Shown here: piece by piece, positions 1-64,000 of the stretch
Layout: the number at the start of each line of letters is the position of its first letter
Numbering within the stretch: the first letter of the stretch is position 1
Source: Sediminibacterium goheungense
GTDB taxonomy: Bacteria; Bacteroidota; Bacteroidia; Chitinophagales; Chitinophagaceae
DNA: 64,000 nt
Assembly: GCF_004361915.1 (NCBI RefSeq)
Contig: NZ_SNWP01000010.1
Location: forward strand, 1,390,050 to 1,454,049
Direction of reading: 5' to 3'
The notes under the pieces: model-generated
Database searches by the model: none
What the model saw: the letters and a program-made list of their open reading frames with translations, nothing else
What the model was told of the DNA's origin: nothing
Made by a program: the position numbers and the translations under genes

Positions 1-379
1 CCATGAATTTATTCAGATCAACCGGTTTTATAACATAACAGTTCGCATGGTTTTCATATGATTCCTGAACATCCGATTCGGCAGAAGAAGTTGTAAGCAT
101 GATCACTGGGATTGTTTTCAATATCGGATCTTTTTTCATGGTACCCAATACCTCTTTACCATCAATTTTGGGAAGATTAATATCCAGTAAAATAATATCA
201 GGCGATGGAACACCTGTGTACCTACCTTGTTTTTTAAGGTAATCCAGTGCTTCTTCTCCATCTCTCACCACTTTTATCTGATTTCTGATTTTGGCTTCTT
301 TAAAAGCTTCAATGGTGAGCCTGATATCACCCTCATTGTCTTCTACCAATAAGATTTCTAGATCCTGAAAAGCGGACAT
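1..379 (-). CDS. Response regulator, CheY-like (3' part cut by window edge)
   Basis: Translating the minus strand from the ATG at 379 gives a receiver domain that begins MSAFQDLEILLVEDNEGDIR. It has the acidic pair (EDN), a phospho-acceptor Asp in IILLDINLPKIDG, a conserved Thr/Ser in MLTTSSAESD and a Lys in YVIKPVD. This layout, with only a short N-terminus and the sequence LVEDNEGD, is typical of Rcp1-like single-domain regulators paired with PAS or phytochrome kinases. It lies 23 nt downstream of the large PAS histidine kinase on the same strand and is probably its cognate partner. The C-terminus falls outside the window, so an output domain cannot be ruled out. Confidence 0.9.
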   Translation of the reverse strand, partial: MSAFQDLEILLVEDNEGDIRLTIEAFKEAKIRNQIKVVRDGEEALDYLKKQGRYTGVPSPDIILLDINLPKIDGKEVLGTMKKDPILKTIPVIMLTTSSAESDVQESYENHANCYVIKPVDLNKFM

Positions 380-402
380 ATGAATGTTTTTAGTTGATGT
401 AT

Positions 403-3400
403 TTACTTAGGCATACTAAAGAAAAACGTACTTCCTTTTCCTTCTTCCGATTCAACCCATATTTCTCCGTGGTGGCGCTCGATTATTTTTTTACAGATAG
501 CTAATCCGATGCCTGTTCCGGAGTAGTTATTGATGGGATGTAATCGCTGGAACACCACAAATATTTTCTCGAAATACTTTTGGTTAATACCAATGCCATT
601 ATCCTTTACAAAAAACACATATCGACTCTCTTCTTCCAGACAACCAATGTGAACATGGGGGGGGAGTTCACTCTTATACTTAATCGCATTACCAACAAGG
701 TTTTGGAGCAGCTGCAGCAACTGTGTAGCATTACCAATGATTACCGGTAACGGATCTGCTATTAAAGTTATTCTTTCTTTTTCAAATCTGGATTCGAAAA
801 TTTGAACTACCTGACTTGCAATCATATTCATATCGACCGGCTGAAATTCTTCGGTTATGGTAGATACCCTTGAGTAGGAAAGCAGGTCAAGTATCAGCCT
901 TTTCATCCTGTCTGCACCGCCTACAGCGAAGTTGATATATTCTCTTGCTTTTTCATCTAATTTCTCATTGTACTGTTTTTCAAGTAGTTGCAAAAAACTG
1001 CTCACCATCCTTAATGGCTCTTGCAGGTCGTGAGAAGCTACATAAGCAAAACGTTCGAGTTCAGCATTTGATCTTGCCAGCTCTGAAGCTCTTCTTTGTA
1101 AAATGGCATTGAGTTCCTGTAACTGCTGCTCTGAACTTTTTAGGGCAGAAATATCCTGGGTAGACCCGATCATACGGATCGCTTTTCCTTCTTTATTTCT
1201 GATAATATAACCACGATCGTACACATGCGCATAGCTCCCGTCAATTCTTTCAAACCTGTATTCATCCTCCCAATATTGGTCTTTGGTCAATTCCAGTACC
1301 TGCTCTCTTTTTTGGATTACTTTATTTATATCATCAGGGTGTACATGTTTGCGCCAGAAATCATTATCGCTACTTGCCGTTGCGGAGTCATAACCAAAAA
1401 GTTTTTGCAATCCATCGCCTGAGCGGATAACAGAACCTGTTCGCATATCCCAATCCCAGATAGCATCACTGGTTGCCTTGGCAACGAGTTCATATCTTTC
1501 ATTAGATCTTCTGGTTGCAGTTTCTGCCCGTTTCCGTTCTGTTATATCTCTGATAAAAGCACAAAAGAAAGAATCATTATCCTGTTTTATCGGTAATACA
1601 GTTAACTCAATCTGAAATGTTATCCCATCCCGGTTAATGGCACTGAGTTCCAATAAAGTATTCAATGCAGGTCCTTTACCGGTTACTTTATACTGTTCCA
1701 TTCCGTGATCATGCATGGCACGATAAGGTTCCGGAATGATGATATCGGAAAGCCGTTTCCCCATTACCTCTTCCTGTTTCCAGCCAAAAATATGTTCGGC
1801 CTGTGGGTTCCAGAAAGTAATCATTCCTTCCGTGTCAATACAAACAATGGCATCCAGTGCCGCATTCATGATAAGCCTTCTCTTTTCTTCGCTATCGCGC
1901 ATCAGAGAATCTGTTTTCCGTCTTTCGGTAGCATCACGCTGTACAGCCACCCAATGCGTATAACAACCGGCTTCATTTGTAACCGGCGATATGGTGAAAT
2001 TATTCCAGAATGGTTCTCCATTCTTCTTATAGTTAAGTACTTCTATCTCACATGAGTCCCATTTTTTCAACGCTTTTTTTAACCTTTCCAATTCTTTTCT
2101 ATCGGTTCCCTCACCCTGAAGTATACGGGGAGTTTTACCAATGACCTCTGCCGCCTCATATCCGGTAACTTTTGTAAAAGCCTCATTCACATACAGTATT
2201 CTCGGCCCCTCTCCATCAATTGGTTCAGCTTCTGTAATAAGAATGGCATCTTTGGTATTACTGATAACCATTCGCATAAGGTGCAACCTTTCTTCTTCTT
2301 CTTTTTTACTGGTAATATCGTTACGGATAGCAACGAATTGGTAAGGTTTTCCCTTTTCATTTATAAAGGGAACAATGGTTGTATCAACCCAGTAATAAGT
2401 TCCTGTTTTTGTTTTATTTCTGATTTCACCACGCCATACTTTCCCATTGGCAATGGTAACCCAAAGGTTTCTGAGAAATGATTTTGGATGATATCCCGAA
2501 TTGATAATCCTATGGTCCTGCCCGATCAATTCTTCTTTGGCATATCCCGATATTTTACAAAAATTATCGTTTACATATTGAATAATCCCTTTTTGATCTG
2601 TAACCGCAACAATACTTGACTGATCAAGTGCAAACTTATAATCCGATATCTCTTTTACTTTTTCAATCAACTGACTATTTACACCTTCCAACTGCTGGTG
2701 ATATCGTTTAGTTTCAGAAATATCTCTGCAATAACAGGCTATACCAATAATCTCATGATTGGTAATAATGGGATTGAAGCTTATTTCTAACCATTCTTCA
2801 GATTGCCCCTTTAATGCCGGCTGATGAATCAATTCAGTAAAAAAATCTCCCCGGAAAGCTCTTTCATACAGGTTTTTCCAATGTGCAACAAATTCCGGGT
2901 GGAAGTTTGAAGTATCCAGCATATAGTCGCCCGGTTGAAAAAGTTTACCGGTCTGCTTTTGAATATTACTGAGGAAAGAGGTATTGGCACTTAGTAACCT
3001 GAAATTATTATCGATACTCCAGATCAGGTCACTGGTATTATTGATTAAGGCTTCTTTATTCTGCTTTTCAAACCTGCCCTCTTCCTCTGCTTTTATTCTG
3101 GCTGTGATATCATTAACCAATACCAGAACCGATGGCTGTTTATCATGGGTAATATGGTGCGCTGTAATTTCAACATACAGCAGTTCCTTTTTTTTAGTTA
3201 AATGACGCCAGATACTATGGTGTATTTCATATTCCTGTAAGCGGATTTTTTCAGCTTTTTTTACTTTTTCTACGTCCTCCTCAGGTCTTATATCCATGAT
3301 GGTCATAGACAGAAACTCTTCTCTGTTATACCCGTATTTCATGATAGCCGCATCATTTACCTCTATAAACCGATAAGAGCCTTCCTGATAAATCCACATG

Positions 3401-4626
3401 GGCATTGGATTGGCATAAAAAAGCTTCTTATACCTTTCTTCAGATTCCCCAAGTGCCTTTATGCTCATGATTTCTTTTGTGGCATCCCTTGCAGTCATCA
3501 TGAGCTTATCGGCCTGCCCATCTTCATTAAAAAGCGGAATACAGGTAATTACGAAATGATACTGACGACCATCGTGATCACTAATGTTATAATCAAAACT
3601 TATTTTCTGTCCTGCAAATACCTTTTCAAAATAAGCAAGTGTATCAGGCTTTACATTTGATTGCCGGATTTTTAACATCGACAATCCATTTTCCAGTTCT
3701 TGTCCTAAGAAAAGCCTGGCCATTTTATCAGCGGCCTTGTTAAATGTAATCAACCTGTACTCACTATCCATTACCAGAAAAATTTCTTCTGTTGTATCCA
3801 GAATCATACGCATATGATTCTTGGAAACCCTAATCTGTTCCTCTGCTTTTTTGGTTACAGTAATATCCGTAAAAAAAATTGTAATACCTCCATCAGGAGA
3901 TGGATATATCCTGTTTTCAAACCACTTATCCCATGGTGAATAATATTCCTGCATCACTATGGGTTCACGCTCCTCCATTACTTTATGATAATTGTAATAG
4001 AAAGGTTGTCCAATAGCTTCCGGAAAAATTGTCCAGATATCTTTTCCTAATAAATCTTCCGGTTTATAATCAGCCAATAACGCAGCACCACGCTCATTAA
4101 TATAACTATAACACCAGTTTTTATCTAAGGCCACAAAACCGTCTGAAATACTGGATAAAATATTATCCATCAGCAGACGTGTCCTTGTGAGGTTTTCCTT
4201 TACCTGCCTGTCAGACAATACCTTATCTGTTACATCTTCCACAGAATTAATAATCTGCGTTACTTCATTGGCCTCGTCAAGAACGGGTGTATTCATGATG
4301 CGCCAATAACGCTCTACAAAATTACCGGTACCATCATTGGCGGGAATGTCATACCTGAAATCATTTAATTCATTGGTTTGTTTTAATTCAATTACCTTAT
4401 TAAATAACTGTAACAGTTGCTCTTTAGCTTCCTTATTATAAATACCCGGTGTATCCGGGAAAACAGAAAAAATCGGGTTCCCCTTAATCATATCATAGGT
4501 TGTAAGGGTAACCTTCAAATAAGCTTTATTGCCTGTAATAATTGTAAAAGAGGGGTAATCAGGTTGTAACAAAAGGTACATACCCGGTAAATTGTCAAAT
4601 ACAGATTGAAACTCTTTGACCGTCAT
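403..4626 (-). CDS. Multi-PAS sensor histidine kinase (about nine PAS domains)
   Basis: A soluble kinase of about 1407 aa, starting from the ATG at 4626; a TTG three codons upstream is less likely. I count about nine consecutive PAS/PAC units, starting roughly at residues 4, 150, 275, 400, 525, 665, 790, 925 and 1050. Several end in the PAC hallmark (DITxRK or DISETK). A HisKA domain follows with the phospho-His in [11 protein letters not shown] near residue 1195, then a HATPase_c domain with N, G1 (DNGIGI) and G2 ([10 protein letters not shown]) boxes. No transmembrane segment is visible, so sensing is probably cytoplasmic. It is followed by a single-domain response regulator. The ligand cannot be read from the sequence. 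Confidence 0.93.
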
Positions 4627-4752
4627 AGCAATCAAATGGCAAATGCCGGGGTTACTGATAATTGAAAGCCAATTCTACTTTTAAACATAAGTAATTTTTA
4701 TGGTTTTACGAAACTGTTTTCAGGTTTATACTTGCTGTATGCTCTGCATATT

Positions 4753-4764
4753 TATTTTTGCAGA
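4753..4764 (+). promoter_or_regulatory. Bacteroidota -7 element directly before nitroreductase start
   Basis: TATTTTTG (4753-4760) matches TAnnTTTG, and CTTG lies 18 nt upstream (4731-4734) as a -33 candidate. Only 4 nt separate the element from the ATG at 4765, which implies a leaderless or nearly leaderless mRNA. It also argues against the upstream in-frame TTG at 4732. Confidence 0.6.
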
Positions 4765-5349
4765 ATGCAGCCGATCCATACACTTAAACAGGTTATTAGA
4801 GAAAGAAGAAGTATTAAGCCCACTTCTATGAATGGGAAAAAAATAAGTGATGCCTCTATTTACCAATTACTTGAACTGGCAGACTGGGCACCCACACATG
4901 CAAAAACAGAACCCTGGCGCTTTATTGTATTTACAGAAAACAGTCTTCAAAGTTTCTGTCAACAACATGCAGATCTCTATAAAGAGCACACAGATCCCGA
5001 AAAATTCACCACAGCAAAATACCAGGGCATTATCCATAATGGTGAGAAAGTTTCTCATCTCATTGTCGTTTACATGAAACGACAGCCAACCAAAAAAATT
5101 CCGCTTGTAGAAGAAATAGCTGCAACAGCTGCTGCCATGGAACATATTTTATTAGGCGCACAGGCCCTGGGTATCAGCTGCTTATGGAGTACAGGTGGCA
5201 TGACACATCACGAAAGTATGAAACAAATGCTGGGACTAGCTGAAGATGATATGGTAATGGGTCTTTTATACCTGGGTTATACTGATGAACCCTTATCCGA
5301 GGGGAAAAGAAATATACCTCTTTCAGAAAAAATAAGCTGGCATAAATAA
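4765..5349 (+). CDS. Nitroreductase family protein (YdjA-like)
   Basis: A 194-aa FMN-dependent oxidoreductase of the compact nitroreductase class. The N-terminus IRERRSIKP is the usual FMN phosphate-binding segment (RRSxR type). ADWAPTHAKTEPWRF matches the conserved APxxxxxxPWxF block, and the second half carries the Gly-rich LGLAEDDMVMGLLYLGY motif. I chose the ATG at 4765 because the conserved block starts shortly after it and a -7 promoter element ends 4 nt before it. The substrate is unknown; such enzymes reduce nitro or quinone compounds. It is a single-gene unit between the divergent PAS kinase and gmk. Confidence 0.88.
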   Translation: MQPIHTLKQVIRERRSIKPTSMNGKKISDASIYQLLELADWAPTHAKTEPWRFIVFTENSLQSFCQQHADLYKEHTDPEKFTTAKYQGIIHNGEKVSHLIVVYMKRQPTKKIPLVEEIAATAAAMEHILLGAQALGISCLWSTGGMTHHESMKQMLGLAEDDMVMGLLYLGYTDEPLSEGKRNIPLSEKISWHK

Positions 5350-5424
5350 ATCTTAAACGCCTCCCCTCTCTCTGATAGAAACAGTCTTCGTAATGAGTAT
5401 GCCCTGAATAGCCGGGATTTTTTT

Positions 5425-5441
5425 TCGCAGAGAGAAAGGGA
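5425..5441 (+). repeat. Degenerate CGCAGAG-type intergenic repeat
   Basis: TTCGCAGAGAGAAAGGG, in the nitroreductase-gmk gap, resembles the end of the CACCGCAGAG...CGCAGAG elements at 58485 and 60753. The match is short and this copy is the weakest of the three. Confidence 0.3.
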
Positions 5442-5533
5442 TAAGAAGAGGCCACAGATTCTATACCGAACACTTGCACTTTCGTTTGAAATAAACGCCT
5501 TCGCAGGCTTCTAAAAATTCTGTTTCTTTGCAC

Positions 5534-6109
5534 ATGCAAGCAAACAAGGGAAAACTTATCATTATTACTGCACCTTCGGGCTCAGGTAAAACTTCCATTA
5601 CCCATTACCTGTTACAAAAATATCCCTTACTCTGCTTTTCGATCTCAGCAGCTACCCGCTCTCCAAGGGGACAGGAAAAAAACGGTGTTGACTATTATTT
5701 TATGTCTGCGGAAAGTTTTCAGCAGAAAATAAAGGAAGATGCTTTTATTGAATGGGAAATGGTATATGAAGGAAAGTATTATGGAACATTGAAATCGGAA
5801 CTGGAGCGTATCTGGAATGAAGGAAAAATTCCTGTACTCGATATTGATGTAAAAGGCGCCATCCATGTACAGCAGCAGTTCGATGGAAGTTGTCTGTCTT
5901 TATTTATTCAGCCCCCATCCGTAGAAGAATTAAAAAGAAGACTTGAAAGCCGCGGTACAGAAACCCCGGAGAGCCTTGCCGATAGGGTAAATAAAGCCAG
6001 TTATGAAATTTCATTCAGTCATCATTTCCACCATACTGTGGTAAATGATGACCTGCCAAAAGCCTGCCAGGCAACCGAAGCACTCATTAAAGATTTCTTA
6101 GGTTGGTAG
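5534..6109 (+). CDS. gmk: Guanylate kinase
   Basis: A 191-aa enzyme that phosphorylates GMP to GDP with ATP. The P-loop is TAPSGSGKTS near residue 13. GMP-binding segments are also visible: SAATRSPRGQEKNGVDYYF, and the FIEWEMVYEGKYYGT stretch with the conserved GxxYGT. The lid Arg region is present (RRLESRGTETPESLADRV). The length matches bacterial Gmk. The ATG at 5534 is chosen over an in-frame TTG at 5528, which falls inside the -7 element TTTCTTTG (5523-5530). This gives a leader of about zero. Confidence 0.97.
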   Translation: MQANKGKLIIITAPSGSGKTSITHYLLQKYPLLCFSISAATRSPRGQEKNGVDYYFMSAESFQQKIKEDAFIEWEMVYEGKYYGTLKSELERIWNEGKIPVLDIDVKGAIHVQQQFDGSCLSLFIQPPSVEELKRRLESRGTETPESLADRVNKASYEISFSHHFHHTVVNDDLPKACQATEALIKDFLGW

Positions 6110-6149
6110 GTATGTTTCCTTACATTTAGGGATATCAATTTCATTCATC

Positions 6150-6968
6150 ATGCCATTTCAGAACAGAACTATTCTTATCACCGGCGCCAGTAGAGGCATC
6201 GGAAAAGCCATTGCATTACGTCTTGCTAAAGAAGGTGCCAATATTGTGGTAGCTGCTAAAAGTGTTACCGAGGACCCACGCCTGGGCGGTACCATTTATT
6301 CAGCTGCTGCAGAAATTGAAGCTGCAGGTGGTAAAGCATTGGCTGTGCAGGTTGATATACGACATGAAGAACAGATTCAGGCTATGGTTGAACAGGCCGT
6401 AGCCAAATTCGGCGGTATTGATGTAGTGATTAACAATGCATCTGCTATTCAGCTTACACCAACAGAACAAACAGATACCAAACGTTTTGATCTGATGCAC
6501 AGCATTAATGTAAGGGGTACTTTTCTGGTAGTAAAACATTGTATACCCTGGCTCAAAAAAGGAAAGAATCCCCATATCATCACACTGTCGCCGCCTGTTA
6601 GCCTGCAACCAAAATGGCTGGGCGGACACATCGCCTACACTCTTACCAAATACAATATGAGTATGTTGTCACTGGGCTGGGCTGCAGAATTTAAAGGAGC
6701 GGGTATTGCCTCCAATGCACTATGGCCAAGAACCACTATTGATACGGCAGCAGTTCGTAATCTCCTTGGCGGCGAAGCATTGGCGAAAATGAGTCGTACT
6801 CCGGAAATTATCGCAGACTCCGTTTTTTATATACTTCAGAAAACCGGGCTGAGCTGTACAGGAAACACTTTCATTGACGAAGAAGTGCTTGCAGCAGAGG
6901 GTATTACAGATTTAGAAAAATATTCAGTTGTACCAGGAGGCCAATTGTATAATGATTTATTTGTATAG
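6150..6968 (+). CDS. SDR family oxidoreductase, HSDL2-like
   Basis: A 272-aa classical short-chain dehydrogenase. It has the dinucleotide motif TGASRGIG at residues 11-18, the NNAS motif and the catalytic pair YTLTK. The catalytic Ser region is altered to TLSPPVSLQP, as in hydroxysteroid-dehydrogenase-like protein 2, and the C-terminal NALWPRTTIDTAAV block is also characteristic of that subfamily. The product is probably cytosolic and NAD(P)-dependent. The substrate is not known; the family is linked to lipid metabolism. It follows gmk by 40 nt and may be co-transcribed. Confidence 0.88.
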   Translation: MPFQNRTILITGASRGIGKAIALRLAKEGANIVVAAKSVTEDPRLGGTIYSAAAEIEAAGGKALAVQVDIRHEEQIQAMVEQAVAKFGGIDVVINNASAIQLTPTEQTDTKRFDLMHSINVRGTFLVVKHCIPWLKKGKNPHIITLSPPVSLQPKWLGGHIAYTLTKYNMSMLSLGWAAEFKGAGIASNALWPRTTIDTAAVRNLLGGEALAKMSRTPEIIADSVFYILQKTGLSCTGNTFIDEEVLAAEGITDLEKYSVVPGGQLYNDLFV

Positions 6969-7038
6969 GTATTAATCTAATTTTAAGGTTGTAAAATAAA
7001 AAACCCCTTAAATAAGTTGTAATATCGCATACCCCCTG

Positions 7039-7536
7039 ATGCGAACTACTGCTCTAATACTCGTTTTGACGACCCTTATGGTCGTTTCCTCTCATGCACA
7101 ATACCATGGACGTTGTGGCTCTTATCGTTACACTATTGATGGAAAACTGATCAGCAATCTTGATATAGTTATACCCGGTTCTGGAAATGACATATCCATT
7201 AAGAGCTACTATAAAGTCGATACTAAAAATGGTTATATCTGGTTCTGGATAGAGGAAACAAAAGCCGGTAGTAACAGTATTGCTAAGTTCACCAGTTTAT
7301 GGAGCAGGCTTTCTGAGTTAAATGCTGAAAGTTTTAGCAGCAATAAAAATAATCCTGTGGAGGTACAGGTTCAGTTAAGTAGTTCTCAACAGTTTTTCTT
7401 TACAACAGTATACTATAGTCAAAAAAAAGGACCCCAGTATGAGGTCCGTAATAAATTATCCATCCGGTTCAATAATGAGGCAGATGCCAATGCCTTTATA
7501 AGGGATATGCAGCCATATATTCCCGGTTATAAATAA
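7039..7536 (+). CDS. Secreted protein of unknown function
   Basis: A 165-aa protein with a clear signal peptide (hydrophobic TTALILVLTTLMVVSS, cleavage after SHA). The mature part is mostly beta-predicted and has no motif that I recognise. It ends 3 nt before the convergent lysS stop. Function unknown. Confidence 0.7.
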   Translation: MRTTALILVLTTLMVVSSHAQYHGRCGSYRYTIDGKLISNLDIVIPGSGNDISIKSYYKVDTKNGYIWFWIEETKAGSNSIAKFTSLWSRLSELNAESFSSNKNNPVEVQVQLSSSQQFFFTTVYYSQKKGPQYEVRNKLSIRFNNEADANAFIRDMQPYIPGYK

Positions 7537-7539
7537 CTT

Positions 7540-9066
7540 TTATTCCACTTGTTTTTCTGGCCTCATCTGTGGAAACAGCAATACATCCTGAATGGAGGGC
7601 TGATTCGTCATCATCATGCATAAACGGTCTATGCCAATTCCAATTCCTGATGTAGGTGGCATACCATATTCCAGCGCGCGAAGGAAATCATGATCAATAA
7701 ACATCGCTTCATCATCACCACGCTCCATGAGTTTCAATTGTTCTTCAAATCTCTCTCGCTGGTCTACTGGATCATTGAGCTCAGAATAAGCATTGGCGAT
7801 TTCCTTTCCATTCACCATCAGTTCAAATCGTTCAACTAAACCCGGCTTGGTGCGGTGCTTTTTGGTGAGCGGGCTCATTTCAACCGGATAATCGATGATA
7901 AAAGTTGGCTGAATGAAGGTATGCTCACTCGTAGCCCCAAAAATTTCATCAATCAGCTTACCCTTACCAATATTGTTTGGAACATCTATTTTCAATTGTT
8001 TACACACTTCACGCAAGCCTGCTTCATCCATAACACTTACATCAATACCCGTATTCTCTTTAATAGCATCATGAATACTGATTCGTTTAAAGGGTGCCTT
8101 AAAACTAATGATCTTGTCTCCTAATGGAACATCTGTGGTTCCATGTAAAGCGATGGCTATCTTTTCAAATAATTGTTCCGTAATTTCCATCATCCAGAAA
8201 TAATCTTTATAGGCCGTATACCATTCAAGTACAGTAAACTCAGGATTATGCGTTCTGTCCATGCCCTCGTTTCTGAAATTGCGGCTAAACTCATATACCC
8301 AGTCAAATCCACCCACAATCAAACGTTTCAGGTATAGCTCATTGGCAATACGGAGGTAAAAGGGAACGTCCAGCGCATTATGGTGGGTGATAAATGGTCT
8401 TGCAGCGGCACCTCCGGGAATGGCCTGTAATACAGGCGTATCTACTTCCAGTGCTCCCTGCTCATTCAGAAATGTACGAATGGTATTGATGAGCTTCGTA
8501 CGCTTTACAAACGTATCTTTTACATCCGGATTGATAATCAGGTCGGCATAACGCTGGCGATAGCGGAATTCGGGGTCTGTTACTGCATCGAATACATTTC
8601 CTTCCTCATCGCGCTTAACCACCGGAAGCGGTTTCAGCGATTTGGCAAGCATGGTAAATGTTTGTGCATGGATAGAAGTTTCGCCTGTTTTGGTAATAAA
8701 AGCAAAACCGGTAACACCAATAATATCACCCAGGTCAAGACCATGCTTGATCACATGATCCCAGAAAGACTTGTCTTCTTCCGGACAAATATCATCCCGT
8801 TTAACATATAGCTGTATAATACCTTTACTATCCTGAATCTTAATAAAGAATACTTTCCCTTTATCATTGATGCTCATTACCCTACCTGCTACACAAACAC
8901 CTGCGAATGCTTCTTTATTTTCCTCGGAATAATTTTCCTTTATATCTGTTGAGTAGTGACTAACGGGATACAATGCTGCCGGAAAAGGATCGATACCTAC
9001 TTCCTGCAGTTTGGCTAGTTTTTCACGACGAATCAGTTCCTGCTCCGATAAATGTGCTTGACTCAT
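7540..9066 (-). CDS. lysS: Lysyl-tRNA synthetase, class II
   Basis: A 508-aa synthetase that charges tRNA-Lys. An OB-fold anticodon-binding domain occupies about residues 55-160 (AGRVMSINDKGKVFFIKIQD). The class II core follows, with motif 1 around the TKLINTIRTFLNEQGALEVDTP segment, motif 2 (SRNFRNEGMDRTHNPEFTVLEWY) and motif 3 (GIGIGIDRLCMMM). I take the ATG at 9066, which gives the normal family length, rather than the start 10 codons upstream. A -7 element TAATTTTG lies at 9101-9094, giving a leader of about 25 nt. Confidence 0.97.
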   Translation of the reverse strand: MSQAHLSEQELIRREKLAKLQEVGIDPFPAALYPVSHYSTDIKENYSEENKEAFAGVCVAGRVMSINDKGKVFFIKIQDSKGIIQLYVKRDDICPEEDKSFWDHVIKHGLDLGDIIGVTGFAFITKTGETSIHAQTFTMLAKSLKPLPVVKRDEEGNVFDAVTDPEFRYRQRYADLIINPDVKDTFVKRTKLINTIRTFLNEQGALEVDTPVLQAIPGGAAARPFITHHNALDVPFYLRIANELYLKRLIVGGFDWVYEFSRNFRNEGMDRTHNPEFTVLEWYTAYKDYFWMMEITEQLFEKIAIALHGTTDVPLGDKIISFKAPFKRISIHDAIKENTGIDVSVMDEAGLREVCKQLKIDVPNNIGKGKLIDEIFGATSEHTFIQPTFIIDYPVEMSPLTKKHRTKPGLVERFELMVNGKEIANAYSELNDPVDQRERFEEQLKLMERGDDEAMFIDHDFLRALEYGMPPTSGIGIGIDRLCMMMTNQPSIQDVLLFPQMRPEKQVE

Positions 9067-9148
9067 ATAAATACTTCGATTACTTGAAGGCAGCAAAATT
9101 AACGCTTACCATGCAAGATTGTTGAAAGATTCGCGGATTATTCGGCCT

Positions 9149-9613
9149 TTATTGTGCTGATGGAAGATAAATATCCGGATTATGTATCTGCATGATTCGA
9201 TGGGTAAGCTGTTCAGGTACCGGTTGCCATCCGAACTGACTGTACAATCCATGTGCATCACTCGTAAAAAGCAGCCATCGCCTTAACCCCTGTAAGTCTG
9301 GATAAGCATGAATGGTTTCCATCAGCCATTTAGACAATCCCCTACCCCTGTGTTCCGGTAAAACGAAGACATCTCCCAAATAGGCAAAACTTGCCTTGTC
9401 GGTAATCACACGAGCAAACCCCACCTGTTTGTCAAAGAGAAAAATACCAAAACAAAGTGAGTTTTGTATGGATTTACGGACCAGTTCTACCGGGATATTT
9501 TTTGCCCAGTATGATTCTTCCGAGAGATATCGGTGAATGGTTTCAATATCAAATATTGTTGTATCGGTACTGATCGTATAATTATCTTTTTGGCTTTGCA
9601 AGGATTTATTCAT
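9149..9613 (-). CDS. GNAT family N-acetyltransferase
   Basis: A 154-aa acetyltransferase with the acetyl-CoA-binding motif A, VFVLPEHRGRGLSKWLMETI (V-x5-RGxG-x2-L), near residue 85. The C-terminal GLYSQFGWQPVPE is the usual GNAT end (YxxFGF). The substrate cannot be inferred. It overlaps the 3' end of the pseudouridine synthase gene by 8 nt, so the two are translationally coupled on the minus strand. Confidence 0.9.
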   Translation of the reverse strand: MNKSLQSQKDNYTISTDTTIFDIETIHRYLSEESYWAKNIPVELVRKSIQNSLCFGIFLFDKQVGFARVITDKASFAYLGDVFVLPEHRGRGLSKWLMETIHAYPDLQGLRRWLLFTSDAHGLYSQFGWQPVPEQLTHRIMQIHNPDIYLPSAQ

Positions 9614-10193
9614 GAAACAGTTTTTTATAGAGGGTTGATTTTGACAGACTGATCAGGTCGCCCGGCTGCATGCCATCGATAGTTAACGTTTCAATACTGT
9701 AACGAATCAGTCGCAGGGTCGGGAAGCCAACAGTTGCTGTCATTTTTCTCACCTGCCTGTTTTTTCCTTCAGTTAAAACGATACTGATCCAGGGTGCCGG
9801 AATTTCTTTTCGGAACCGAATGGGTGGGTTACGTAGCGGAACAATCGGTTCTGTTTTGAAAAGTTCAACATGGGCAGGAGATGTTCGATATGGTTTACCA
9901 TCCACCGTAATAGATACACCCCGGCTAAGTTGCTCAACTGCATCTACTGTAATAGCACCATCAACCTGCACCCAATATTTTCTTTCATGTTTGTTTGCCG
10001 GGTGCAATAACCGATGGTTTAACTGTTTATCGTTTGTGAGAATCAATAACCCTTCACTATCATGATCCAATCTTCCAACGGGATAAACATCTTTGGGAAC
10101 GTCAAAAAAATCAGATAAAGTCTGCTTGCCGTCAACCTGCGAAAACTGCGATTGAACGAGGTATGGTTTATAAATAATGAAGTAATAATTCAT
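9606..10193 (-). CDS. Pseudouridine synthase, RsuA/RluB/RluE family (RluE-like)
   Basis: A 195-aa enzyme with the RsuA-family catalytic block VGRLDHDSEGLLILTND (catalytic Asp in GRLD) and the GKNRQVRKM motif. There is no N-terminal S4 domain. The short length and missing S4 match RluE, which modifies 23S rRNA U2457 in E. coli. RluE is the likely role, but the exact target is inferred. The start is the ATG at 10193; an in-frame ATG three codons upstream is also possible. Confidence 0.88.
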   Translation of the reverse strand: MNYYFIIYKPYLVQSQFSQVDGKQTLSDFFDVPKDVYPVGRLDHDSEGLLILTNDKQLNHRLLHPANKHERKYWVQVDGAITVDAVEQLSRGVSITVDGKPYRTSPAHVELFKTEPIVPLRNPPIRFRKEIPAPWISIVLTEGKNRQVRKMTATVGFPTLRLIRYSIETLTIDGMQPGDLISLSKSTLYKKLFHE

Positions 10194-10201
10194 GGAAAAC
10201 A

Positions 10202-10225
10202 AAAGTCCCGCAGAAGCGAGACTTT
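10202..10225 (-). terminator. Hairpin with U-rich tail on the minus strand
   Basis: The arms AAAGTCCCGC and GCGAGACTTT pair at 9 of 10 positions around an AGAA loop. Read on the minus strand, the stem is followed by TTGTTTTCC, so it could terminate a minus-strand transcript arriving from 10226-10600. It lies directly upstream of the pseudouridine synthase start. Confidence 0.5.
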
Positions 10226-10308
10226 GTATATGGATGGGTTAGTAAGTACTGGGAAATAAATTTCCCTACACAATATTAAAAAGAGTTTTATCGAAAGCAA
10301 AAAAATTT

Positions 10309-10470
10309 TTAAACAATTTTATTCACATTTTTGGCGGCTTTGTTAATAGCCGCCCTTTTTACAATGTTTGTTAAGCCTTGTTTAATGCGGTATAAAAACA
10401 CAGTCTGCACAAAAAAGAAAAAAGTAGATTCGCTGTAACGTTGATGAATAAAGGGTTGTAGCAGATTCAT
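10309..10470 (-). CDS. Possible small basic protein (53 aa)
   Basis: An ATG at 10470 opens a frame that begins MNLLQPFIHQ and ends in the basic, Asn/Lys/Ala-rich AAKNVNKIV before a stop at 10309. It has no recognisable domain, no clear TAnnTTTG promoter and no Shine-Dalgarno sequence. The minus-strand terminator-like hairpin at 10225-10202 would suit it. A chance ORF is at least as likely. Confidence 0.22.
   Translation of the reverse strand: MNLLQPFIHQRYSESTFFFFVQTVFLYRIKQGLTNIVKRAAINKAAKNVNKIV
10333..10360 (+). terminator. Perfect 7-bp hairpin followed by CTTTTT
   Basis: GGCGGCT (10333-10339) pairs with AGCCGCC (10348-10354) around an 8-nt loop and is followed by CTTTTT. This is a canonical plus-strand intrinsic terminator, yet no plus-strand gene precedes it. 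Either a small transcript ends here or the structure belongs to the overlapping minus-strand frame. Confidence 0.5.
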
Positions 10471-10610
10471 TTTTTTTCATTTAAATAAGATACATACTTG
10501 CTATTAGCATCTGACACTAAAATTTCAAGCCTTTTTTAAGCCCTGAATCAAACTAAAATAATTTATCCGCAAAGGGCTTATTACCTTTGATTTTAACAAA
10601 AAAAGGGCAT

Positions 10611-11561
10611 ATGAAGTTTCCCGCACCCGTTTCTGTAAGCTGGATAGCATCTCTGATTCATGCTGATATCAAAGGAAATCCGGACGCACTTATCACAGGC
10701 ATTAATGAAATTCATAAAGTAGAAAAGGGCGATCTTGTATTTGTAGATCATCCGAAATACTATGATAAAAGTCTCAACAGCGCTGCTGATTTTATCATTA
10801 TCAATACTGCAGATGTTAGTATTCCCTCTGGTAAAACCATTCTGGTTACTGATGAGCCATTTGAAGCTTACTTAAAAATTGTACGCCATTTCAGACCATT
10901 CACACCTGCTCAATCCAGTATCAGTTCAACAGCTGTTATTGGTGAAAACACAGTAATAATGCCCAATTGTTTTATTGGTGAAAATGTAGAGATAGGGAAA
11001 CATTGTATCATACATCCGAATGTAACCATACTTGACCATACCATCATCGGCGACTATGTAGTAATACAATCAGGTACTGTTATTGGGAGTGATGCATTTT
11101 ATTATAACACCAAAAAGAACCGCAGTGTGTGGTATAAAAAAATGTTGAGTTGTGGCAATGTTGTTATAGAAAACCATGTTGAAATTGGTGCAGGTTGTAC
11201 CATCGACAGAGGTGTAACAGCCGAAACAAGAATCGGACAAGGTACCTGCATGGATAATATGGTTCATATTGGCCATGATACAACCGTGGGTAAGAACTGC
11301 TTATTTGCTGCACAGGTAGGAATAGCAGGTGGAACCATTATTGAAGATGGTGTTACCCTTTGGGGCCAGGTAGGCGTAAGCAAAACCCTGACCATCGGTG
11401 CCAATGCAGTGGTACTCGCACAAAGTGGTGTTCCCTCTTCACTGGAAGGTGGAAAAACCTATTTCGGTTATCCTGCCGAAGACGCATCCCTGAAAAGAAG
11501 AGAGCTTGTCTGGATCAAAAGAATCCCGGAATTATGGAAGAAAGTGATGGAGGGAGAGTGA
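10611..11561 (+). CDS. LpxD-like UDP-3-O-acylglucosamine N-acyltransferase
   Basis: A 316-aa protein. The N-terminal LpxD uridine-binding domain (about residues 1-95) is followed by a long left-handed beta-helix of hexapeptide repeats (IGENTVI, IGENVEI, IGDYVVI and so on, about 100-290). The putative catalytic His lies in the DNMVHIGHDTTVG segment. It would add the second 3-hydroxyacyl chain in lipid A synthesis. Bacteroidota often carry a second LpxD-like paralogue with this kind of N-terminus, so this may not be the housekeeping LpxD. The ATG at 10611 is preferred over the in-frame TTG at 10587, which overlaps a TACCTTTG promoter element. Confidence 0.85.
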   Translation: MKFPAPVSVSWIASLIHADIKGNPDALITGINEIHKVEKGDLVFVDHPKYYDKSLNSAADFIIINTADVSIPSGKTILVTDEPFEAYLKIVRHFRPFTPAQSSISSTAVIGENTVIMPNCFIGENVEIGKHCIIHPNVTILDHTIIGDYVVIQSGTVIGSDAFYYNTKKNRSVWYKKMLSCGNVVIENHVEIGAGCTIDRGVTAETRIGQGTCMDNMVHIGHDTTVGKNCLFAAQVGIAGGTIIEDGVTLWGQVGVSKTLTIGANAVVLAQSGVPSSLEGGKTYFGYPAEDASLKRRELVWIKRIPELWKKVMEGE

Positions 11562-11672
11562 ATGGTCAATGGTCAATGAATTAAATTGGGTGAGTAGTGA
11601 GTAGTCAGTAGTGAGTATCTTAGCCAATAATATTCGCTACTGACTACTGACTACTCACTACTCACCATTGAC
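11558..11672 (+). repeat. Heptanucleotide repeat array with long inverted arms
   Basis: Three GT(G/C)AATG heptamers (11558-11578) overlap the LpxD-like stop codon. Four GT(G/C)AGTA heptamers follow (11590-11617). An inverted array then runs at 11636-11672, reading TACTGAC/TACTCAC units and ending CACCATTGACC. The 21-nt arm 11590-11610 is perfectly complementary to 11645-11665, so the transcript folds into a strong hairpin between two convergent genes. It may act as a bidirectional terminator. Confidence 0.85.
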
Positions 11673-11680
11673 CTCTCTGC

Positions 11681-12250
11681 TCACAACCCACTATAATTAG
11701 GGGTATACTTTTCATGCCGGAGTATTCGCAATAAATCCTTTTCCAGTGATTCAACCGGGTATTCAATGATACGGCCCATTTCGGACTGGTTATGATAAAT
11801 AATGAGTGTAGGTACCCTTTTTATGTTTTTACCCGCTTCTTCATGCTGTGGACTTTGCTTATAAGCATCTCCGGCATTGCTCACAAAAATCAGTTTCACC
11901 TGCTGAATATCATAACCCGACGATTCCAGCATTTTTAACATACGTGGTACTTCTCGTTTACTGTCGCCACACCATGTACCGAGAAATATTTCAATTTGTT
12001 TGTCTTTTAATAAGGGTCTTAGCTGAACAGTAAATGAAGAATCCGGTTGATAAGCTGAAAAGCCGGTTGTAAACCATTGTCCGAAAGGTGGTTTTCGCAA
12101 TAAGGCAAGCTCGCAATGTCCAAGCAACATGGGTTCGCCATTTGCATTTTTTATTTCTGTATTGGTATAAGTAGCCGGCACCTGTGCATACGCAGGTGCA
12201 AAGGTGGTAGCCATACATACAATGGCTGCCACCCATATCAATGATTTCAT
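11681..12250 (-). CDS. Secreted thioredoxin-fold protein with WCGDS motif
   Basis: A 189-aa exported protein with a signal peptide ending near PAYA-QVP. The thioredoxin-like domain spans about residues 85-180: a beta-strand IEIFLGTWCGDSKREVP sits where the CxxC active site would be, and the cis-Pro strand KRVPTLIIY is intact. The second active-site Cys is replaced, giving CGDS, so classical dithiol exchange is unlikely. A peroxiredoxin-like, monothiol or structural role is more plausible. It is the last gene of a minus-strand run with the epimerase, Fur and SCO genes. Confidence 0.8.
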   Translation of the reverse strand: MKSLIWVAAIVCMATTFAPAYAQVPATYTNTEIKNANGEPMLLGHCELALLRKPPFGQWFTTGFSAYQPDSSFTVQLRPLLKDKQIEIFLGTWCGDSKREVPRMLKMLESSGYDIQQVKLIFVSNAGDAYKQSPQHEEAGKNIKRVPTLIIYHNQSEMGRIIEYPVESLEKDLLRILRHEKYTPNYSGL

Positions 12251-12320
12251 TGTAAATGGATTATAGGTTGATGAATAAATACACAGCTCCGCTAAGCGGA
12301 AACACAGAATTTGTATGTAT

Positions 12321-12656
12321 TCAAACCAGCGGCGGGTGGAAAATCAGCGGCTTATAGGGAGTTGGGAGATGATCAGTATAAAAACCATTTTGAGGTACTA
12401 TCGCTGCTATTACGGCTTCTTCCGCTGATATATTTTTTTCAATAGTAAATTTCCAATCTGTTTTAAACTGTATGTCTTTTTGTTTTTCTGTTGCAGGAAT
12501 ACCGTCTACATCTGTATCTGAGGAAAGCATACAATCGCACCAGCTTTTATCGGCCATTGTTACAGCCAGTGCTGTACATTCTGCATAAGCCATCCACTTT
12601 GCTACCTGTGGTGCATAAAGTGATAGGGATAGTATGATAGTTACCAGGTATTTCAT
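12321..12656 (-). CDS. Small exported or membrane-anchored protein, unknown function
   Basis: A 111-aa protein with an N-terminal hydrophobic segment (YLVTIILSLSLYAPQVA), a Cys cluster SWCDCML near residue 39 and a proline-rich C-terminus ending FHPPLV. No family is recognised. Its overall plan (hydrophobic N-terminus, polar middle, Pro/His-rich tail) resembles the 97-aa protein at 31549-31842. It sits in the metal-related minus-strand gene run. Confidence 0.65.
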   Translation of the reverse strand: MKYLVTIILSLSLYAPQVAKWMAYAECTALAVTMADKSWCDCMLSSDTDVDGIPATEKQKDIQFKTDWKFTIEKNISAEEAVIAAIVPQNGFYTDHLPTPYKPLIFHPPLV

Positions 12657-12695
12657 AACCTGTATACAAGATAGTGTAAATTATAGCTATACCAG

Positions 12696-13673
12696 TTAGG
12701 GGAGCTGGTATTTAACTTTTAACTCTGCGCAAATACGATCAATAGATACTTCAAGAGGGGTGTAGGCAAATGTTGGAAGTGTTTGTAATAAACGGGTATT
12801 ATCGAAATTTACTTTTGCCTGCGCCGTTTTTGCTGTTTCTCGTGTAAGCAGTGGTTTTTTCCTGGTAAACCAGGATTTTACAGCTTCCACCCGCCATACA
12901 ATGGCAGCCATTAACGGACTTACTTTCCGTGACGGTATTTTTTTCCCGAAAGCTTTTGCAATCAGGTTAAAAACAGATCGATAAGGAACATTAGCACCAC
13001 TTATAATAAAGCGCTGGGCAGAAATGGTACTTTGCATCAATTCCATCATGGCTGTTACTACATCTTCCACATCTACAAAACCACTTATACCTTCGGTATA
13101 CCATGGGAACTCATCATATGCCGATTTGAAGATAGCGGTAGAGCCACTGCTCCAGTCGCCTGCACCCAGTATAATGACAGGGTTTACAATTACCGCATTC
13201 AATCCCTCACCTATACCTCTCCACACTTCCATTTCTGCCAGGTATTTACTTTTACCATATTCGCTGTTACTGGTTTCAGGAGTCCAGTTCATGGTTTCAT
13301 CAATGGCCACATCTTCTCTTATACGTCCCAGTGCAGCTACAGAACTCATGAATACCATTTTTTTCACTCCTGCATTCAATGCTGCATTCACCACATTGGC
13401 TGTTCCTTCAATATTTACATGCTGTAATTGTTTTTTCTGATCAGGACTGAAAGAAACAACCGCCGCACAATGGTATACCTGTTCTATATGCTGCATGGCA
13501 TCTTCCAATGCCATCACATCCAGTATATCGGCCTGAACCCATTCTACCAGATGGGTTATATCTGAAACGGGTATGGAATTTCTGTAAGTGGCGCGAACTT
13601 TTTGTCCACCCAAAACCAGTCGCCTCAGCAAGTGAGAACCTACCAATCCTGTTGCGCCGGTAATCAGAATCAT
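12696..13673 (-). CDS. NAD-dependent epimerase/dehydratase family protein
   Basis: A 325-aa extended SDR. The nucleotide-binding motif is TGATGLVGSHLLRRL at residues 5-19. SSVAALG and the catalytic YGKSK (in NSEYGKSKYLAEMEV) follow, and then the NPVIILGAGDW block typical of the dihydroflavonol-reductase-like subgroup. The substrate is unknown. It lies 48 nt downstream of the Fur-family gene and is probably co-transcribed with it. Confidence 0.9.
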   Translation of the reverse strand: MILITGATGLVGSHLLRRLVLGGQKVRATYRNSIPVSDITHLVEWVQADILDVMALEDAMQHIEQVYHCAAVVSFSPDQKKQLQHVNIEGTANVVNAALNAGVKKMVFMSSVAALGRIREDVAIDETMNWTPETSNSEYGKSKYLAEMEVWRGIGEGLNAVIVNPVIILGAGDWSSGSTAIFKSAYDEFPWYTEGISGFVDVEDVVTAMMELMQSTISAQRFIISGANVPYRSVFNLIAKAFGKKIPSRKVSPLMAAIVWRVEAVKSWFTRKKPLLTRETAKTAQAKVNFDNTRLLQTLPTFAYTPLEVSIDRICAELKVKYQLP

Positions 13674-13721
13674 GAAAATTATTTGCGTGAAGATATATGA
13701 ATGCGTGTAATCGCTTTCTCT

Positions 13722-14138
13722 TTATGAGCATTTATTACAAAGCCCACTCACAACCAGATCGTTTTGCATTGCCTTGAATCCATCCGGTAATGCTACTTTC
13801 GGAACGGTTACATGATCAAGGCAATAAGTAGTACCACACTCATCACACATAAAATGTACGTGATCGTCGTGGTGATGACCCGCCGAGCATTCATCCTTAC
13901 AAAGCGCATACCTTACAGAATTATCGGTGGTGGGTATGGTATGAATGATCCCTTTTTCAACAAAAGTTTGTAATGTTCTGTAAATCGTTACACGGTCAAA
14001 CTCTGTTCCACTCTTTTGCTCGATGTCTGCATGAGCCAATGCACCATTGGCATCAAAAAAATGAGATAATATCTTTTTCCTACTCTCAGTAATACTGAGG
14101 TGGTTTTTCTTCAATAAATCAACAATACGCTCGTGCAT
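13722..14138 (-). CDS. Fur family metal-responsive repressor
   Basis: A 138-aa regulator. The N-terminal winged helix contains FDRVTIYRTLQTFVEKGI, the Fur-family recognition helix. The dimerisation domain has a His/Asp-rich metal-binding stretch (GHHHDDHVHF) and two structural-zinc CxxC pairs (CDECG and CNKC). Specificity for Zn (Zur), Fe or peroxide cannot be decided from the sequence. It lies 12 nt after the SCO gene in the same transcript, close to a perfect 7-1-7 palindrome in the merC promoter that it could bind. Confidence 0.92.
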   Translation of the reverse strand: MHERIVDLLKKNHLSITESRKKILSHFFDANGALAHADIEQKSGTEFDRVTIYRTLQTFVEKGIIHTIPTTDNSVRYALCKDECSAGHHHDDHVHFMCDECGTTYCLDHVTVPKVALPDGFKAMQNDLVVSGLCNKCS

Positions 14139-14150
14139 ATATTTTCCTCC

Positions 14151-14807
14151 CTACTGTGGATTATTCGTAAAAATTCCATTCACAAAATTCCCGGATCCTT
14201 TTTCTTTCAATAATTCAGCAATATCTTTTTTTAGTTTTTCGAGCTCATCCGCTTTTAACCCATCATAAATCTGTCCGCGCACTTTTCCCTTCTTATCAAT
14301 GAGTGCGAAAAACTGTGTATGGATAAACTGATCTTCAATTTTTTCAAAATTGTTTTTTGGGTCATCCAGTAAATAAGAATTACGGGCCATTTGGTATAAA
14401 CTATCTTTTCTACCGGTTACCAATATCCATTTTTTAGTATCTATCTGCATAGAATCTGCATACACTTTCAGTCTCGCTACTGAATCCGTCTCCGGATCAC
14501 AGGTATGCGCCAGTATCATAAAATCGGGTTTGTCTTTATAGGTTTCATAAACGTCCTTCATACCTTTATGCATTTTCGGGCAAATGCCTTTACAGGTAGT
14601 GAAGAAATATTCAACCACTGTTACTCTACCCAACAGATCTTTTTCTGTTACAGGTACCCCATCCTGGTTCCTGAACATAAAAGGTTTTACATAACTGAGT
14701 TCGGGCAGCTTCACTCTCCAATTATCAGTTCCTCTGAAAAGGAAAAAGTAAAACGCTGCAACCAATACAGCAAAAAATAACAGGTAACCGATTAACTTCT
14801 TATTCAT
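14151..14807 (-). CDS. SCO1/SenC family copper-binding thioredoxin-fold protein
   Basis: A 218-aa protein with one N-terminal transmembrane anchor (GYLLFFAVLVAAFYFFLF) and a periplasmic SCO domain. The copper-binding CxxxC is present in FFTTCKGICPKMH, and the distal His lies in DQFIHTQFF. SCO proteins deliver Cu to the CuA site of cytochrome oxidase or act as thiol reductases. A -7 element TAACTTTG sits on the minus strand at 14829-14822, 14 nt before the start. It is the first gene of the SCO-Fur-epimerase run and is divergent from merC. Confidence 0.92.
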   Translation of the reverse strand: MNKKLIGYLLFFAVLVAAFYFFLFRGTDNWRVKLPELSYVKPFMFRNQDGVPVTEKDLLGRVTVVEYFFTTCKGICPKMHKGMKDVYETYKDKPDFMILAHTCDPETDSVARLKVYADSMQIDTKKWILVTGRKDSLYQMARNSYLLDDPKNNFEKIEDQFIHTQFFALIDKKGKVRGQIYDGLKADELEKLKKDIAELLKEKGSGNFVNGIFTNNPQ

Positions 14808-14876
14808 AGCCTACTAAAACACAAAGTTACACCCCATTTGGTTCAGAACAGGGCAGGATAAAAGTTTAGAATATAT

Positions 14877-14907
14877 TTTGCAACAATGTTGCATTGTTAT
14901 ATATTTG
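14877..14907 (+). promoter_or_regulatory. merC-like promoter with Fur-type operator between -33 and -7
   Basis: TTTG (14877-14880), exactly 19 nt, then TATATTTG (14900-14907) is a full match to the Bacteroidota consensus TTTG-N19-TAnnTTTG. The spacer holds a perfect 7-1-7 palindrome TGCAACA-A-TGTTGCA (14879-14893). It overlaps a second palindrome, AACAATG-TTG-CATTGTT (14882-14898). A 7-1-7 arrangement is the classical Fur-family box layout, and the position would block RNA polymerase. The Fur gene is 740 bp away. Confidence 0.8.
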
Positions 14908-14914
14908 CAGCCAC

Positions 14915-15307
14915 ATGAATTTTAAGATCAATTGGGACGCATTTGGTATTGCCACATCACTGGCATGTGCCATCCATTGCGCTTTATTGCCCTTATTCAT
15001 CACCAGTTTACCCTTATTCGGATATGATATCATTGAAAATAACTGGTTTGAATATGGAATGATTGCGCTGGCTTTTGTGGTAGGTACTTATTCATTGTAC
15101 CATGGCAGAAAAAAACATCACCATAGCTGGATGCCCATGATTTTTTTTACAGTTGGTATTATCCTCTTACTCGGTAAAGTTATCTGGCATCATTGGGAGC
15201 TATGGTTACTGATTCCTTCAGTAATCTGCATCATTACTGCTCACTATCTTAACTACCGCATGTGTCGCTCACACAACCATGCCCATAGCGACGATTGCAA
15301 CCATTAA
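14915..15307 (+). CDS. MerC-like membrane protein
   Basis: A 130-aa protein with four hydrophobic helices. The first contains the MerC hallmark IATSLACAIHCALLPLF, with the Cys pair of the metal-binding site. The tail is His/Cys-rich (CRSHNHAHSDDCNH). MerC proteins import mercuric ion in mer operons; chromosomal homologues next to metal regulators more probably handle Zn or other soft metals. The start is the ATG at 14915, 7 nt after a consensus -7 element. Its promoter carries a Fur-type palindrome. Confidence 0.85.
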   Translation: MNFKINWDAFGIATSLACAIHCALLPLFITSLPLFGYDIIENNWFEYGMIALAFVVGTYSLYHGRKKHHHSWMPMIFFTVGIILLLGKVIWHHWELWLLIPSVICIITAHYLNYRMCRSHNHAHSDDCNH

Positions 15308-15993
15308 CAGGTTCTGGTTTGTGTTTCACAATCGTGACATACGATAATAATATTATCCGCGAAACGAGGACTCACACTTGATTTCAGGCCATTTACCTCA
15401 ATTTCAATCAACTCATCATAGGGTTGTCTGGCAAGTACTTTAATAGGTTGATTGATGCGCAGACCCACTTTATCTACATACTGCAGAAAGGTAGCCGAGT
15501 TATCTTTTACCCCTACCATTTTGCATTGATGTCCTACGGTTTCTTCATTCAGGGTTTTCTTTTCAGGTATTTTCATTTCACCTGTAGCCGATGGAATAAC
15601 ATCGCCATGCGGGTCGAATGATGGATAATCCAGCAACTCATCAAGCTTATCGATGAGTTTTGAACTTTGAATATGCTCCAGTTGTTCCGCCACTTCATGA
15701 ACTTCATCCCAGGTAAAACCTAAATGTTCGTACAGAAAGGTTTCCCAAAGCCGGTGTTTTCGCACAATTTCAATCGCCTTTTTGCGTCCCTCAACGGTTA
15801 ACGAAGATTTTCCGTATTTCTCATAATGAATCAACTGCTTTTCCCGCAATTTCTTCAGCATATCATTGGCAGTGGCTGGTTTAACACCCAGATGGGCAGC
15901 TAGTTCATTGGTACCAGCCTCCGATTTGTCGACCTGTTCAATGGTTAACTGTAATAGTGCCTTCAGGTAATTCTCTTCCGTTGTAGATAACAT
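15304..15993 (-). CDS. DtxR/MntR family metal-dependent regulator
   Basis: A 229-aa regulator. The winged-helix N-terminus contains ELAAHLGVKPATANDMLKKL (recognition helix near residue 35). A dimerisation/metal domain with the HRLWETFLYEHLGF and EQLEHIQSSKL motifs follows, and then a C-terminal SH3/FeoA-like domain. It probably senses Mn or Fe. A -7 element TATCTTTG (16005-15998) lies just 4 nt before the ATG. Its 3' end overlaps the convergent merC gene by 4 nt, and its start faces a TonB receptor across an intergenic palindrome. Confidence 0.92.
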   Translation of the reverse strand: MLSTTEENYLKALLQLTIEQVDKSEAGTNELAAHLGVKPATANDMLKKLREKQLIHYEKYGKSSLTVEGRKKAIEIVRKHRLWETFLYEHLGFTWDEVHEVAEQLEHIQSSKLIDKLDELLDYPSFDPHGDVIPSATGEMKIPEKKTLNEETVGHQCKMVGVKDNSATFLQYVDKVGLRINQPIKVLARQPYDELIEIEVNGLKSSVSPRFADNIIIVCHDCETQTRTC

Positions 15994-16020
15994 GCTTCAA
16001 AGATAAAAGAAAAGACAAAC

Positions 16021-16043
16021 TATTTTTGTTAGATTAACCTAAC
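16021..16043 (+). promoter_or_regulatory. Candidate DtxR-family operator and TonB-receptor -7 element
   Basis: TATTTTTG (16021-16028) is a plus-strand -7 element. GTTAGATT/AACCTAAC (16028-16043) follows at once, a 16-bp palindrome with 7 of 8 positions symmetric. It resembles the TTAGGTTA...TAACCTAA sites of DtxR/IdeR regulators. It would cover the receptor transcription start and also lies 35 nt upstream of the DtxR gene itself. Confidence 0.6.
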
Positions 16044-16084
16044 ATTTATAATTTTACATGTCGAACTAAACATTCTTAGCCTTT

Positions 16085-18367
16085 ATGAAGGGTTTATTGA
16101 GCATTTTTCTAATTTTCCTGGCTTTTTCAGCGCAATCCCAGCAGGTAACAGTGGCTGGCAGGATTACGGCATCCGGGAAAGGCATAGCAAATGCTTCCAT
16201 TCGTATACTCAACGGTGTTGCTCAGGCCACATCAGATAGCAGTGGGTTTTATACTATTTTCTTACCCATGCAAGGAAGCTATACACTGGTAGCTGAAATG
16301 GTAGGCTATGAATCCTTCAGAAAAAAAATACTGGCAGTTACTACCCAAACGCTTTTACTGGACATTGTTTTAAAAGAAGCAGCTATTACTGTTTCCGATG
16401 TAGTAGTTACCGGCACACTCAAGGAAGTAAGAAAAATGGAAAGTCCAGTTCCGGTAGAAGTATTTACACCCGCATTTTTCCGAAAAAATCCAACACCTAA
16501 TATTTTCGATGCACTACAACAGGTAAATGGTGTGAGACCACAGTTAAACTGTAATATCTGTAACACAGGTGATATACATATTAATGGACTGGAAGGCCCA
16601 TATACCATGGTATTAATTGATGGCATGCCGATTGTGAGTAGCTTATCGACGGTATATGGTCTGTCTGGTATTCCCAATGCTTTGATTGAAAGAGTAGAAA
16701 TCGTAAAAGGTCCTGCCTCATCCCTCTATGGAAGTGAGGCTGTTGGAGGATTGATTAATATTATCACAAAAAATACAGCACACGCAGCCAGGCTTTATGC
16801 AGATTATATGCATACCAGTTGGAATGAAAAAAGCGCTGACCTTGGTTTTGCAGGGAACCCTTCAAAAAAAATAGCGGTTCTGACAGGATTGAACGGCTAT
16901 TTATATGATCGGCCGATAGATAAAAACAAGGATGGGTTTACAGATGTAACACTACAGAAAAGGCTTTCTGTTTTTCAGAAATGGTCTGTAACAAGAAAAG
17001 AAAACCGGCTCTTCAGTTTTGCAGCACGTTACTACCATGAAGACCGATGGGGAGGCGATATGCGTTGGAACAAAAGCTTCAGGGGAGGTGATAGCATTTA
17101 TGGGGAAAGTATTTATACCAGCAGATGGGAACTTACCGGTCAGTACCAGTTGCCCACAAGGGAAAAAATACTATATGCTGTTTCCTACAATTCGCATCAG
17201 CAGGATAGCCGCTATGGCACTACCTCTTATATTGCCAACCAGCAAATTTTTTTTCAACAGCTCACATGGGATAAGAAAGCAGGCATCCATGACCTGTTAA
17301 CCGGTGCCGCATTACGTTATACCTATTATGACGATAATACTCCTGCCACAGCCAGTGCGGATCCTCTCAACCCGAAAAATGAACCCCAACAAACCTGGCT
17401 ACCAGGTATTTTTGTACAGGATGAAATGAAAATAGGGCGTCAGCAATTACTATTAGGATTGCGATATGACCGGCATTCCATTCATGGTAATATTATTACC
17501 CCCAGAATCGCTTATAAACTTACCCTAAGCGGGAATGAAGCCATCAGATTGAATGCCGGAACAGGTTTTAGGGTGGTGAATTTATTTACAGAGGACCATG
17601 CTGCACTCACTGGTGCCAGAAAAACAGTGATCAGAAATGAACTCAAACCCGAGCGTTCGTATAATATAAACCTCAACTATTCGAAAAAACGCATAACCGG
17701 AAATGGTACCCTTATAGGATTAGAGGTATCTGTCTGGTATACTCATTTCAGCAATCGGATCATTGGTGATTATGAAACAAACCCTAACGAAATTATTTAT
17801 GATAATCTACAGGGTTATTCAGTAAGTAAGGGAATTACGGTTAATACTGACTTTAGTTTTTTAAATGGTATAAAAGCAATGGCGGGTTTTACACTGCAGG
17901 ATGTATCACTGAACGAGAATGGCATCAAGACACAACAGATACTCACAGAAAAAATTACCGGCACCTGGTCTGTTTCTTATAAAATCAACCCATGGAACCT
18001 TGCAGTTGACTATACAGGTAATTTCTATGGTCCCATGCGATTACCTTTATTAGGACCACTTGATCCGCGCAAACCCTATTCACCCGTATGGAGTTTACAA
18101 AACATACAGTTTACCTTTTCCGGGTGGAAACAGATAGCGTTTTATGGCGGCGTAAAAAATCTCCTCAACTGGACACCCAACAAAGGCAATCCTTTTCTCA
18201 TTGCCCGCACGCATGACCCCTTCGACAAAAAGGTTCAGTATGATACAAATGGACAAATAAAAGCTACCACTGAAAATCCCTATGCGTTGAGTTTTGACCC
18301 AACCTATGTATATGCACCTAACCAGGGCAGAAGAATATTTATTGGTATCAGGGTTTCGCTCAAGTAA
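16085..18367 (+). CDS. TonB-dependent outer-membrane receptor
   Basis: A 760-aa receptor. Signal peptide (residues 1-18), CarboxypepD_reg-like domain (about 20-100), plug domain (about 115-225, with the VEIVKGPASSLYGSEAVGG motif) and a 22-strand-type beta-barrel ending in an aromatic/hydrophobic strand (RRIFIGIRVSLK). The plug carries an unusual Cys pair (C156 and C159 in LNCNICNTGD). Such CxxC-containing plugs occur in receptors near metal regulators. The substrate is inferred to be a metal ion or chelate because the gene is divergent from a DtxR-family regulator with a shared operator candidate. Confidence 0.92.
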   Translation: MKGLLSIFLIFLAFSAQSQQVTVAGRITASGKGIANASIRILNGVAQATSDSSGFYTIFLPMQGSYTLVAEMVGYESFRKKILAVTTQTLLLDIVLKEAAITVSDVVVTGTLKEVRKMESPVPVEVFTPAFFRKNPTPNIFDALQQVNGVRPQLNCNICNTGDIHINGLEGPYTMVLIDGMPIVSSLSTVYGLSGIPNALIERVEIVKGPASSLYGSEAVGGLINIITKNTAHAARLYADYMHTSWNEKSADLGFAGNPSKKIAVLTGLNGYLYDRPIDKNKDGFTDVTLQKRLSVFQKWSVTRKENRLFSFAARYYHEDRWGGDMRWNKSFRGGDSIYGESIYTSRWELTGQYQLPTREKILYAVSYNSHQQDSRYGTTSYIANQQIFFQQLTWDKKAGIHDLLTGAALRYTYYDDNTPATASADPLNPKNEPQQTWLPGIFVQDEMKIGRQQLLLGLRYDRHSIHGNIITPRIAYKLTLSGNEAIRLNAGTGFRVVNLFTEDHAALTGARKTVIRNELKPERSYNINLNYSKKRITGNGTLIGLEVSVWYTHFSNRIIGDYETNPNEIIYDNLQGYSVSKGITVNTDFSFLNGIKAMAGFTLQDVSLNENGIKTQQILTEKITGTWSVSYKINPWNLAVDYTGNFYGPMRLPLLGPLDPRKPYSPVWSLQNIQFTFSGWKQIAFYGGVKNLLNWTPNKGNPFLIARTHDPFDKKVQYDTNGQIKATTENPYALSFDPTYVYAPNQGRRIFIGIRVSLK

Positions 18368-18472
18368 AAAAGATTCTTTCATTGCATTACAAAAGCAATA
18401 CTTTGACCAGAAAATTCGCAACAAAATCCTCTTCGTGAAATATACGCCAATGAGTAAACACTAATTAATCCT

Positions 18473-18502
18473 ATTCACCATTGACCATTCACCATTCACC
18501 AA
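18473..18502 (-). repeat. Heptanucleotide repeat (GTGAATG/GTCAATG units)
   Basis: Read on the minus strand, the sequence is about four heptamers of the form GT(G/C)AATG. It directly abuts the cysS stop codon, just as the related array at 11558 overlaps the LpxD-like stop. Confidence 0.8.
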
Positions 18503-18503
18503 T

Positions 18504-20009
18504 TTATTGAATCGAATAACTCACACCGCCATCTTTCTCATCTTTCAGCTGAACACCTAATGCAGCCAGTTCATTCCTGATCTTATCACTGGTAACGAAA
18601 TCCTTGCGTTCCTTTGCTTGCTTCCGTATATCAATCAGTAATTGTAGTACGCCATCCAGTTTACCATCATCTGCTGTTCTTTCACCGGTGAGGCCAAAAA
18701 TATCTTCAATGTAAAGTTTCAGCTGTGTTTGTAATAAAACCAATGTCTTTCCACTTACAGCATCAGCCTTAATATGTTTATCCTTGATAGAATTAATAAC
18801 CGAACTAAGTTCAAACATATTGGCCAATACTTTGGCCGTGTTAAGATCATCGTTCATGAACTCATCAAACTCATTGATCAACTGTGCCACTTTTGCATCC
18901 TGTACGGTGTCAGTAGCTGATGTATTATTGTCAAAATTTTGTTTGCTGAGCCATTCATAGGCATCCCACAAACGGCGCAGTGCTTTTTCAGATGCCTGTA
19001 AAGCTTCATTACTAAAATCAAGTGTTCCTCTGTAATGGCTCTGCAATATAAAAAAGCGAACCGTCATGGGATGATAGGCCTGCTCCAGAATGGGGTGTGT
19101 ACCTTCGAACAATTCACTCAGCTTAATAACATTATTATAGCTCTTACCCATTTTCTTACCGTTAATGGTAATCATATTATTATGTAACCAATAACGTGCA
19201 GGTGTGATATGATTGCATACAGTACTCTGTGCTATTTCGCATTCATGATGCGGAAACTGAAGATCCATACCTCCTCCATGAATATCAAATTCCTTCCCAA
19301 GGTATTTGGTACTCATGGCAGAACATTCAATATGCCATCCCGGAAAACCTTCGCCCCATGGACTCTGCCAACGCATAATATGTTCTGGTGGTGCTTTTTT
19401 CCAGAGAGCGAAATCACTTTTGTTTCTTTTCTCTTCCTGGTTATCCAACTCACGTGTGGTGTCTAACTGATCATCTAACACACGTCCGCTTAAGATACCG
19501 TAGGGTAATCCTTTTTTCGAATACTCGATATGATATTTCTCTACATCAAAATAAACAGATCCATTTGCCTCATAAGCATATCCATCAGCAATGATCTTTT
19601 TAATCATTTCGATCTGCTCTACAATATGCCCGGTTGCAGTGGGTTCAATGCTGGGTGGCAGGTTATTAAACTGTGCCATAGCCCAGTGATACAGGTTGGT
19701 ATATTTCTGTACCAGTTCCATCGGTTCCAGTTTTTCCAATACAGCTTTTGAGCTGATTTTATCTTCTGCTTCTCTTCCTTCTTCTTCAAAGTGCCCTGCA
19801 TCTGTAATATTTCTTACATAACGTACTTTATAACCCAGGTACATAAGGTATCGGTATACCACATCAAACGTAATAAAAGGTCGGGCATGACCCAGGTGGC
19901 TCTCTCCGCTTACGGTAGGTCCGCATACATACATACCTACATAGGGTGCATTGATGGGTTCAAAAACTTCTTTTTTACGGGTGAGTGAGTTATAAACTTT
20001 GAGTGACAT
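18504..20009 (-). CDS. cysS: Cysteinyl-tRNA synthetase
   Basis: A 501-aa class I synthetase that charges tRNA-Cys. The N-terminal [15 protein letters not shown] contains the HIGH-equivalent HLGH and a zinc ligand Cys. Further zinc-site residues are in WHIECSAMS and the HHECEIAQS block. The KMSKS loop reads KKMGKS. A DALR-type helical anticodon-binding domain forms the C-terminus, with the usual DxxRxxxxxxKDFxxSDxIRxxL motif. The length is normal. Confidence 0.97.
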
Positions 20010-20133
20010 ATTCTTTAATTAGGGAAATCAAAATGAGGTAACACAAACCATTGGCCTGAAAGACCTGAATAGAATCAGCAACAACAGCAGCAGGTATATA
20101 TGCTTTTTAACATCATGATACTGCGAAGATATT

Positions 20134-21249
20134 TTATTTTTTTAATTGCAGATCAGAAACCAGCATGATATGATCGCTCAGTCCTTCATCAACCATATCA
20201 AACATTTTTACGGTGAACGCAGGACCGGCTAAAATATAATCGATCCGGAGTGTAGGTGCCAGTGCGATAAAACTCCTTCCGATACCAAACCCCTTTTTCA
20301 GGAAAGCATCCTGCAAAGTGCCTTTTATATGGAAATAGGTATAAGAATTGGGTACATCATTAAAATCGCCACAGATGATGGATGCATACGGACTTTTATC
20401 CAGTTCAGTTCTTACAATACCCGCCTGAACGCCCCGTCTTTTGAATGCCAAACGCATTTTCCTGACGATGTTTTTTGAGGCACGAAGACCTTCATCATCC
20501 TGATCCTTTATTTTTTCAAGATCTGTGTAATCTGCCTCTTTAAACTTGAAAGATTGCAAATGTGTGGTAAACACACGGATGGTATCCTGCCCTTTCAAAA
20601 TATCAGCATAGATCAGGCTTTCTGCTACCGGGTATTTGATTTTACCTGTATTTGCAATCGGATACTTTGAAAAAATAATACATCCCGACTGGTATTCTCC
20701 ACCATCTCGTACATAATCCTTAGAGAAATGGTAGTATGGATATCGTTTCGTAAAAAGTGATAAATTGTTGGATTCCGGATCGCGCCCCTCTTTGTGATTA
20801 AATTCCTGTAAACAAACGATGTCGGGTTCAAATTTCAGAATCGACTCCACCACTTCTGTTCTTGCCAGCTTTCTCACTTTTTTGTCTTTGGTAAAGCCAT
20901 TAAAACTCTGGATATTCCAGCTAATCACCCGCAATAACCCTTCCCGTTTTCTTTCACTTACTGCCGGACCGGGTTTCCAGGCGAAGACCACATTTACCTG
21001 TTGAAAACCGATCAGTAAAGCGGCAACAGATACCAATGCCAGTTTAGGTTTTACAATCAACCAGAAAATAATAAAGAAAATAAGGCCGATAATCAGGTAA
21101 GGTACTATCAAACCTGTAAAACCAATCATCCACCAGTTTGCTGTATTGAGAAAAGGACTTAAACAGGCAAGAAGGAATAAAACAACGATCGTCAGGTTCA
21201 GAATGACGACCAGGGTTTTGGTTGCCCGCCGGAGAAAACGCCTTGCCAT
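20134..21249 (-). CDS. Membrane-anchored endonuclease/exonuclease/phosphatase family protein
   Basis: A 371-aa protein with three N-terminal hydrophobic segments (about residues 12-32, 40-62 and 66-85). A DNase I-like EEP fold follows: VISWNIQSFNG (N), DIVCLQEFNH (catalytic Glu), ICGDFNDVPNS (Asp and Asn) and LSDHIMLVSDLQL (catalytic His). All core residues are present. The catalytic domain probably lies on the periplasmic side. The substrate (DNA, phospholipid or inositol phosphate) cannot be determined. Confidence 0.9.
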   Translation of the reverse strand: MARRFLRRATKTLVVILNLTIVVLFLLACLSPFLNTANWWMIGFTGLIVPYLIIGLIFFIIFWLIVKPKLALVSVAALLIGFQQVNVVFAWKPGPAVSERKREGLLRVISWNIQSFNGFTKDKKVRKLARTEVVESILKFEPDIVCLQEFNHKEGRDPESNNLSLFTKRYPYYHFSKDYVRDGGEYQSGCIIFSKYPIANTGKIKYPVAESLIYADILKGQDTIRVFTTHLQSFKFKEADYTDLEKIKDQDDEGLRASKNIVRKMRLAFKRRGVQAGIVRTELDKSPYASIICGDFNDVPNSYTYFHIKGTLQDAFLKKGFGIGRSFIALAPTLRIDYILAGPAFTVKMFDMVDEGLSDHIMLVSDLQLKK

Positions 21250-21329
21250 GTGTTAAAAATACTGATTAATGGCAGTATCCAAGGGAAAAATAATACGGCT
21301 TACAGACCAAAAGTGTGCGGCTGAAAAAA

Positions 21330-22256
21330 TCAGACATCCTCAGTACTGGCTCTCTTTAGAAAAGCCTTTTCTTCATCAGTAAGAAACTGGTATCCCTGTT
21401 GATTTATTTTATCGAGGATTTCATCAAGCCTTTGTTGTGTCAGATTGGCTTTTTTCTCAAAAGGTCTGGTTTCTGTTTTATAGAAATGTCTGGAAGAAGA
21501 TGATTGCTTTTTGTGTTTTTTTTCCGGGTTAAACAGATCATCCAGCCATTGCGCAAACCTGTTCATCCATGCACCCCAGTCTGACCCTCTGCGCATCTGA
21601 CGGATATACAAATAACCTATCAGACCGGCCATTAGATGACCCGCACCAATGCCGGCATTACTGCTGGCCAGTGTTGCAAAATCAATCGCTACGAATATCA
21701 GCGTAATAACCCACAAAGGAATGCCCCCATTGATCAGTGGAAATACCCTGTAGTCAGGTGCCAGTGTAGTAGTAGCTACAGCAATAGCCATAACGGCTGA
21801 CCCTGCACCTAAGAGGGGTGAAACATTCTGTACATTATTAGCCAACACAGGCACCAGGTTGTTCATCAGCAGGAAGGACAGGCTTCCGGTAATGCCTCCA
21901 TAGATATAGACGGGAATCAGCTTATTATTACCCGCCAGATCCTGTAAAATAAAACCAAAGCACCATAACCATAACATACTGCTGATCAGTTGCCATACAC
22001 TATGATGGGTGATCATAGCCGAGATCAGGGTCCATGGGCGCGATAAAAAAACATCTGTCTGTGCGGGAAGACTTAACCAGTTTAATACCTGACGATAAAA
22101 GAATTCGTCGGGTATTTCTGATAAATAGTATACAATTTTGATAAAGTTTACAATCACAAACATCAGCATATTCACGGCAAACAGGAATACCAGTGAGTTG
22201 TTATCCTGACCGAGTAATATTTTTTTATTATTGCTTTTATAAGATTGCATAGCCAT
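21330..22256 (-). CDS. Rhomboid-family membrane protein with altered active-site motif
   Basis: A 308-aa protein from the ATG at 22256; the longer frame would run back into the upstream rhomboid gene. Six hydrophobic segments are followed by a soluble C-terminal tail (about residues 215-308), including a helical conserved end LDEILDKINQQGYQFLTDEE. The usual GxSG is GAGSAVMA and the catalytic His is in GAGHLMAGLIGYL. Ser and His are therefore both present, but Ser is not followed by Gly. It is 17 nt downstream of a canonical rhomboid gene, and the two are probably co-expressed. Confidence 0.82.
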   Translation of the reverse strand: MAMQSYKSNNKKILLGQDNNSLVFLFAVNMLMFVIVNFIKIVYYLSEIPDEFFYRQVLNWLSLPAQTDVFLSRPWTLISAMITHHSVWQLISSMLWLWCFGFILQDLAGNNKLIPVYIYGGITGSLSFLLMNNLVPVLANNVQNVSPLLGAGSAVMAIAVATTTLAPDYRVFPLINGGIPLWVITLIFVAIDFATLASSNAGIGAGHLMAGLIGYLYIRQMRRGSDWGAWMNRFAQWLDDLFNPEKKHKKQSSSSRHFYKTETRPFEKKANLTQQRLDEILDKINQQGYQFLTDEEKAFLKRASTEDV

Positions 22257-22273
22257 ATCGCACCATTTCTTTA

Positions 22274-23119
22274 TTAATACAACGTTTTTTTGTTTGTTTT
22301 GTTCCAGGTAATTACAATCAGCAGTCCTACCAGTCCACCTCCGATATGGGCCCATCTGGCAACATTATCACCCGCCGAATTTTGTATGGCGTAAAATACC
22401 TCATAACCGAAATAAAATAAACCCAGCCATTTAGCCTTAACCGGAACCAGAAAATAAATGTAGATATAAGTATTCGGGAAAAGATAAATGAATGCTGCCA
22501 GTATTCCGAATACTGCACCACTCGCACCAACCGTTGCTGTATTCAGGCGACCATCATAAAAAGCAGTAATATTTGAAAGAATCTGCTCAGTAATCTCACG
22601 GTTTGCAGGAGTGGAACGCAGGTAATTGATAAGTTCTGGCTGATACCAGCTTAACTCATATTTACGACCAAAGCTGAGTAATGCATCTGTAAATGCTACT
22701 GCATCGTTTTGCGATTGGGCCACCAATGCGTAATCCCTGATCATGGGCGATAGTTCATAAGAAAGAAAAAGCAGGTGCATTAATGCTGCACCCAGTCCGC
22801 AAATCAGGTAAAAAGTCAGAAACCGTTTGGCACCCCATACATTTTCCAGCACCGAACCAAACATCCAGAGGGCAAACATATTACCGATGATATGGAAGTA
22901 GTCCTGCGTACTATGCATAAACATATGCGTAAGCAGTTGCCAGGGTTTGAACAACTCACTCTGCCATGCGTGTAATGCAAAATTGTCTTCGAAGGAAAAA
23001 ACGGGAACGGCGCCTTTTGAGAACGTAACCTGCGCAAGGAAAAAAATACCATTAATGATCAAAAGATTTTTGATGATAATCGGTAATATCTCAAATCTTC
23101 CCGGTCTGAATTCTGTCAT
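22274..23119 (-). CDS. Rhomboid family intramembrane serine protease
   Basis: A 281-aa membrane protease. Catalytic Ser in VGASGAVFGILAAF and catalytic His in ARWAHIGGGLVGLL, plus the early HIIGNMFALWMFG motif (HxxxN oxyanion stabiliser). An insertion of about 60 residues (roughly 122-180) lies between the second and third core segments. It probably cleaves single-pass membrane proteins; substrates are unknown. Confidence 0.92.
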   Translation of the reverse strand: MTEFRPGRFEILPIIIKNLLIINGIFFLAQVTFSKGAVPVFSFEDNFALHAWQSELFKPWQLLTHMFMHSTQDYFHIIGNMFALWMFGSVLENVWGAKRFLTFYLICGLGAALMHLLFLSYELSPMIRDYALVAQSQNDAVAFTDALLSFGRKYELSWYQPELINYLRSTPANREITEQILSNITAFYDGRLNTATVGASGAVFGILAAFIYLFPNTYIYIYFLVPVKAKWLGLFYFGYEVFYAIQNSAGDNVARWAHIGGGLVGLLIVITWNKTNKKTLY

Positions 23120-23159
23120 GTCAATAACGCCATTGCGTATTTAATCGGCTGAATAAATA

Positions 23160-24584
23160 TTAATCTCTCAATTTTAACTGTACCACATTTTCTATATGCA
23201 AGGTATGTGGAAACATGTCAACAGGCTGAATTTTTGTTACCTGGTATTTCTCATCGAGTAAAGCCAGATCACGTGCCTGCGTGGCAGGATTACAACTTAC
23301 ATATACAACCGTTGGTGCGGCAATATCTAATAATTTTCTAACCAGTTTATCGTGCATTCCTGCCCGGGGAGGATCGGTGATCACTACATCCGGTTTTCCA
23401 TGAGTTGTAAAAAATACATCATCACAGATATCAATCACATCACCTGCAAAAAAACGGGTGTGCGTAAGCCCATTCAGTTTTGCATTCTCTTTGGCATCTT
23501 CAATCGCATCTGCCACCACTTCTACACCCACCACCCGGGCAGCCCCCTTACTTACAAAAATACCAATACTACCCGTACCACAGTATAGATCGTACACAGT
23601 CTGGGTACCATTTAATGCTGCGAATTCGCGCGTTACCTGGTACAATTTCTCAGCCTGCTTGGTATTGGTCTGAAAAAAAGATTTTGGGCTGATCTTGAAC
23701 TGAAAATCTTCCAGTTTTTCAATGATATATCCTTTACCACTGTATACCTGAGGGTCCAGATCAAATAAGCTGTCATTCTTTTTGGTATTGAGTGTATACA
23801 GCAGGGTGGTAATCTCAGGAAAAGTCTGCAGCATTCCGTTCAGGAGTTTTTCCCTGTGCGCTTTGTCTTCATAACCAAGTATCACGTTTACCATCAATTC
23901 ACCCGTGCTGGTATTTCTCACAAACATATTCCTCAACCAACCCTGGTGCTGTTTAATATCGTAAAATGGCAACCCGTTTTCCAGTGTATAATCTGCCGCA
24001 AATTTCCGGATATGGTTCGTTGGCTCAGCCTGTAAATGGCAGGTTTCGATTTCAACCACTTTATCAAAAAAACCTCTTGCATGAAACCCTGCCGCACCCG
24101 GTAACTCATCTGGATTAATACCATCTGCTTTCATCTGTCTGAAAACATCAGAAGGGATGTATTTACGGGTCGCAAAAGTGTATTCCATTTTATTCCGGTA
24201 ATAGCGGGTCTCTCCTGCACCCATGATCGGCATAATTTCCGGAAGAGTTATGCGGCCAATTCGGGTAAGATTATCCGTTACCTGCTTTTGTTTGTACTTC
24301 AGTTGCTGCTCATAAGGGAGCATCTGCCATTGACAGCCACCACAAACACCAAAATGAGTACAAAATGGCTGTACCCGATCAGGTGAAAACTGATGGATCT
24401 GTATGGTATGACCTTCTGCCCAATCGGACTTATTTTTGGTAAGCTGAACATTTACCACGTCACCTGGTACGGCCCCTTCAATAAAAACAACTTTACCGTC
24501 AACCCTGGCAAGTGAACGACCCTCAGCAGCATAATCTTCTACCGTGATATTTTCTAAAATGATCCTTTTCTTTTGTTTTCTCAC
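23160..24584 (-). CDS. rlmD: 23S rRNA (uracil-C5)-methyltransferase RlmD-like
   Basis: A 474-aa SAM-dependent methyltransferase. N-terminal TRAM domain (about residues 5-60). [4Fe-4S] cysteines in HFGVCGGCQWQ, with another in the upstream FCTHFG. SAM motif VYDLYCGTGSIGIF, catalytic Cys in VYVSCNPATQARDL, and the DPPRAGMH motif. RlmD methylates U1939 of 23S rRNA in E. coli; other members modify U747 or tRNA U54, so the exact site is inferred. The only reasonable start is the GTG at 24584. A -7 element TACCTTTG (24596-24589) ends 4 nt before it, again suggesting a leaderless message. Confidence 0.9.
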   Translation of the reverse strand: MRKQKKRIILENITVEDYAAEGRSLARVDGKVVFIEGAVPGDVVNVQLTKNKSDWAEGHTIQIHQFSPDRVQPFCTHFGVCGGCQWQMLPYEQQLKYKQKQVTDNLTRIGRITLPEIMPIMGAGETRYYRNKMEYTFATRKYIPSDVFRQMKADGINPDELPGAAGFHARGFFDKVVEIETCHLQAEPTNHIRKFAADYTLENGLPFYDIKQHQGWLRNMFVRNTSTGELMVNVILGYEDKAHREKLLNGMLQTFPEITTLLYTLNTKKNDSLFDLDPQVYSGKGYIIEKLEDFQFKISPKSFFQTNTKQAEKLYQVTREFAALNGTQTVYDLYCGTGSIGIFVSKGAARVVGVEVVADAIEDAKENAKLNGLTHTRFFAGDVIDICDDVFFTTHGKPDVVITDPPRAGMHDKLVRKLLDIAAPTVVYVSCNPATQARDLALLDEKYQVTKIQPVDMFPHTLHIENVVQLKLRD

Positions 24585-24684
24585 AGTGCAAAGGTAAACA
24601 GTATGTTCCTGAAATGATGTATTTGACAGATGATTAACGGACTCATGCAGGTATTTAACTAATTTTAGGCCCAATAATAAGGAT

Positions 24685-26178
24685 ATGAAATACTGTTTTA
24701 CATGGATGGCATTATTGGCATTATCAGTATCGGCTCTGGCACAGCCCGCAGGCAAGACTACAAAACCAAAACCCAAAACTGCCGGAACGGTTGCCCCAAA
24801 TGCCGGTAGCAGCGGAAGGAATATTGCGATTACACTCACCCCATTAAAAAACTGCAAGGTTTATCTGGGTAGTTATATGGGCACTGGCAGAACCCTTGTT
24901 GATTCTGCTGTTTTAAATGAGAAGAGTCAAGGGGTATTCAAAGGCGATAAAAAACTAACGGGAGGTATCTATTTTGTGGTTTCTCCGCAAATGACCATAC
25001 AATTTGAGGTATTGATGGACAATATCCAGCAGTTTAGTATTGTGGGTGATACTTCATTAAAAGATCAGGCCGTTATTCGTGGTTCGCTTGATAATGAGCT
25101 TTTTAAAACCTATACCGGCTTCTCTGTTGAAAAGGGGCAGCTCATTCAACAACTAAGCAATGCTTACAAAACGGCCAGCAATAAAACAGATTCCAGTCGT
25201 TTACTGGAAGCGCTCAATAAAGCCGATAAAGAGTTACAGGATTATAGAAAAAATATCATTGAGCAACACCCCAACTCGCTGCTTGCTATGTTATTCAATT
25301 CCATGAAAAGACCAGAAATCCCTACTGTTCCGGTGGTCAATGGTAAACCTGATTCGGCTTATCCTTACCGTTTTGTAAAAAATCATTTCTGGGATGATGT
25401 TTTATTCAGTGATGATCGCCTGCTCCGTACTCCTTTTTTTGAGCCGAAGCTGGATGATTATTTCAGGTACTATGTTTCTCCTGAACCAGACTCTATTATC
25501 GAAGAAGTAAAATATATTTTATTATCAGCACGCACGGGTAAAGAGATTTATCCCTATCTGCTTACCAAGTTCACCAATAAGTATATGAACCCCGAATTTA
25601 TGGGGCAGGATAAAGTATTTGTATATCTCTTTGAAAACTTTTATGCCAAGGGTGATACTATGATACTCAATCCAGCATCAAGGAAAACAGTGGTGGAAAG
25701 GGCTTATAGTCTAATGGCCAACCAACTTGGTAAGCCGGCACCTGTATTGAATTTAACCGATACTACCGGAAAAACATCTTCACTCTATTCCATCAATGCA
25801 GATTTTACCGTGGTTGCTTTCTGGGATCCCAACTGTGGACATTGTAAGGAAGAAATGCCCCGTCTCGATTCTTTTTATCAGCATAAATGGAAGGGTATGA
25901 AAGTTGCCGTGTATGGAGTAAATATTTATGAAAATGAAGTGCCAGCCTGGAAAAAATTCATTACAGAAAAGAAACTGGAAGGCTGGATACACGCCTATCA
26001 GACAAAAGCTGCAAAAGATGCAGAGGAAAAAGCGGGCCAACCCAACTACAGACAGCTGTATGACATTTTTAAAACTCCTACCCTTTATCTGTTAGATAAA
26101 GACAAGCGCATTATTGCCAAACAACTAAGCCTTGAACAATTTGACGATTTGATAGCAACAAAAACGAAAAAAAAGTAA
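24685..26178 (+). CDS. TlpA-like periplasmic thioredoxin protein with N-terminal DUF4369-type domain
   Basis: A 497-aa exported protein with a signal peptide ending ALA-QPAG. A Lys/Pro-rich linker leads to a beta-rich DUF4369/DUF5106-like region (about residues 45-340). The C-terminal redoxin domain (about 350-480) has the active site DPNCGHCKEEMP and the cis-Pro segment FKTPTLYLLDKD. It probably acts as a disulfide oxidoreductase in the periplasm. It is divergent from rlmD and shares a bidirectional terminator with metF. Confidence 0.88.
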   Translation: MKYCFTWMALLALSVSALAQPAGKTTKPKPKTAGTVAPNAGSSGRNIAITLTPLKNCKVYLGSYMGTGRTLVDSAVLNEKSQGVFKGDKKLTGGIYFVVSPQMTIQFEVLMDNIQQFSIVGDTSLKDQAVIRGSLDNELFKTYTGFSVEKGQLIQQLSNAYKTASNKTDSSRLLEALNKADKELQDYRKNIIEQHPNSLLAMLFNSMKRPEIPTVPVVNGKPDSAYPYRFVKNHFWDDVLFSDDRLLRTPFFEPKLDDYFRYYVSPEPDSIIEEVKYILLSARTGKEIYPYLLTKFTNKYMNPEFMGQDKVFVYLFENFYAKGDTMILNPASRKTVVERAYSLMANQLGKPAPVLNLTDTTGKTSSLYSINADFTVVAFWDPNCGHCKEEMPRLDSFYQHKWKGMKVAVYGVNIYENEVPAWKKFITEKKLEGWIHAYQTKAAKDAEEKAGQPNYRQLYDIFKTPTLYLLDKDKRIIAKQLSLEQFDDLIATKTKKK

Positions 26179-26194
26179 TAGCAATACCTTAAAA

Positions 26195-26226
26195 TAAAAT
26201 CCCGGTCTATTCAAACCGGGATTTTT
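26195..26226 (+). terminator. Bidirectional intrinsic terminator
   Basis: AAAATCCCGGT pairs with ACCGGGATTTT around an 8-nt loop. It has a T-run on the plus side and an A-run before the stem, so it works for both the TlpA-like gene and the convergent metF. Confidence 0.9.
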
Positions 26227-26229
26227 ATT

Positions 26230-27183
26230 TTAAACGAGTTCTTTCACCACATTCCAAATCACCTTAGGCTTACCTAAAGTATAATAGTGTAATACAGGAA
26301 CACCAAATGCTTTCAGTTCGCGGCTTTGTTGTGTAAGCCATTCCGTACCTACCTGCTCACATTCAGCATCAGTTTTACTTTTCATGATGGCATTCGAAAG
26401 ATCGGTAGGTATGTCTACATGGAAAATACGTGGCAAAACAGATAACTGCTTTTTATTGGTAATGGGTTTCAATCCAGGAATAATGGGAACATGTATGCCC
26501 ATATCCTTACAGCTTTTTACAAAATCGAAAAATTTCTGGTTATCAAAAAACATCTGGGTCATGATGTATTCAGCTCCGGCATCTACTTTTTCTTTTAGTT
26601 TAGCCAGGTCTATTTCCAGATTAGGCGCTTCAAAATGTTTTTCAGGATAGCCTGCCACACCAATACAGAATTTTGTTTTACCGCCATTCTTGATATCCTC
26701 ATCTATATAAAGGCCATTATTCATATTGTTTACCTGACGAATCAGGTCCAGCGCATAATGGTTGCCTCCCGGTTCTGGTTCAAAAGCAGATTCATTTTTG
26801 GCCGCATCGCCACGAAGTGCCAATACATTATCAATACCCAAAAAATCCAGATCAATCAGCGCATCTTCGGTTTCACGTTTAGTGAAGCCTCCACAAATAA
26901 TATGCGGAACGGCATCGACCTGATAATGGTTCATGATGGCGGCGCAGATACCTACGGTACCCGGACGTTTACGCACTTCCACTTTTTCAAAAGTACCATC
27001 TGCTTTTTTCTTAAACATGGTTTCACTTCTGTGATAGGTAACATTGATCCAGGAAGGTTTAAATTCCATAAGAGGATCAAGGTGATCGTATAGTGAAAAA
27101 ATGGTTTTCCCTTTTAAAGGAGGTAGTACCTCAAAAGAAATCAGGGTATCTTTTGCCTGTTGAATATGTTCTGTAATCTTCAT
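26230..27183 (-). CDS. metF: 5,10-methylenetetrahydrofolate reductase
   Basis: A 317-aa FAD-dependent TIM-barrel enzyme making 5-methyl-THF for methionine synthesis. Conserved features are SFEVLPPLKG (catalytic Glu), WINVTYHRS, LGIDNVLALRGDAAKNE, FCIGVAGYPEKH and EYIMTQMFFDNQKFFDF. The start is the ATG at 27183; eleven upstream codons in the open frame are not conserved. There is no room upstream for a SAM riboswitch, and none is seen. Confidence 0.95.
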   Translation of the reverse strand: MKITEHIQQAKDTLISFEVLPPLKGKTIFSLYDHLDPLMEFKPSWINVTYHRSETMFKKKADGTFEKVEVRKRPGTVGICAAIMNHYQVDAVPHIICGGFTKRETEDALIDLDFLGIDNVLALRGDAAKNESAFEPEPGGNHYALDLIRQVNNMNNGLYIDEDIKNGGKTKFCIGVAGYPEKHFEAPNLEIDLAKLKEKVDAGAEYIMTQMFFDNQKFFDFVKSCKDMGIHVPIIPGLKPITNKKQLSVLPRIFHVDIPTDLSNAIMKSKTDAECEQVGTEWLTQQSRELKAFGVPVLHYYTLGKPKVIWNVVKELV

Positions 27184-27279
27184 TCCAGCTTGCTTGCGGG
27201 TTCTAAATGGCTGCAATATACAGTCTTAACCGCTTTATAAAAACATCTGTTAATCCGGTCACTGTGTGTGTTTGTGCAA

Positions 27280-28101
27280 ATGAGAAGCCCTATTTTTGTT
27301 GAAACGAAGATTTTGAGCCTTACCATACATACCCGCCAATTAGTAAAAAGTTACAAGGGAAGAACCGTTGTAAAACAGGTAAGCATTGATGTGCATCAGG
27401 GTGAAATTGTGGGTTTGCTCGGACCAAACGGCGCTGGCAAAACCACTACTTTCTATATGGTGGTAGGTTTGATTAAGCCCGATGAAGGAAGCGTGTTCCT
27501 GAATGATACCGATATCACAAAGCTTCCCATGTATAAACGTGCCCAGATGGGTATCGGCTATTTGCCACAGGAAGCCAGTGTATTCAGAACCCTGAGTGTA
27601 GAAGATAATATACTTGCCGTACTGGAAATGACAACCCTCACCAAAAAAGAGCGGATATACAAACTGAACCAGTTACTCGACGAATTCAACCTGCACCATG
27701 TTCGTAAAAACAATGGCGACAGTTTAAGTGGTGGAGAAAGAAGGAGAACAGAAATCGCACGTGCTCTGGCAGTAGACCCTAAGTTCATATTACTGGATGA
27801 ACCTTTTGCGGGCGTAGACCCGATTGCTGTAGAAGATATTCAGGGTGTCGTTGCCCGGTTAAAATACAAGAATATTGGTATCCTGATTACCGATCACAAT
27901 GTAAATGAAACCTTATCTATCTGCGACCGCGCCTACCTGCTGATTGAAGGAAAGATTTTCAAACATGGCACTGCTGAAGAATTGGCAGATGATGAACAGG
28001 TAAGAAGGCTTTATCTGGGCACCAATTTTGAATTACGCCGTAAAGACTGGATTATTGAAATGGGGAAAACACATCATGCTCCTTCTGCTGAAACTGAGTA
28101 A
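27280..28101 (+). CDS. lptB: LPS export ABC transporter ATP-binding protein
   Basis: A cytoplasmic ATPase of the LptBFGC complex, which extracts LPS from the inner membrane. Walker [11 protein letters not shown]-loop YLPQEASVF, signature [15 protein letters not shown], Walker [14 protein letters not shown] and H-loop ITDHNVNET are all intact and LptB-like. The start is uncertain. The ATG at 27280 gives 273 aa. A TTG at 27313 gives 262 aa and sits 14 nt after a good -7 element (TATTTTTG, 27291-27298); the conserved domain begins just after it. Confidence 0.95.
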
Positions 28102-28192
28102 GTGTCTCCTTTATACCAATAAGAAGTTTTCATACTAAACTACCCCCGATTAGCTTTTCTCATTCCGATTGCTTATTTTGCTGTTATCAACC

Positions 28193-29698
28193 ATGAAACT
28201 GCTCAGTCCCGCAATATCCCGTTTGGCCAGATTAAGGCATTGGCGCATAGAGCAATGGATGAGTGACCCAGTTGCCGCACAAAGAGAAGTATTACAGGAC
28301 CTTGTTACCCATGGACAGTATACCGAAATAGGGCGTAAATATGGTTTTACTTCTCTTTTTAATATCCGGAAATTTAAATCCGCTGTCCCCATCCATGAAT
28401 ACGATGACCTGAAACCTTATATCGAAAGATTGATGCAGGGCGAACAACATCTTTTATGGAATACGCCTGTTAATTGGTTTGCCAAAAGCAGTGGAACTAC
28501 CAGCGATAAAAGCAAGTTTATTCCTATTACACAGGAAAGCCTGGAAGACTGCCATTATCAGGCTGCAAAAGATGTGCTGACACTCTATTACAATTATCAT
28601 ACTGAAAGTCATCTTCTCACCGGGAAGGGATTGGTTATTGGCGGTAGTCATCAGATCAGTAAAGTGAATGAAGAAGTAAATTATGGCGACCTGAGTGCGG
28701 TGTTACTTCAGAACACACCTATCTGGGCCAACTGGATCAGAACACCAGAACTTTCGATAGCGCTGATGGATGAATGGGAAGAAAAAATTGAAAAGCTGGC
28801 CCGGTCTACCATACCCGAAAATGTTACTTCTATTTCAGGTGTACCTACCTGGACATTGGTTTTAATAAAACGCATTCTTGAGATCACCGGAAAAGAAACA
28901 CTGAAAGAAGTATGGCCCGATCTCGAATTGTATATTCATGGCGGTGTATCATTCACTCCATACCGCGAACAGTTTAAAAAACTGATTGGCAGCAATTGTA
29001 CATATCTTGAAATGTACAATGCAAGTGAAGGTTTTTTTGCGGCACAGGATGATCCGAATGAAGAAGGGATGTTACTCTTTTTAAACCATGGCATTTTTTA
29101 TGAGTTCATGCCTGTTGAAGAATATGGAAAAAATGAACCTCAAACAATTGGTCTTGATAAAGTAGTATTGAATAAAAACTATGCACTTGTAATCAGTACC
29201 AATGGTGGTTTATGGCGGTACCTGGTTGGTGATACTATTCAATTTACCTCTCGCAACCCATTCAGGATAAAAGTAAGCGGCCGTTTAAAACAATATATAA
29301 ATGCATTTGGCGAAGAAGTAATTGCAGATAATGCCGATAAGGCCATTGCCATTGCTTCAGAAAAAACAGGATTAACTGTAAAAGACTATACAGCCGCACC
29401 AGTTTATTTTGGCGACCATAGCAAAGGCGCTCATGAATGGCTGGTTGAATTTGGGGAATCATCGGTTTGCACGGAAGCATTTGCATTCGAACTCGATTGC
29501 GCACTCAAATCATTGAACAGCGACTATGAAGCCAAGCGGTATAAAGATCTGGCATTAACCCTTCCACACGTACACGCAGTACCCACAGGCTTATTTAATC
29601 AATGGTTAAAAAGTAAGGGCAAATTGGGTGGTCAACACAAAGTACCGAGATTGAGTAACGACAGGAAATATATTGATGAGATAAAGCAGATGATGTAA
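28193..29698 (+). CDS. GH3 family (auxin-responsive promoter-like) acyl-acid amido synthetase
   Basis: A 501-aa ANL-superfamily adenylating enzyme of the GH3 type. ATP/AMP-binding motifs are FAKSSGTTSDKSKFIP (P-loop-like), YLEMYNASEGFFAAQDD, and WRYLVGDTIQFTS. GH3 enzymes conjugate carboxylic acids to amino acids. They are common and uncharacterised in Bacteroidota, so the natural substrate is unknown. The start is the ATG at 28193, placing LLSPAISRLARLRHWRIEQW at the N-terminus as usual. Confidence 0.9.
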   Translation: MKLLSPAISRLARLRHWRIEQWMSDPVAAQREVLQDLVTHGQYTEIGRKYGFTSLFNIRKFKSAVPIHEYDDLKPYIERLMQGEQHLLWNTPVNWFAKSSGTTSDKSKFIPITQESLEDCHYQAAKDVLTLYYNYHTESHLLTGKGLVIGGSHQISKVNEEVNYGDLSAVLLQNTPIWANWIRTPELSIALMDEWEEKIEKLARSTIPENVTSISGVPTWTLVLIKRILEITGKETLKEVWPDLELYIHGGVSFTPYREQFKKLIGSNCTYLEMYNASEGFFAAQDDPNEEGMLLFLNHGIFYEFMPVEEYGKNEPQTIGLDKVVLNKNYALVISTNGGLWRYLVGDTIQFTSRNPFRIKVSGRLKQYINAFGEEVIADNADKAIAIASEKTGLTVKDYTAAPVYFGDHSKGAHEWLVEFGESSVCTEAFAFELDCALKSLNSDYEAKRYKDLALTLPHVHAVPTGLFNQWLKSKGKLGGQHKVPRLSNDRKYIDEIKQMM

Positions 29699-29728
29699 AA
29701 GTATTGTAGAACAAGCCTGTTACCCTCT

Positions 29729-30580
29729 ATGAACCCTACCACAAATACTTGCAAAAATTGCGGCAACAGCTTTCAGGGAAAATATTGTAACCAATGTGGC
29801 GAAAAAGTATACCTGGAGAAAGACAGAAAAATCATTCACCTTTTTGAAGAGGTATTCCATTTTTTAACGCATTTTGAAGGAAGTTTTTTTACGACCCTCA
29901 AAACCATGTTCACTAAACCCGGACAGGTTTCTACCGACTACTGTGATGGTATCCGGAAAAAATATTTTAAACCCTTATCACTTTTTTTGCTCCTGGTGGT
30001 CCTTTATCTTTTATTTCCACTGGCTTCCGGGCTGAATATGCCACTCAAAAACCATCTGGAAAATGCCCGGTATGGTGCATATGCAACTGCAAAAGTGAAT
30101 AGCTACCTGACAGCACATCCTGATCAGCGTTTTAAAAGTATAGAGCAGCTGTTTGCCACAAAAAGTGAAAAGCTATCCAAAATTTTATTGGTATTCATAC
30201 TACCACTTTGTGCGCTGGTATTATAGCCGATCAGCTTCTTTAAAAGGAAATTTTTCTTTGATCAGATGGTACTCTCGTCTGAGATTAACTCTTTTTTTCT
30301 CCTGATTAATTTTTTCATCCTCCCTCTGATTATCATCACAATTGTACTTATTTGCAGGTTGTTTCATGGATCTTCAGATTGGCTAACAGATGATATGTAT
30401 ACGTTTACGGGCCAGGTAATAACGGCTATATATACAGCGCAGGCATTTAAACGATTTTATCATTTCGGTCTCCTGCGAAGGATCATCATGGCAACCGCAT
30501 TTATTTACTTACACAGCTTTATTGTCTACACCTTATATAAATTCATTTTATTTGCAACTGTATTCTATCAAATACACTAA
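29729..30580 (+). pseudogene. DUF3667 membrane protein gene interrupted by an in-frame TAG
   Basis: The frame opens with a zinc ribbon (CKNCGNSFQGKYCNQCG) and the DUF3667 block (HFEGSFFTTLKTMFTKPGQVSTDYCDGIRKKYF, here given only as a region at residues 48-80). It runs to a TAG at 30224-30226. The same frame then continues to 30580 with more membrane helices. Compared with the intact paralogue at 42901-43695, the stop aligns with a Trp (ISLLLWLILLK versus CALVL*PISFF). A single TGG to TAG change would explain it. It is either a recent pseudogene or a suppressed stop. The fabG start is 2 nt downstream. Confidence 0.85.
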
Positions 30581-30582
30581 CT

Positions 30583-31338
30583 ATGAAATTACTTAAAGGA
30601 AAAGTATCTATTGTAACCGGTGCAGCCAGGGGTATTGGTGCTGCCATTGCTTTAAAACTGGCAGAACAGGGCAGTCATATTGCCTTTACCTATGTAAGCG
30701 ACAGCAGTGCCGAAAAAGCTGCAGCCCTTGAAACCCAGCTAAAAGCTTTGGGTGTAAATGCCAAAGCCTGGAAAAGCAATGCCGGTGATTTTGCCGATTG
30801 TGAAAACTTTGTCAGCGAAGTACTCAAAGAATTTGGAACCATAGATGCCTGTGTTAACAATGCCGGTATTTCGAAAGACAATCTCCTCCTGCGGATGACC
30901 CCTGAACAATGGGACGATGTGATGGATATTAACCTGAAAAGCGTATTTAATATGACCAAACAGGTAATTCGCCCTATGATGAAAGCTAAATCCGGTAGTA
31001 TTATTAACATGAGTTCCATTATCGGAATCAGGGGTAATGCCGGTCAGAGCAGTTATGCAGCCAGTAAAGCAGGTATTATTGGTTTTACCAAATCTGTAGC
31101 GCATGAACTGGGTAGCCGCAACATCAGGTGCAATGCCATTGCCCCAGGTTTTATTGAAACGGATATGACCCATTATCTTCAGGATGGAGACGGTGCCGCA
31201 GAGTTTCTGAAAAAAATACCCCTTGGTCGATTCGGCAAAGCGGAAGAAATTGCCAATACAACCCTTTTTCTGGCCAGCGATATGAGTTCCTATATTACCG
31301 GACAGGTGTTAAGTGCCTGTGGCGGTTTGAATATTTGA
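30583..31338 (+). CDS. fabG: 3-oxoacyl-[acyl-carrier-protein] reductase
   Basis: A 251-aa classical SDR. Motif TGAARGIG at residues 12-19, NNAG, catalytic Ser in NMSSIIG and YAASK. The SDR-typical NCNAIAPGFIETDMT block appears as RCNAIAPGFIETDM, and the C-terminal YITGQVLSACGGL is the FabG end. It reduces 3-oxoacyl-ACP in fatty-acid elongation, using NADPH. It may depend on transcription through the broken DUF3667 gene. Confidence 0.93.
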   Translation: MKLLKGKVSIVTGAARGIGAAIALKLAEQGSHIAFTYVSDSSAEKAAALETQLKALGVNAKAWKSNAGDFADCENFVSEVLKEFGTIDACVNNAGISKDNLLLRMTPEQWDDVMDINLKSVFNMTKQVIRPMMKAKSGSIINMSSIIGIRGNAGQSSYAASKAGIIGFTKSVAHELGSRNIRCNAIAPGFIETDMTHYLQDGDGAAEFLKKIPLGRFGKAEEIANTTLFLASDMSSYITGQVLSACGGLNI

Positions 31339-31356
31339 TCAAATCATCAACAGTTT

Positions 31357-31400
31357 AAACAGTCGTTGTAATGGGATTACAACGACTGTTTTTTATTTTT
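31357..31400 (+). terminator. Strong intrinsic terminator after fabG
   Basis: A perfect 16-bp stem (AAACAGTCGTTGTAAT and its complement) with a GGG loop, followed by a T-rich tail (TTTTATTTTT). Confidence 0.95.
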
Positions 31401-31531
31401 TATAGAAAATTCCCCCTGAATCAAAGAAACTCATATATAATTAGTTAATTTTCAGTGTTTTAATTTATAGGCATTCTGCTTATTTTTTTGTTAAACAAAT
31501 GTTTATGCTTGTATCTTGTTTAACGGGCATT

Positions 31532-31539
31532 TACATTTG
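31532..31539 (+). promoter_or_regulatory. -7 element before the 97-aa protein gene
   Basis: TACATTTG matches TAnnTTTG; CTTG at 31508-31511 is a -33 candidate with a 20-nt spacer. The ATG at 31549 is 9 nt downstream. Confidence 0.55.
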
Positions 31540-31548
31540 CAACTCATT

Positions 31549-31842
31549 ATGGGTAAACGAATTATCAATATTTTTCTGATTCTGGTACTGGCAGTGCAGA
31601 TACTTCCCATCCAACAGATGGGTAAGCTTTTGTACACCAATCAGTTTACAGAAGAAATACCCCATAATCTTGATCACTCCGGAGAACCTCAGCAATCAGA
31701 AGCCAAAAGCGATTTTATTTCTACACCTGAGCTTTCCATTTTTCACCAGAAAGACTTTATTGGTCTTATTCGTCCCGTTACAGCCGATGTGATCCCACAA
31801 AATCACACAACGGAAATTCATGTACCTCCCCCCAATTGCTAG
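31549..31842 (+). CDS. Small exported protein, unknown function
   Basis: A 97-aa protein with an N-terminal hydrophobic segment (IINIFLILVLAVQILPI), a polar middle and a C-terminus IHVPPPNC. No domain is recognised. The start at 31549 follows a -7 element by 9 nt; the 11 upstream codons overlap that promoter and are discarded. It precedes the SulP/carbonic anhydrase operon by about 50 nt and may be co-transcribed. Confidence 0.65.
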   Translation: MGKRIINIFLILVLAVQILPIQQMGKLLYTNQFTEEIPHNLDHSGEPQQSEAKSDFISTPELSIFHQKDFIGLIRPVTADVIPQNHTTEIHVPPPNC

Positions 31843-31895
31843 TTACACTCTTATCAACTAGTTAGCTTTCTATCTTACTTATTACAAATTTATGC

Positions 31896-33461
31896 ATGAA
31901 TAAATACATAAAACATGCAGGTGCCGATGTATCTGCGTCAATCGTTGTTCTTTTAGTGGCTTTACCGCTTTGTCTGGGTATTGCACTCGGATCGGGGGCT
32001 CCTCTTTTTTCCGGTATTATTGCCGGCGTGGTTGGCGGTATTGTAATCGGCGCATTAAGCGGTTCACAGCTAAGCGTGAGTGGCCCTGCGGCAGGACTCA
32101 CCGTAATTGTCGCTACTGCTATCACAAAGCTTCAGGTATATGAGGCTTTCTTACTGGCCGTTGTACTTGCTGGTTTATTTCAGCTGATATTTGGTTTTAT
32201 TAAAGCGGGTGTTATTGGTGATTATGTTCCCAATGCAGTAATTAAAGGTATGCTGGCTGCCATTGGTCTGATACTCATCATGAAACAGTTCCCACATCTG
32301 GTAGGTTATGATGCTGATTTCGAAGGAGATGAATCTTTCATTCAACCTGATCATGAAAATACTTTTTCTGCCATATTCAGTGCTGTAAAATATATTACCC
32401 CCACAGCATTTATTATTGGCGCTGTTTCATTGATATTACTCATGCTTTGGGAAAGCAAATTCATTAAATCAAAAAAAACACTGAAACTGATTCCCGGCCC
32501 ATTGGTTGTGGTGCTTGTGGGAACCCTGTTAAATGAATACTTCAAAACGGCACAACCTAATTATGCACTAGAAGCAAAACACCTGGTAGCATTACCTGTG
32601 GCAACAGATATTAATTCTTTTATTTCATTCCTGACCTTTCCGGATATTGCTTTCCTGAAAAATCCGGATGTATGGATTTCTGGTATTACGATAGCAATTG
32701 TAGCTAGCCTTGAGACATTATTGGGTATCGAAGCAGCCGACAAATTGGATCCACTCAAAAGAGTAACACCTACCAACAGAGAATTAAAAGCACAAGGGGT
32801 GGGCAATATGTTATCTGGTCTTATTGGTGGATTACCACTCACTTCTGTTGTAGTAAGAACATCAGCGAACATCTCAGCCGGTGCAAAATCTAAAATGTCT
32901 ACCATTTATCATGGTGTCATGATGATGCTCTGCGTTATGTTCATCCCCTTTATATTGAATAAAATTCCACTGAGTGCCCTGGCAGCGGTATTGATCTTTA
33001 CCGGGTATAAACTTGCAAAAATCACTTTATTTAAAGACTTTTATAAAAAAGGATGGGATCAGTTTGTTCCCTTTGTAGTTACCATTGCTGCCATTCTGTT
33101 AACAGATTTACTCATTGGGATTATAGTAGGTATTGGTATAGGACTATTTTTCATGATCAGAACTAATTTCAGATCAGCTGTAATGGTTGTAAATGATAAT
33201 AAAAATTACCTGATCCGTTTCAGAAAAGATGTTTCCTTTCTGAATAAACCAATCGTTAAAAAGAAGTTGGAAGATATGCCTTCCGGTTCCTTTGTAATCA
33301 TTGATGCTACCCGTGCCGATTTTATTGATAAAGATGTAATTGAAGAAATAAACAATTTTCTTTGTCACGCACACCTGAAAAAGATAAAAGTAGAAATCAA
33401 AACCAGTCAGAATAAATCAATGCATGACCTGTTTGTAAATACACAAAACACAGAAAAATGA
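31896..33461 (+). CDS. SulP family anion transporter (probable bicarbonate transporter)
   Basis: A 521-aa protein with 10-12 membrane helices and the SulP signature region (SGPAAGLTVIVATAI near residue 64). There is a degenerate C-terminal STAS domain (about 440-515, FVIIDATRADFIDKDVIEE). The 4-bp ATGA overlap with a beta-carbonic anhydrase gene supports a bicarbonate-uptake role like BicA rather than sulfate transport. That substrate is an inference from context. Confidence 0.9.
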   Translation: MNKYIKHAGADVSASIVVLLVALPLCLGIALGSGAPLFSGIIAGVVGGIVIGALSGSQLSVSGPAAGLTVIVATAITKLQVYEAFLLAVVLAGLFQLIFGFIKAGVIGDYVPNAVIKGMLAAIGLILIMKQFPHLVGYDADFEGDESFIQPDHENTFSAIFSAVKYITPTAFIIGAVSLILLMLWESKFIKSKKTLKLIPGPLVVVLVGTLLNEYFKTAQPNYALEAKHLVALPVATDINSFISFLTFPDIAFLKNPDVWISGITIAIVASLETLLGIEAADKLDPLKRVTPTNRELKAQGVGNMLSGLIGGLPLTSVVVRTSANISAGAKSKMSTIYHGVMMMLCVMFIPFILNKIPLSALAAVLIFTGYKLAKITLFKDFYKKGWDQFVPFVVTIAAILLTDLLIGIIVGIGIGLFFMIRTNFRSAVMVVNDNKNYLIRFRKDVSFLNKPIVKKKLEDMPSGSFVIIDATRADFIDKDVIEEINNFLCHAHLKKIKVEIKTSQNKSMHDLFVNTQNTEK

Positions 33462-34093
33462 AAATTTACGAGAAACTATTATTAGAAAATAAAGCCTGGG
33501 CCAACGAAAAAGTACATACAGACCCGGAGTATTTCAGCAGGTTAGCAGATATTCAGAAGCCCGACTTTTTATGGATCGGATGCAGTGACAGCCGCGTGCC
33601 GGCCAATGAAATCACCAATACACAACCTGGTGAAATTTTTGTTCACCGGAACATTGCAAATATGGTGGTGCATACTGATGTAAACCTGCTGAGTGTGCTC
33701 GATTATGCAGTTACCCATTTGAAAGTAAAACATGTAATTGTTTGCGGACATTATGGTTGTGGAGGTGTAAAAGCAGCCATGACTAACCATGATTTCAAAC
33801 AGGTGTTGAATATGTGGCTCCGTAACATCAAAGATGTATACAGAATACATCGCGATGAACTGAATACCATTCAGGATGAGCAGCAGAAATTCGATCGTCT
33901 GGTTGAATTGAATGTACAGGAACAGGTAATGCATCTGGCCAAAACATCCATCATACAAAGGGCGTGGAAAAATGAGCAGAGGCCTCATTTACATGGTTGG
34001 GTATATGGCTTAAAAGACGGTTTGATTAAACCCGTTTTTGAAATGCCGGCCAATACCAATATTGATCATCTGTATGAATACGATGACCTTTAA
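33458..34093 (+). CDS. can: Beta-class carbonic anhydrase
   Basis: A 211-aa zinc enzyme that interconverts CO2 and bicarbonate. Zinc ligands and catalytic residues are visible in IGCSDSRVPANEI (Cys, Asp-Arg dyad) and VIVCGHYGCGGVKAA (His and Cys). The length matches the E. coli Can type. It is translationally coupled to the SulP transporter. Confidence 0.96.
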   Translation: MKIYEKLLLENKAWANEKVHTDPEYFSRLADIQKPDFLWIGCSDSRVPANEITNTQPGEIFVHRNIANMVVHTDVNLLSVLDYAVTHLKVKHVIVCGHYGCGGVKAAMTNHDFKQVLNMWLRNIKDVYRIHRDELNTIQDEQQKFDRLVELNVQEQVMHLAKTSIIQRAWKNEQRPHLHGWVYGLKDGLIKPVFEMPANTNIDHLYEYDDL

Positions 34094-34097
34094 TATC

Positions 34098-34136
34098 AAT
34101 TGCCCGTGCCGGGTAATCCGGCAAAGGCAATTTTCA
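34098..34136 (+). terminator. Two-tier hairpin terminator after carbonic anhydrase
   Basis: The outer stem AATTGCC/GGCAATT and inner stem GCCGG/CCGGC are followed by TTTTC. It separates the SulP/carbonic anhydrase unit from the type I secretion operon. Confidence 0.75.
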
Positions 34137-34248
34137 TATGGATCAAAAAATATTTATAAGGGAAAGAATTCATCAGCAGAACAATTCACCGGTTCTGGTG
34201 TTGTTCAGGCGCAGAAGAAGTAATAACTTTCTTTGACAAATTAGCACT

Positions 34249-35955
34249 ATGGCTCAACAAGCAAGCGGCTCACCATCGAGTGCGGCCAGGAAATTTTTTG
34301 CATTACTCAGACTCGACAGAAGAGATGTATCGGCTATTTATGCCTATTCCATACTGGCAGGTCTGGTACAACTATCCCTACCACTGGGTATACAAACCAT
34401 TATCAGCTTTGTAATGGCAGGTACAATCTCAACTTCTATTATAGTGCTGATTGTATTGGTAGTTACGGGTGTATTTATCTATGGTTTGCTACAGGTACGA
34501 CAAATGCAGATCATAGAAAAAATAAAACAAAAGATCTATACCCGGTACTCTTTCGAATTCGCAGATCGTATTCCCAGGTTAGATATCGAAAAGCTGGACT
34601 CATACTATCTACCTGAACTGGTTAATCGCTTTTTTGATACCATTTCATTACAAAAAGGTATTGAGAAGATTCTGCTTGAAGTGCCATCAGCTATTATTCA
34701 AATATTATTTGGAATGATATTACTATCGTTTTATCATCCAATATTCATTGCATTTGGTGCCTTACTGTTATTGCTTCTATATGTAATTCTAAGAAATACA
34801 CTCCCAAATGGTTTTGCAGCCAGCATGGAAGCCAGTGAATACAAATACAAAACCGCTTCCTGGCTCGAAGAGATATCAAGATCTATCAAATCTTTTAAAT
34901 ATTCAAGAGGCACTTCGTTAAATATCGAAAAAACAGATATGCTGGTTAGCAGCTATCTACTCTCCAGAACAAAATATTTTAAAGTCCTGCTCGCACAATT
35001 CTGGAGTCTCGTAACATTCAAAGTCATTATTACAGCAGCTATGCTGATTGTTGGTGTAGTGCTTCTTACTGATCAGCAGATTAATATTGGTCAGTTTATT
35101 GCTGCTGAAATCGTAATTCTTACTGTTATGAATTCAGTAGAGAAATTGATTGTTAATCTTGATAAAGTGTATGATTCACTTACATCCATTGAAAAACTAG
35201 ATAAAATCACCAGTGGTGAAATTGAAACCGGCGGATCCGAAATGATTGATCAATCAGCAGGAGGACTATCTATTCGTTTTTCAGATCTTAGTTTTAGTTA
35301 TCCTGATGAACATATGGTATTAGATAAGATCAATTGTTCAATTGATCTTGGAGAAAAAATTTGTGTCATGGGGTCTTCAGGATCAGGAAAATCTACTTTA
35401 TTGAGATTACTCACCGGGGGATTTAAAAATTTCAATGGTAGTGTATTGTTAAATAATATCCCCATAGGTAATTATAATTTACAGAGTCTCCGATCTTCTA
35501 CTGGTATTCTGCTCAGCAAGCAAGACATCTTTCAGGGTACCTTATGGGAAAATATAACCATGGGTAATAAAGATATCCGACTAATAGATATTACGGATAT
35601 GATTGACAGATGTGGCCTTACAGATTTTCTGGAATCATTACCACAAGGACTTGATACACAACTGGACCCTACTGGAAAGAGATTACCGATGAAAACACGC
35701 CAGGGAATTCTGATTGCTCGTGCACTACTGGGAAAGAGACAACTCGTATTGCTGGAAGAGCCATTTACAGGCATCGAAGGCAAATTCAAAATGATGATCA
35801 TGCATTTCCTGAAAAATGACCAGAATGCAACCGTTATTATAACATCGAACGATACCGAAGTGGCTAAACAATGTGATAAGGTATTATACCTGACTGATGG
35901 CAAAGTAACAGGGTTTGGCGACTGGGAAACAATTTCTAAACAACTTCATGGATAA
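34249..35955 (+). CDS. ABC exporter (type I secretion-like) with degenerate ATPase motifs
   Basis: A 568-aa half transporter. About six membrane helices (residues 25-320) are followed by a nucleotide-binding domain. Walker A is intact (GSSGSGKST, 375-383) and a Q-loop Gln is present (LLSKQDIF). The signature LSGGQ is replaced by a KRLPMKTRQ segment near 477-485. Walker B Asp is Glu (LVLLEEPF, E503, although E504 is kept), and the H-loop His is missing (TSNDTE, 532-537). There is no peptidase domain. With HlyD and TolC genes downstream it forms a type I secretion system, but the energetics must be unusual or regulatory. Confidence 0.88.
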   Translation: MAQQASGSPSSAARKFFALLRLDRRDVSAIYAYSILAGLVQLSLPLGIQTIISFVMAGTISTSIIVLIVLVVTGVFIYGLLQVRQMQIIEKIKQKIYTRYSFEFADRIPRLDIEKLDSYYLPELVNRFFDTISLQKGIEKILLEVPSAIIQILFGMILLSFYHPIFIAFGALLLLLLYVILRNTLPNGFAASMEASEYKYKTASWLEEISRSIKSFKYSRGTSLNIEKTDMLVSSYLLSRTKYFKVLLAQFWSLVTFKVIITAAMLIVGVVLLTDQQINIGQFIAAEIVILTVMNSVEKLIVNLDKVYDSLTSIEKLDKITSGEIETGGSEMIDQSAGGLSIRFSDLSFSYPDEHMVLDKINCSIDLGEKICVMGSSGSGKSTLLRLLTGGFKNFNGSVLLNNIPIGNYNLQSLRSSTGILLSKQDIFQGTLWENITMGNKDIRLIDITDMIDRCGLTDFLESLPQGLDTQLDPTGKRLPMKTRQGILIARALLGKRQLVLLEEPFTGIEGKFKMMIMHFLKNDQNATVIITSNDTEVAKQCDKVLYLTDGKVTGFGDWETISKQLHG

Positions 35956-37309
35956 TTATATGAGTAAGTATATAACCTGCGAACCAGAAGAGGAGTTAAG
36001 TAAAAATCCAATCCCTTCTTTTCAAAATATTTACCATATCAGAAGAAAAAGCAAGGTCAAAAACTGGCTTTGGGGTTCTCTGTTTTTACTTTTTCTGGTC
36101 ATGTTCCTTCCCTGGACACAGAATATACGTGCTACCGGACTAATCACCACATTGAGACAGGAACAGAGACCACAACAACTTAATTCTGTTATTGGAGGAA
36201 AGGTAGAAAAATGGTGGGTGAAGGAAGGTGATTTTGTAAAAAAAGGTGATACGATTCTACAATTAGGTGAGGTTAAAGTAGAGTACTTTGATCCGGCCTT
36301 GCTGGAAAGAACCGGATTGCAGATTACAGCAAAAGAAAGTGCTGGCACCGGTTATGAAAACAAAGCACAGACAGCTACACAACAGGTAAGTGCTTTGGAA
36401 GAAGGAAGAACACTAAAGCTGTCTCAAATAGACATTAAACTACGTCAGCAGCAACTAAAAGTGGAAAGCGACAGCATGGATCTCAATGCTGTTTTAAACG
36501 AACTAAATGTAGCAAAACGACAGATTGATGCTGCCAAAGCCATGTTAGACAGTGGTGTTATTGCACTGGTGGATTTTGAAAGAAGAAAAATTACTTTCCA
36601 GAATGCAACAGCAAAACGGATTGGAGCTGAAAACAAACTTTTACAAAGCAAGCAGGAGCTAACAGCTCTTCGTATTGAAAAAAATGCTGTGGTGCAGGAA
36701 TATGCAGATAAAATTGCAAAAGCAAGAGGAGATCAATATAGCGCTATTTCAGATAAAGCCAGTAATGATGCAGAAGTTGCCAAACTAAAAAATGCATATG
36801 CCAACTACGACATGCGGAACAAACTTTATTTTGTAACTGCCCCCCAGAGTGGCCAAATCACAAAGGCCCGTAAAGCGGGTATCGGGGAAATATTAAAAGA
36901 AGGGGATATGATCGTTGAAATAGTTCCCGACAAAATTCAATATGCGGTTGAAATGTTTGTTTCGCCTATGGATATGCCCTTATTATCCAGAGGGCAGAAA
37001 ATACGTTTTGTATTTGATGGGTTTCCTGCCATTGTATTCAGTGGCTGGCCCTCCAGCTCGTACGGCACATTTGGCGGTGTTGTGGCTGCTATTGAAAACT
37101 CAGTTAGCCTCAATGGAAAATTCAGGGTGCTCGTAACTGAAGATCCGAATGAAAAAGCCTGGCCAACACAGTTGCGTATTGGGGGGGGTGCGAATGGAAT
37201 CGCTTTACTCAAAGATGTAACTGTTGGTTATGAATTGTGGCGGAATATCAATGGCTTCCCACCTGAGTATTATCAACCTGTTAATGCCGAGAAAGGGAAA
37301 GGAAAATAA
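35948..37309 (+). CDS. HlyD-family membrane fusion protein
   Basis: A 453-aa periplasmic adaptor. One N-terminal transmembrane helix (WLWGSLFLLFLVMFLPW), a lipoyl-like half (GGKVEKWWVKEGDFVKKGDTI), a long coiled-coil hairpin (about residues 130-290), and the second lipoyl half with VTAPQSGQITKARKAGIGE. It bridges the ABC exporter to TolC. The ATG at 35948 overlaps the exporter stop by 8 nt (ATGGATAA); an ATG four codons later is an alternative. Confidence 0.92.
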   Translation: MDNYMSKYITCEPEEELSKNPIPSFQNIYHIRRKSKVKNWLWGSLFLLFLVMFLPWTQNIRATGLITTLRQEQRPQQLNSVIGGKVEKWWVKEGDFVKKGDTILQLGEVKVEYFDPALLERTGLQITAKESAGTGYENKAQTATQQVSALEEGRTLKLSQIDIKLRQQQLKVESDSMDLNAVLNELNVAKRQIDAAKAMLDSGVIALVDFERRKITFQNATAKRIGAENKLLQSKQELTALRIEKNAVVQEYADKIAKARGDQYSAISDKASNDAEVAKLKNAYANYDMRNKLYFVTAPQSGQITKARKAGIGEILKEGDMIVEIVPDKIQYAVEMFVSPMDMPLLSRGQKIRFVFDGFPAIVFSGWPSSSYGTFGGVVAAIENSVSLNGKFRVLVTEDPNEKAWPTQLRIGGGANGIALLKDVTVGYELWRNINGFPPEYYQPVNAEKGKGK

Positions 37310-37315
37310 GCAAGC

Positions 37316-38695
37316 ATGAAGTTAATTTATACGGTTATTAGCGTGTTCATTGTGCAGCTTTGTTCAGCACAGGTATTTTATGCGGACGATTTTATAAAAA
37401 TGGTACGCAGTAATCATCCTTTGGCTAAACAAGCACAAATAGGGGTTCAGAAAGCGCAGGCAGATCTGCTGAGTGCAAAAGGTGGTTTCGATCCACTGAT
37501 AGGCATGGATGCCAGCAGAAAAACTTTTGACGGCAAAAACTATTATTTCTATACCAATCCTGAAATAAAAATTCCGACATGGATCGGCGCCGATATAAAA
37601 GCGGGCATTGAAAATAATGGCGGGCAATTACTCAGCTCAGAAATCAGCGCCGGACAAACCAGTTATCTGGGTGTTTCTTTACCCGTAGCTAAAGGTTTAC
37701 TGCTCGATAAGAGAAGGGCCACTTTACAGCAGGCAAGGGTATTACGCGAGCAGAGCGAACAGGAGCAGCTAAATGCAGTCAACAATCTATTATTTGATGC
37801 CTACCAATCATATTGGCAATGGGCAGGAAGGTATCAGCTATATCGCATTTATAGCAGATTTGTAGGCATTGCGCAGGATCGATTTCGGTTGATTAAAATT
37901 GGTTTTGAAAACGGCGAAAGAGCTTCTGTAGATACTATTGAGGCACTTACACAGGTACAGCAATTTCAACTTTCGCAAAATGAAGCCCTGTTACAGCTTA
38001 CCAATAGCACACTTGAATTGTCTAATTATTTATGGGATGAAAAAGATAGTGTAGCCTTACTTTCTCCTTCTCTCATTCCTGATACCACCGGCTTCTCAAA
38101 ATTCGTTTTAATGCCTGATGAGCAAGCCATTGTTCAGCAGGCATTAACGTTTAACCCGCAATTACGCATCTACGATTTTAAACTAAATGCTCTTGAAATT
38201 GAGAGAAAGCTAAAACAACAAAACCTTTTACCTTCCATCAACCTGAAAGCCAACCTGCTCAATAAGGGTTACAATGTGTTTAAGGGTTGGAACAGTGCAT
38301 TGTTTCAGAATAATTATGCATGGGGTATCGATTTCAAACTGCCGATTTTCATCAGAGAGGGAAGAGGGGAATACAAAAAATCAGTTCTCAAAATCAAAGA
38401 AACCAATTACGAACTTTCTTTGAAGCGAAGAGAAACAGAAAATAAACTTAGATCCTATCTGAATGAAACCAAACAATTACAACAGCAGGTGATCATCAGC
38501 GAACAGGCTTATAAAAATTTTCAAGCCATACTCAATGCAGAGTACCTCAAATTCCGAAATGGAGAGAGTTCATTATTCCTGATCAATAGCCGTGAAAATA
38601 AAGTGATCGAAACAGCTGAAAAACTCGTTGGCCTGCGTATTAAATACCTTAAATCCAGGTATGCGATTGACTGGTCTGCTGGTTTATTACGCTGA
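37316..38695 (+). CDS. TolC-family outer-membrane channel
   Basis: A 459-aa exported protein: signal peptide ending CSA-QVF and two OEP repeats with long helices (about residues 100-230 and 300-450). It is the outer-membrane channel of the type I secretion operon, 6 nt after the HlyD gene. Its last 9 nt overlap the convergent DNA glycosylase. No secreted substrate gene is visible next to the operon. Confidence 0.92.
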   Translation: MKLIYTVISVFIVQLCSAQVFYADDFIKMVRSNHPLAKQAQIGVQKAQADLLSAKGGFDPLIGMDASRKTFDGKNYYFYTNPEIKIPTWIGADIKAGIENNGGQLLSSEISAGQTSYLGVSLPVAKGLLLDKRRATLQQARVLREQSEQEQLNAVNNLLFDAYQSYWQWAGRYQLYRIYSRFVGIAQDRFRLIKIGFENGERASVDTIEALTQVQQFQLSQNEALLQLTNSTLELSNYLWDEKDSVALLSPSLIPDTTGFSKFVLMPDEQAIVQQALTFNPQLRIYDFKLNALEIERKLKQQNLLPSINLKANLLNKGYNVFKGWNSALFQNNYAWGIDFKLPIFIREGRGEYKKSVLKIKETNYELSLKRRETENKLRSYLNETKQLQQQVIISEQAYKNFQAILNAEYLKFRNGESSLFLINSRENKVIETAEKLVGLRIKYLKSRYAIDWSAGLLR

Positions 38696-39334
38696 TGGAT
38701 ACACAATACCTTTTCTGCAGATATAAGCATGCCATAGTAAATAAGCCGCAATAGAACGGTAAGGCTTCCATGATTCTACAATACTAACCAGTTCTTCTTT
38801 GGGGGCTTGCAGTGAAATTTGTTTGATATATTTCAGGCTATTCACGGCTGCAATATCACCATACGGAAAAATATCAGCACTATGTAAACACATCATCAGA
38901 AAAACATCTACCGTCCAGTCGCCGATACCCTTAATTTTTTTCAGTTTTACCCTGATGGCTTCATCGTCAAGCAATACCAGTTGCGCTATGGTTAGTTGAT
39001 TACTGATAACAGCTTCTGAAAGGTTACGTGCGTAGCTGGTTTTTTGCCGGCTGAAATAACAGGCTTTCATTTCCTCATCAGTGAGACGTAAGATATTTTC
39101 AGGGGTGATATCACCAATATAAGACTGTAATCGATCGAAAGCAGCTTTAGCAGAAGCCAATGATACCTGTTGTTCTAAAATAATATGAATCAATGTCGCA
39201 AAAGATGGTTCACGCCTCCATTGCGGAGGATAACCATATTGCTCAATGATTTCCTGAAAGTCTTTGTCTTTCTGAGCCAGTTTATTGCAAAGGGAAGTAA
39301 AATTTCCGGCCGTAAATCTTACACCCTCACTCAT
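38687..39334 (-). CDS. DNA-3-methyladenine glycosylase family protein (HhH-GPD)
   Basis: A 215-aa base-excision repair glycosylase of the AlkA-like HhH-GPD family. Conserved features are LIHIILEQQVSLASA, the helix-hairpin-helix LKKIKGIGDWTVDVFLMM with Gly-rich hairpin, and the catalytic Asp in the following segment (DIFPYGD). It removes alkylated bases. It overlaps the stop of TolC by 9 nt and the upstream enoyl-CoA hydratase by 4 nt (ATGA), so it is coupled to the latter. Confidence 0.9.
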   Translation of the reverse strand: MSEGVRFTAGNFTSLCNKLAQKDKDFQEIIEQYGYPPQWRREPSFATLIHIILEQQVSLASAKAAFDRLQSYIGDITPENILRLTDEEMKACYFSRQKTSYARNLSEAVISNQLTIAQLVLLDDEAIRVKLKKIKGIGDWTVDVFLMMCLHSADIFPYGDIAAVNSLKYIKQISLQAPKEELVSIVESWKPYRSIAAYLLWHAYICRKGIVYPSA

Positions 39335-40107
39335 GACTGTTTTTCCTTAAAGCGTGCGATGGCTTTTTTACTGTAATCGCTCAGGATCAAACGACCACTG
39401 ATTTTAGCTCGTTCCCGCAATAACGCATCCCAATGCTCTGTGCCGGCCCAAAATATTTTTTTCATCTCACGCATAGCCTCCGGACTTGATTGGGATAAAG
39501 TTGTTGTTAAACGTGTGATAGAGTCATCCATACCGGCTGCATCAGCATGTAGTTCAGCAAAAAGACCTTTTCGTCTGGCCCAGTCCGCTGGGCGCCACAT
39601 AGAGGCATCGATCGCCAGTTGAGAAAAAGCAGATACACCTATTTTTCTTTCCACTGCCGGGCCTACCACAAAGGGACCAATACCTACGGCCAGTTCACTC
39701 AATTTAATATCTGCACCTTCTGCTGCAATCGCATAATCAGCCGCAGCAGCAATGCCCACACCGCCACCTACACATTTTCCCTGAACACGGGCTACAATGA
39801 GTTGCGGTGCAGTTCGCATAGCATTAATTACCTGCGCAAAACCATTAAAAAATTTAGCACCCTGTGCTTCATCTGTAATAGAAGCCAGTTCATCAAAAGA
39901 AGCACCTGAACAAAATACTTTTTCACCTGCTGATCTTAACACGATTACTTTTGTATCAGGATTTAAACCTTCACTATGAATATCTTTTGCCAGTGCATCT
40001 AATATCTGGCCAGGTAGTGAATTACGCTGGGGATGGTAAAACTCTATTGTTGCTATGCCGTGCTCTCTCTCAACTTTTACATACCCTTCTTTAATTTCTT
40101 CAATCAT
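39331..40107 (-). CDS. Enoyl-CoA hydratase/isomerase family protein
   Basis: A 258-aa crotonase. The oxyanion-hole segments are FCSGASFDEL and GKCVGGGVGIAAAADYAIA. Glu residues in the KLSELAVGIGPFVVGP loop occupy the usual catalytic region. It lies next to a PaaZ-type gene, which suggests a PaaF/PaaG-like step in phenylacetyl-CoA or aromatic degradation. That assignment is by context. Confidence 0.88.
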   Translation of the reverse strand: MIEEIKEGYVKVEREHGIATIEFYHPQRNSLPGQILDALAKDIHSEGLNPDTKVIVLRSAGEKVFCSGASFDELASITDEAQGAKFFNGFAQVINAMRTAPQLIVARVQGKCVGGGVGIAAAADYAIAAEGADIKLSELAVGIGPFVVGPAVERKIGVSAFSQLAIDASMWRPADWARRKGLFAELHADAAGMDDSITRLTTTLSQSSPEAMREMKKIFWAGTEHWDALLRERAKISGRLILSDYSKKAIARFKEKQS

Positions 40108-40165
40108 AATCTTCTTTTCTTTTTAGTATAATCCTTTGTATGTCTCTTAAAGTTAAATAATCTTT

Positions 40166-42211
40166 TTATCCTTTACGGGCTACCATTGTTAAAATCGTAG
40201 CTACACCTGTGATTTCTCCGGTTTCATCCATGATTTCTACCAGCCACTTTACTATACCTTTATCAATATCTGTGGCTTCCTTTTTTTCCTGTCTGATTTT
40301 TTCTTTACAGGTAAACCTCACCTGAATTTCTGCTCCCGGATAAACAGGTTTGGTAAATCTCAATTCATCAATACCATAGTTAAGCAAAACAGGATTTTTT
40401 TCATAACTGCTTACAAACAATCCGGCTGCCATACTCATAATGAGGTAACCATGTGCCACTTGTTTCTCAAACATAGTTCCTGCAAAATCTGTGTCGCGCA
40501 TATGCGCATAGAAATGATCCCCGCTCAGATCGGCAAACTGATCGATATCTTCGGCAGTAATCAATCTTTTTTCTGTGAGTAGCTGGTCACCGATCTGCAA
40601 TTCATCAAAATATTTTTTGAATGGATGTACATCACTGATATTTCCTTTTGCGCCAGCCTGGTAAACATTACTGATGGCGGTAATCATATCGGGAGAACCC
40701 TGAATAGCCACACGTTGCATATAATGCTTAACGCCCCTGAGTCCACCCATTTCTTCACCACCACCGGCTCTGCCCGGGCCCCCATGCACCAGTAAAGGAA
40801 GAGGTGAACCATGACCGGTACTTTCTTTGGCACATTCCTGGTTTAATACCAATATTCTTCCATGATAGGTTCCCGCACCCATTACATACTGCTTGGCAAT
40901 ATTTCTGTTAGCCGTTACAACTGTACTTACCAATGAACCCTTGCCCATTTTGGCAAGTGCAATCGCATCTTCTACATTTTTATAGGGCATTAATGTTGAT
41001 ACAGGGCCAAATGCTTCTATCTCATGTACCTCTTTTGTATGAAACGGATTTTCATTGAGCAATAAAATAGGGCTGATAAAAGCTCCTTTCGCTGCATCTG
41101 CATCTATCAGCTCCACACTATCCAGTGAACCATAGATGATCTGTGAAGAAGCCAATAATTTTTGTACCTGTGCCCTTACCTCTTCTCTTTGTGAGGAACC
41201 TGCAAGTGAACCCATTCTTACTTTCTCATGTAGTGGATTACCAATGGTGGTTTGTGCCAATGATTGACCCAGTGCGATCTGTATATCTTCCAGTTTGTTT
41301 TCCGGAACAAAAATTCTTCTGATCGCCGTGCATTTTTGTCCGCATTTTGTTGTCATTTCTTTCCTTACTTCTTTCAGGAAAATATCCCATTCCGGCATAT
41401 CCGGTGTTACATCATCTCCCAAAACAATACAATTCAGTGAATCGGCTTCCATGGTAAATGGAACATTGTTCGTGAGAATGGAAGCAGTTGATTTCAGCAT
41501 GAGTCCGGTAGAAGCAGAGCCGGTAAAAGTAACCACATCCTGTTCTGTTACATGCTGTAATATATCACCTGCACTGCCGCAGATAAGCTGGAGTGCACCT
41601 TGCGGAAGAATACCGGAAGCGATAATTTCCTTTACCACAGCTTCGGTTAGATAAGAAGTAACGGTTGCTGGTTTTACAACTGCAGGAACACCAGCCAGCA
41701 GGTTTACGGCTATTTTCTCCAACATGCCCCATACCGGGAAGTTAAATGCATTGATATGAACAGCAACTCCTTCTTTAGGCAGCAGTAAATGGTGCCCCAT
41801 AAATGAACCCGTCTTTCCTAATATATGTTGTTCACCATCCAGACAATATGCTTCGTCGGGAAATTTTCTGCGCAGTGACGCGTAAGAAAATAAATTACCG
41901 ATTCCTCCTTCTATATCTACCCAGCTATCTGCCTTGGTAGCACCTGTCTGGTAACTTATCTGGTAAAAACGATCAAGATGATTTCTTAAATGAAGTGCCA
42001 GACTTCGTAACATCAACCCACGTTCATGAAAAGTCATTTTCCGCAGCGCTGGGTTTCCTTTTGTTCTGGCATATTCCAATAAAGCCTTGAAATCTATTCC
42101 TTTTGTAGATGCAGTGGCAATTTGTTCGCCTGTTACCGCATTGAATAATGGTTGTCCGTCACCATCGCCTGTGATCCATTTACCGAGAATATAGTTTTCC
42201 AGTTTTGACAT
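40166..42211 (-). CDS. paaZ: Bifunctional aldehyde dehydrogenase/enoyl-CoA hydratase (PaaZ)
   Basis: A 681-aa fusion. The N-terminal aldehyde dehydrogenase (about residues 1-520) has NAD-binding FTGSASTG and the catalytic Cys in KCGQKCTAIRR. The C-terminal MaoC-like hydratase (about 540-680) has DLSGDHFYAH and HGYLIMSMAAGLF. PaaZ opens the oxepin-CoA ring and oxidises the semialdehyde in phenylacetate catabolism. Other paa genes (paaABCDE, paaK) are not in this window, so the pathway may be split or lie outside. Confidence 0.93.
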   Translation of the reverse strand: MSKLENYILGKWITGDGDGQPLFNAVTGEQIATASTKGIDFKALLEYARTKGNPALRKMTFHERGLMLRSLALHLRNHLDRFYQISYQTGATKADSWVDIEGGIGNLFSYASLRRKFPDEAYCLDGEQHILGKTGSFMGHHLLLPKEGVAVHINAFNFPVWGMLEKIAVNLLAGVPAVVKPATVTSYLTEAVVKEIIASGILPQGALQLICGSAGDILQHVTEQDVVTFTGSASTGLMLKSTASILTNNVPFTMEADSLNCIVLGDDVTPDMPEWDIFLKEVRKEMTTKCGQKCTAIRRIFVPENKLEDIQIALGQSLAQTTIGNPLHEKVRMGSLAGSSQREEVRAQVQKLLASSQIIYGSLDSVELIDADAAKGAFISPILLLNENPFHTKEVHEIEAFGPVSTLMPYKNVEDAIALAKMGKGSLVSTVVTANRNIAKQYVMGAGTYHGRILVLNQECAKESTGHGSPLPLLVHGGPGRAGGGEEMGGLRGVKHYMQRVAIQGSPDMITAISNVYQAGAKGNISDVHPFKKYFDELQIGDQLLTEKRLITAEDIDQFADLSGDHFYAHMRDTDFAGTMFEKQVAHGYLIMSMAAGLFVSSYEKNPVLLNYGIDELRFTKPVYPGAEIQVRFTCKEKIRQEKKEATDIDKGIVKWLVEIMDETGEITGVATILTMVARKG

Positions 42212-42325
42212 ATCAATCGTTTAAGCGACAAAGCTAACGATTGATAGCTTTATTTGCATATAACGAATGAATAAACCCTTCGGTGAATAAATTTAAGTAT
42301 GAACAGCGTAATGAGTAAGGGTGGA

Positions 42326-42853
42326 TTACGGAAGTCTTTCTTCCCGCGGCAGCAATCCGAATTGGCGGGCATGATGGGCTACATGCTTATAGTGCAATAA
42401 GATCCACTCGTCAAAATTCAACCATCCGAAAACCGGGTGCCTGGTTGTTTTTTCGGGATCGGCAGAAAAATAATCGAAGAACGCTTTGATTGTTTTATCC
42501 AGTTGATGGATAGCATCATGTAGGTTCTGCTCACGAACCGGAAAGGGCTCCTCCGGTAATACCGGAGCTTTTGTGTTTTCCCTGAATGATTTATCACTCA
42601 GTAAAAATTCCTTGAACTTAGGCAAGTGCTCTTCCGGTGTTACCAAAGGAAAATGCAACTTATCGATTGAAACAAGGAAAAAGCCGGTCACATGTTCTAC
42701 CATCTGTTGTGCATTCATTTTACCCCATAATGCTGTTGTTTCGGCTGGTAAATGATGCAATAATGCCATGAAGCCCGATCTGACAAATGCTGCTTTTTCG
42801 CTGTCCATAAAAGTTTTGTGAAAGATACGTGAATTGGATATCGGTTCGTTCAT
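42326..42853 (-). CDS. DUF1569/DinB-like protein
   Basis: A 175-aa four-helix-bundle protein of the DinB/DUF1569 type. Metal-binding His residues are likely in NAQQMVEHVTGF and in HYKHVAHHARQFGLL near the C-terminus. The ATG at 42853 is used. Function unknown. In related genomes such genes often accompany phenylacetate genes, which fits paaZ next door, but that is an association only. Confidence 0.75.
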   Translation of the reverse strand: MNEPISNSRIFHKTFMDSEKAAFVRSGFMALLHHLPAETTALWGKMNAQQMVEHVTGFFLVSIDKLHFPLVTPEEHLPKFKEFLLSDKSFRENTKAPVLPEEPFPVREQNLHDAIHQLDKTIKAFFDYFSADPEKTTRHPVFGWLNFDEWILLHYKHVAHHARQFGLLPREERLP

Positions 42854-42900
42854 CCTAAAGTATGAAAAAAACAACGATTCTTGGTTATATTCGACTTACC

Positions 42901-43695
42901 ATGCGTAACTGCTTAAATTGTAATTATCCTGTAACTGAAGGGCAAAACTTTTGTTCTCACTGCGGGCAAAGAGCTGATCTGAAGCGTTTACATCTTCATG
43001 AAATATGGCATGACCTGATTCATTATTTCACGCATGCAGATAAGGGTATTTTCCAGTTACTAAAAGCACTCTCCATACAAACAGGTACAGTAGCGAGGGA
43101 GTTTGTAGCAGGCAAGAGAAAAAAATATTTCCCGCCATTAAATTTCTTTCTCATTGTTGCAGCATTGTATGTTTTCATGAATAGTATTTTTAGCTATACG
43201 CCTTCATCAGTGAAGCCAAATACACCCCAAACTGCTTATTCAAAACAAACCACTGCTCCGAGTTATAATATTGATCAGCAAAGAAAAATGGCCCCCGTAA
43301 ACCGGTTCTTTGCCAAATATTCAAATTTTGTAGCCATGTTTGCGGCACCCTTTATAAGCTTGCTGCTATGGCTGATTCTTTTAAAAGGACCATATAATTA
43401 TACAGAACACCTTGTTGCCAATTTATACCTTATTGGATTTACCAATCTGGTTCGATGTATGATTTATATTCCGGCACTTTCTTTATTGCATATTTCACCA
43501 GCAACAAAATCGGTTAACTATATTTTTGTTTTGTTTGAAATCGCGTATCGCACGGTTTTCTATTACAGGTTCATGGGTGAGTTTAGCGTAAAAGGGAAAA
43601 TAAAATCACTGGCACTCGCCATTTACACAGCAATCGCCTGGTGGCTACTCATTTTTGGCTTCATTTTTGCATATATGACTATAATCACTACTTAA
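42901..43695 (+). CDS. DUF3667 family membrane protein (intact paralogue)
   Basis: A 264-aa protein: N-terminal zinc ribbon (CLNCNYPVTEGQNFCSHCG), soluble helical part with the DUF3667 TVAREFVAGKRKKYFPPL block, and about five membrane helices. It is the intact counterpart of the interrupted gene at 29729 and supplies the Trp that aligns with that gene's stop. The start at 42901 puts the zinc ribbon at the N-terminus; 13 earlier codons remain possible. Function unknown. Confidence 0.85.
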   Translation: MRNCLNCNYPVTEGQNFCSHCGQRADLKRLHLHEIWHDLIHYFTHADKGIFQLLKALSIQTGTVAREFVAGKRKKYFPPLNFFLIVAALYVFMNSIFSYTPSSVKPNTPQTAYSKQTTAPSYNIDQQRKMAPVNRFFAKYSNFVAMFAAPFISLLLWLILLKGPYNYTEHLVANLYLIGFTNLVRCMIYIPALSLLHISPATKSVNYIFVLFEIAYRTVFYYRFMGEFSVKGKIKSLALAIYTAIAWWLLIFGFIFAYMTIITT

Positions 43696-43704
43696 AACTG
43701 CCAC

Positions 43705-44388
43705 ATGAAAAAACTGAGCTTTTTACTACTGATTTCCCTTCCTATTATTTCAGTTGCACAAACAGAAGTACCCATCAGCATTTTTATGAAAGATGCCAAT
43801 GGTCGCCTGTTAAACGACTTTTCAAATAGCTATAAACAGGAAGGATCCCCTTTCCTGCTGAAAGAGTTCTGCAATGCCAATATTGTATCCACCCGGGGGA
43901 AGAGTTATACTAATATTCCAGCAAATATTAATCTGGAAACCAGCGAGTTGATATTTAAAAGTCCTGAGAACCAAATGCTGGCTGTAAATATTCCTGTATC
44001 CCGTGTAACATTTTATGATTGTGAAACTGGCGGAAAAAGAGTTTTTATGTCTGGCTTTAGTCCGGTAGATCGTTTAACAGAAAGAAGTTTCTACCAGCTA
44101 TTAGATTCAGGTTCTGTTTTGTTACTGAAATCATATCAGTCGAATTATGCAGAATCCAAAGGCTATTCAGAATCGATCCCAACAAGGGTATACGAACAAA
44201 CAACTGCCTATTATGCATTTTTACCTTCGAAAGGACTTATAAAAATGCCCAGGTCTATTTCAGATATACCCGCATTACTTGAGAGTGATAAAAAGGAAAA
44301 GCTGAATAGTTTTATCCGCAGCAATCAGTTAAAGCCCCGTAATGAAGCAGATATGGTTAAGCTATTTAGTTATTATAATTCCCTGTAG
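43705..44388 (+). CDS. Secreted protein, unknown function (tandem paralogue 1)
   Basis: A 227-aa protein with signal peptide LSFLLLISLPIISVAQ. It shares length and motifs with the next gene: EGSPFLLKEFCNANI, a VxRVxFYDxETGxxR segment, RxYEQTTAYYAF, and a C-terminal NEADMVKLFSYYN. The fold is unknown. It starts 9 nt after the DUF3667 gene. Confidence 0.72.
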   Translation: MKKLSFLLLISLPIISVAQTEVPISIFMKDANGRLLNDFSNSYKQEGSPFLLKEFCNANIVSTRGKSYTNIPANINLETSELIFKSPENQMLAVNIPVSRVTFYDCETGGKRVFMSGFSPVDRLTERSFYQLLDSGSVLLLKSYQSNYAESKGYSESIPTRVYEQTTAYYAFLPSKGLIKMPRSISDIPALLESDKKEKLNSFIRSNQLKPRNEADMVKLFSYYNSL

Positions 44389-44450
44389 TTTTTATATTTA
44401 AATTTTTAATATATTTACATTGGATAGTATCATATTTCAAACCTGTACTT

Positions 44451-45134
44451 ATGAAAAAAGTATGGTATTTCTTATTCATTGCAGCTGTCCCGATATTGGG
44501 AGTAGCCCAGAATTATTTTACCAATTCAAACCTTGCTTATTTACCGGTAACACCCAATAGAATTGCCTTCAACTTGAAAACAGAAGGTTCTCCTTTTCTT
44601 TTCAAACGTTTTTCAAATGCTACCATTTATCTCGAGCATAATAAAGTGATTAGCGATATACCTGTGAATCTGGATTTTCAAAATAATGAGATCCTGGTAT
44701 TGGATGAAAAGAGAAAATTATATGCAATTTCGGTTCCCGTATACAGGGTTGTCTTTGAAGATCCAGAGACAGGTCAAGAAAGAACTATACTATCCGGTTT
44801 ACCAGGTATAGAGAAACAAACTGAAAAAAGTTATTATGAGCTTTTGTTTCCGGGCAATGTAAATTTATTAAAAGCCATCACGTTGTATTGGTCAGACTCT
44901 CGCGCTTACCATGAAGCTGCTACAACGAGAAAATATGAACAGGTAGCCAGCTATTACATTTATAATGACACGAGAGGAATGATCAGACTTCCGAAAACAA
45001 TCCAGGATATCGCCGCAAGCCTTCATCCGGCACAGGCTGATAAGTTGACAAAATTTATTCAGGATCATCAACTCAACCTGAAAAATGAAGCCGATCTTAT
45101 TAAACTTATTGAACACTATAATAACGGACAATAA
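44451..45134 (+). CDS. Secreted protein, unknown function (tandem paralogue 2)
   Basis: A 227-aa protein with signal peptide VWYFLFIAAVPILGVAQ. It matches the preceding gene at EGSPFLFKRFSNATI, VYRVVFEDPETGQER, RKYEQVASYYIYN and NEADLIKLIEHYN. The pair is clearly a tandem duplication that has diverged. Function unknown. Confidence 0.72.
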   Translation: MKKVWYFLFIAAVPILGVAQNYFTNSNLAYLPVTPNRIAFNLKTEGSPFLFKRFSNATIYLEHNKVISDIPVNLDFQNNEILVLDEKRKLYAISVPVYRVVFEDPETGQERTILSGLPGIEKQTEKSYYELLFPGNVNLLKAITLYWSDSRAYHEAATTRKYEQVASYYIYNDTRGMIRLPKTIQDIAASLHPAQADKLTKFIQDHQLNLKNEADLIKLIEHYNNGQ

Positions 45135-45280
45135 ATTAACTTCTTACCCAAAGTCACAGTTGTCCTGCTCGTACTTGTGCATGGGGTGATTGTAAGGATG
45201 CTGATCTTTATTTAGATCACAATTTAATCGGTAAATATTACTTACATACTATACGCGTTCACCGGTATCTAATAATGCCA

Positions 45281-46483
45281 CTAAATCGGTATTTTTATTT
45301 CAAACAAACTGCCTTTATGCAGTTCAGATTCGATGTTCATAGTTCCTCCCAATTTCTGAACGAGGTGCTTTACCAACTGTAAACCAAATCCATATCCCTT
45401 TTCACCACCCGTGCCTTCAGAAGACATCACTTCACCATGTAGAATTTCCTGGACGGTCGCCGCATCCATTCCACTACCCGAATCAGTAACCCTAATTGTC
45501 AGGTGTTTTTCCCTTGTTATTCGTATAGACAGTTCCACTTTGATGGTACCGGTTGCAGGAGTGAATTTAATAGCATTGGAAATAAGGTTGCCGGCAATCT
45601 GTAATAATTTATTTTTTGAGAAGGGGATATCATCTGTTTTGGTATCGGCAATAATTGAAAGTGTAATATTTTTATTCACAGCCTGCGGCGCAAACAGCTT
45701 TTCCAGTTTCTCTTTAAATGTCTGAAGATCATATTCATTTGCTCCGAGTTGAACAGAACTATTCTGTTTTTTCTCAGCACTTAATATTTCATCCGCAAGT
45801 TCAAGTAAAGAATGTCCTCCCTTTTGTATCATTGATACCAATTGCAGCACTTCATCAAGTTTATTTTCGTTTCCCTGTTCGCTTATAATTTGAGCCAACC
45901 CTACGATTCCTGATAAGGGACCCCGAATATCATGAGCCACTTTTTTCTGCGTTTCTTTTACTTCTTTTACACGATTCTGCAGACTATTAATAACACGTAT
46001 CACCATGAGACGATTAACGATTTCGTCGGCAATAATCTTTAGCATTTCTACCTTTTCCGGACTAATTTCTTTCCCGATAGTATCGAGTACACACAATGCA
46101 CCTAATTGAATACCATTATTTGTACTGAGTGGCACTCCGAAATAATATCGCAGATTCGGATCATCCTTCACATAGAATTTATCTTTAAACCGCTCATCGG
46201 CAGAAAGATCTTTCACCTCAAAAAAGTTTTCGGTAACAATGGTATACTGACAAACAGAATCCTCTCTGGGCATTTGTTGAAGATCCAATCCATAATTACT
46301 CACAGACCATTGCGTGAATGAATCAATCAGGTTAATCAATGATATTTCCGTACCAGCTATTTTTGCTGCCAGTTTGGTTAATTCCTTGAATTGATCATCA
46401 AGAGATGCATAATCAAGATCAAATTCAGATAACTCAATTATCCGATTTATTTCATTTGCAGGTATAGGGGCTGATAGAGACAT
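45281..46483 (-). CDS. GAF-domain sensor histidine kinase
   Basis: A 400-aa soluble kinase from the ATG at 46483. The longer open frame overlaps the divergent gene at 46603 and encodes no conserved residues. An N-terminal GAF domain (about 30-175) with REDSVCQYTI and a FGVPLST core is followed by HisKA (KKVAHDIRGPLSGIVGLAQII) and HATPase_c (GNLISNAIKF, DSGSGMD, GYGFGLQLVKHL). No response regulator is adjacent. A near-consensus TACCTTTA lies upstream of the start. Confidence 0.9.
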   Translation of the reverse strand: MSLSAPIPANEINRIIELSEFDLDYASLDDQFKELTKLAAKIAGTEISLINLIDSFTQWSVSNYGLDLQQMPREDSVCQYTIVTENFFEVKDLSADERFKDKFYVKDDPNLRYYFGVPLSTNNGIQLGALCVLDTIGKEISPEKVEMLKIIADEIVNRLMVIRVINSLQNRVKEVKETQKKVAHDIRGPLSGIVGLAQIISEQGNENKLDEVLQLVSMIQKGGHSLLELADEILSAEKKQNSSVQLGANEYDLQTFKEKLEKLFAPQAVNKNITLSIIADTKTDDIPFSKNKLLQIAGNLISNAIKFTPATGTIKVELSIRITREKHLTIRVTDSGSGMDAATVQEILHGEVMSSEGTGGEKGYGFGLQLVKHLVQKLGGTMNIESELHKGSLFEIKIPI

Positions 46484-46602
46484 AAAAATGAATAATAAAA
46501 TAAAGGTAACGTAATCGCACAATTCATATATTTTCTTTTCGGCAAAGATGGATGCAAACGCTTTTTCAGATTTGCTTCTTATATTTATAAAAAGCCTAGT
46601 GT

Positions 46603-47355
46603 ATGAAAAAAATGATTCATTTCTGTTATTATGGCCTGGCTTCACTGATATGCTGTGTATTGCTATTGTCTTTCAATAGTAAAAAAGACAATAGCATGGA
46701 GATACAGGGTGCATGGCGATATACAAATGGGAAAGAACAAACTACCATCATTATAACACCTTACATTTTTTCATCAGCCACCTATAATCTTGAAGAAAAG
46801 AAGTTTATTTCCTCTTATGGAGGAAACTGGAGCATCAACGGGAATCAACTTACCCTAAAAACAGAATGGAATAGTTTGGATAGTACAAAAGTAGGCACAG
46901 ACTGGCTGAGCACTGTTGGCGTTTCAAAAAATGAGTTAAGTCTGACCGGCTTACCTAAAAAGCTGGCAAGACTGGATAACGGAACCCCTGGTGCACTGGT
47001 AGGGGCCTGGATCATTACCGGAAGTTATAATAATGATCAGGTATCAAAAAGAAGAAGCCCTTTCTATCCGCGCCGTACGATGAAAGTATTATCCGGAAAA
47101 CATTTTCAATGGATTGCTTATAATGTGGCAACCAAACAATTTATAGATACCGGTGGCGGCACTTATACAACTGAAAATGGTAAATACACAGAAACCATTC
47201 ATTTCTTCACAAAAACAGCTGCCAGCGTAGGTAAGACACTAACCTTCGATTATTCATTTGTAAATGGAGACTGGCGGCATAAAGGTGAGAAGTCGACCGG
47301 TGGTGTACTGGATGAATGCTGGACAAAAAGGGAAGTTTTAGAACCCAAACAATAA
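46603..47355 (+). CDS. Exported DUF4488-like protein with two lipocalin-like repeats
   Basis: A 250-aa protein with an N-terminal hydrophobic signal (YYGLASLICCVLLLSF). It has two related beta-rich units: EIQGAWRYTNGKEQTT near residue 33 and LVGAWIITGSYNND near residue 136. This repeat pattern resembles the DUF4488/lipocalin-like secreted proteins of Bacteroidota. Function unknown. Its stop overlaps the start of the next gene (TAATG). Confidence 0.7.
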   Translation: MKKMIHFCYYGLASLICCVLLLSFNSKKDNSMEIQGAWRYTNGKEQTTIIITPYIFSSATYNLEEKKFISSYGGNWSINGNQLTLKTEWNSLDSTKVGTDWLSTVGVSKNELSLTGLPKKLARLDNGTPGALVGAWIITGSYNNDQVSKRRSPFYPRRTMKVLSGKHFQWIAYNVATKQFIDTGGGTYTTENGKYTETIHFFTKTAASVGKTLTFDYSFVNGDWRHKGEKSTGGVLDECWTKREVLEPKQ

Positions 47356-48008
47356 TGACAAGAGAAGAAATACTATCCACTACGGTTGCTTTTGTAAAGC
47401 AGCAATTAGCAGAAACAGAATCAGGACATAACTGGTTTCATATTGAAAGGGTATGGCGCAATACAAAACTTATTGCTGCAAATGAGCCGGTTGATTTGCT
47501 GGTGGCTGAGCTCGGTGCTTTATTACATGATATTGCAGATTCAAAGTTTCATCAAGGAGACGAGACGATAGGACCGGCAACAGCGGCCCTTTTTTTGAAA
47601 GGTTTACCGGTTGATGAAACCATGGCAACACATGTGGTCAATATTGTTAAGCATATTTCTTTTAAAGGCGGTAACGAAGAACAGGTGTTTTCTTCTCCCG
47701 AATTGGCCGTTGTGCAGGACGCTGACCGTTTGGATGCCATTGGTGCCATCGGTATTGCGCGTGCTTTTCATTATGGCGGGTTTAAAAACAGGGAAATATA
47801 TGACCCTGCTGTTCTACCTAACCTGGAGATGACAAAAGAGGAATATAAAAACAGTCAGGCACCTACCATCAACCATTTTTATGAAAAATTATTACTGCTG
47901 AAAGAGCGAATGAATACAGCAACCGGCAAAAAAATTGCGGAAGCGCGTCACCGTTTCATGGAAGATTACCTGCAACAGTTTTATGGTGAGTGGAATGGGG
48001 AATGTTAA
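47355..48008 (+). CDS. HD-domain phosphohydrolase
   Basis: A 217-aa HD-superfamily metal-dependent hydrolase. Metal ligands: HNWFHIERV (His), ALLHDIADSKF (His-Asp), and QDADRLDAIGAIGIAR (Asp). This arrangement matches the YedJ/PF01966 nucleotide phosphohydrolases. The substrate is probably a nucleotide but is not established. It is translationally coupled to the DUF4488-like gene through a TAATG overlap. Confidence 0.9.
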   Translation: MTREEILSTTVAFVKQQLAETESGHNWFHIERVWRNTKLIAANEPVDLLVAELGALLHDIADSKFHQGDETIGPATAALFLKGLPVDETMATHVVNIVKHISFKGGNEEQVFSSPELAVVQDADRLDAIGAIGIARAFHYGGFKNREIYDPAVLPNLEMTKEEYKNSQAPTINHFYEKLLLLKERMNTATGKKIAEARHRFMEDYLQQFYGEWNGEC

Positions 48009-48030
48009 ATGATTACTGCGGGGCAAATTA

Positions 48031-48056
48031 AGTTGCTAGCTATTAACTACTAGCCT
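48031..48056 (-). repeat. Heptanucleotide repeat, AGYTARN type (left arm)
   Basis: Read on the minus strand: GGCTAGT, AGTTAAT, AGCTAGC. It is inverted relative to the array at 48191-48221. Confidence 0.6.
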
Positions 48057-48190
48057 GATTATATAATTTGTATTTTAGGTTATCTGGCATGAATGGTAAT
48101 AACTACGAATTAGTTTTGTAATACATCAACTTAAAGAAGTACTTTATCGTCGGAATTACGCAATTTGATAAATTGAATTTAACATATAAA

Positions 48191-48221
48191 GGCTCATAGT
48201 TAAGAGCTAGATGCTAAAAGC
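48191..48221 (+). repeat. Heptanucleotide repeat, AGYTARN type (right arm)
   Basis: AGTTAAG, AGCTAGA, TGCTAAA units run up to the cyclophilin start region. The first six codons of the longest open frame there are repeat sequence, so the ATG at 48229 is the likely start. Confidence 0.6.
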
Positions 48222-48228
48222 TTATTTT

Positions 48229-48960
48229 ATGCATAAACTATTACTTGTTTTAGCAGTATTCATCAGTTCCTGTGCGGGAACCAAATATTTCAGAAAGCTG
48301 GATAAAGAAGAGAAAAGAGCGATTAAAGACAATAAGAAATGGGCTGCTGTTTCCAGTGATGAGGCCCATGTGCTGATCATGACCACTAAAGGAAACATGG
48401 TAGTGAAATTGTATAACCAGACGCCCTTACACCGTGATAATTTTCTGTCGAAAGTAAATGCAGGCTTCTATGATAGTCTGTTATTTCATCGTGTCATCAA
48501 CCGTTTTATGATCCAGGGTGGTGATCCTGAGAGTAAGTATGCTACGGCTGATAAACGTATTGGTGGCGGATCTGCTCCCGGCGATCGAATACCTGCGGAA
48601 TTCAGAACCGATCAGAAAATTTATCACCAGCGTGGTGCGCTGGCAATGGCTCGTACCGACAATCCGGAAAAAGCCAGCAGCAATTGTCAGTTTTATATTG
48701 TACAAAGACCTGCCTGGCGCAAAACTGAATTGGATAGTACCATTGCAGCCAGAAAACTGGTATTGAATGAAGAACAGAAATCTATTTATACTACAATGGG
48801 TGGTACACCACATCTTGACGGTGGATATACGGTTTTTGGAGAACTACTACATGGATTTGAGGTACTTGACTCCATTGCGGTTAGCCCCACGAAAAGCGAC
48901 AGACCCCTGAATGATATACGCATGCGTATGTTTTTACTGAATAAACCCAGAAAAAAATAA
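48229..48960 (+). CDS. Lipoprotein peptidyl-prolyl cis-trans isomerase, cyclophilin type
   Basis: A 243-aa lipoprotein with lipobox ISSC-AG at residues 12-17. The cyclophilin domain (about 50-235) has FHRVINRFMIQGGDP (catalytic Arg, Phe, Gln) and ALAMARTDNPEKASSNCQFYI. Between those and the C-terminal GYTVFGELLHGFEVLD is a short insertion. It probably helps protein folding in the periplasm. The ATG at 48229 is chosen so the signal peptide starts the protein. Confidence 0.92.
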   Translation: MHKLLLVLAVFISSCAGTKYFRKLDKEEKRAIKDNKKWAAVSSDEAHVLIMTTKGNMVVKLYNQTPLHRDNFLSKVNAGFYDSLLFHRVINRFMIQGGDPESKYATADKRIGGGSAPGDRIPAEFRTDQKIYHQRGALAMARTDNPEKASSNCQFYIVQRPAWRKTELDSTIAARKLVLNEEQKSIYTTMGGTPHLDGGYTVFGELLHGFEVLDSIAVSPTKSDRPLNDIRMRMFLLNKPRKK

Positions 48961-48985
48961 GACCCGGATAAAAATTATCCGGGTC
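48961..48985 (+). terminator. 11-bp hairpin immediately after the cyclophilin stop
   Basis: GACCCGGATAA pairs perfectly with TTATCCGGGTC around an AAA loop. There is no T-run, so it may stabilise the 3' end or stop transcription inefficiently. Confidence 0.6.
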
Positions 48986-49310
48986 AATGTCCGCCCTTTC
49001 AAGACGGTAGAAAGGCTTACATAGGAATAACGATTGCTTGCTCAACCCAGGGTCTGTTACCGGATCGTACCCCCCGGAACGATCAGTAACAGCCCAATAG
49101 GTTTATAAGATAAAGGCATATGCCTGATTATCAAATAGATAGGAGGATAATACAGTTTCTTGGTGTATTAGCATATGATTACTAATTTTAAACTGTTAAA
49201 CGGACCAGGTTTAATAACCCTCCTTTCTGAAACCAAAATTACAGTGACGGTACATACCAGTCAACTGTGAAAAGACGCAGGTAGCAGAAGGAATTGTTTT
49301 AGTAAGCATT
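48986..49310. other. Structured intergenic region of about 325 bp
   Basis: It holds two further inverted repeats. One pairs GCC(C)TTTC with GAAAGGC (48993-49016). In the other, CTGTTAC (49054-49060) plus GATCGT pair with ACGATC and GTAACAG (49079-49092) across a C-rich loop. The remainder is AT-rich leader for the PAS-LuxR gene. No ORF, tRNA or known riboswitch is recognised. Confidence 0.5.
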
Positions 49311-50054
49311 ATGAATGAGACAGCGCTACCAGGTTTAGGATCCTATTCCAGAAAATTCATTACCGATATCCCTGCAGATCTTTCTACAGAGGAAGTGAAA
49401 CATTTCAATGAAACCATTCCCAAATTTCCGGAAGAAGGTATTTATATCTATTCATTCGCTAAAGGCAGAATGATCTATGCCCATGGGTGGGAAGAAGTAA
49501 TGGGATATAAAGACGATGAGATTACCATGCTCAAGATTGTAAACATGACGGCCCCTGCTTATGCGCCTTTTGTGGATGAAGTAAACGACAAGGCCCTCAT
49601 GTTTATTCATAAAACCAAAACCGATCTCGACAAATACAGTTTCATGATTGAATCCAAGAAGTTGCATAAAAATGGATCAGAAGTTCCTATTGTTGCGAGG
49701 GTAGGTGTTTTTGAACATGCAGAAGGAAAGGTATTATCAATTATTGGCCGCTTTCAGGTAAACAGAAGTCTCACATTTGGTAAAGTAATGCGCTATGCTG
49801 CTTTCGGACCTGAGAAATCAGGTTTTGAAGAAGAACTCAACAAAACTTTGTTTTATCAGTACGCCATTTCCGATAAAGAAAAAGAAGCACTGGCCATGGT
49901 AGCGAAGGGATATTCATTTAAAGAGATTGCCAACAGTTTCAATGTATCACAATCTGCCATAGAAAAACGGATCATCCCCTTGTACAAAAGGTTTGATGTG
50001 AAAAGCCTTACCCATTTGGTAAGCTTTGCCTACGACAACCACATCCTTCCCTGA
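49311..50054 (+). CDS. PAS domain LuxR-type transcriptional regulator
   Basis: A 247-aa regulator. A PAS-like sensor (about residues 35-160, with WEEVMGYKDDEI and KLHKNGSEVPI) is joined to a C-terminal LuxR helix-turn-helix (about 180-245, EKEALAMVAKGYSFKEIANS then VSQSAIEKRI). There is no receiver domain or adjacent kinase, so it probably senses a ligand or redox state directly. Targets are unknown. Confidence 0.87.
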   Translation: MNETALPGLGSYSRKFITDIPADLSTEEVKHFNETIPKFPEEGIYIYSFAKGRMIYAHGWEEVMGYKDDEITMLKIVNMTAPAYAPFVDEVNDKALMFIHKTKTDLDKYSFMIESKKLHKNGSEVPIVARVGVFEHAEGKVLSIIGRFQVNRSLTFGKVMRYAAFGPEKSGFEEELNKTLFYQYAISDKEKEALAMVAKGYSFKEIANSFNVSQSAIEKRIIPLYKRFDVKSLTHLVSFAYDNHILP

Positions 50055-50065
50055 TTATAAAAAGA

Positions 50066-51103
50066 TCAGGCTGTTCGGTTAAGGTCAACCTGTACAATTT
50101 TATCAGCAGGTATACCCATATCAAGTAGCATCTGTTGCCAACTGTTTTGGAGAGTCTGGTTAGATACGGATGCAATTTCACCCAATACCCAGATGGTATT
50201 TATTTGCTGCAATGCAGCGAGGTTTTCAGCTGTATAATCACCCTCGTTCATATGTGACATAAATTCAGCAGGAGAAATCAGTTCCTGAGAATGTGGTAAA
50301 CCTGTATTCAGATCATCAATCACCAGACAATCTGCTTTGCGCCAGGTCCAGATATTGGATGGTACCGCAGGTTCTGTAGCATCCGCTTCCACCATCCAGC
50401 TGAATAGCTTCATAGCGGTTGCATATTTAGCTTTTCTGTGTTGTATAGACCACTCGTTGGCAATGGCAACGGCCAATGAGGTTTTACCGGTTTTATACGC
50501 ACCTGATATCAGTAAATGATATCCTGCTTTGGGTTTCTTTAAAAAATCCAATACAGTGTTTGTTTCTGCCTCACTCATGTTCCATTTCCATTGGCTGAGC
50601 CTGAACTGGAAGGGATATTCTGCAGCCTGCTGAAATATTTTGGTATGGTACCAGTATTTCGCAGGCGAAGAAAGTACAAAAGCCACCAAAAGCAAGGCGA
50701 TCAGCAGGTACCAGTTAAATCCCAGCAACATACCGGCCAATAAAGCGCCACTTGCAAAAAAACCAAGATCCGTGGCGGTATCATGAATAATGTTTTTCCA
50801 GTCAGGCTCAAATAAGGCACCATCTTTTTTTTGCTGACTGAGTGGCTTCACCACATTGTATATTTCAAAAGCTGTCCAGAACAGTACAATATAAAGTGCT
50901 GCTTTCCAGGATGCGCCTTTTACATGCAATACTTTAGATAACAGCAGATACAACAAATGAGCAGGGATAAACCCCAGCATACAATGCCCGCATTGGTTGG
51001 CGAGCCAGCCATAGCTAAGGGTTATACCTCTTTGTGAGTCTTTACCAATAAGATCGTAGTGTAGCTGTTTTTTTACAACAGCAGCAGGTAGCTGGTAGGG
51101 CAT
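50066..51103 (-). CDS. Membrane-anchored P-loop ATPase, unknown function
   Basis: A 345-aa protein. About four hydrophobic segments (roughly residues 42-58, 66-82, 110-128 and 130-146) are followed by a cytoplasmic P-loop domain: Walker A GAYKTGKTS (201-209) and Walker B LVIDD (260-264), with TIWVLGEIAS as a sensor-1-like strand. The C-terminal half resembles DnaC/IstB/AAA ATPases in layout. I do not recognise the full-length family. It is a single gene, convergent with the PAS-LuxR gene. Confidence 0.75.
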   Translation of the reverse strand: MPYQLPAAVVKKQLHYDLIGKDSQRGITLSYGWLANQCGHCMLGFIPAHLLYLLLSKVLHVKGASWKAALYIVLFWTAFEIYNVVKPLSQQKKDGALFEPDWKNIIHDTATDLGFFASGALLAGMLLGFNWYLLIALLLVAFVLSSPAKYWYHTKIFQQAAEYPFQFRLSQWKWNMSEAETNTVLDFLKKPKAGYHLLISGAYKTGKTSLAVAIANEWSIQHRKAKYATAMKLFSWMVEADATEPAVPSNIWTWRKADCLVIDDLNTGLPHSQELISPAEFMSHMNEGDYTAENLAALQQINTIWVLGEIASVSNQTLQNSWQQMLLDMGIPADKIVQVDLNRTA

Positions 51104-51206
51104 AGTTTGGCTTTACTGCATAAATATAGCCACAGTCGTAAAAGATTACAATAGGAAAATTCCGTTCATCTGATACGTCTGTGGCTATTATACAGCTGGC
51201 TCTTAC

Positions 51207-51431
51207 TTATTCTTCCTCTTCTTTGTAGAGCGGGTTTCTGCGGGTAGGGATGATCATTTTCTCATCTTCACTCAGAAATACCCAGAATTCATACAGTGTA
51301 AAAATATCACCGGGTGTTTTACTGTCTCCGTTTTCGCTTCTGCGCTCGTAAGGGCCCAGTATGTCGCCGTTATGCTTTAACTCCAACAGTTTCTTTTCGT
51401 GGGTCAGTTCTTTAAAACTTTCAATGGTCAT
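51207..51431 (-). CDS. Small conserved-type protein, unknown function
   Basis: A 74-aa acidic protein starting MTIESFKELTHEKKLLELK, with an Asp/Glu-rich C-terminus (YKEEEE). A -7 element TATATTTG lies just upstream of the longer frame, so the ATG at 51431 gives a leader of about 20 nt. No domain is recognised. The good codon structure and promoter support a real gene. Confidence 0.65.
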   Translation of the reverse strand: MTIESFKELTHEKKLLELKHNGDILGPYERRSENGDSKTPGDIFTLYEFWVFLSEDEKMIIPTRRNPLYKEEEE

Positions 51432-51467
51432 ACCAGAATTGATTTTGTGCAAATATAGGTGTATCTG

Positions 51468-53447
51468 TTATTTTCCAGCCCAAACCAGTATAAACTTATC
51501 ATAAGCCGGTACTTCAATTGCATTTTGAAAATACTTCACCTTATCGAGGCTGTCTACATAATAGGGGTTCCATTTGCCGGCTGGTAGTTTGATTTTCTGA
51601 CGAGTCGTCGTTCCATTAAAAATTACCAGCGTTTGTATCAGATTATCTCCCACTTCTTTCCCATTAATGGTATATGCAATGATGCCTTCAGGCATTTTTT
51701 CCAGGAAACTTATATTATTATTGATATCCTCCTGAGAAGTCATTCGAAAAGAAGAATGCGATTTTCGGAAATCTATTAAGGCACGTAGATTGCCAAAAAG
51801 GTCCTGCTGAGTGGTCTTTTGATCCCATCTTATCGCATTCACACTATCCCCCATATTATAAGAATTCTCTTCCCCAAACTTGGAACGCAGAAACTCAGAA
51901 CCCGCATGTAAAAAAGGAATACCCTGTGAAGTGAGTACAATGGTTAATGCCAGTTCATGCATTTTCTTTCTGTCTGCTTCCGAAGCTTCGGGAACAGACA
52001 AAGCAATTTTATCCCAGAGAATATTGTTATCATGACATTCTGCATACGTAATCACATTATCCGGACCTGAGGTATAGGGCTCTTTGGAGTAATTTACCTT
52101 ACTCATATCAATCTGACTGTGCTTGCCAGAAGCCACTATACCAAACTTTACAGATTCTGCATTAGCTGTTTTACCGGTTGCAAAGCCTCTGTCTTTGATA
52201 TCAAATACACTCCCTTTTATTCCGTCACGCATATCATCACTGAATACAGCAATGCCTTTTAACAGGTGAGCATTCTTCTTTACCGCTCTTCGTTCTTCCG
52301 GATAGGGAGAAGCACCTGCTGTCCAGCCTTCACCATACAAGAGTATGTCTGGTTTTATTTTATGGAGGGTATCTGAAATCAGGTTCATGGTAGCAATATC
52401 ATGTACCCCCATCAAATCGAAACGAAAGCCATCAATATGGTATTCTTTCACCCAATACAAAACACTCTCCACCATAAACTTCCTGAACATGGCTCTTTCA
52501 CTGGCCGTTTCATTTCCGCAGGCAGTCGCATCAGAGAAACTGCCATCCGCTTTCTGGCGATAATAATAACCGGGCACCAGTTGGTTAAAATTGGATGTTT
52601 CTGTAAGTGCGGTATGATTGTATACCACATCCATTACCACACGCAACCCTTTTTTATGAAAAGCCTGAATCATTTGTTTGAGTTCGCGGATACGCACATT
52701 TCCATCTGCCGCATTGGTACTGTATGAGCCTTCAGGTACATTGTAATGAACAGGATCATAACCCCAGTTGTATTGCCCGGTTTTGGTTTCATCCACCGAA
52801 TTATAATCGTAAAAAGGTAACAGGTGTACATGCGTAACACCCAGTTCTTTAATATGATCCAAACCGGTTGATAAACCTGCAGCATTTTTGGTACCCGACT
52901 CGGCTAGACCTAGAAATTTTCCTTTTTGTTGTACACCCGAGGAAGAATGGATGGTGGCATCCCTGATATGCAGTTCATAAATAATGGCATCGGTAGGTAA
53001 ATTTTTAGCAGAGAATGCCGGGCTTTTGTCTTTACTCCATCCATCAGGGTTTGTTTCTTTCAAATCAACAACCATTGCTCTCTGCCCGTTAATACCAACC
53101 GCCCTGGCATAAGGATCAGTTACTTCGTTGCTCCATTTGCCATCGATTTTGGCGCGTAGGGTATAAAAATATCCTTTCAGATTTTCCTGTACGGTTAACT
53201 CCCAGGTACCGGATACTGATTTTTGCATGGGTAGTACCTGATAAGGATTGCCACCGGTTCCCGTCTTGTATAATCGTAGCTCTACTTCACTGGCAGGCGG
53301 ACTCCAGATGCGAAATACCGTACGCTGGGGCGAGTAGGAAAAACCAAGATCAGCACCTTTGTAAACGGGGTAGGATTGAAAATCGGGCTGTGCATAAGCT
53401 ATAAACATGGAAAGAATCAATAAAGAGGAAAGAAAACTAGTTTTCAT
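51468..53447 (-). CDS. pulA: Type I pullulanase (GH13)
   Basis: A 659-aa secreted enzyme with signal peptide ending IAYA-QPD. An N-terminal CBM48-like domain (about 20-125, FRIWSPPASEVELRLY) is followed by the GH13 barrel with YNWGYDPVHYNVPEGSY (pullulanase signature), VMDVVYNHT, the nucleophile Asp in GFRFDLMG, the acid/base Glu in LLYGEGW and the transition-state Asp in AECHDNN. A C-terminal beta domain completes it. It debranches alpha-1,6 linkages of starch or glycogen in the periplasm or outside. Confidence 0.93.
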   Translation of the reverse strand: MKTSFLSSLLILSMFIAYAQPDFQSYPVYKGADLGFSYSPQRTVFRIWSPPASEVELRLYKTGTGGNPYQVLPMQKSVSGTWELTVQENLKGYFYTLRAKIDGKWSNEVTDPYARAVGINGQRAMVVDLKETNPDGWSKDKSPAFSAKNLPTDAIIYELHIRDATIHSSSGVQQKGKFLGLAESGTKNAAGLSTGLDHIKELGVTHVHLLPFYDYNSVDETKTGQYNWGYDPVHYNVPEGSYSTNAADGNVRIRELKQMIQAFHKKGLRVVMDVVYNHTALTETSNFNQLVPGYYYRQKADGSFSDATACGNETASERAMFRKFMVESVLYWVKEYHIDGFRFDLMGVHDIATMNLISDTLHKIKPDILLYGEGWTAGASPYPEERRAVKKNAHLLKGIAVFSDDMRDGIKGSVFDIKDRGFATGKTANAESVKFGIVASGKHSQIDMSKVNYSKEPYTSGPDNVITYAECHDNNILWDKIALSVPEASEADRKKMHELALTIVLTSQGIPFLHAGSEFLRSKFGEENSYNMGDSVNAIRWDQKTTQQDLFGNLRALIDFRKSHSSFRMTSQEDINNNISFLEKMPEGIIAYTINGKEVGDNLIQTLVIFNGTTTRQKIKLPAGKWNPYYVDSLDKVKYFQNAIEVPAYDKFILVWAGK

Positions 53448-53563
53448 ACTTAGAATTATGCAGTAAATTAAGAAAGATTTGGTGGATGAAATGGTTCCTG
53501 CTGTTTCATCTATACAATATGCCAAATTACCGACAACAATGATGAAATACTATATAATGATAC

Positions 53564-53575
53564 TTGTTTTGCGAG
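53564..53575 (+). promoter_or_regulatory. -7-like element directly before lytS-like start
   Basis: TTGTTTTG (53564-53571) resembles TAnnTTTG and ends 4 nt before the ATG at 53576. The ORF extension from TTG 53564 lies within it and is rejected. Confidence 0.45.
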
Positions 53576-54634
53576 ATGAAAAATAATACTTCTCTGGTCA
53601 TATTATCACATGTACTGGGAAGTCTGGCTATTTTACTCTTACCGTTGATATTGCTGCAGGTTTTCCCACAACCCATACAAATTTCTTCGCTATTGACCTC
53701 CTATGCCTATTGGCAGTTTTGCCTTTTTTACCTGCTCTTCTTTTATTTTCACAAATACATACTTCTTTCACTTCTACTCGAGAAAAATAACTGGCTTGCC
53801 TATACAGCCATAATAACACTATTATTACTATTGGTGGTGAATATTCAGCCATTCGATCAGCTACTCTCTCTGAGCGGCTCAACACCTTTGCCTATGAAAA
53901 GTTTTCCGGGTAAAGAACCACCCAGAAAAGGCCCAAGGGTTGACATACTCAGTATCATTTTATTTATTCTGGTAATTGTATTCAGTGTGGCTTTTGAAAT
54001 GAATAAAAAATGGCGATCCTCATTATTAAGAGCTGAGCAGGCAGAGAGAGAAAAAGCTGAGGCAGAACTTTCATTTTTAAGGGCACAGATCAACCCTCAT
54101 TTTCTGTTCAATACATTGAATAATATTTATTCCATGTCTGTAACAGGCAGTCCTTATACATCCGAAAGCATTCTTAAGCTATCCAATATCATGCGTTATG
54201 TTACTGATGAGTCGCATGAAAACTTTGTTCCGCTACAACAGGAAATCGATTGTGTTACAGATTATATTGATCTTCAGAAATTACGATTGGGCAAAAAAGT
54301 ACAACTCGATTTTGTTGTAACCGGTAATCTTGACAATAAAAAGATTGCCCCATTGTTGCTGATTAATTTTATTGAAAATGTTTTCAAATACGGGATCAGC
54401 AACCATGCTGTAAGCCATCTGCAGATCAGTATCGATGTGTTAGATAACGAACTTAGATTTTATGCTCAAAACCCATTACACAGTTCGCAAAGAATGATTC
54501 ATCGGGATGGTATTGGTATACAAAATACAGAAAGAAGACTCTGGCAGATCTACCCGAATCAACACAAGCTTGAAATCAAAAGAGAAAATGGCTTGTTCAC
54601 AGTAGCCTTACAAATAAATTTTAAAAATGAGTAG
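53576..54634 (+). CDS. LytS-like sensor histidine kinase (His_kinase family)
   Basis: A 352-aa kinase. Four N-terminal membrane helices (about residues 8-140) are followed by a short coiled coil and the His_kinase domain, with phospho-His in AQINPHFLFNTLNNIY. A HATPase_c domain follows (LLLINFIENVFKYG and DGIGIQNTERRL). No extracellular sensor domain is visible. It overlaps its LytTR response regulator by 8 nt (ATGAGTAG), and the two form a two-component system. Confidence 0.93.
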   Translation: MKNNTSLVILSHVLGSLAILLLPLILLQVFPQPIQISSLLTSYAYWQFCLFYLLFFYFHKYILLSLLLEKNNWLAYTAIITLLLLLVVNIQPFDQLLSLSGSTPLPMKSFPGKEPPRKGPRVDILSIILFILVIVFSVAFEMNKKWRSSLLRAEQAEREKAEAELSFLRAQINPHFLFNTLNNIYSMSVTGSPYTSESILKLSNIMRYVTDESHENFVPLQQEIDCVTDYIDLQKLRLGKKVQLDFVVTGNLDNKKIAPLLLINFIENVFKYGISNHAVSHLQISIDVLDNELRFYAQNPLHSSQRMIHRDGIGIQNTERRLWQIYPNQHKLEIKRENGLFTVALQINFKNE

Positions 54635-55334
54635 CCATATCAAATGCGTTGCAGTAGACGATGAGCCACTAGCACTTGAATTGATCAGTAAACATATTCA
54701 GCAAACTCCTGGCCTGGAACTGATACAAACATTCGACGATGCAATACAGGCAGGTGAGTTTATCAGAAACCATGATATTGATCTTCTATTTTTAGACATC
54801 AATATGCCCGATATTACCGGACTGGATCTTCTGAAATCATTGCCACAAAAACCCATGACTATTTTCACAACGGCTTATAAAAAGTTTGCTTATGAAGGAT
54901 TTGAACTTGATATCATCGATTATTTATTAAAACCTATCTCCTTCGATCGTTTTACAAAAGCAGTTCTTAAGGTTCAGCAAAAGCTGAAAGCAAAAAAAAC
55001 AATTACCCAGCAGGAAGCACATTTCGTTGTTAGATCTGAATACAAGATGGTAAGAATTGAATTATCTTCTATCCTATATGTGGAAGGCGTTGAAGACTAT
55101 GTAAAATTTCATATTGAAAACGAGAGACCTGTTATGACACTGATGACTTTGAAATCAGTATTGGAAAAACTTTCCTCACACAGATTTTATCGGATACACA
55201 GAAGTTATATTGTACCTGTTGCGAAAGTGCGTTCCATTTTAAATAAAAAAATAACCCTCTCTAATGGAACCGTTCTGCCCATAAGCGATAGTTATGCCGA
55301 CTTTATTCAACAGTGGAACCAGTCAGGGCTTTAA
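54627..55334 (+). CDS. LytTR family response regulator
   Basis: A 235-aa regulator. The receiver domain (1-120) has VAVDDEP, the phospho-acceptor Asp in LLFLDINMPDITG, and IFTTAY and LLKPISFDRF. The LytTR DNA-binding domain (about 135-233) has KMVRIELSSILYVEGVEDYVKF and FYRIHRSYIVPVAKV. LytTR proteins bind direct repeats about 21 bp apart. Two such pairs lie right after this gene. Confidence 0.94.
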   Translation: MSSHIKCVAVDDEPLALELISKHIQQTPGLELIQTFDDAIQAGEFIRNHDIDLLFLDINMPDITGLDLLKSLPQKPMTIFTTAYKKFAYEGFELDIIDYLLKPISFDRFTKAVLKVQQKLKAKKTITQQEAHFVVRSEYKMVRIELSSILYVEGVEDYVKFHIENERPVMTLMTLKSVLEKLSSHRFYRIHRSYIVPVAKVRSILNKKITLSNGTVLPISDSYADFIQQWNQSGL

Positions 55335-55346
55335 CAAAACATTCTC

Positions 55347-55375
55347 CGATACATAATATCCGTTAGTCGATACAT
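55347..55375 (+). promoter_or_regulatory. LytTR-type direct repeat pair 1
   Basis: CGATACAT at 55347-55354 and again at 55368-55375, with starts exactly 21 bp apart. A third partial copy, CGATACAG, is at 55384-55391. Confidence 0.75.
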
Positions 55376-55457
55376 ATTTCCGGCGATACAGGCGCCCGGA
55401 TAGCTTTGATAGTGAATTAAAAAAACAATCCTTTCTCCTGCCAAAAAAGGTATTTAT

Positions 55458-55486
55458 CGATACATAAGTCTGTTTAATCGATACAT
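55458..55486 (+). promoter_or_regulatory. LytTR-type direct repeat pair 2
   Basis: CGATACAT at 55458-55465 and 55479-55486, again exactly 21 bp apart, both preceded by AT. It lies 63 nt upstream of the dioxygenase-like gene, a good activator position. Confidence 0.75.
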
Positions 55487-55548
55487 CCGAAAACAATGGC
55501 AGCATTTGTTTCAGCAACCGTATCATTCACCTAATCAAAGCAATCAGC

Positions 55549-56292
55549 ATGGAAAGAAAAGATTTTTTAAGAAACAGTCTGGGCATCATCGGAGCAGGAT
55601 CTCTGGTAATTGCCTGCGGAAAAAGCAGCGTTAGTCCCTCCGGTTCAGGAACCGGTACTTCAACCGGCGGCACCACCACAGGCAGCAGTTCCTGCGTTGT
55701 ATCTCCTACTGAAGTAGAAGGTCCTTATCCTTACCCTGGTGGGGAAATCAATAATCCGTTGCAAAGAGTAGATATTACAGGCGGACAAACAGGTGTTCCG
55801 TTAAACATGACTTTAACGGTGGTAAATGCAAACAATGCCTGTGCAGCTGTATCAGGAGCAAGGGTTGATATCTGGTATTGTAATAAAGACGGGTACTATT
55901 CCGGTTATGGTAATCAGCCTGGTTTACTGGGCACAAAAAGTTATCTGGGCGAAACATGGCTAAGGGGTTACCAGCTTTCAGACAGTAATGGTCAGGTAAA
56001 ATTTTCAGGTATTTATCCAGGTTGGTACAGCGGCCGAGCTACCCATATTCATGTAGAGGTTTTTGTAAACAATGTATTAGTAAAAACCACACAGATGGCT
56101 TTTCCCGAAACCATTTCAGATACGGTACATACCAGTTCATTGTATGCGGCACATGGTATCAATACCACCAGAAACACTGCTGATAATATTTTTGGTAATT
56201 CAGCAACAGATCTTGCCAACCAAACCATGAGTCTTACAGGCGATACCACCAATGGGTATACGGGTACTTATAAAATTGGCATTTCTATTTAA
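55549..56292 (+). CDS. Intradiol ring-cleavage dioxygenase-like lipoprotein
   Basis: A 247-aa exported protein with an N-terminal signal and lipobox-like VIACG (also twin-charged MERKDF). A Ser/Thr/Gly linker leads to an intradiol dioxygenase core: VEGPYPYPGG (first Tyr ligand), GARVDIWYCNKDGYYSGY, and YPGWYSGRATHIHVEV (second Tyr and both His iron ligands). All four Fe(III) ligands are present. The aromatic substrate is unknown, and protein-bound or polymer substrates are possible because it is outside the cytoplasm. It is the likely target of the LytTR regulator. Confidence 0.88.
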   Translation: MERKDFLRNSLGIIGAGSLVIACGKSSVSPSGSGTGTSTGGTTTGSSSCVVSPTEVEGPYPYPGGEINNPLQRVDITGGQTGVPLNMTLTVVNANNACAAVSGARVDIWYCNKDGYYSGYGNQPGLLGTKSYLGETWLRGYQLSDSNGQVKFSGIYPGWYSGRATHIHVEVFVNNVLVKTTQMAFPETISDTVHTSSLYAAHGINTTRNTADNIFGNSATDLANQTMSLTGDTTNGYTGTYKIGISI

Positions 56293-56302
56293 TTGTTGGA
56301 AT

Positions 56303-56824
56303 ATGGAAAAAGCAGTCATTCAATTAAAATACAGACAGGTTATTGATCATAACACAGAAGACTTTCTGGAAAAGATGATCTTTCAGTTATCCTATGATGA
56401 ATTCAAACTCAAATCGCAGGTCTACAATCCTGAACAGAAATTAACCCGTTTCAGTCAGATGAAAGCGATTGATGGAAGGGCTAATTCATTACATTATAAA
56501 AGTGGTTTTGCAGTTAGCGGTTATCTGGAGTCTTTGAACAAAGCCATCCCTGGGTTTGCCAATGAAGCAGGCCAGCCTGTATTATTTGAAAGCTATCGTT
56601 TTGAAGTGATAGAATCTGATATTACAGATATCAGTAAACATCAGGTGGCTGTTCACTATATCACCGGCAATCTTTCAGTATTGGGCGTGTTAGGAGATAA
56701 GCTGCTTCTGGCCTATGGCAACAGGTTCTCAGATGCCCTGCCAACCGATCCCATTGAGGATTGCTTTTTATTGGCCTTACCAAAGGGTGTTACGATCAAT
56801 CGTTTTCATATTTCAGTTTCATAA
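56303..56824 (+). CDS. Protein of unknown function
   Basis: A 173-aa cytoplasmic-looking protein starting MEKAVIQLKYRQVIDHN. No signal peptide, membrane helix or motif is recognised. It starts 10 nt after the dioxygenase-like gene and probably shares its transcript. A terminator follows. Confidence 0.68.
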   Translation: MEKAVIQLKYRQVIDHNTEDFLEKMIFQLSYDEFKLKSQVYNPEQKLTRFSQMKAIDGRANSLHYKSGFAVSGYLESLNKAIPGFANEAGQPVLFESYRFEVIESDITDISKHQVAVHYITGNLSVLGVLGDKLLLAYGNRFSDALPTDPIEDCFLLALPKGVTINRFHISVS

Positions 56825-56834
56825 ATCCCCCAAA

Positions 56835-56880
56835 AAACAGCAAGGCCATCTTATAAAGATAGCCTTGTCTGTTTTATTTT
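56835..56880 (+). terminator. Bidirectional terminator
   Basis: The stem segments ACAG/CTGT, CAAGGC/GCCTTG and ATCTT/AAGAT, with single-base bulges, are flanked by A- and T-runs. It serves both convergent genes. Confidence 0.85.
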
Positions 56881-56891
56881 ATAAAACTTCG

Positions 56892-58427
56892 TTACTGTGT
56901 TATCCATGTTAAACCAGATGTGCTTTTCATTTCTGCTTTATTACTTTCATTCCCCAATCTGTCAACCGCAGTAACCGCCACCAACGATAAAGCCATCTTC
57001 TCTTTACCGGCAGTTGTAATATATGTATCCAACTCCAGCATCCTGTCGTGCCTGTTGAGTACCTGGTATCTTTTCTGGTTACCATACTGATAGTACACAA
57101 CCCAACGAAACACCGCTGATGACTGTTCATGCTGCCAGGTAATTTTCACTTTCCCGTTTTCGGTTCGCACTTCTACGGAAGGTTTTGCAGGCGCATGGGT
57201 TCCCAGCCAGGGGCTTTGTGGTACCAACGCCTGTCTTTTATAGGGTCCTTCGATCAATGCTTTTGCCATAGGTGGATTTTTAGATACTGAAAAAATATTC
57301 CAGTGCAGCACACCCATACTCTCAGGTAACATACCCCGAGAAATCATAATCTGACTCATGATTTCATTTACATTTCTGGCACTGGTATCTCTTCCTACAC
57401 TGATGCCCGGCCAGAGATGTCGTTGCATTGTATTCTCCTGCTGCCACCAACCCAATAAAACAGGGTAACTCTGTGGCATACGATTGATGGGCCAGTATAA
57501 TTGTGGCGCGAAATAATCGATCCATCCTTTATTCAGCCATAGTTTGGCATCGGCATATAACTGATCGTATTGGTCGAAGCCTTCAATAGAAGCAGGATGA
57601 CCGGGTCGCCAGATACCAAATGGACTCAACCCGAATTTTACATATTTTTTCTCCGCCTTTATTTCTTTGTACAATCTTTCAATCAAAGTATTTACAGCAT
57701 CTCTTCTCCAATCGCCCCTTGAAAGTTTACCCCCCGATTGTTGATAAGATTTCCAGCTCTCATCATCCGGAAAATCTTCTGTACCATTATAAGAAGGATA
57801 GGGATAGAAATAATCATCAAAATGAACGCCATCGATATCGTATCGCTTAACAATATCCATCACCACTGCCGATGTATGATCCTGGGTTTCTTTCCGGGCT
57901 GGGTCCATCCACCAATAGCCTTCTTTCAGTTTCATCACCAACTCAGGGTGTTTGGTAACGATCGATTGCTCACTGATTTCTTTACCATCTTTATGGTGTG
58001 CACGGTAAGGATTTAACCATACATGCAGTTCCATACCCCTATCGTGCGCCGCTTCTACCCAGAAATTCAATGGATCATAAAAAGGATCTGGTGCTTTTCC
58101 CTGTTTGCCGGTGAGATAGTAGGACCATGGTTCCAAAGCACTTTCATACAGGGCATCGGCCTGCGGACGTACCTGAAAAATAACGGCATTGAAATGATGC
58201 GCTTTCAGAAAATCCAGCTGCTCAATGGCTTCCTGCTTTTGTTGCTCAACAGATAATCCAGATTTACTGGGCCAGTTAATATTAGCCACGGTAGCAATCC
58301 ATGCAGCCCTGAATTCCCTGTCGGCACCAGCTGTTTTTACTGTTTGGGTACGCTGTACTTTTTTAGCAGGGTTGCAATAGAGAAAGAAAACAGATAATAA
58401 ACAAAGAAGTAAACTATTACGATACAT
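56892..58427 (-). CDS. Glycosyl hydrolase-like lipoprotein (GHL10/DUF187)
   Basis: A 511-aa lipoprotein (lipobox near residues 14-18, FLYC-N). The GHL10 TIM barrel covers about residues 38-400, with FRAAWIATVANINWPS, AVIFQVRPQADALY, MELHVWLNPYRAH and YDIDGVHFDDYFYPYP. A fibronectin-like C-terminal domain (about 410-500) follows. Characterised homologues are few; a role in glycan or peptidoglycan cleavage is inferred from the family. Confidence 0.88.
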   Translation of the reverse strand: MYRNSLLLCLLSVFFLYCNPAKKVQRTQTVKTAGADREFRAAWIATVANINWPSKSGLSVEQQKQEAIEQLDFLKAHHFNAVIFQVRPQADALYESALEPWSYYLTGKQGKAPDPFYDPLNFWVEAAHDRGMELHVWLNPYRAHHKDGKEISEQSIVTKHPELVMKLKEGYWWMDPARKETQDHTSAVVMDIVKRYDIDGVHFDDYFYPYPSYNGTEDFPDDESWKSYQQSGGKLSRGDWRRDAVNTLIERLYKEIKAEKKYVKFGLSPFGIWRPGHPASIEGFDQYDQLYADAKLWLNKGWIDYFAPQLYWPINRMPQSYPVLLGWWQQENTMQRHLWPGISVGRDTSARNVNEIMSQIMISRGMLPESMGVLHWNIFSVSKNPPMAKALIEGPYKRQALVPQSPWLGTHAPAKPSVEVRTENGKVKITWQHEQSSAVFRWVVYYQYGNQKRYQVLNRHDRMLELDTYITTAGKEKMALSLVAVTAVDRLGNESNKAEMKSTSGLTWITQ

Positions 58428-58484
58428 ATATGGTAGTTATGAATATTAAAACTACTCTAAAAGATTGTAAACTTCATGTAAGTT

Positions 58485-58522
58485 CACCGCAGAGACGCAG
58501 AGGAAACAGCGTTTTCGCAGAG
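58485..58522 (+). repeat. CGCAGAG-type intergenic repeat, copy 1
   Basis: CACCGCAGAGACGCAGAGG, then 12 nt, then CGCAGAG. This motif type is common between genes in many environmental bacteria. It lies in the GHL10/58554 divergent gap. Confidence 0.7.
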
Positions 58523-58553
58523 TTTTTTTACCTTACCTAATTATTTATATGAA

Positions 58554-59000
58554 ATGTCGATATCAGGGAAGAAGAAAAGGATTGATGTAATTGATAAGCT
58601 GCTGGAAGCCTGCTACCAGCACAATAAAGACGCATTGTTTATCATGAGCCTGATGCACCAGTATGAGGAGCGAGGCAGCCTGAGCAAAAAGCAACTGGAA
58701 GGCTTACTATTAAAAGCGAAAAAAGCACAGGATATTCCCGTAAACCTCATTGCTGCAGTAGAAGCCATTGTGTTGAAAATGCCTACACGCGACAAAACAC
58801 CGGTGAAAGACACAAGTAACAAGACAGAGGAATCAGGTGAGAAATGGGAAACACTGATCAAAGAAATACTTAACAAATACCCTCAACATAAACGTATTCT
58901 ATTCCTGAAAGCACAGCTGGAGCAACGAAAAGCACTCCCACTTACAGAGCAGAACGAAATTGAAAAATTTTACCAACTGCTGATTCTCAAGAAAAAATGA
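58554..59000 (+). CDS. Protein of unknown function
   Basis: A 148-aa, Lys-rich, alpha-helical protein starting MSISGKKKRIDVIDKLL, with no signal or membrane segment. No family is recognised. It lies immediately upstream of the first Crp-type palindrome. Confidence 0.65.
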   Translation: MSISGKKKRIDVIDKLLEACYQHNKDALFIMSLMHQYEERGSLSKKQLEGLLLKAKKAQDIPVNLIAAVEAIVLKMPTRDKTPVKDTSNKTEESGEKWETLIKEILNKYPQHKRILFLKAQLEQRKALPLTEQNEIEKFYQLLILKKK

Positions 59001-59003
59001 ATT

Positions 59004-59017
59004 GTGACAAATATCAC
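59004..59017 (+). promoter_or_regulatory. Crp/Fnr-type operator 1 (crp gene)
   Basis: GTGACAAATATCAC, core GTGA-N6-TCAC, centre 59010.5. A consensus -7 element TACATTTG (59039-59046) ends 35.5 nt downstream of the centre, placing the site near -40. No -33 TTTG is present, which fits an activated or autoregulated promoter. Confidence 0.8.
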
Positions 59018-59067
59018 GGCTCGCTCTTTTTAGCTGTTTACATTTGCAGATTGCCTAAATTGTGTCT

Positions 59068-59703
59068 ATGATACCTATTGAGATCATACAAAAACATTTC
59101 CCTTTTTTTGATAAGGATTTACAGGATCAGATTGCCGAGGTAGGAGAAGTAAAAGAATTTGAACCGGGTGATGTTCTGATGAAAACCGGACAGAATATCC
59201 GTTCCACCATGCTGGTACTCTCCGGTTTGATTAAAATATTCAGGGAAGACGATGAGGGCAATGAGTTTTTCATGTATTACCTGCAATCGGGGCAGGCCTG
59301 TGCACTTTCGATGGTATGTGCCATTAAACAGGAAACCAGCCAGATTATGGCTAAAACAGTGAGTCAAACCGAGGTAATCGCTATTCCATTAACATATATG
59401 GATCAGTGGATGGCCAATTATAAAAGCTGGTACCATTTTGTAGTGAGCAGTTATCGCGATCGTTTTGAAGATATGTTGCAAACCATCGACCATATTGCTT
59501 TCAGAAATATGGATGAGCGACTGGTATTCTACCTCAAGCAACATCAGGCCAGTACAGGGTCGGATATGCTATCTATTTCCTTTACTGAAATCGCGCAGGA
59601 ACTCAATTCATCAAGAGAAGTGATTTCAAGACTGATGAAGAAGCTGACTGAAAAGGGCATGATCAGACAGCATAAGTCATATATCGAGATTGTAAACCTG
59701 TAA
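59068..59703 (+). CDS. Crp/Fnr family transcriptional regulator with two cysteines
   Basis: A 211-aa regulator from the ATG at 59068; a GTG two codons upstream is less likely. Cyclic-nucleotide-binding-like domain (about 20-120) and C-terminal helix-turn-helix, with recognition helix NSSREVISRL. Its R-E-x-x-x-R pattern is that of CRP, which reads GTGA half-sites. The FNR N-terminal iron-sulfur cysteines are absent. The only cysteines are C78 and C84 (QACALSMVCA), suggesting a thiol switch. Four GTGA-N6-TCAC sites surround the neighbouring sulfur genes. Confidence 0.92.
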   Translation: MIPIEIIQKHFPFFDKDLQDQIAEVGEVKEFEPGDVLMKTGQNIRSTMLVLSGLIKIFREDDEGNEFFMYYLQSGQACALSMVCAIKQETSQIMAKTVSQTEVIAIPLTYMDQWMANYKSWYHFVVSSYRDRFEDMLQTIDHIAFRNMDERLVFYLKQHQASTGSDMLSISFTEIAQELNSSREVISRLMKKLTEKGMIRQHKSYIEIVNL

Positions 59704-59706
59704 ACC

Positions 59707-59730
59707 CATACGTGATAAATATCACGTATG
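59707..59730 (+). promoter_or_regulatory. Crp/Fnr-type operator 2 (TauE exporter gene)
   Basis: A perfect 24-bp palindrome with arms of 11 bp (CATACGTGATA and its complement) around an AA centre. The -7-like CACCTTTG (59748-59755) ends 36.5 nt from the centre. It lies between the regulator stop and the TauE start. Confidence 0.85.
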
Positions 59731-59772
59731 AATCCCTTTTACACCAACACCTTTGCTTTAGAAACACATAAA

Positions 59773-60585
59773 ATGGAAATAGCAGGTTATATCGCATCAT
59801 TGGTTATTGGCATCTCTCTCGGCTTAATAGGGGGTGGTGGTTCCATTTTAACCGTGCCTGTTCTGGTGTATCTTTTTGGTGTTGAGCCTGTAATCGCAAC
59901 GGCCTATTCACTTTTTATTGTTGGCTTATCCAGCCTGGTGGGTGCCATACCCAAATACAGACAGGGATTTATTAACCTGAAAACTGCCATTATATTCGGC
60001 ATCCCCTCCATTGCTGCTGTTTTTGCTACACGAAAATTCATTGTTCCGCTGATACCTGCTGAAGTATTTACTGTAGGTAGCCTTGTAATCACCAAGTCTA
60101 TCTTAATGATGTTGTTATTCGCTGTTCTGATGGTATTTGCCTCCGTCTCCATGATTCGTGAAAAACAGCAGACAGCCGAACAAGAACCCGGTCCGCAACA
60201 ATTCAATTATCCTTTAATTCTTATGGAAGGTGCGGTAGTAGGTATGTTAACAGGTTTGGTTGGTGCCGGTGGTGGTTTTTTAATTATACCTGCATTGGTC
60301 TTATTAAGCAAACTACCCATGAAGCAGGCCGTGGGTACATCACTCCTGATTATTGCTGCCAAATCGCTGATTGGCTTCACCGGCGATCTCTCTCATTTTA
60401 CCATGGATTGGACCTTATTGGGTTCGGTAACAGCGCTTGCCATTGCCGGTATTTTCATAGGTAATAGCATGAGCAGAAAAATGGATGGCAATAAGCTTAA
60501 AAAAGGATTTGGATGGTTTGTGCTGGTCATGGGTATTTATATCATTGTTAAAGAAATTGTTTTGCCCGGCGGTTCATCACACTAG
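59773..60585 (+). CDS. Sulfite exporter TauE/SafE family protein
   Basis: A 270-aa membrane protein with eight helices. The two TauE halves each open with the family's Gly-rich motif: GISLGLIGGGGSILTVP near residue 10 and GMLTGLVGAGGGFLIIP near residue 155. It probably exports sulfite, sulfoacetate or another sulfur anion made by the downstream enzymes. The ATG at 59773 is used, because the earlier ATG at 59728 lies inside the operator palindrome. Confidence 0.9.
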   Translation: MEIAGYIASLVIGISLGLIGGGGSILTVPVLVYLFGVEPVIATAYSLFIVGLSSLVGAIPKYRQGFINLKTAIIFGIPSIAAVFATRKFIVPLIPAEVFTVGSLVITKSILMMLLFAVLMVFASVSMIREKQQTAEQEPGPQQFNYPLILMEGAVVGMLTGLVGAGGGFLIIPALVLLSKLPMKQAVGTSLLIIAAKSLIGFTGDLSHFTMDWTLLGSVTALAIAGIFIGNSMSRKMDGNKLKKGFGWFVLVMGIYIIVKEIVLPGGSSH

Positions 60586-60663
60586 TTTTTAATACCCCCC
60601 AATAAAGAGAGGTCTGCAGCAATGTGGGCCTTTCCTGTTTTATGACAAAGAGCAGTTCTTATG

Positions 60664-60677
60664 GTGACGAATATCAC
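60664..60677 (+). promoter_or_regulatory. Crp/Fnr-type operator 3
   Basis: GTGACGAATATCAC, centre 60670.5; a weak -7 candidate CCAATTTT (60699-60706) ends 35.5 nt downstream. Confidence 0.75.
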
Positions 60678-60752
60678 GTTTTATATGCTCTTCGATTTCC
60701 AATTTTACATCGTTGTGAAACAAACGAATCACAGTCCCTATGCGGAATATTC

Positions 60753-60791
60753 CACCGCAGAGAATGGAGGGCGCAGGGGTTACGCAGAGGG
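60753..60791 (+). repeat. CGCAGAG-type intergenic repeat, copy 2
   Basis: CACCGCAGAGAATGGAGG, then GCGCAGGGG, then CGCAGAGGG. It is the same family as 58485-58522 and lies between two operators. Confidence 0.65.
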
Positions 60792-60813
60792 TATTTGTTA
60801 AAAAAATAAAGGC

Positions 60814-60827
60814 GTGATACAGGTCAC
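60814..60827 (+). promoter_or_regulatory. Crp/Fnr-type operator 4 (persulfide dioxygenase operon)
   Basis: GTGATACAGGTCAC, centre 60820.5; ACAATTTT (60849-60856) ends 35.5 nt downstream. It is the operator closest to the start at 60883. Confidence 0.75.
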
Positions 60828-60882
60828 GAAAAAAAGAAAGCAGATAACACAATTTTACAGTATCAAAATAAAACAAACCACT

Positions 60883-62301
60883 ATGATCGTTGAACAAATT
60901 TATACAGGATGTCTGGCACAGGGAGCTTATTATATTGAAAGTGATGGTGAAGCAGTGGTAATTGATCCACTCAGAGAAGTAGCACCTTATATCCAGAAAG
61001 CTGAACGCAATGGTGCTAAAATCAAGTATGTACTGGAAACACATTTTCATGCCGATTTCGTTTCCGGCCACCTGGATCTCGCTAAAAAAACCGGTGCTGC
61101 AATTGTATATGGGCCGAATGCAAAACCAGATTTTGATTTTTACGCTGCCAAAGACAATGAAGAGTTGAAAGTAGGTAAAGCTACCATCCAGGTATTACAC
61201 ACACCGGGCCATACCATGGAGAGTACCTGTTATCTTTTAAAAGACGAATCGGGAAAAGCTGTTGGACTTTTTAGTGGCGATACCTTATTCATAGGTGATG
61301 TAGGCCGTCCTGATCTTGCACAGAAAGTAAAGGCAGAACTTACACAGGATATGCTGGCAGGTTATTTGTTCGATTCATTACGTAATAAAATCATGCCGCT
61401 GGCAGACGATATCATAGTGTACCCTGCGCATGGTGCCGGTAGTGCCTGTGGTAAAAATATGAGCAAGGAAACCACTGATACATTGGGTCATCAAAAAAGT
61501 ACCAATTATGCTTTAAGGGCCGATATGACCAAAGAAGCGTTTATCAATGAAGTTACCAATGGTCTGGTAGCACCACCCGCCTATTTTCCTTTAAATGTAA
61601 TGATGAATATTCATGGCTACGACAGTATTGATACAGTACTGGAAAGAGGTCAGCAGGCATTGAGTCCCGAAGCGTTTGAAGCAGCTGCTAATGAAACAGG
61701 CGCATTGATTCTTGACACGAGAGATCCGCAGACTTTTGCAGCCGGGTTTATTCCCAACTCCATCAATATAGGTATCAACGGAAACTTTGCCCCATGGGTA
61801 GGTGCTATGATACCGGATATTAAACAGGAAATACTGCTGGTTACGGATGAGGGAAGAGAAGAAGAAGTGATTACCCGACTGGCTCGTGTTGGCTATGATT
61901 TTACCATCGGTTATCTGAAAGGTGGTTTTGAAGGCTGGAAAGCTGCTGGCAAAGAAACAGACCAGATTCGTTCCGTGAGTGCTGATGATCTTGCTATTGT
62001 GATGGATGAAGAAAACATCCATATACTGGATGTACGTAAACAAAGTGAATACCTCAGTGAACATCTGCTGGATGCACAAAATGCACCACTTGATTTTATC
62101 AATGATAGTATGACCCAGATAGACCGCAACAAAACCTACTATGTACATTGTGCCGGCGGCTATCGCTCCATGATTTTCAACTCCATTTTACGTGCCAGAG
62201 GGTTTGACAATCTGATTGACGTAAAAGGTGGTTTTAAAGCACTCAAAGAATCAGGAAAGTTCAAAGTGAGTGATTATGTATGTCCAACAACTTTATTATA
62301 A
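60883..62301 (+). CDS. Persulfide dioxygenase-like MBL hydrolase fused to two rhodanese domains
   Basis: A 472-aa protein. The metallo-beta-lactamase domain (1-235) has THFHADFVSGH (H54, H56, D58, H63) and HTPGHTMEST, as in ETHE1/PDO enzymes that oxidise glutathione persulfide. Two rhodanese domains follow. The first (about 270-365) lacks the active-site Cys (VTDEGREEE), and the second (about 375-465) has it (C423 in HCAGGYRS). The fusion can pass sulfane sulfur to or from the dioxygenase. The ATG at 60883 is chosen, since upstream codons overlap the operator region. Confidence 0.92.
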   Translation: MIVEQIYTGCLAQGAYYIESDGEAVVIDPLREVAPYIQKAERNGAKIKYVLETHFHADFVSGHLDLAKKTGAAIVYGPNAKPDFDFYAAKDNEELKVGKATIQVLHTPGHTMESTCYLLKDESGKAVGLFSGDTLFIGDVGRPDLAQKVKAELTQDMLAGYLFDSLRNKIMPLADDIIVYPAHGAGSACGKNMSKETTDTLGHQKSTNYALRADMTKEAFINEVTNGLVAPPAYFPLNVMMNIHGYDSIDTVLERGQQALSPEAFEAAANETGALILDTRDPQTFAAGFIPNSINIGINGNFAPWVGAMIPDIKQEILLVTDEGREEEVITRLARVGYDFTIGYLKGGFEGWKAAGKETDQIRSVSADDLAIVMDEENIHILDVRKQSEYLSEHLLDAQNAPLDFINDSMTQIDRNKTYYVHCAGGYRSMIFNSILRARGFDNLIDVKGGFKALKESGKFKVSDYVCPTTLL

Positions 62302-62304
62302 AAA

Positions 62305-62586
62305 ATGAAAACAATACAGGAAATTATCAATAGCGGAGAAGCGATGGTTATTGATGTAAGAACCAGCAGTGAGTTTAGCATAGCGCATTATCCGGATGCC
62401 ATAAATATTCCTTTGGATGAATTACCCAAACACCTCGATCAGTTAAAAGGGAGTAACAAATCCATTATTCTTTATTGCCGTAGTGGTAACAGAAGTGGTA
62501 TTGGTATGAACTTTTTACATCAGCAGGGACTGAAAGACGTATATAATGGTGGTGGATTAAGTGATATGTTACAATATAAAAATTAG
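62305..62586 (+). CDS. Rhodanese-like sulfurtransferase, single domain
   Basis: A 93-aa single rhodanese domain with substrate-binding VIDVRTSSEF and active-site loop YCRSGNRSG. It transfers sulfane sulfur between thiols. It starts 3 nt after the MBL-rhodanese gene and ends 5 nt before the next rhodanese start. Confidence 0.93.
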   Translation: MKTIQEIINSGEAMVIDVRTSSEFSIAHYPDAINIPLDELPKHLDQLKGSNKSIILYCRSGNRSGIGMNFLHQQGLKDVYNGGGLSDMLQYKN

Positions 62587-62591
62587 TGTCT

Positions 62592-62906
62592 ATGTTATCT
62601 TTTTTGAAGAAATTATTTCCAGCTCCGGTAGATTATAATGCTGTAATGGCGAGAGGTGGTATTATTATAGATGTAAGAACCAGTAGTGAATTTTCCGGCG
62701 GACATATCAAGGGATCCAGAAACCTGCCCCTGGATCAGATCAAAAAAGAGATTCCTGTACTTAAAAAAATGAATACCCCCATTATTACTGTCTGCAGAAG
62801 CGGAAATAGAAGTGGTATGGCAAAGTCACTACTGGCAGCTTCAGGTATGGAAGTATATAATGGCGGCGCCTGGAATAGTTTGGCAAATAAACTGAATAAA
62901 TCATGA
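62592..62906 (+). CDS. Rhodanese-like sulfurtransferase, single domain
   Basis: A 104-aa rhodanese with VDVRTSSEF-type entry (IIDVRTSSEFSGGH) and active site VCRSGNRSG. It is related to the preceding gene, and the two probably arose by duplication. Its hydrophobic/basic N-terminus (MLSFLKKLFPAP) may bind the membrane. The ATG at 62592 is preferred to a GTG two codons earlier. It overlaps the next gene by 4 nt. Confidence 0.92.
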   Translation: MLSFLKKLFPAPVDYNAVMARGGIIIDVRTSSEFSGGHIKGSRNLPLDQIKKEIPVLKKMNTPIITVCRSGNRSGMAKSLLAASGMEVYNGGAWNSLANKLNKS

Positions 62907-63139
62907 AGAAGATACTCCACAAATGGCACTTTATGCGTATAGCAAGGGTAGTATTAGCAGCTGCCATACTGGTACAGTCATGGTATGCCAAAGACAATAC
63001 TACAGCTGTATTCGGTGTATTATTATTATCCATGGGCGTATTCGATATCGGTTGCTGTGGTGCAGGATCCTGTTATACACCTTTGAAAAAGAACCATACG
63101 GGTGCCCATAAAAAATCTGTGTATGAAGAAGTGGTTTAA
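62903..63139 (+). CDS. Small membrane protein with CCGAGSC motif
   Basis: A 78-aa protein with two hydrophobic segments (about 10-27 and 34-50). A Cys cluster, GCCGAGSC, follows the second helix. It resembles the DUF2892/YgaP transmembrane type that accompanies rhodaneses. It may relay sulfur at the membrane, which is an inference from the operon. It has ATGA coupling to the rhodanese gene. Confidence 0.75.
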   Translation: MKKILHKWHFMRIARVVLAAAILVQSWYAKDNTTAVFGVLLLSMGVFDIGCCGAGSCYTPLKKNHTGAHKKSVYEEVV

Positions 63140-63338
63140 GAATAACAGTCTGTTATTGGTGGGTGCAGTGGCCGGTGCCCTGACCGGATACCTGTACTGG
63201 AAATTCGTAGGTTGTAGTTCCGGCACCTGTGCCATTACTTCAAAACCGCTGAACAGTACCCTCTATTTCGCAGTATTGGGTATGTTGGTGTGTAGCCTGT
63301 TCAAAAAATCACCCAAAAAAGAAAGCCATGTTGAATAA
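63123..63338 (+). CDS. Small membrane protein, DUF6132-like
   Basis: A 71-aa protein with two membrane helices (about 8-24 and 42-58) separated by a loop with GCSSGTCAITSKP, a Cys-x4-Cys pair. This matches the DUF6132 type found beside rhodanese and thioredoxin genes in Bacteroidota. The ATG at 63123 is used; the gene overlaps both neighbours. Confidence 0.75.
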   Translation: MKKWFKNNSLLLVGAVAGALTGYLYWKFVGCSSGTCAITSKPLNSTLYFAVLGMLVCSLFKKSPKKESHVE

Positions 63339-63633
63339 TGCATTCTCAAAAATCATTGATGCCGATAAACCGGTATTGGTAGACTTTTACGCAGACTGGT
63401 GTGGCCCCTGCCGAATGATGCCGCCTGTTTTAAAAGAAATAAAATCGAGATTAGGCGATCAGGTACAGGTATTCAAAGTAAATGTAGACGAGCATACCGA
63501 TGTAGCTGCTCATTTTCAGGTAAACAGTATTCCTACCCTGATGATTTTTAAAAAAGGACAATTATTATGGAGAGAACCTGGTGTGAAAAATGCCGGTCAA
63601 TTACAGCAAATATTGAATAACTATCTATCATGA
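63328..63633 (+). CDS. Thioredoxin
   Basis: A 101-aa thioredoxin with active site DWCGPCRMMPP and cis-Pro segment SIPTLMIFKKG. It lies in the sulfur operon, overlapping both neighbours, and would reduce persulfides or disulfides produced by the rhodaneses. Confidence 0.95.
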   Translation: MLNNAFSKIIDADKPVLVDFYADWCGPCRMMPPVLKEIKSRLGDQVQVFKVNVDEHTDVAAHFQVNSIPTLMIFKKGQLLWREPGVKNAGQLQQILNNYLS

Positions 63634-63890
63634 CAACCACAGAAACATTTTATGCAGAAAACATCCGCTGTGCTGGTTGTGTGAATACCATACAATCAGA
63701 ACTAAACAAAATACCCGGTGTAGAAGGCGTTGAAGTATCCATTCCTCAAAAAAAGATATCCGTAATGGGTATTGGTATCCGGCGCGATCTGATTGTTAAG
63801 GCACTGAGCAAAATGGGTTATCCTGAATCAGGTCATAATTCCATGCTCAGAAAAGCAATATCATTCGTATCCTGTTCTGCAGGAAAATAA
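63630..63890 (+). CDS. Heavy-metal-associated (HMA) domain protein
   Basis: An 86-aa soluble CopZ-like protein with the metal-binding CxxC in NIRCAGCVNTIQSEL. A ferredoxin-like beta-alpha-beta fold and a Cys in the C-terminal tail (FVSCSAGK) are also visible. It may bind Cu(I) or other soft metals, or use the CxxC in sulfur transfer. It has a 4-nt overlap with the thioredoxin gene. Confidence 0.88.
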   Translation: MTTTETFYAENIRCAGCVNTIQSELNKIPGVEGVEVSIPQKKISVMGIGIRRDLIVKALSKMGYPESGHNSMLRKAISFVSCSAGK

Positions 63891-63911
63891 ACTTATCTAT
63901 ACTTTGTATTC

Positions 63912-64000
63912 ATGATAGTACGGAGCACTGCCATTCTCGTTTTATGGATTGTATTCAGCTATCCTGTTTTTTCTCAACAAACCATTACTGAACACAAAGC
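63912..64000 (+). CDS. Exported protein, start only (cut by window edge)
   Basis: An ATG at 63912 opens a frame with a typical signal peptide (STAILVLWIVFSYPVFS, then QQTITEH) that runs off the window. The mature domain is not visible. It is probably a separate gene after the sulfur operon. Confidence 0.6.
   Translation, partial: MIVRSTAILVLWIVFSYPVFSQQTITEHK

Follow-up and report, generated by a model that had tools for sequence, protein, structure and literature searches.

Gene content and direct repeats at the locus

The locus lies in a window of 64,000 nucleotides (the whole stretch of DNA that was analyzed) from Sediminibacterium goheungense. It holds genes for a histidine kinase, a LytTR response regulator, an intradiol dioxygenase-like protein and a companion protein, along with direct repeats and predicted promoter elements:

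53509..53537, + strand: diverged direct-repeat pair before the kinase gene, TCTATACA at 53509-53516 and CCGACAAC at 53530-53537, period 21
53564..53571, + strand: TTGTTTTG, predicted to be the -7 box for the kinase-regulator operon and located 33 nt past the C of the second half-site
53576..54634, + strand: histidine kinase, the partner gene of the regulator (PF06580 His_kinase, 94.9 bits)
54627..55334, + strand: LytTR response regulator (PF00072, 68.3 bits, and PF04397, 68.3 bits, both above cut-off)
55347..55375, + strand: pair 1, CGATACAT-N13-CGATACAT, proposed activating site with a counterpart in the congener L245
55384..55391, + strand: CGATACAG, partial copy 16 nt past the second half-site, probably no site
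55401..55408, + strand: perfect Bacteroidota -7 box TAGCTTTG, 33 nt past the C of the second half-site of pair 1
55458..55486, + strand: pair 2, CGATACAT-N13-CGATACAT, covering roughly +46 to +74 relative to the start predicted for the pair 1 promoter
55549..56292, + strand: intradiol dioxygenase-like protein (PF00775 Dioxygenase_C, 36.3 bits; cut-off, 27.3)
56303..56824, + strand: companion gene, often conserved beside the dioxygenase gene

Pfam returned Response_reg and LytTR for the regulator, His_kinase for its partner and Dioxygenase_C for the enzyme, in agreement with the original prediction, which had named a LytTR regulator and a dioxygenase-like gene. The regulator has the receiver and the C-terminal LytTR domain of a LytTR-type response regulator; the genome contains 16 LytTR genes. 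The dioxygenase belongs to PF00775 and keeps Y117, Y160, H166 and H168 at the motif positions, two tyrosines and two histidines that we take to be the iron ligands. A lipobox-like VIAC-G was recognized by eye, and the protein is therefore probably exported. Its nearest solved relatives by sequence are the chains called Tetur07g02040, presumably a spider-mite protein, and intradiol ring-cleavage dioxygenase (6bdj, 5vg2). Pfam and NCBIfam searches with the companion protein gave no match. Its AlphaFold model is confident (pLDDT 94.2, pTM 0.87), and comparison with the PDB gave no clear match (best Foldseek E value, 0.32; best VIA-align Z score, 3.6). No fold was therefore assigned, and this does not by itself make the fold novel.

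The repeat CGATACAT starts at positions 55347, 55368, 55458 and 55479 of the + strand, forming two pairs with a start-to-start distance of 21 nt, just as predicted. In both pairs, about two helical turns separate the direct repeats, which is the arrangement of a LytTR operator. Their predicted location between the LytTR gene and the dioxygenase gene, 63 to 202 nt upstream of the latter, agrees with the regulator stop codon (55334) and the dioxygenase ATG (55549); the distance to the ATG is 63 nt for pair 2 and 174 nt for pair 1. The fifth, partial copy of the prediction exists as CGATACAG, but it is out of register, because 16 nt rather than 21 nt separate it from the preceding half-site. On both strands of the window, 6 copies of CGATACAT were counted versus 1.47 expected, and a single shuffle out of 100 reached 6. 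Genome-wide (3,857,482 bases, 18 contigs), exact CGATACAT-N13-CGATACAT occurs twice, both times at this locus, and its reversed control 0 times. Similarly, the window's two pairs are the sole exact pair matches genome-wide to the degenerate half-site YCGRYACA (see below). Thus, the refuting outcome named with the original prediction, pairs scattered at random over the genome without a link to LytTR genes, was not observed: exact pairs lie at this locus only, and across genomes the motif tracks a LytTR subfamily.

The 21-nt distance and its association with one regulator subfamily

Repeat distances were counted in 31 regulator-dioxygenase or kinase-dioxygenase intergenic regions, some of them near-duplicates; L036 (identical to L011) and L002 and L003 (copies of the window) were left out. 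The commonest distance was 21, found in 9 regions (at least 8 of 9 bases equal), followed by 14 and 16 with 4 regions each. Reading these regions by eye suggested the half-site YCGRYACA and, at a fixed distance from it, a -7-like box; both were then tested.

Regulators at least 48% identical to that of the window were classified as close and the remainder as distant, and pairs of YCGRYACA with at most 1 mismatch were searched for in 68 close and 58 distant loci, loci with a regulator score below 150 bits or a repeated regulator core having been dropped. Up to 500 nt downstream of close regulators, the distance 21 was found in 22 of 68 loci and each other distance from 12 to 35 in 0 to 3. In the 2,600 nt upstream of them, it was found in 12 of 68 loci versus at most 1 at other distances. 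Beside distant regulators, a pair at distance 21 occurred in 1 of 58 loci downstream and in 0 of 58 upstream. The prominence of this distance beside close regulators supports the proposal of a LytTR-type operator. These locus sets overlap the discovery regions, and 18 site-bearing loci lie outside the discovery list (L223 re-fetches a discovery site). In 34 of the 68 close-regulator loci, no pair was present at this stringency.

The association was also seen from the side of the dioxygenase genes. Where the genome encodes a close regulator, a pair (at most 2 mismatches) within 400 nt before the gene was present in 13 of 21 genomes, versus 1 of 34 where it does not (Fisher P = 1.6e-6). The input was 56 loci without the window, of which L199 was dropped (15 nt upstream), leaving 55; weaker places listed without a locus and separately named loci were excluded. 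Here, the close class meant at least 49% identity at any distance to the dioxygenase gene (in G114, the regulator is elsewhere in the genome), and a close regulator could be missed because no more than 7 or 19 candidates per genome were scored. Among the 13 positive loci, 5 were discovery regions (L019, L024, L025, L026 and L029). The sole exception among the 34 genomes, L023, was a discovery region as well, and its neighboring regulator is 43% identical. Furthermore, the two nearest relatives of the window's dioxygenase (L004 and L005; 71% and 68% identical) lack the motif, and the regulators beside them are only about 40% identical to that of the window. Therefore, the site seems to follow the regulator rather than the enzyme.

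When distances were counted independently of the motif, 21 was found in 13 and 14 in 12 of 175 gaps of the close group. For regulators less than 48% identical, 21 was found in 12 of 111 gaps versus at most 3 at other distances; these 12 gaps mostly carry other half-sites, and two of them, L023 and L029, are discovery regions with a YCGRYACA-type half-site. Flanks (1,500 nt, often ending before the operon start) of 15 LytTR paralogues from the same genome had a repeat at distance 21 in 0 of 23 gaps. Because of this result and because 14 (12 gaps) comes near 21 (13 gaps), we do not claim the register for all LytTR proteins.

Over 39 sites, the half-site consensus was TTYAYCGRYACAW. Part of the conservation of its core follows from the selection of sites with no more than 1 mismatch to YCGRYACA. 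The TT, A and W on the flanks played no part in this selection, and positions in mid-spacer are almost unconstrained.

When up to 2 mismatches were allowed, pairs of YCGRYACA matched 99 times in the S. goheungense genome versus 66 times in the reversed control. The search for a wider regulon therefore gave no further target that can be named in this genome. Across 147 genomes of the family, the pattern of pair plus box gave 23 hits among the matches listed versus 16 in the reversed control. Mismatch-free matches were the window and two orthologous places (L160 and L161). At the latter two, the site directly follows a long ORF, and no ORF of at least 70 amino acids follows on the same strand in the fetched stretch; no link to the regulator was found, and they look like chance matches.

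Promoter register at pair 1

The Bacteroidota -7 box is given as TAnnTTTG in PMC7366714, and its position as -12 to -5 in PMC9723704. With the box TAGCTTTG, the predicted +1 of the pair 1 promoter is at 55413, 136 nt ahead of the dioxygenase ATG. Offsets were counted from the C of the CG in the second half-site. Of 16 deduplicated discovery sites, 7 had a box (at least 5 of 6 bases) at offset 33, and no more than 2 had one at any of the remaining offsets between 20 and 57. When the tails were rotated, 0 of 5,000 rotations reached 7. The 16 sites were taken from 27 regions, L036, L042, L052, L024 and L046 having been dropped as duplicates or near-duplicates; in 9 of the 16, a good box at 33 was absent. 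In 20 sites outside the discovery list, among which L223 re-fetches a discovery site, YANNTTTR was found 8 times at 33 and no more than once at each of the other offsets. The independent number is smaller than 8, because several of these sites come from congeneric species.

Pair 1 and the kinase-gene pair each have a predicted -7 box in register, which would place the site just upstream of a core promoter, and pair 2 has none in this register. Pair 1 lies further from the ATG than the pairs of most orthologues, and distances of 203 to 249 nt were found in three relatives (L025, L015 and L032). A scan for classical sigma-70 promoters was uninformative at this locus (9 sites versus 12.4 expected), and Rfam gave no match at the gathering threshold.

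A diverged pair and a predicted leaderless promoter at the kinase gene

The pair before the window's kinase gene has 3 mismatches to the doubled YCGRYACA, and its CTATACA variant recurs ahead of orthologous kinase genes. In the upstream regions of kinase genes of the close group, a pair (at most 2 mismatches) was found at distance 21 in 25 of 61 versus at most 3 at other distances. This set consisted of the window and 60 of 67 other close loci, the rest having no kinase match upstream or less than 200 nt before the kinase. The first half-site was often TCTATACA or TCCATACA. At 32 to 34, YWNNTTTG was present in 19 of 26 kinase-promoter sites (window included), with one box elsewhere.

In the window, TTGTTTTG ends 4 nt before the kinase ATG, and the predicted +1 is the A of this ATG (53576). 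The A of the ATG coincides with the predicted +1 (3 sites) or lies one base earlier (14 sites) in 17 of the 19 boxed sites. Because the ATG sits at the predicted +1, the kinase-regulator mRNA is predicted to be leaderless. In Bacteroides thetaiotaomicron, mRNAs with leaders shorter than 10 nt have been described, including those of two sensor kinases, BT_3967 and BT_2166 (PMC7366714).

In L061, three half-site-like sequences at 21-bp steps (TCAGCACA, TCTATACA and CCGATAAA) were observed upstream of the kinase gene.

Pair 2 and its counterpart in a congener

At +33 of pair 2, the sequence is CAGCAACC, with no -7 box. Two pairs (at most 2 mismatches) within 700 nt past the regulator gene were found in only 2 of 69 loci, the window and L245, a congeneric assembly (56% complete) with a regulator 62% and a dioxygenase 41% identical to those of the window. 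In L245, the box TAATTTTG accompanies the first pair, and the second lacks one at +33 (TGTATAGG), the same asymmetry as in the window, and the stretch AACAAAAC-TTCTCCGA-ACAT around pair 1 is kept. The distance between the pairs is 203 in L245 versus 111 in the window, and the insert contains inverted-repeat-like sequence, as judged by eye. The asymmetry shared with this one relative argues that pair 2 is functional, yet does not have the layout usual for a promoter site. The 63 nt between pair 2 and the ATG resemble the distance of the single pairs of many orthologues, and thus pair 2 may serve a second promoter with an unusual box.

At 1446-1471 of L245, directly before the dioxygenase ATG, a GC-rich hairpin followed by T residues was seen, which looks terminator-like by eye. 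Polymerase starting at pair 1 would need to read through this hairpin.

Comparison with known LytTR systems

LytTR regulators bind two direct or inverse repeats of 9 to 11 nt with spacers of 11 to 13 nt (PMC4847170). The operators of AgrA, VirR and YpdB likewise consist of direct repeats spaced by about two helical turns and lie upstream of the promoter that they control. Different from these systems are the half-site TTYAYCGRYACAW, the Bacteroidota promoter with its -7 box and the two pairs before one gene.

LRS regulators autoactivate from direct repeats upstream of the operon promoter, as shown in S. mutans and presumed elsewhere, and the repeats of LRS and Bacteroides LRS-like operons are placed as here (PMC6193735). 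In LRS, the regulator is paired with an inhibitory membrane protein (PMC6193735), whereas here the partner is a histidine kinase (see the PF06580 match above), so that the locus is no member of LRS. In the B. thetaiotaomicron LRS-like entry of Table 3 of PMC6193735, the repeats are followed by TATCTTTG. By our count, the distance from the C of the CG in the second repeat to the box is 43 nt there, if the half-sites are aligned as we assume, versus 33 nt here. On this alignment, the operator here appears to be nearer the box than in the Bacteroides example, by roughly one helical turn.

YpdA/YpdB and BtsS/BtsR of E. coli are LytS/LytTR-type kinase-regulator pairs, as is the pair described here; BtsS is the kinase paired with BtsR. 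BtsR is the best NCBIfam match of the window's regulator, yet at 121.5 bits the match is under the cut-off of 246. The YpdB repeat is GGCATTTCAT, which is unlike the window's half-site, and the E. coli targets differ too.

Interpretation of the repeat pairs

The paired repeats are very probably docking sites by which the two-component regulator controls the dioxygenase operon and its own operon. In our main reading, to which we give a probability of roughly 0.83, the repeats are operators of the adjacent regulator, which would activate the dioxygenase operon from pair 1 and autoregulate, with pair 2 as a second operator. The recognition sequence and the target named by the original prediction are supported, with two amendments: CGATACAT is one version of a broader half-site, and the kinase-regulator operon is a second likely target. 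The prediction had missed the extended half-site, the -7 box of pair 1, the absence of such a box at pair 2 and the kinase-gene pair.

In the mechanism that we infer, the kinase would phosphorylate the LytTR regulator in response to some signal, and the regulator would occupy half-sites of the form TTYAYCGRYACAW with two LytTR domains, placed two helical turns from each other on the same face of the DNA. Relative to 55413, the half-site cores of pair 1 would cover roughly -67 to -60 and -46 to -39 and would thus lie immediately upstream of the -33 region. Regulator bound there could recruit the Bacteroidota sigma factor to TAGCTTTG and so switch on the dioxygenase, on whatever substrate it may act, and the companion gene. 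The diverged kinase-gene pair, with the same register, would provide autoregulation, the start coinciding with the kinase ATG. Pair 2 would most likely tune the output by negative feedback or as a roadblock, or else serve a second, weaker promoter nearer the gene.

The pairs could instead belong to two tandem activated promoters, with pair 2 as the main activator site acting on a degenerate -7 element and pair 1 driving an extra upstream start. Pair 2, 63 nt before the ATG, is indeed placed like the single pairs of Pedobacter (61 to 70 nt), and pair 1 is 174 nt away. Nevertheless, neither the window (CAGCAACC) nor L245 (TGTATAGG) has a TAnnTTTG-like box at +33 of pair 2, whereas pair 1 is boxed in both (TAGCTTTG and TAATTTTG), and pairs far from the ATG also exist in L025, L015 and L032; we regard tandem promoters as possible but rather unlikely. 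A further and more tentative idea, which we hold to be doubtful, is a genus-level two-operator switch, in which the regulator activates the dioxygenase promoter from pair 1, blocks elongation or forms a loop from pair 2 within the leader when its concentration is higher, and activates its own leaderless kinase-regulator operon. Such a switch would yield a pulse-like or capped response of a single-locus regulon and would rest on a 33-nt operator-to-box register common to several Bacteroidota genera.

If the regulator repressed rather than activated the dioxygenase, the position of pair 2 downstream of the predicted start would be a classical one, and repression of bsaA by AgrA has been reported from a site immediately downstream of the bsaA promoter (PMC4227749). 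In orthologues, however, a single pair is retained directly ahead of the -33 region, in many cases in one register. This is the layout described for activation in other LytTR systems (PMC6193735) and makes repression improbable. Binding by another transcription factor, be it another of the 16 LytTR proteins, whose sites share the pair architecture, or a non-LytTR protein, is less probable again, given that the motif tracks the window's regulator subfamily across genomes and that exact pairs are found at this locus only. Finally, short repeats arise easily in AT-rich intergenic DNA, and one shuffle in 100 had six octamer copies, but the specificity of the distance, the register, the conservation and the result of the Rfam search make it very improbable that the pairs are due to chance or are an RNA element without a regulator.

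We consider the locus a well-supported example of an operator type that is already known; its motif, register and target for one LytTR subfamily were not found in the literature searched. In that literature, mostly open-access papers, no mapping of such a two-component site in Bacteroidota was identified; the nearest work was the Bacteroides LRS-like entry in PMC6193735. If our main reading is right, one LytTR subfamily gains a testable half-site, promoter register and target operon. The combination of distance 21 and a box near 33 would also be a recipe to try on other LytTR regulators, which are numerous in this genome.

Variation of the locus among relatives

The gene order kinase, LytTR regulator, dioxygenase, companion is also found in other genera of the family and in Pedobacter. 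In Dyadobacter, the order kinase, regulator, dioxygenase is kept without a companion match. The dioxygenase gene is divergent from the kinase gene in three Pedobacter loci and one Pontibacter locus (L049, L053, L064 and L039). In L210, which has no dioxygenase match, the pair precedes the companion gene.

In four Mucilaginibacter loci (L056, L061, L063 and L066), the regulator gene is followed by a pair and then by a gene for a 125-amino-acid protein instead of the dioxygenase. By eye, this protein resembles a single-domain receiver, and the target there is likely a different one. A small protein with a CX5CH motif, also recognized by eye, is encoded before the dioxygenase in L227 (from position 2208) and in the intergenic region of L004; in L227, the repeat pair stands ahead of the gene for this small protein.
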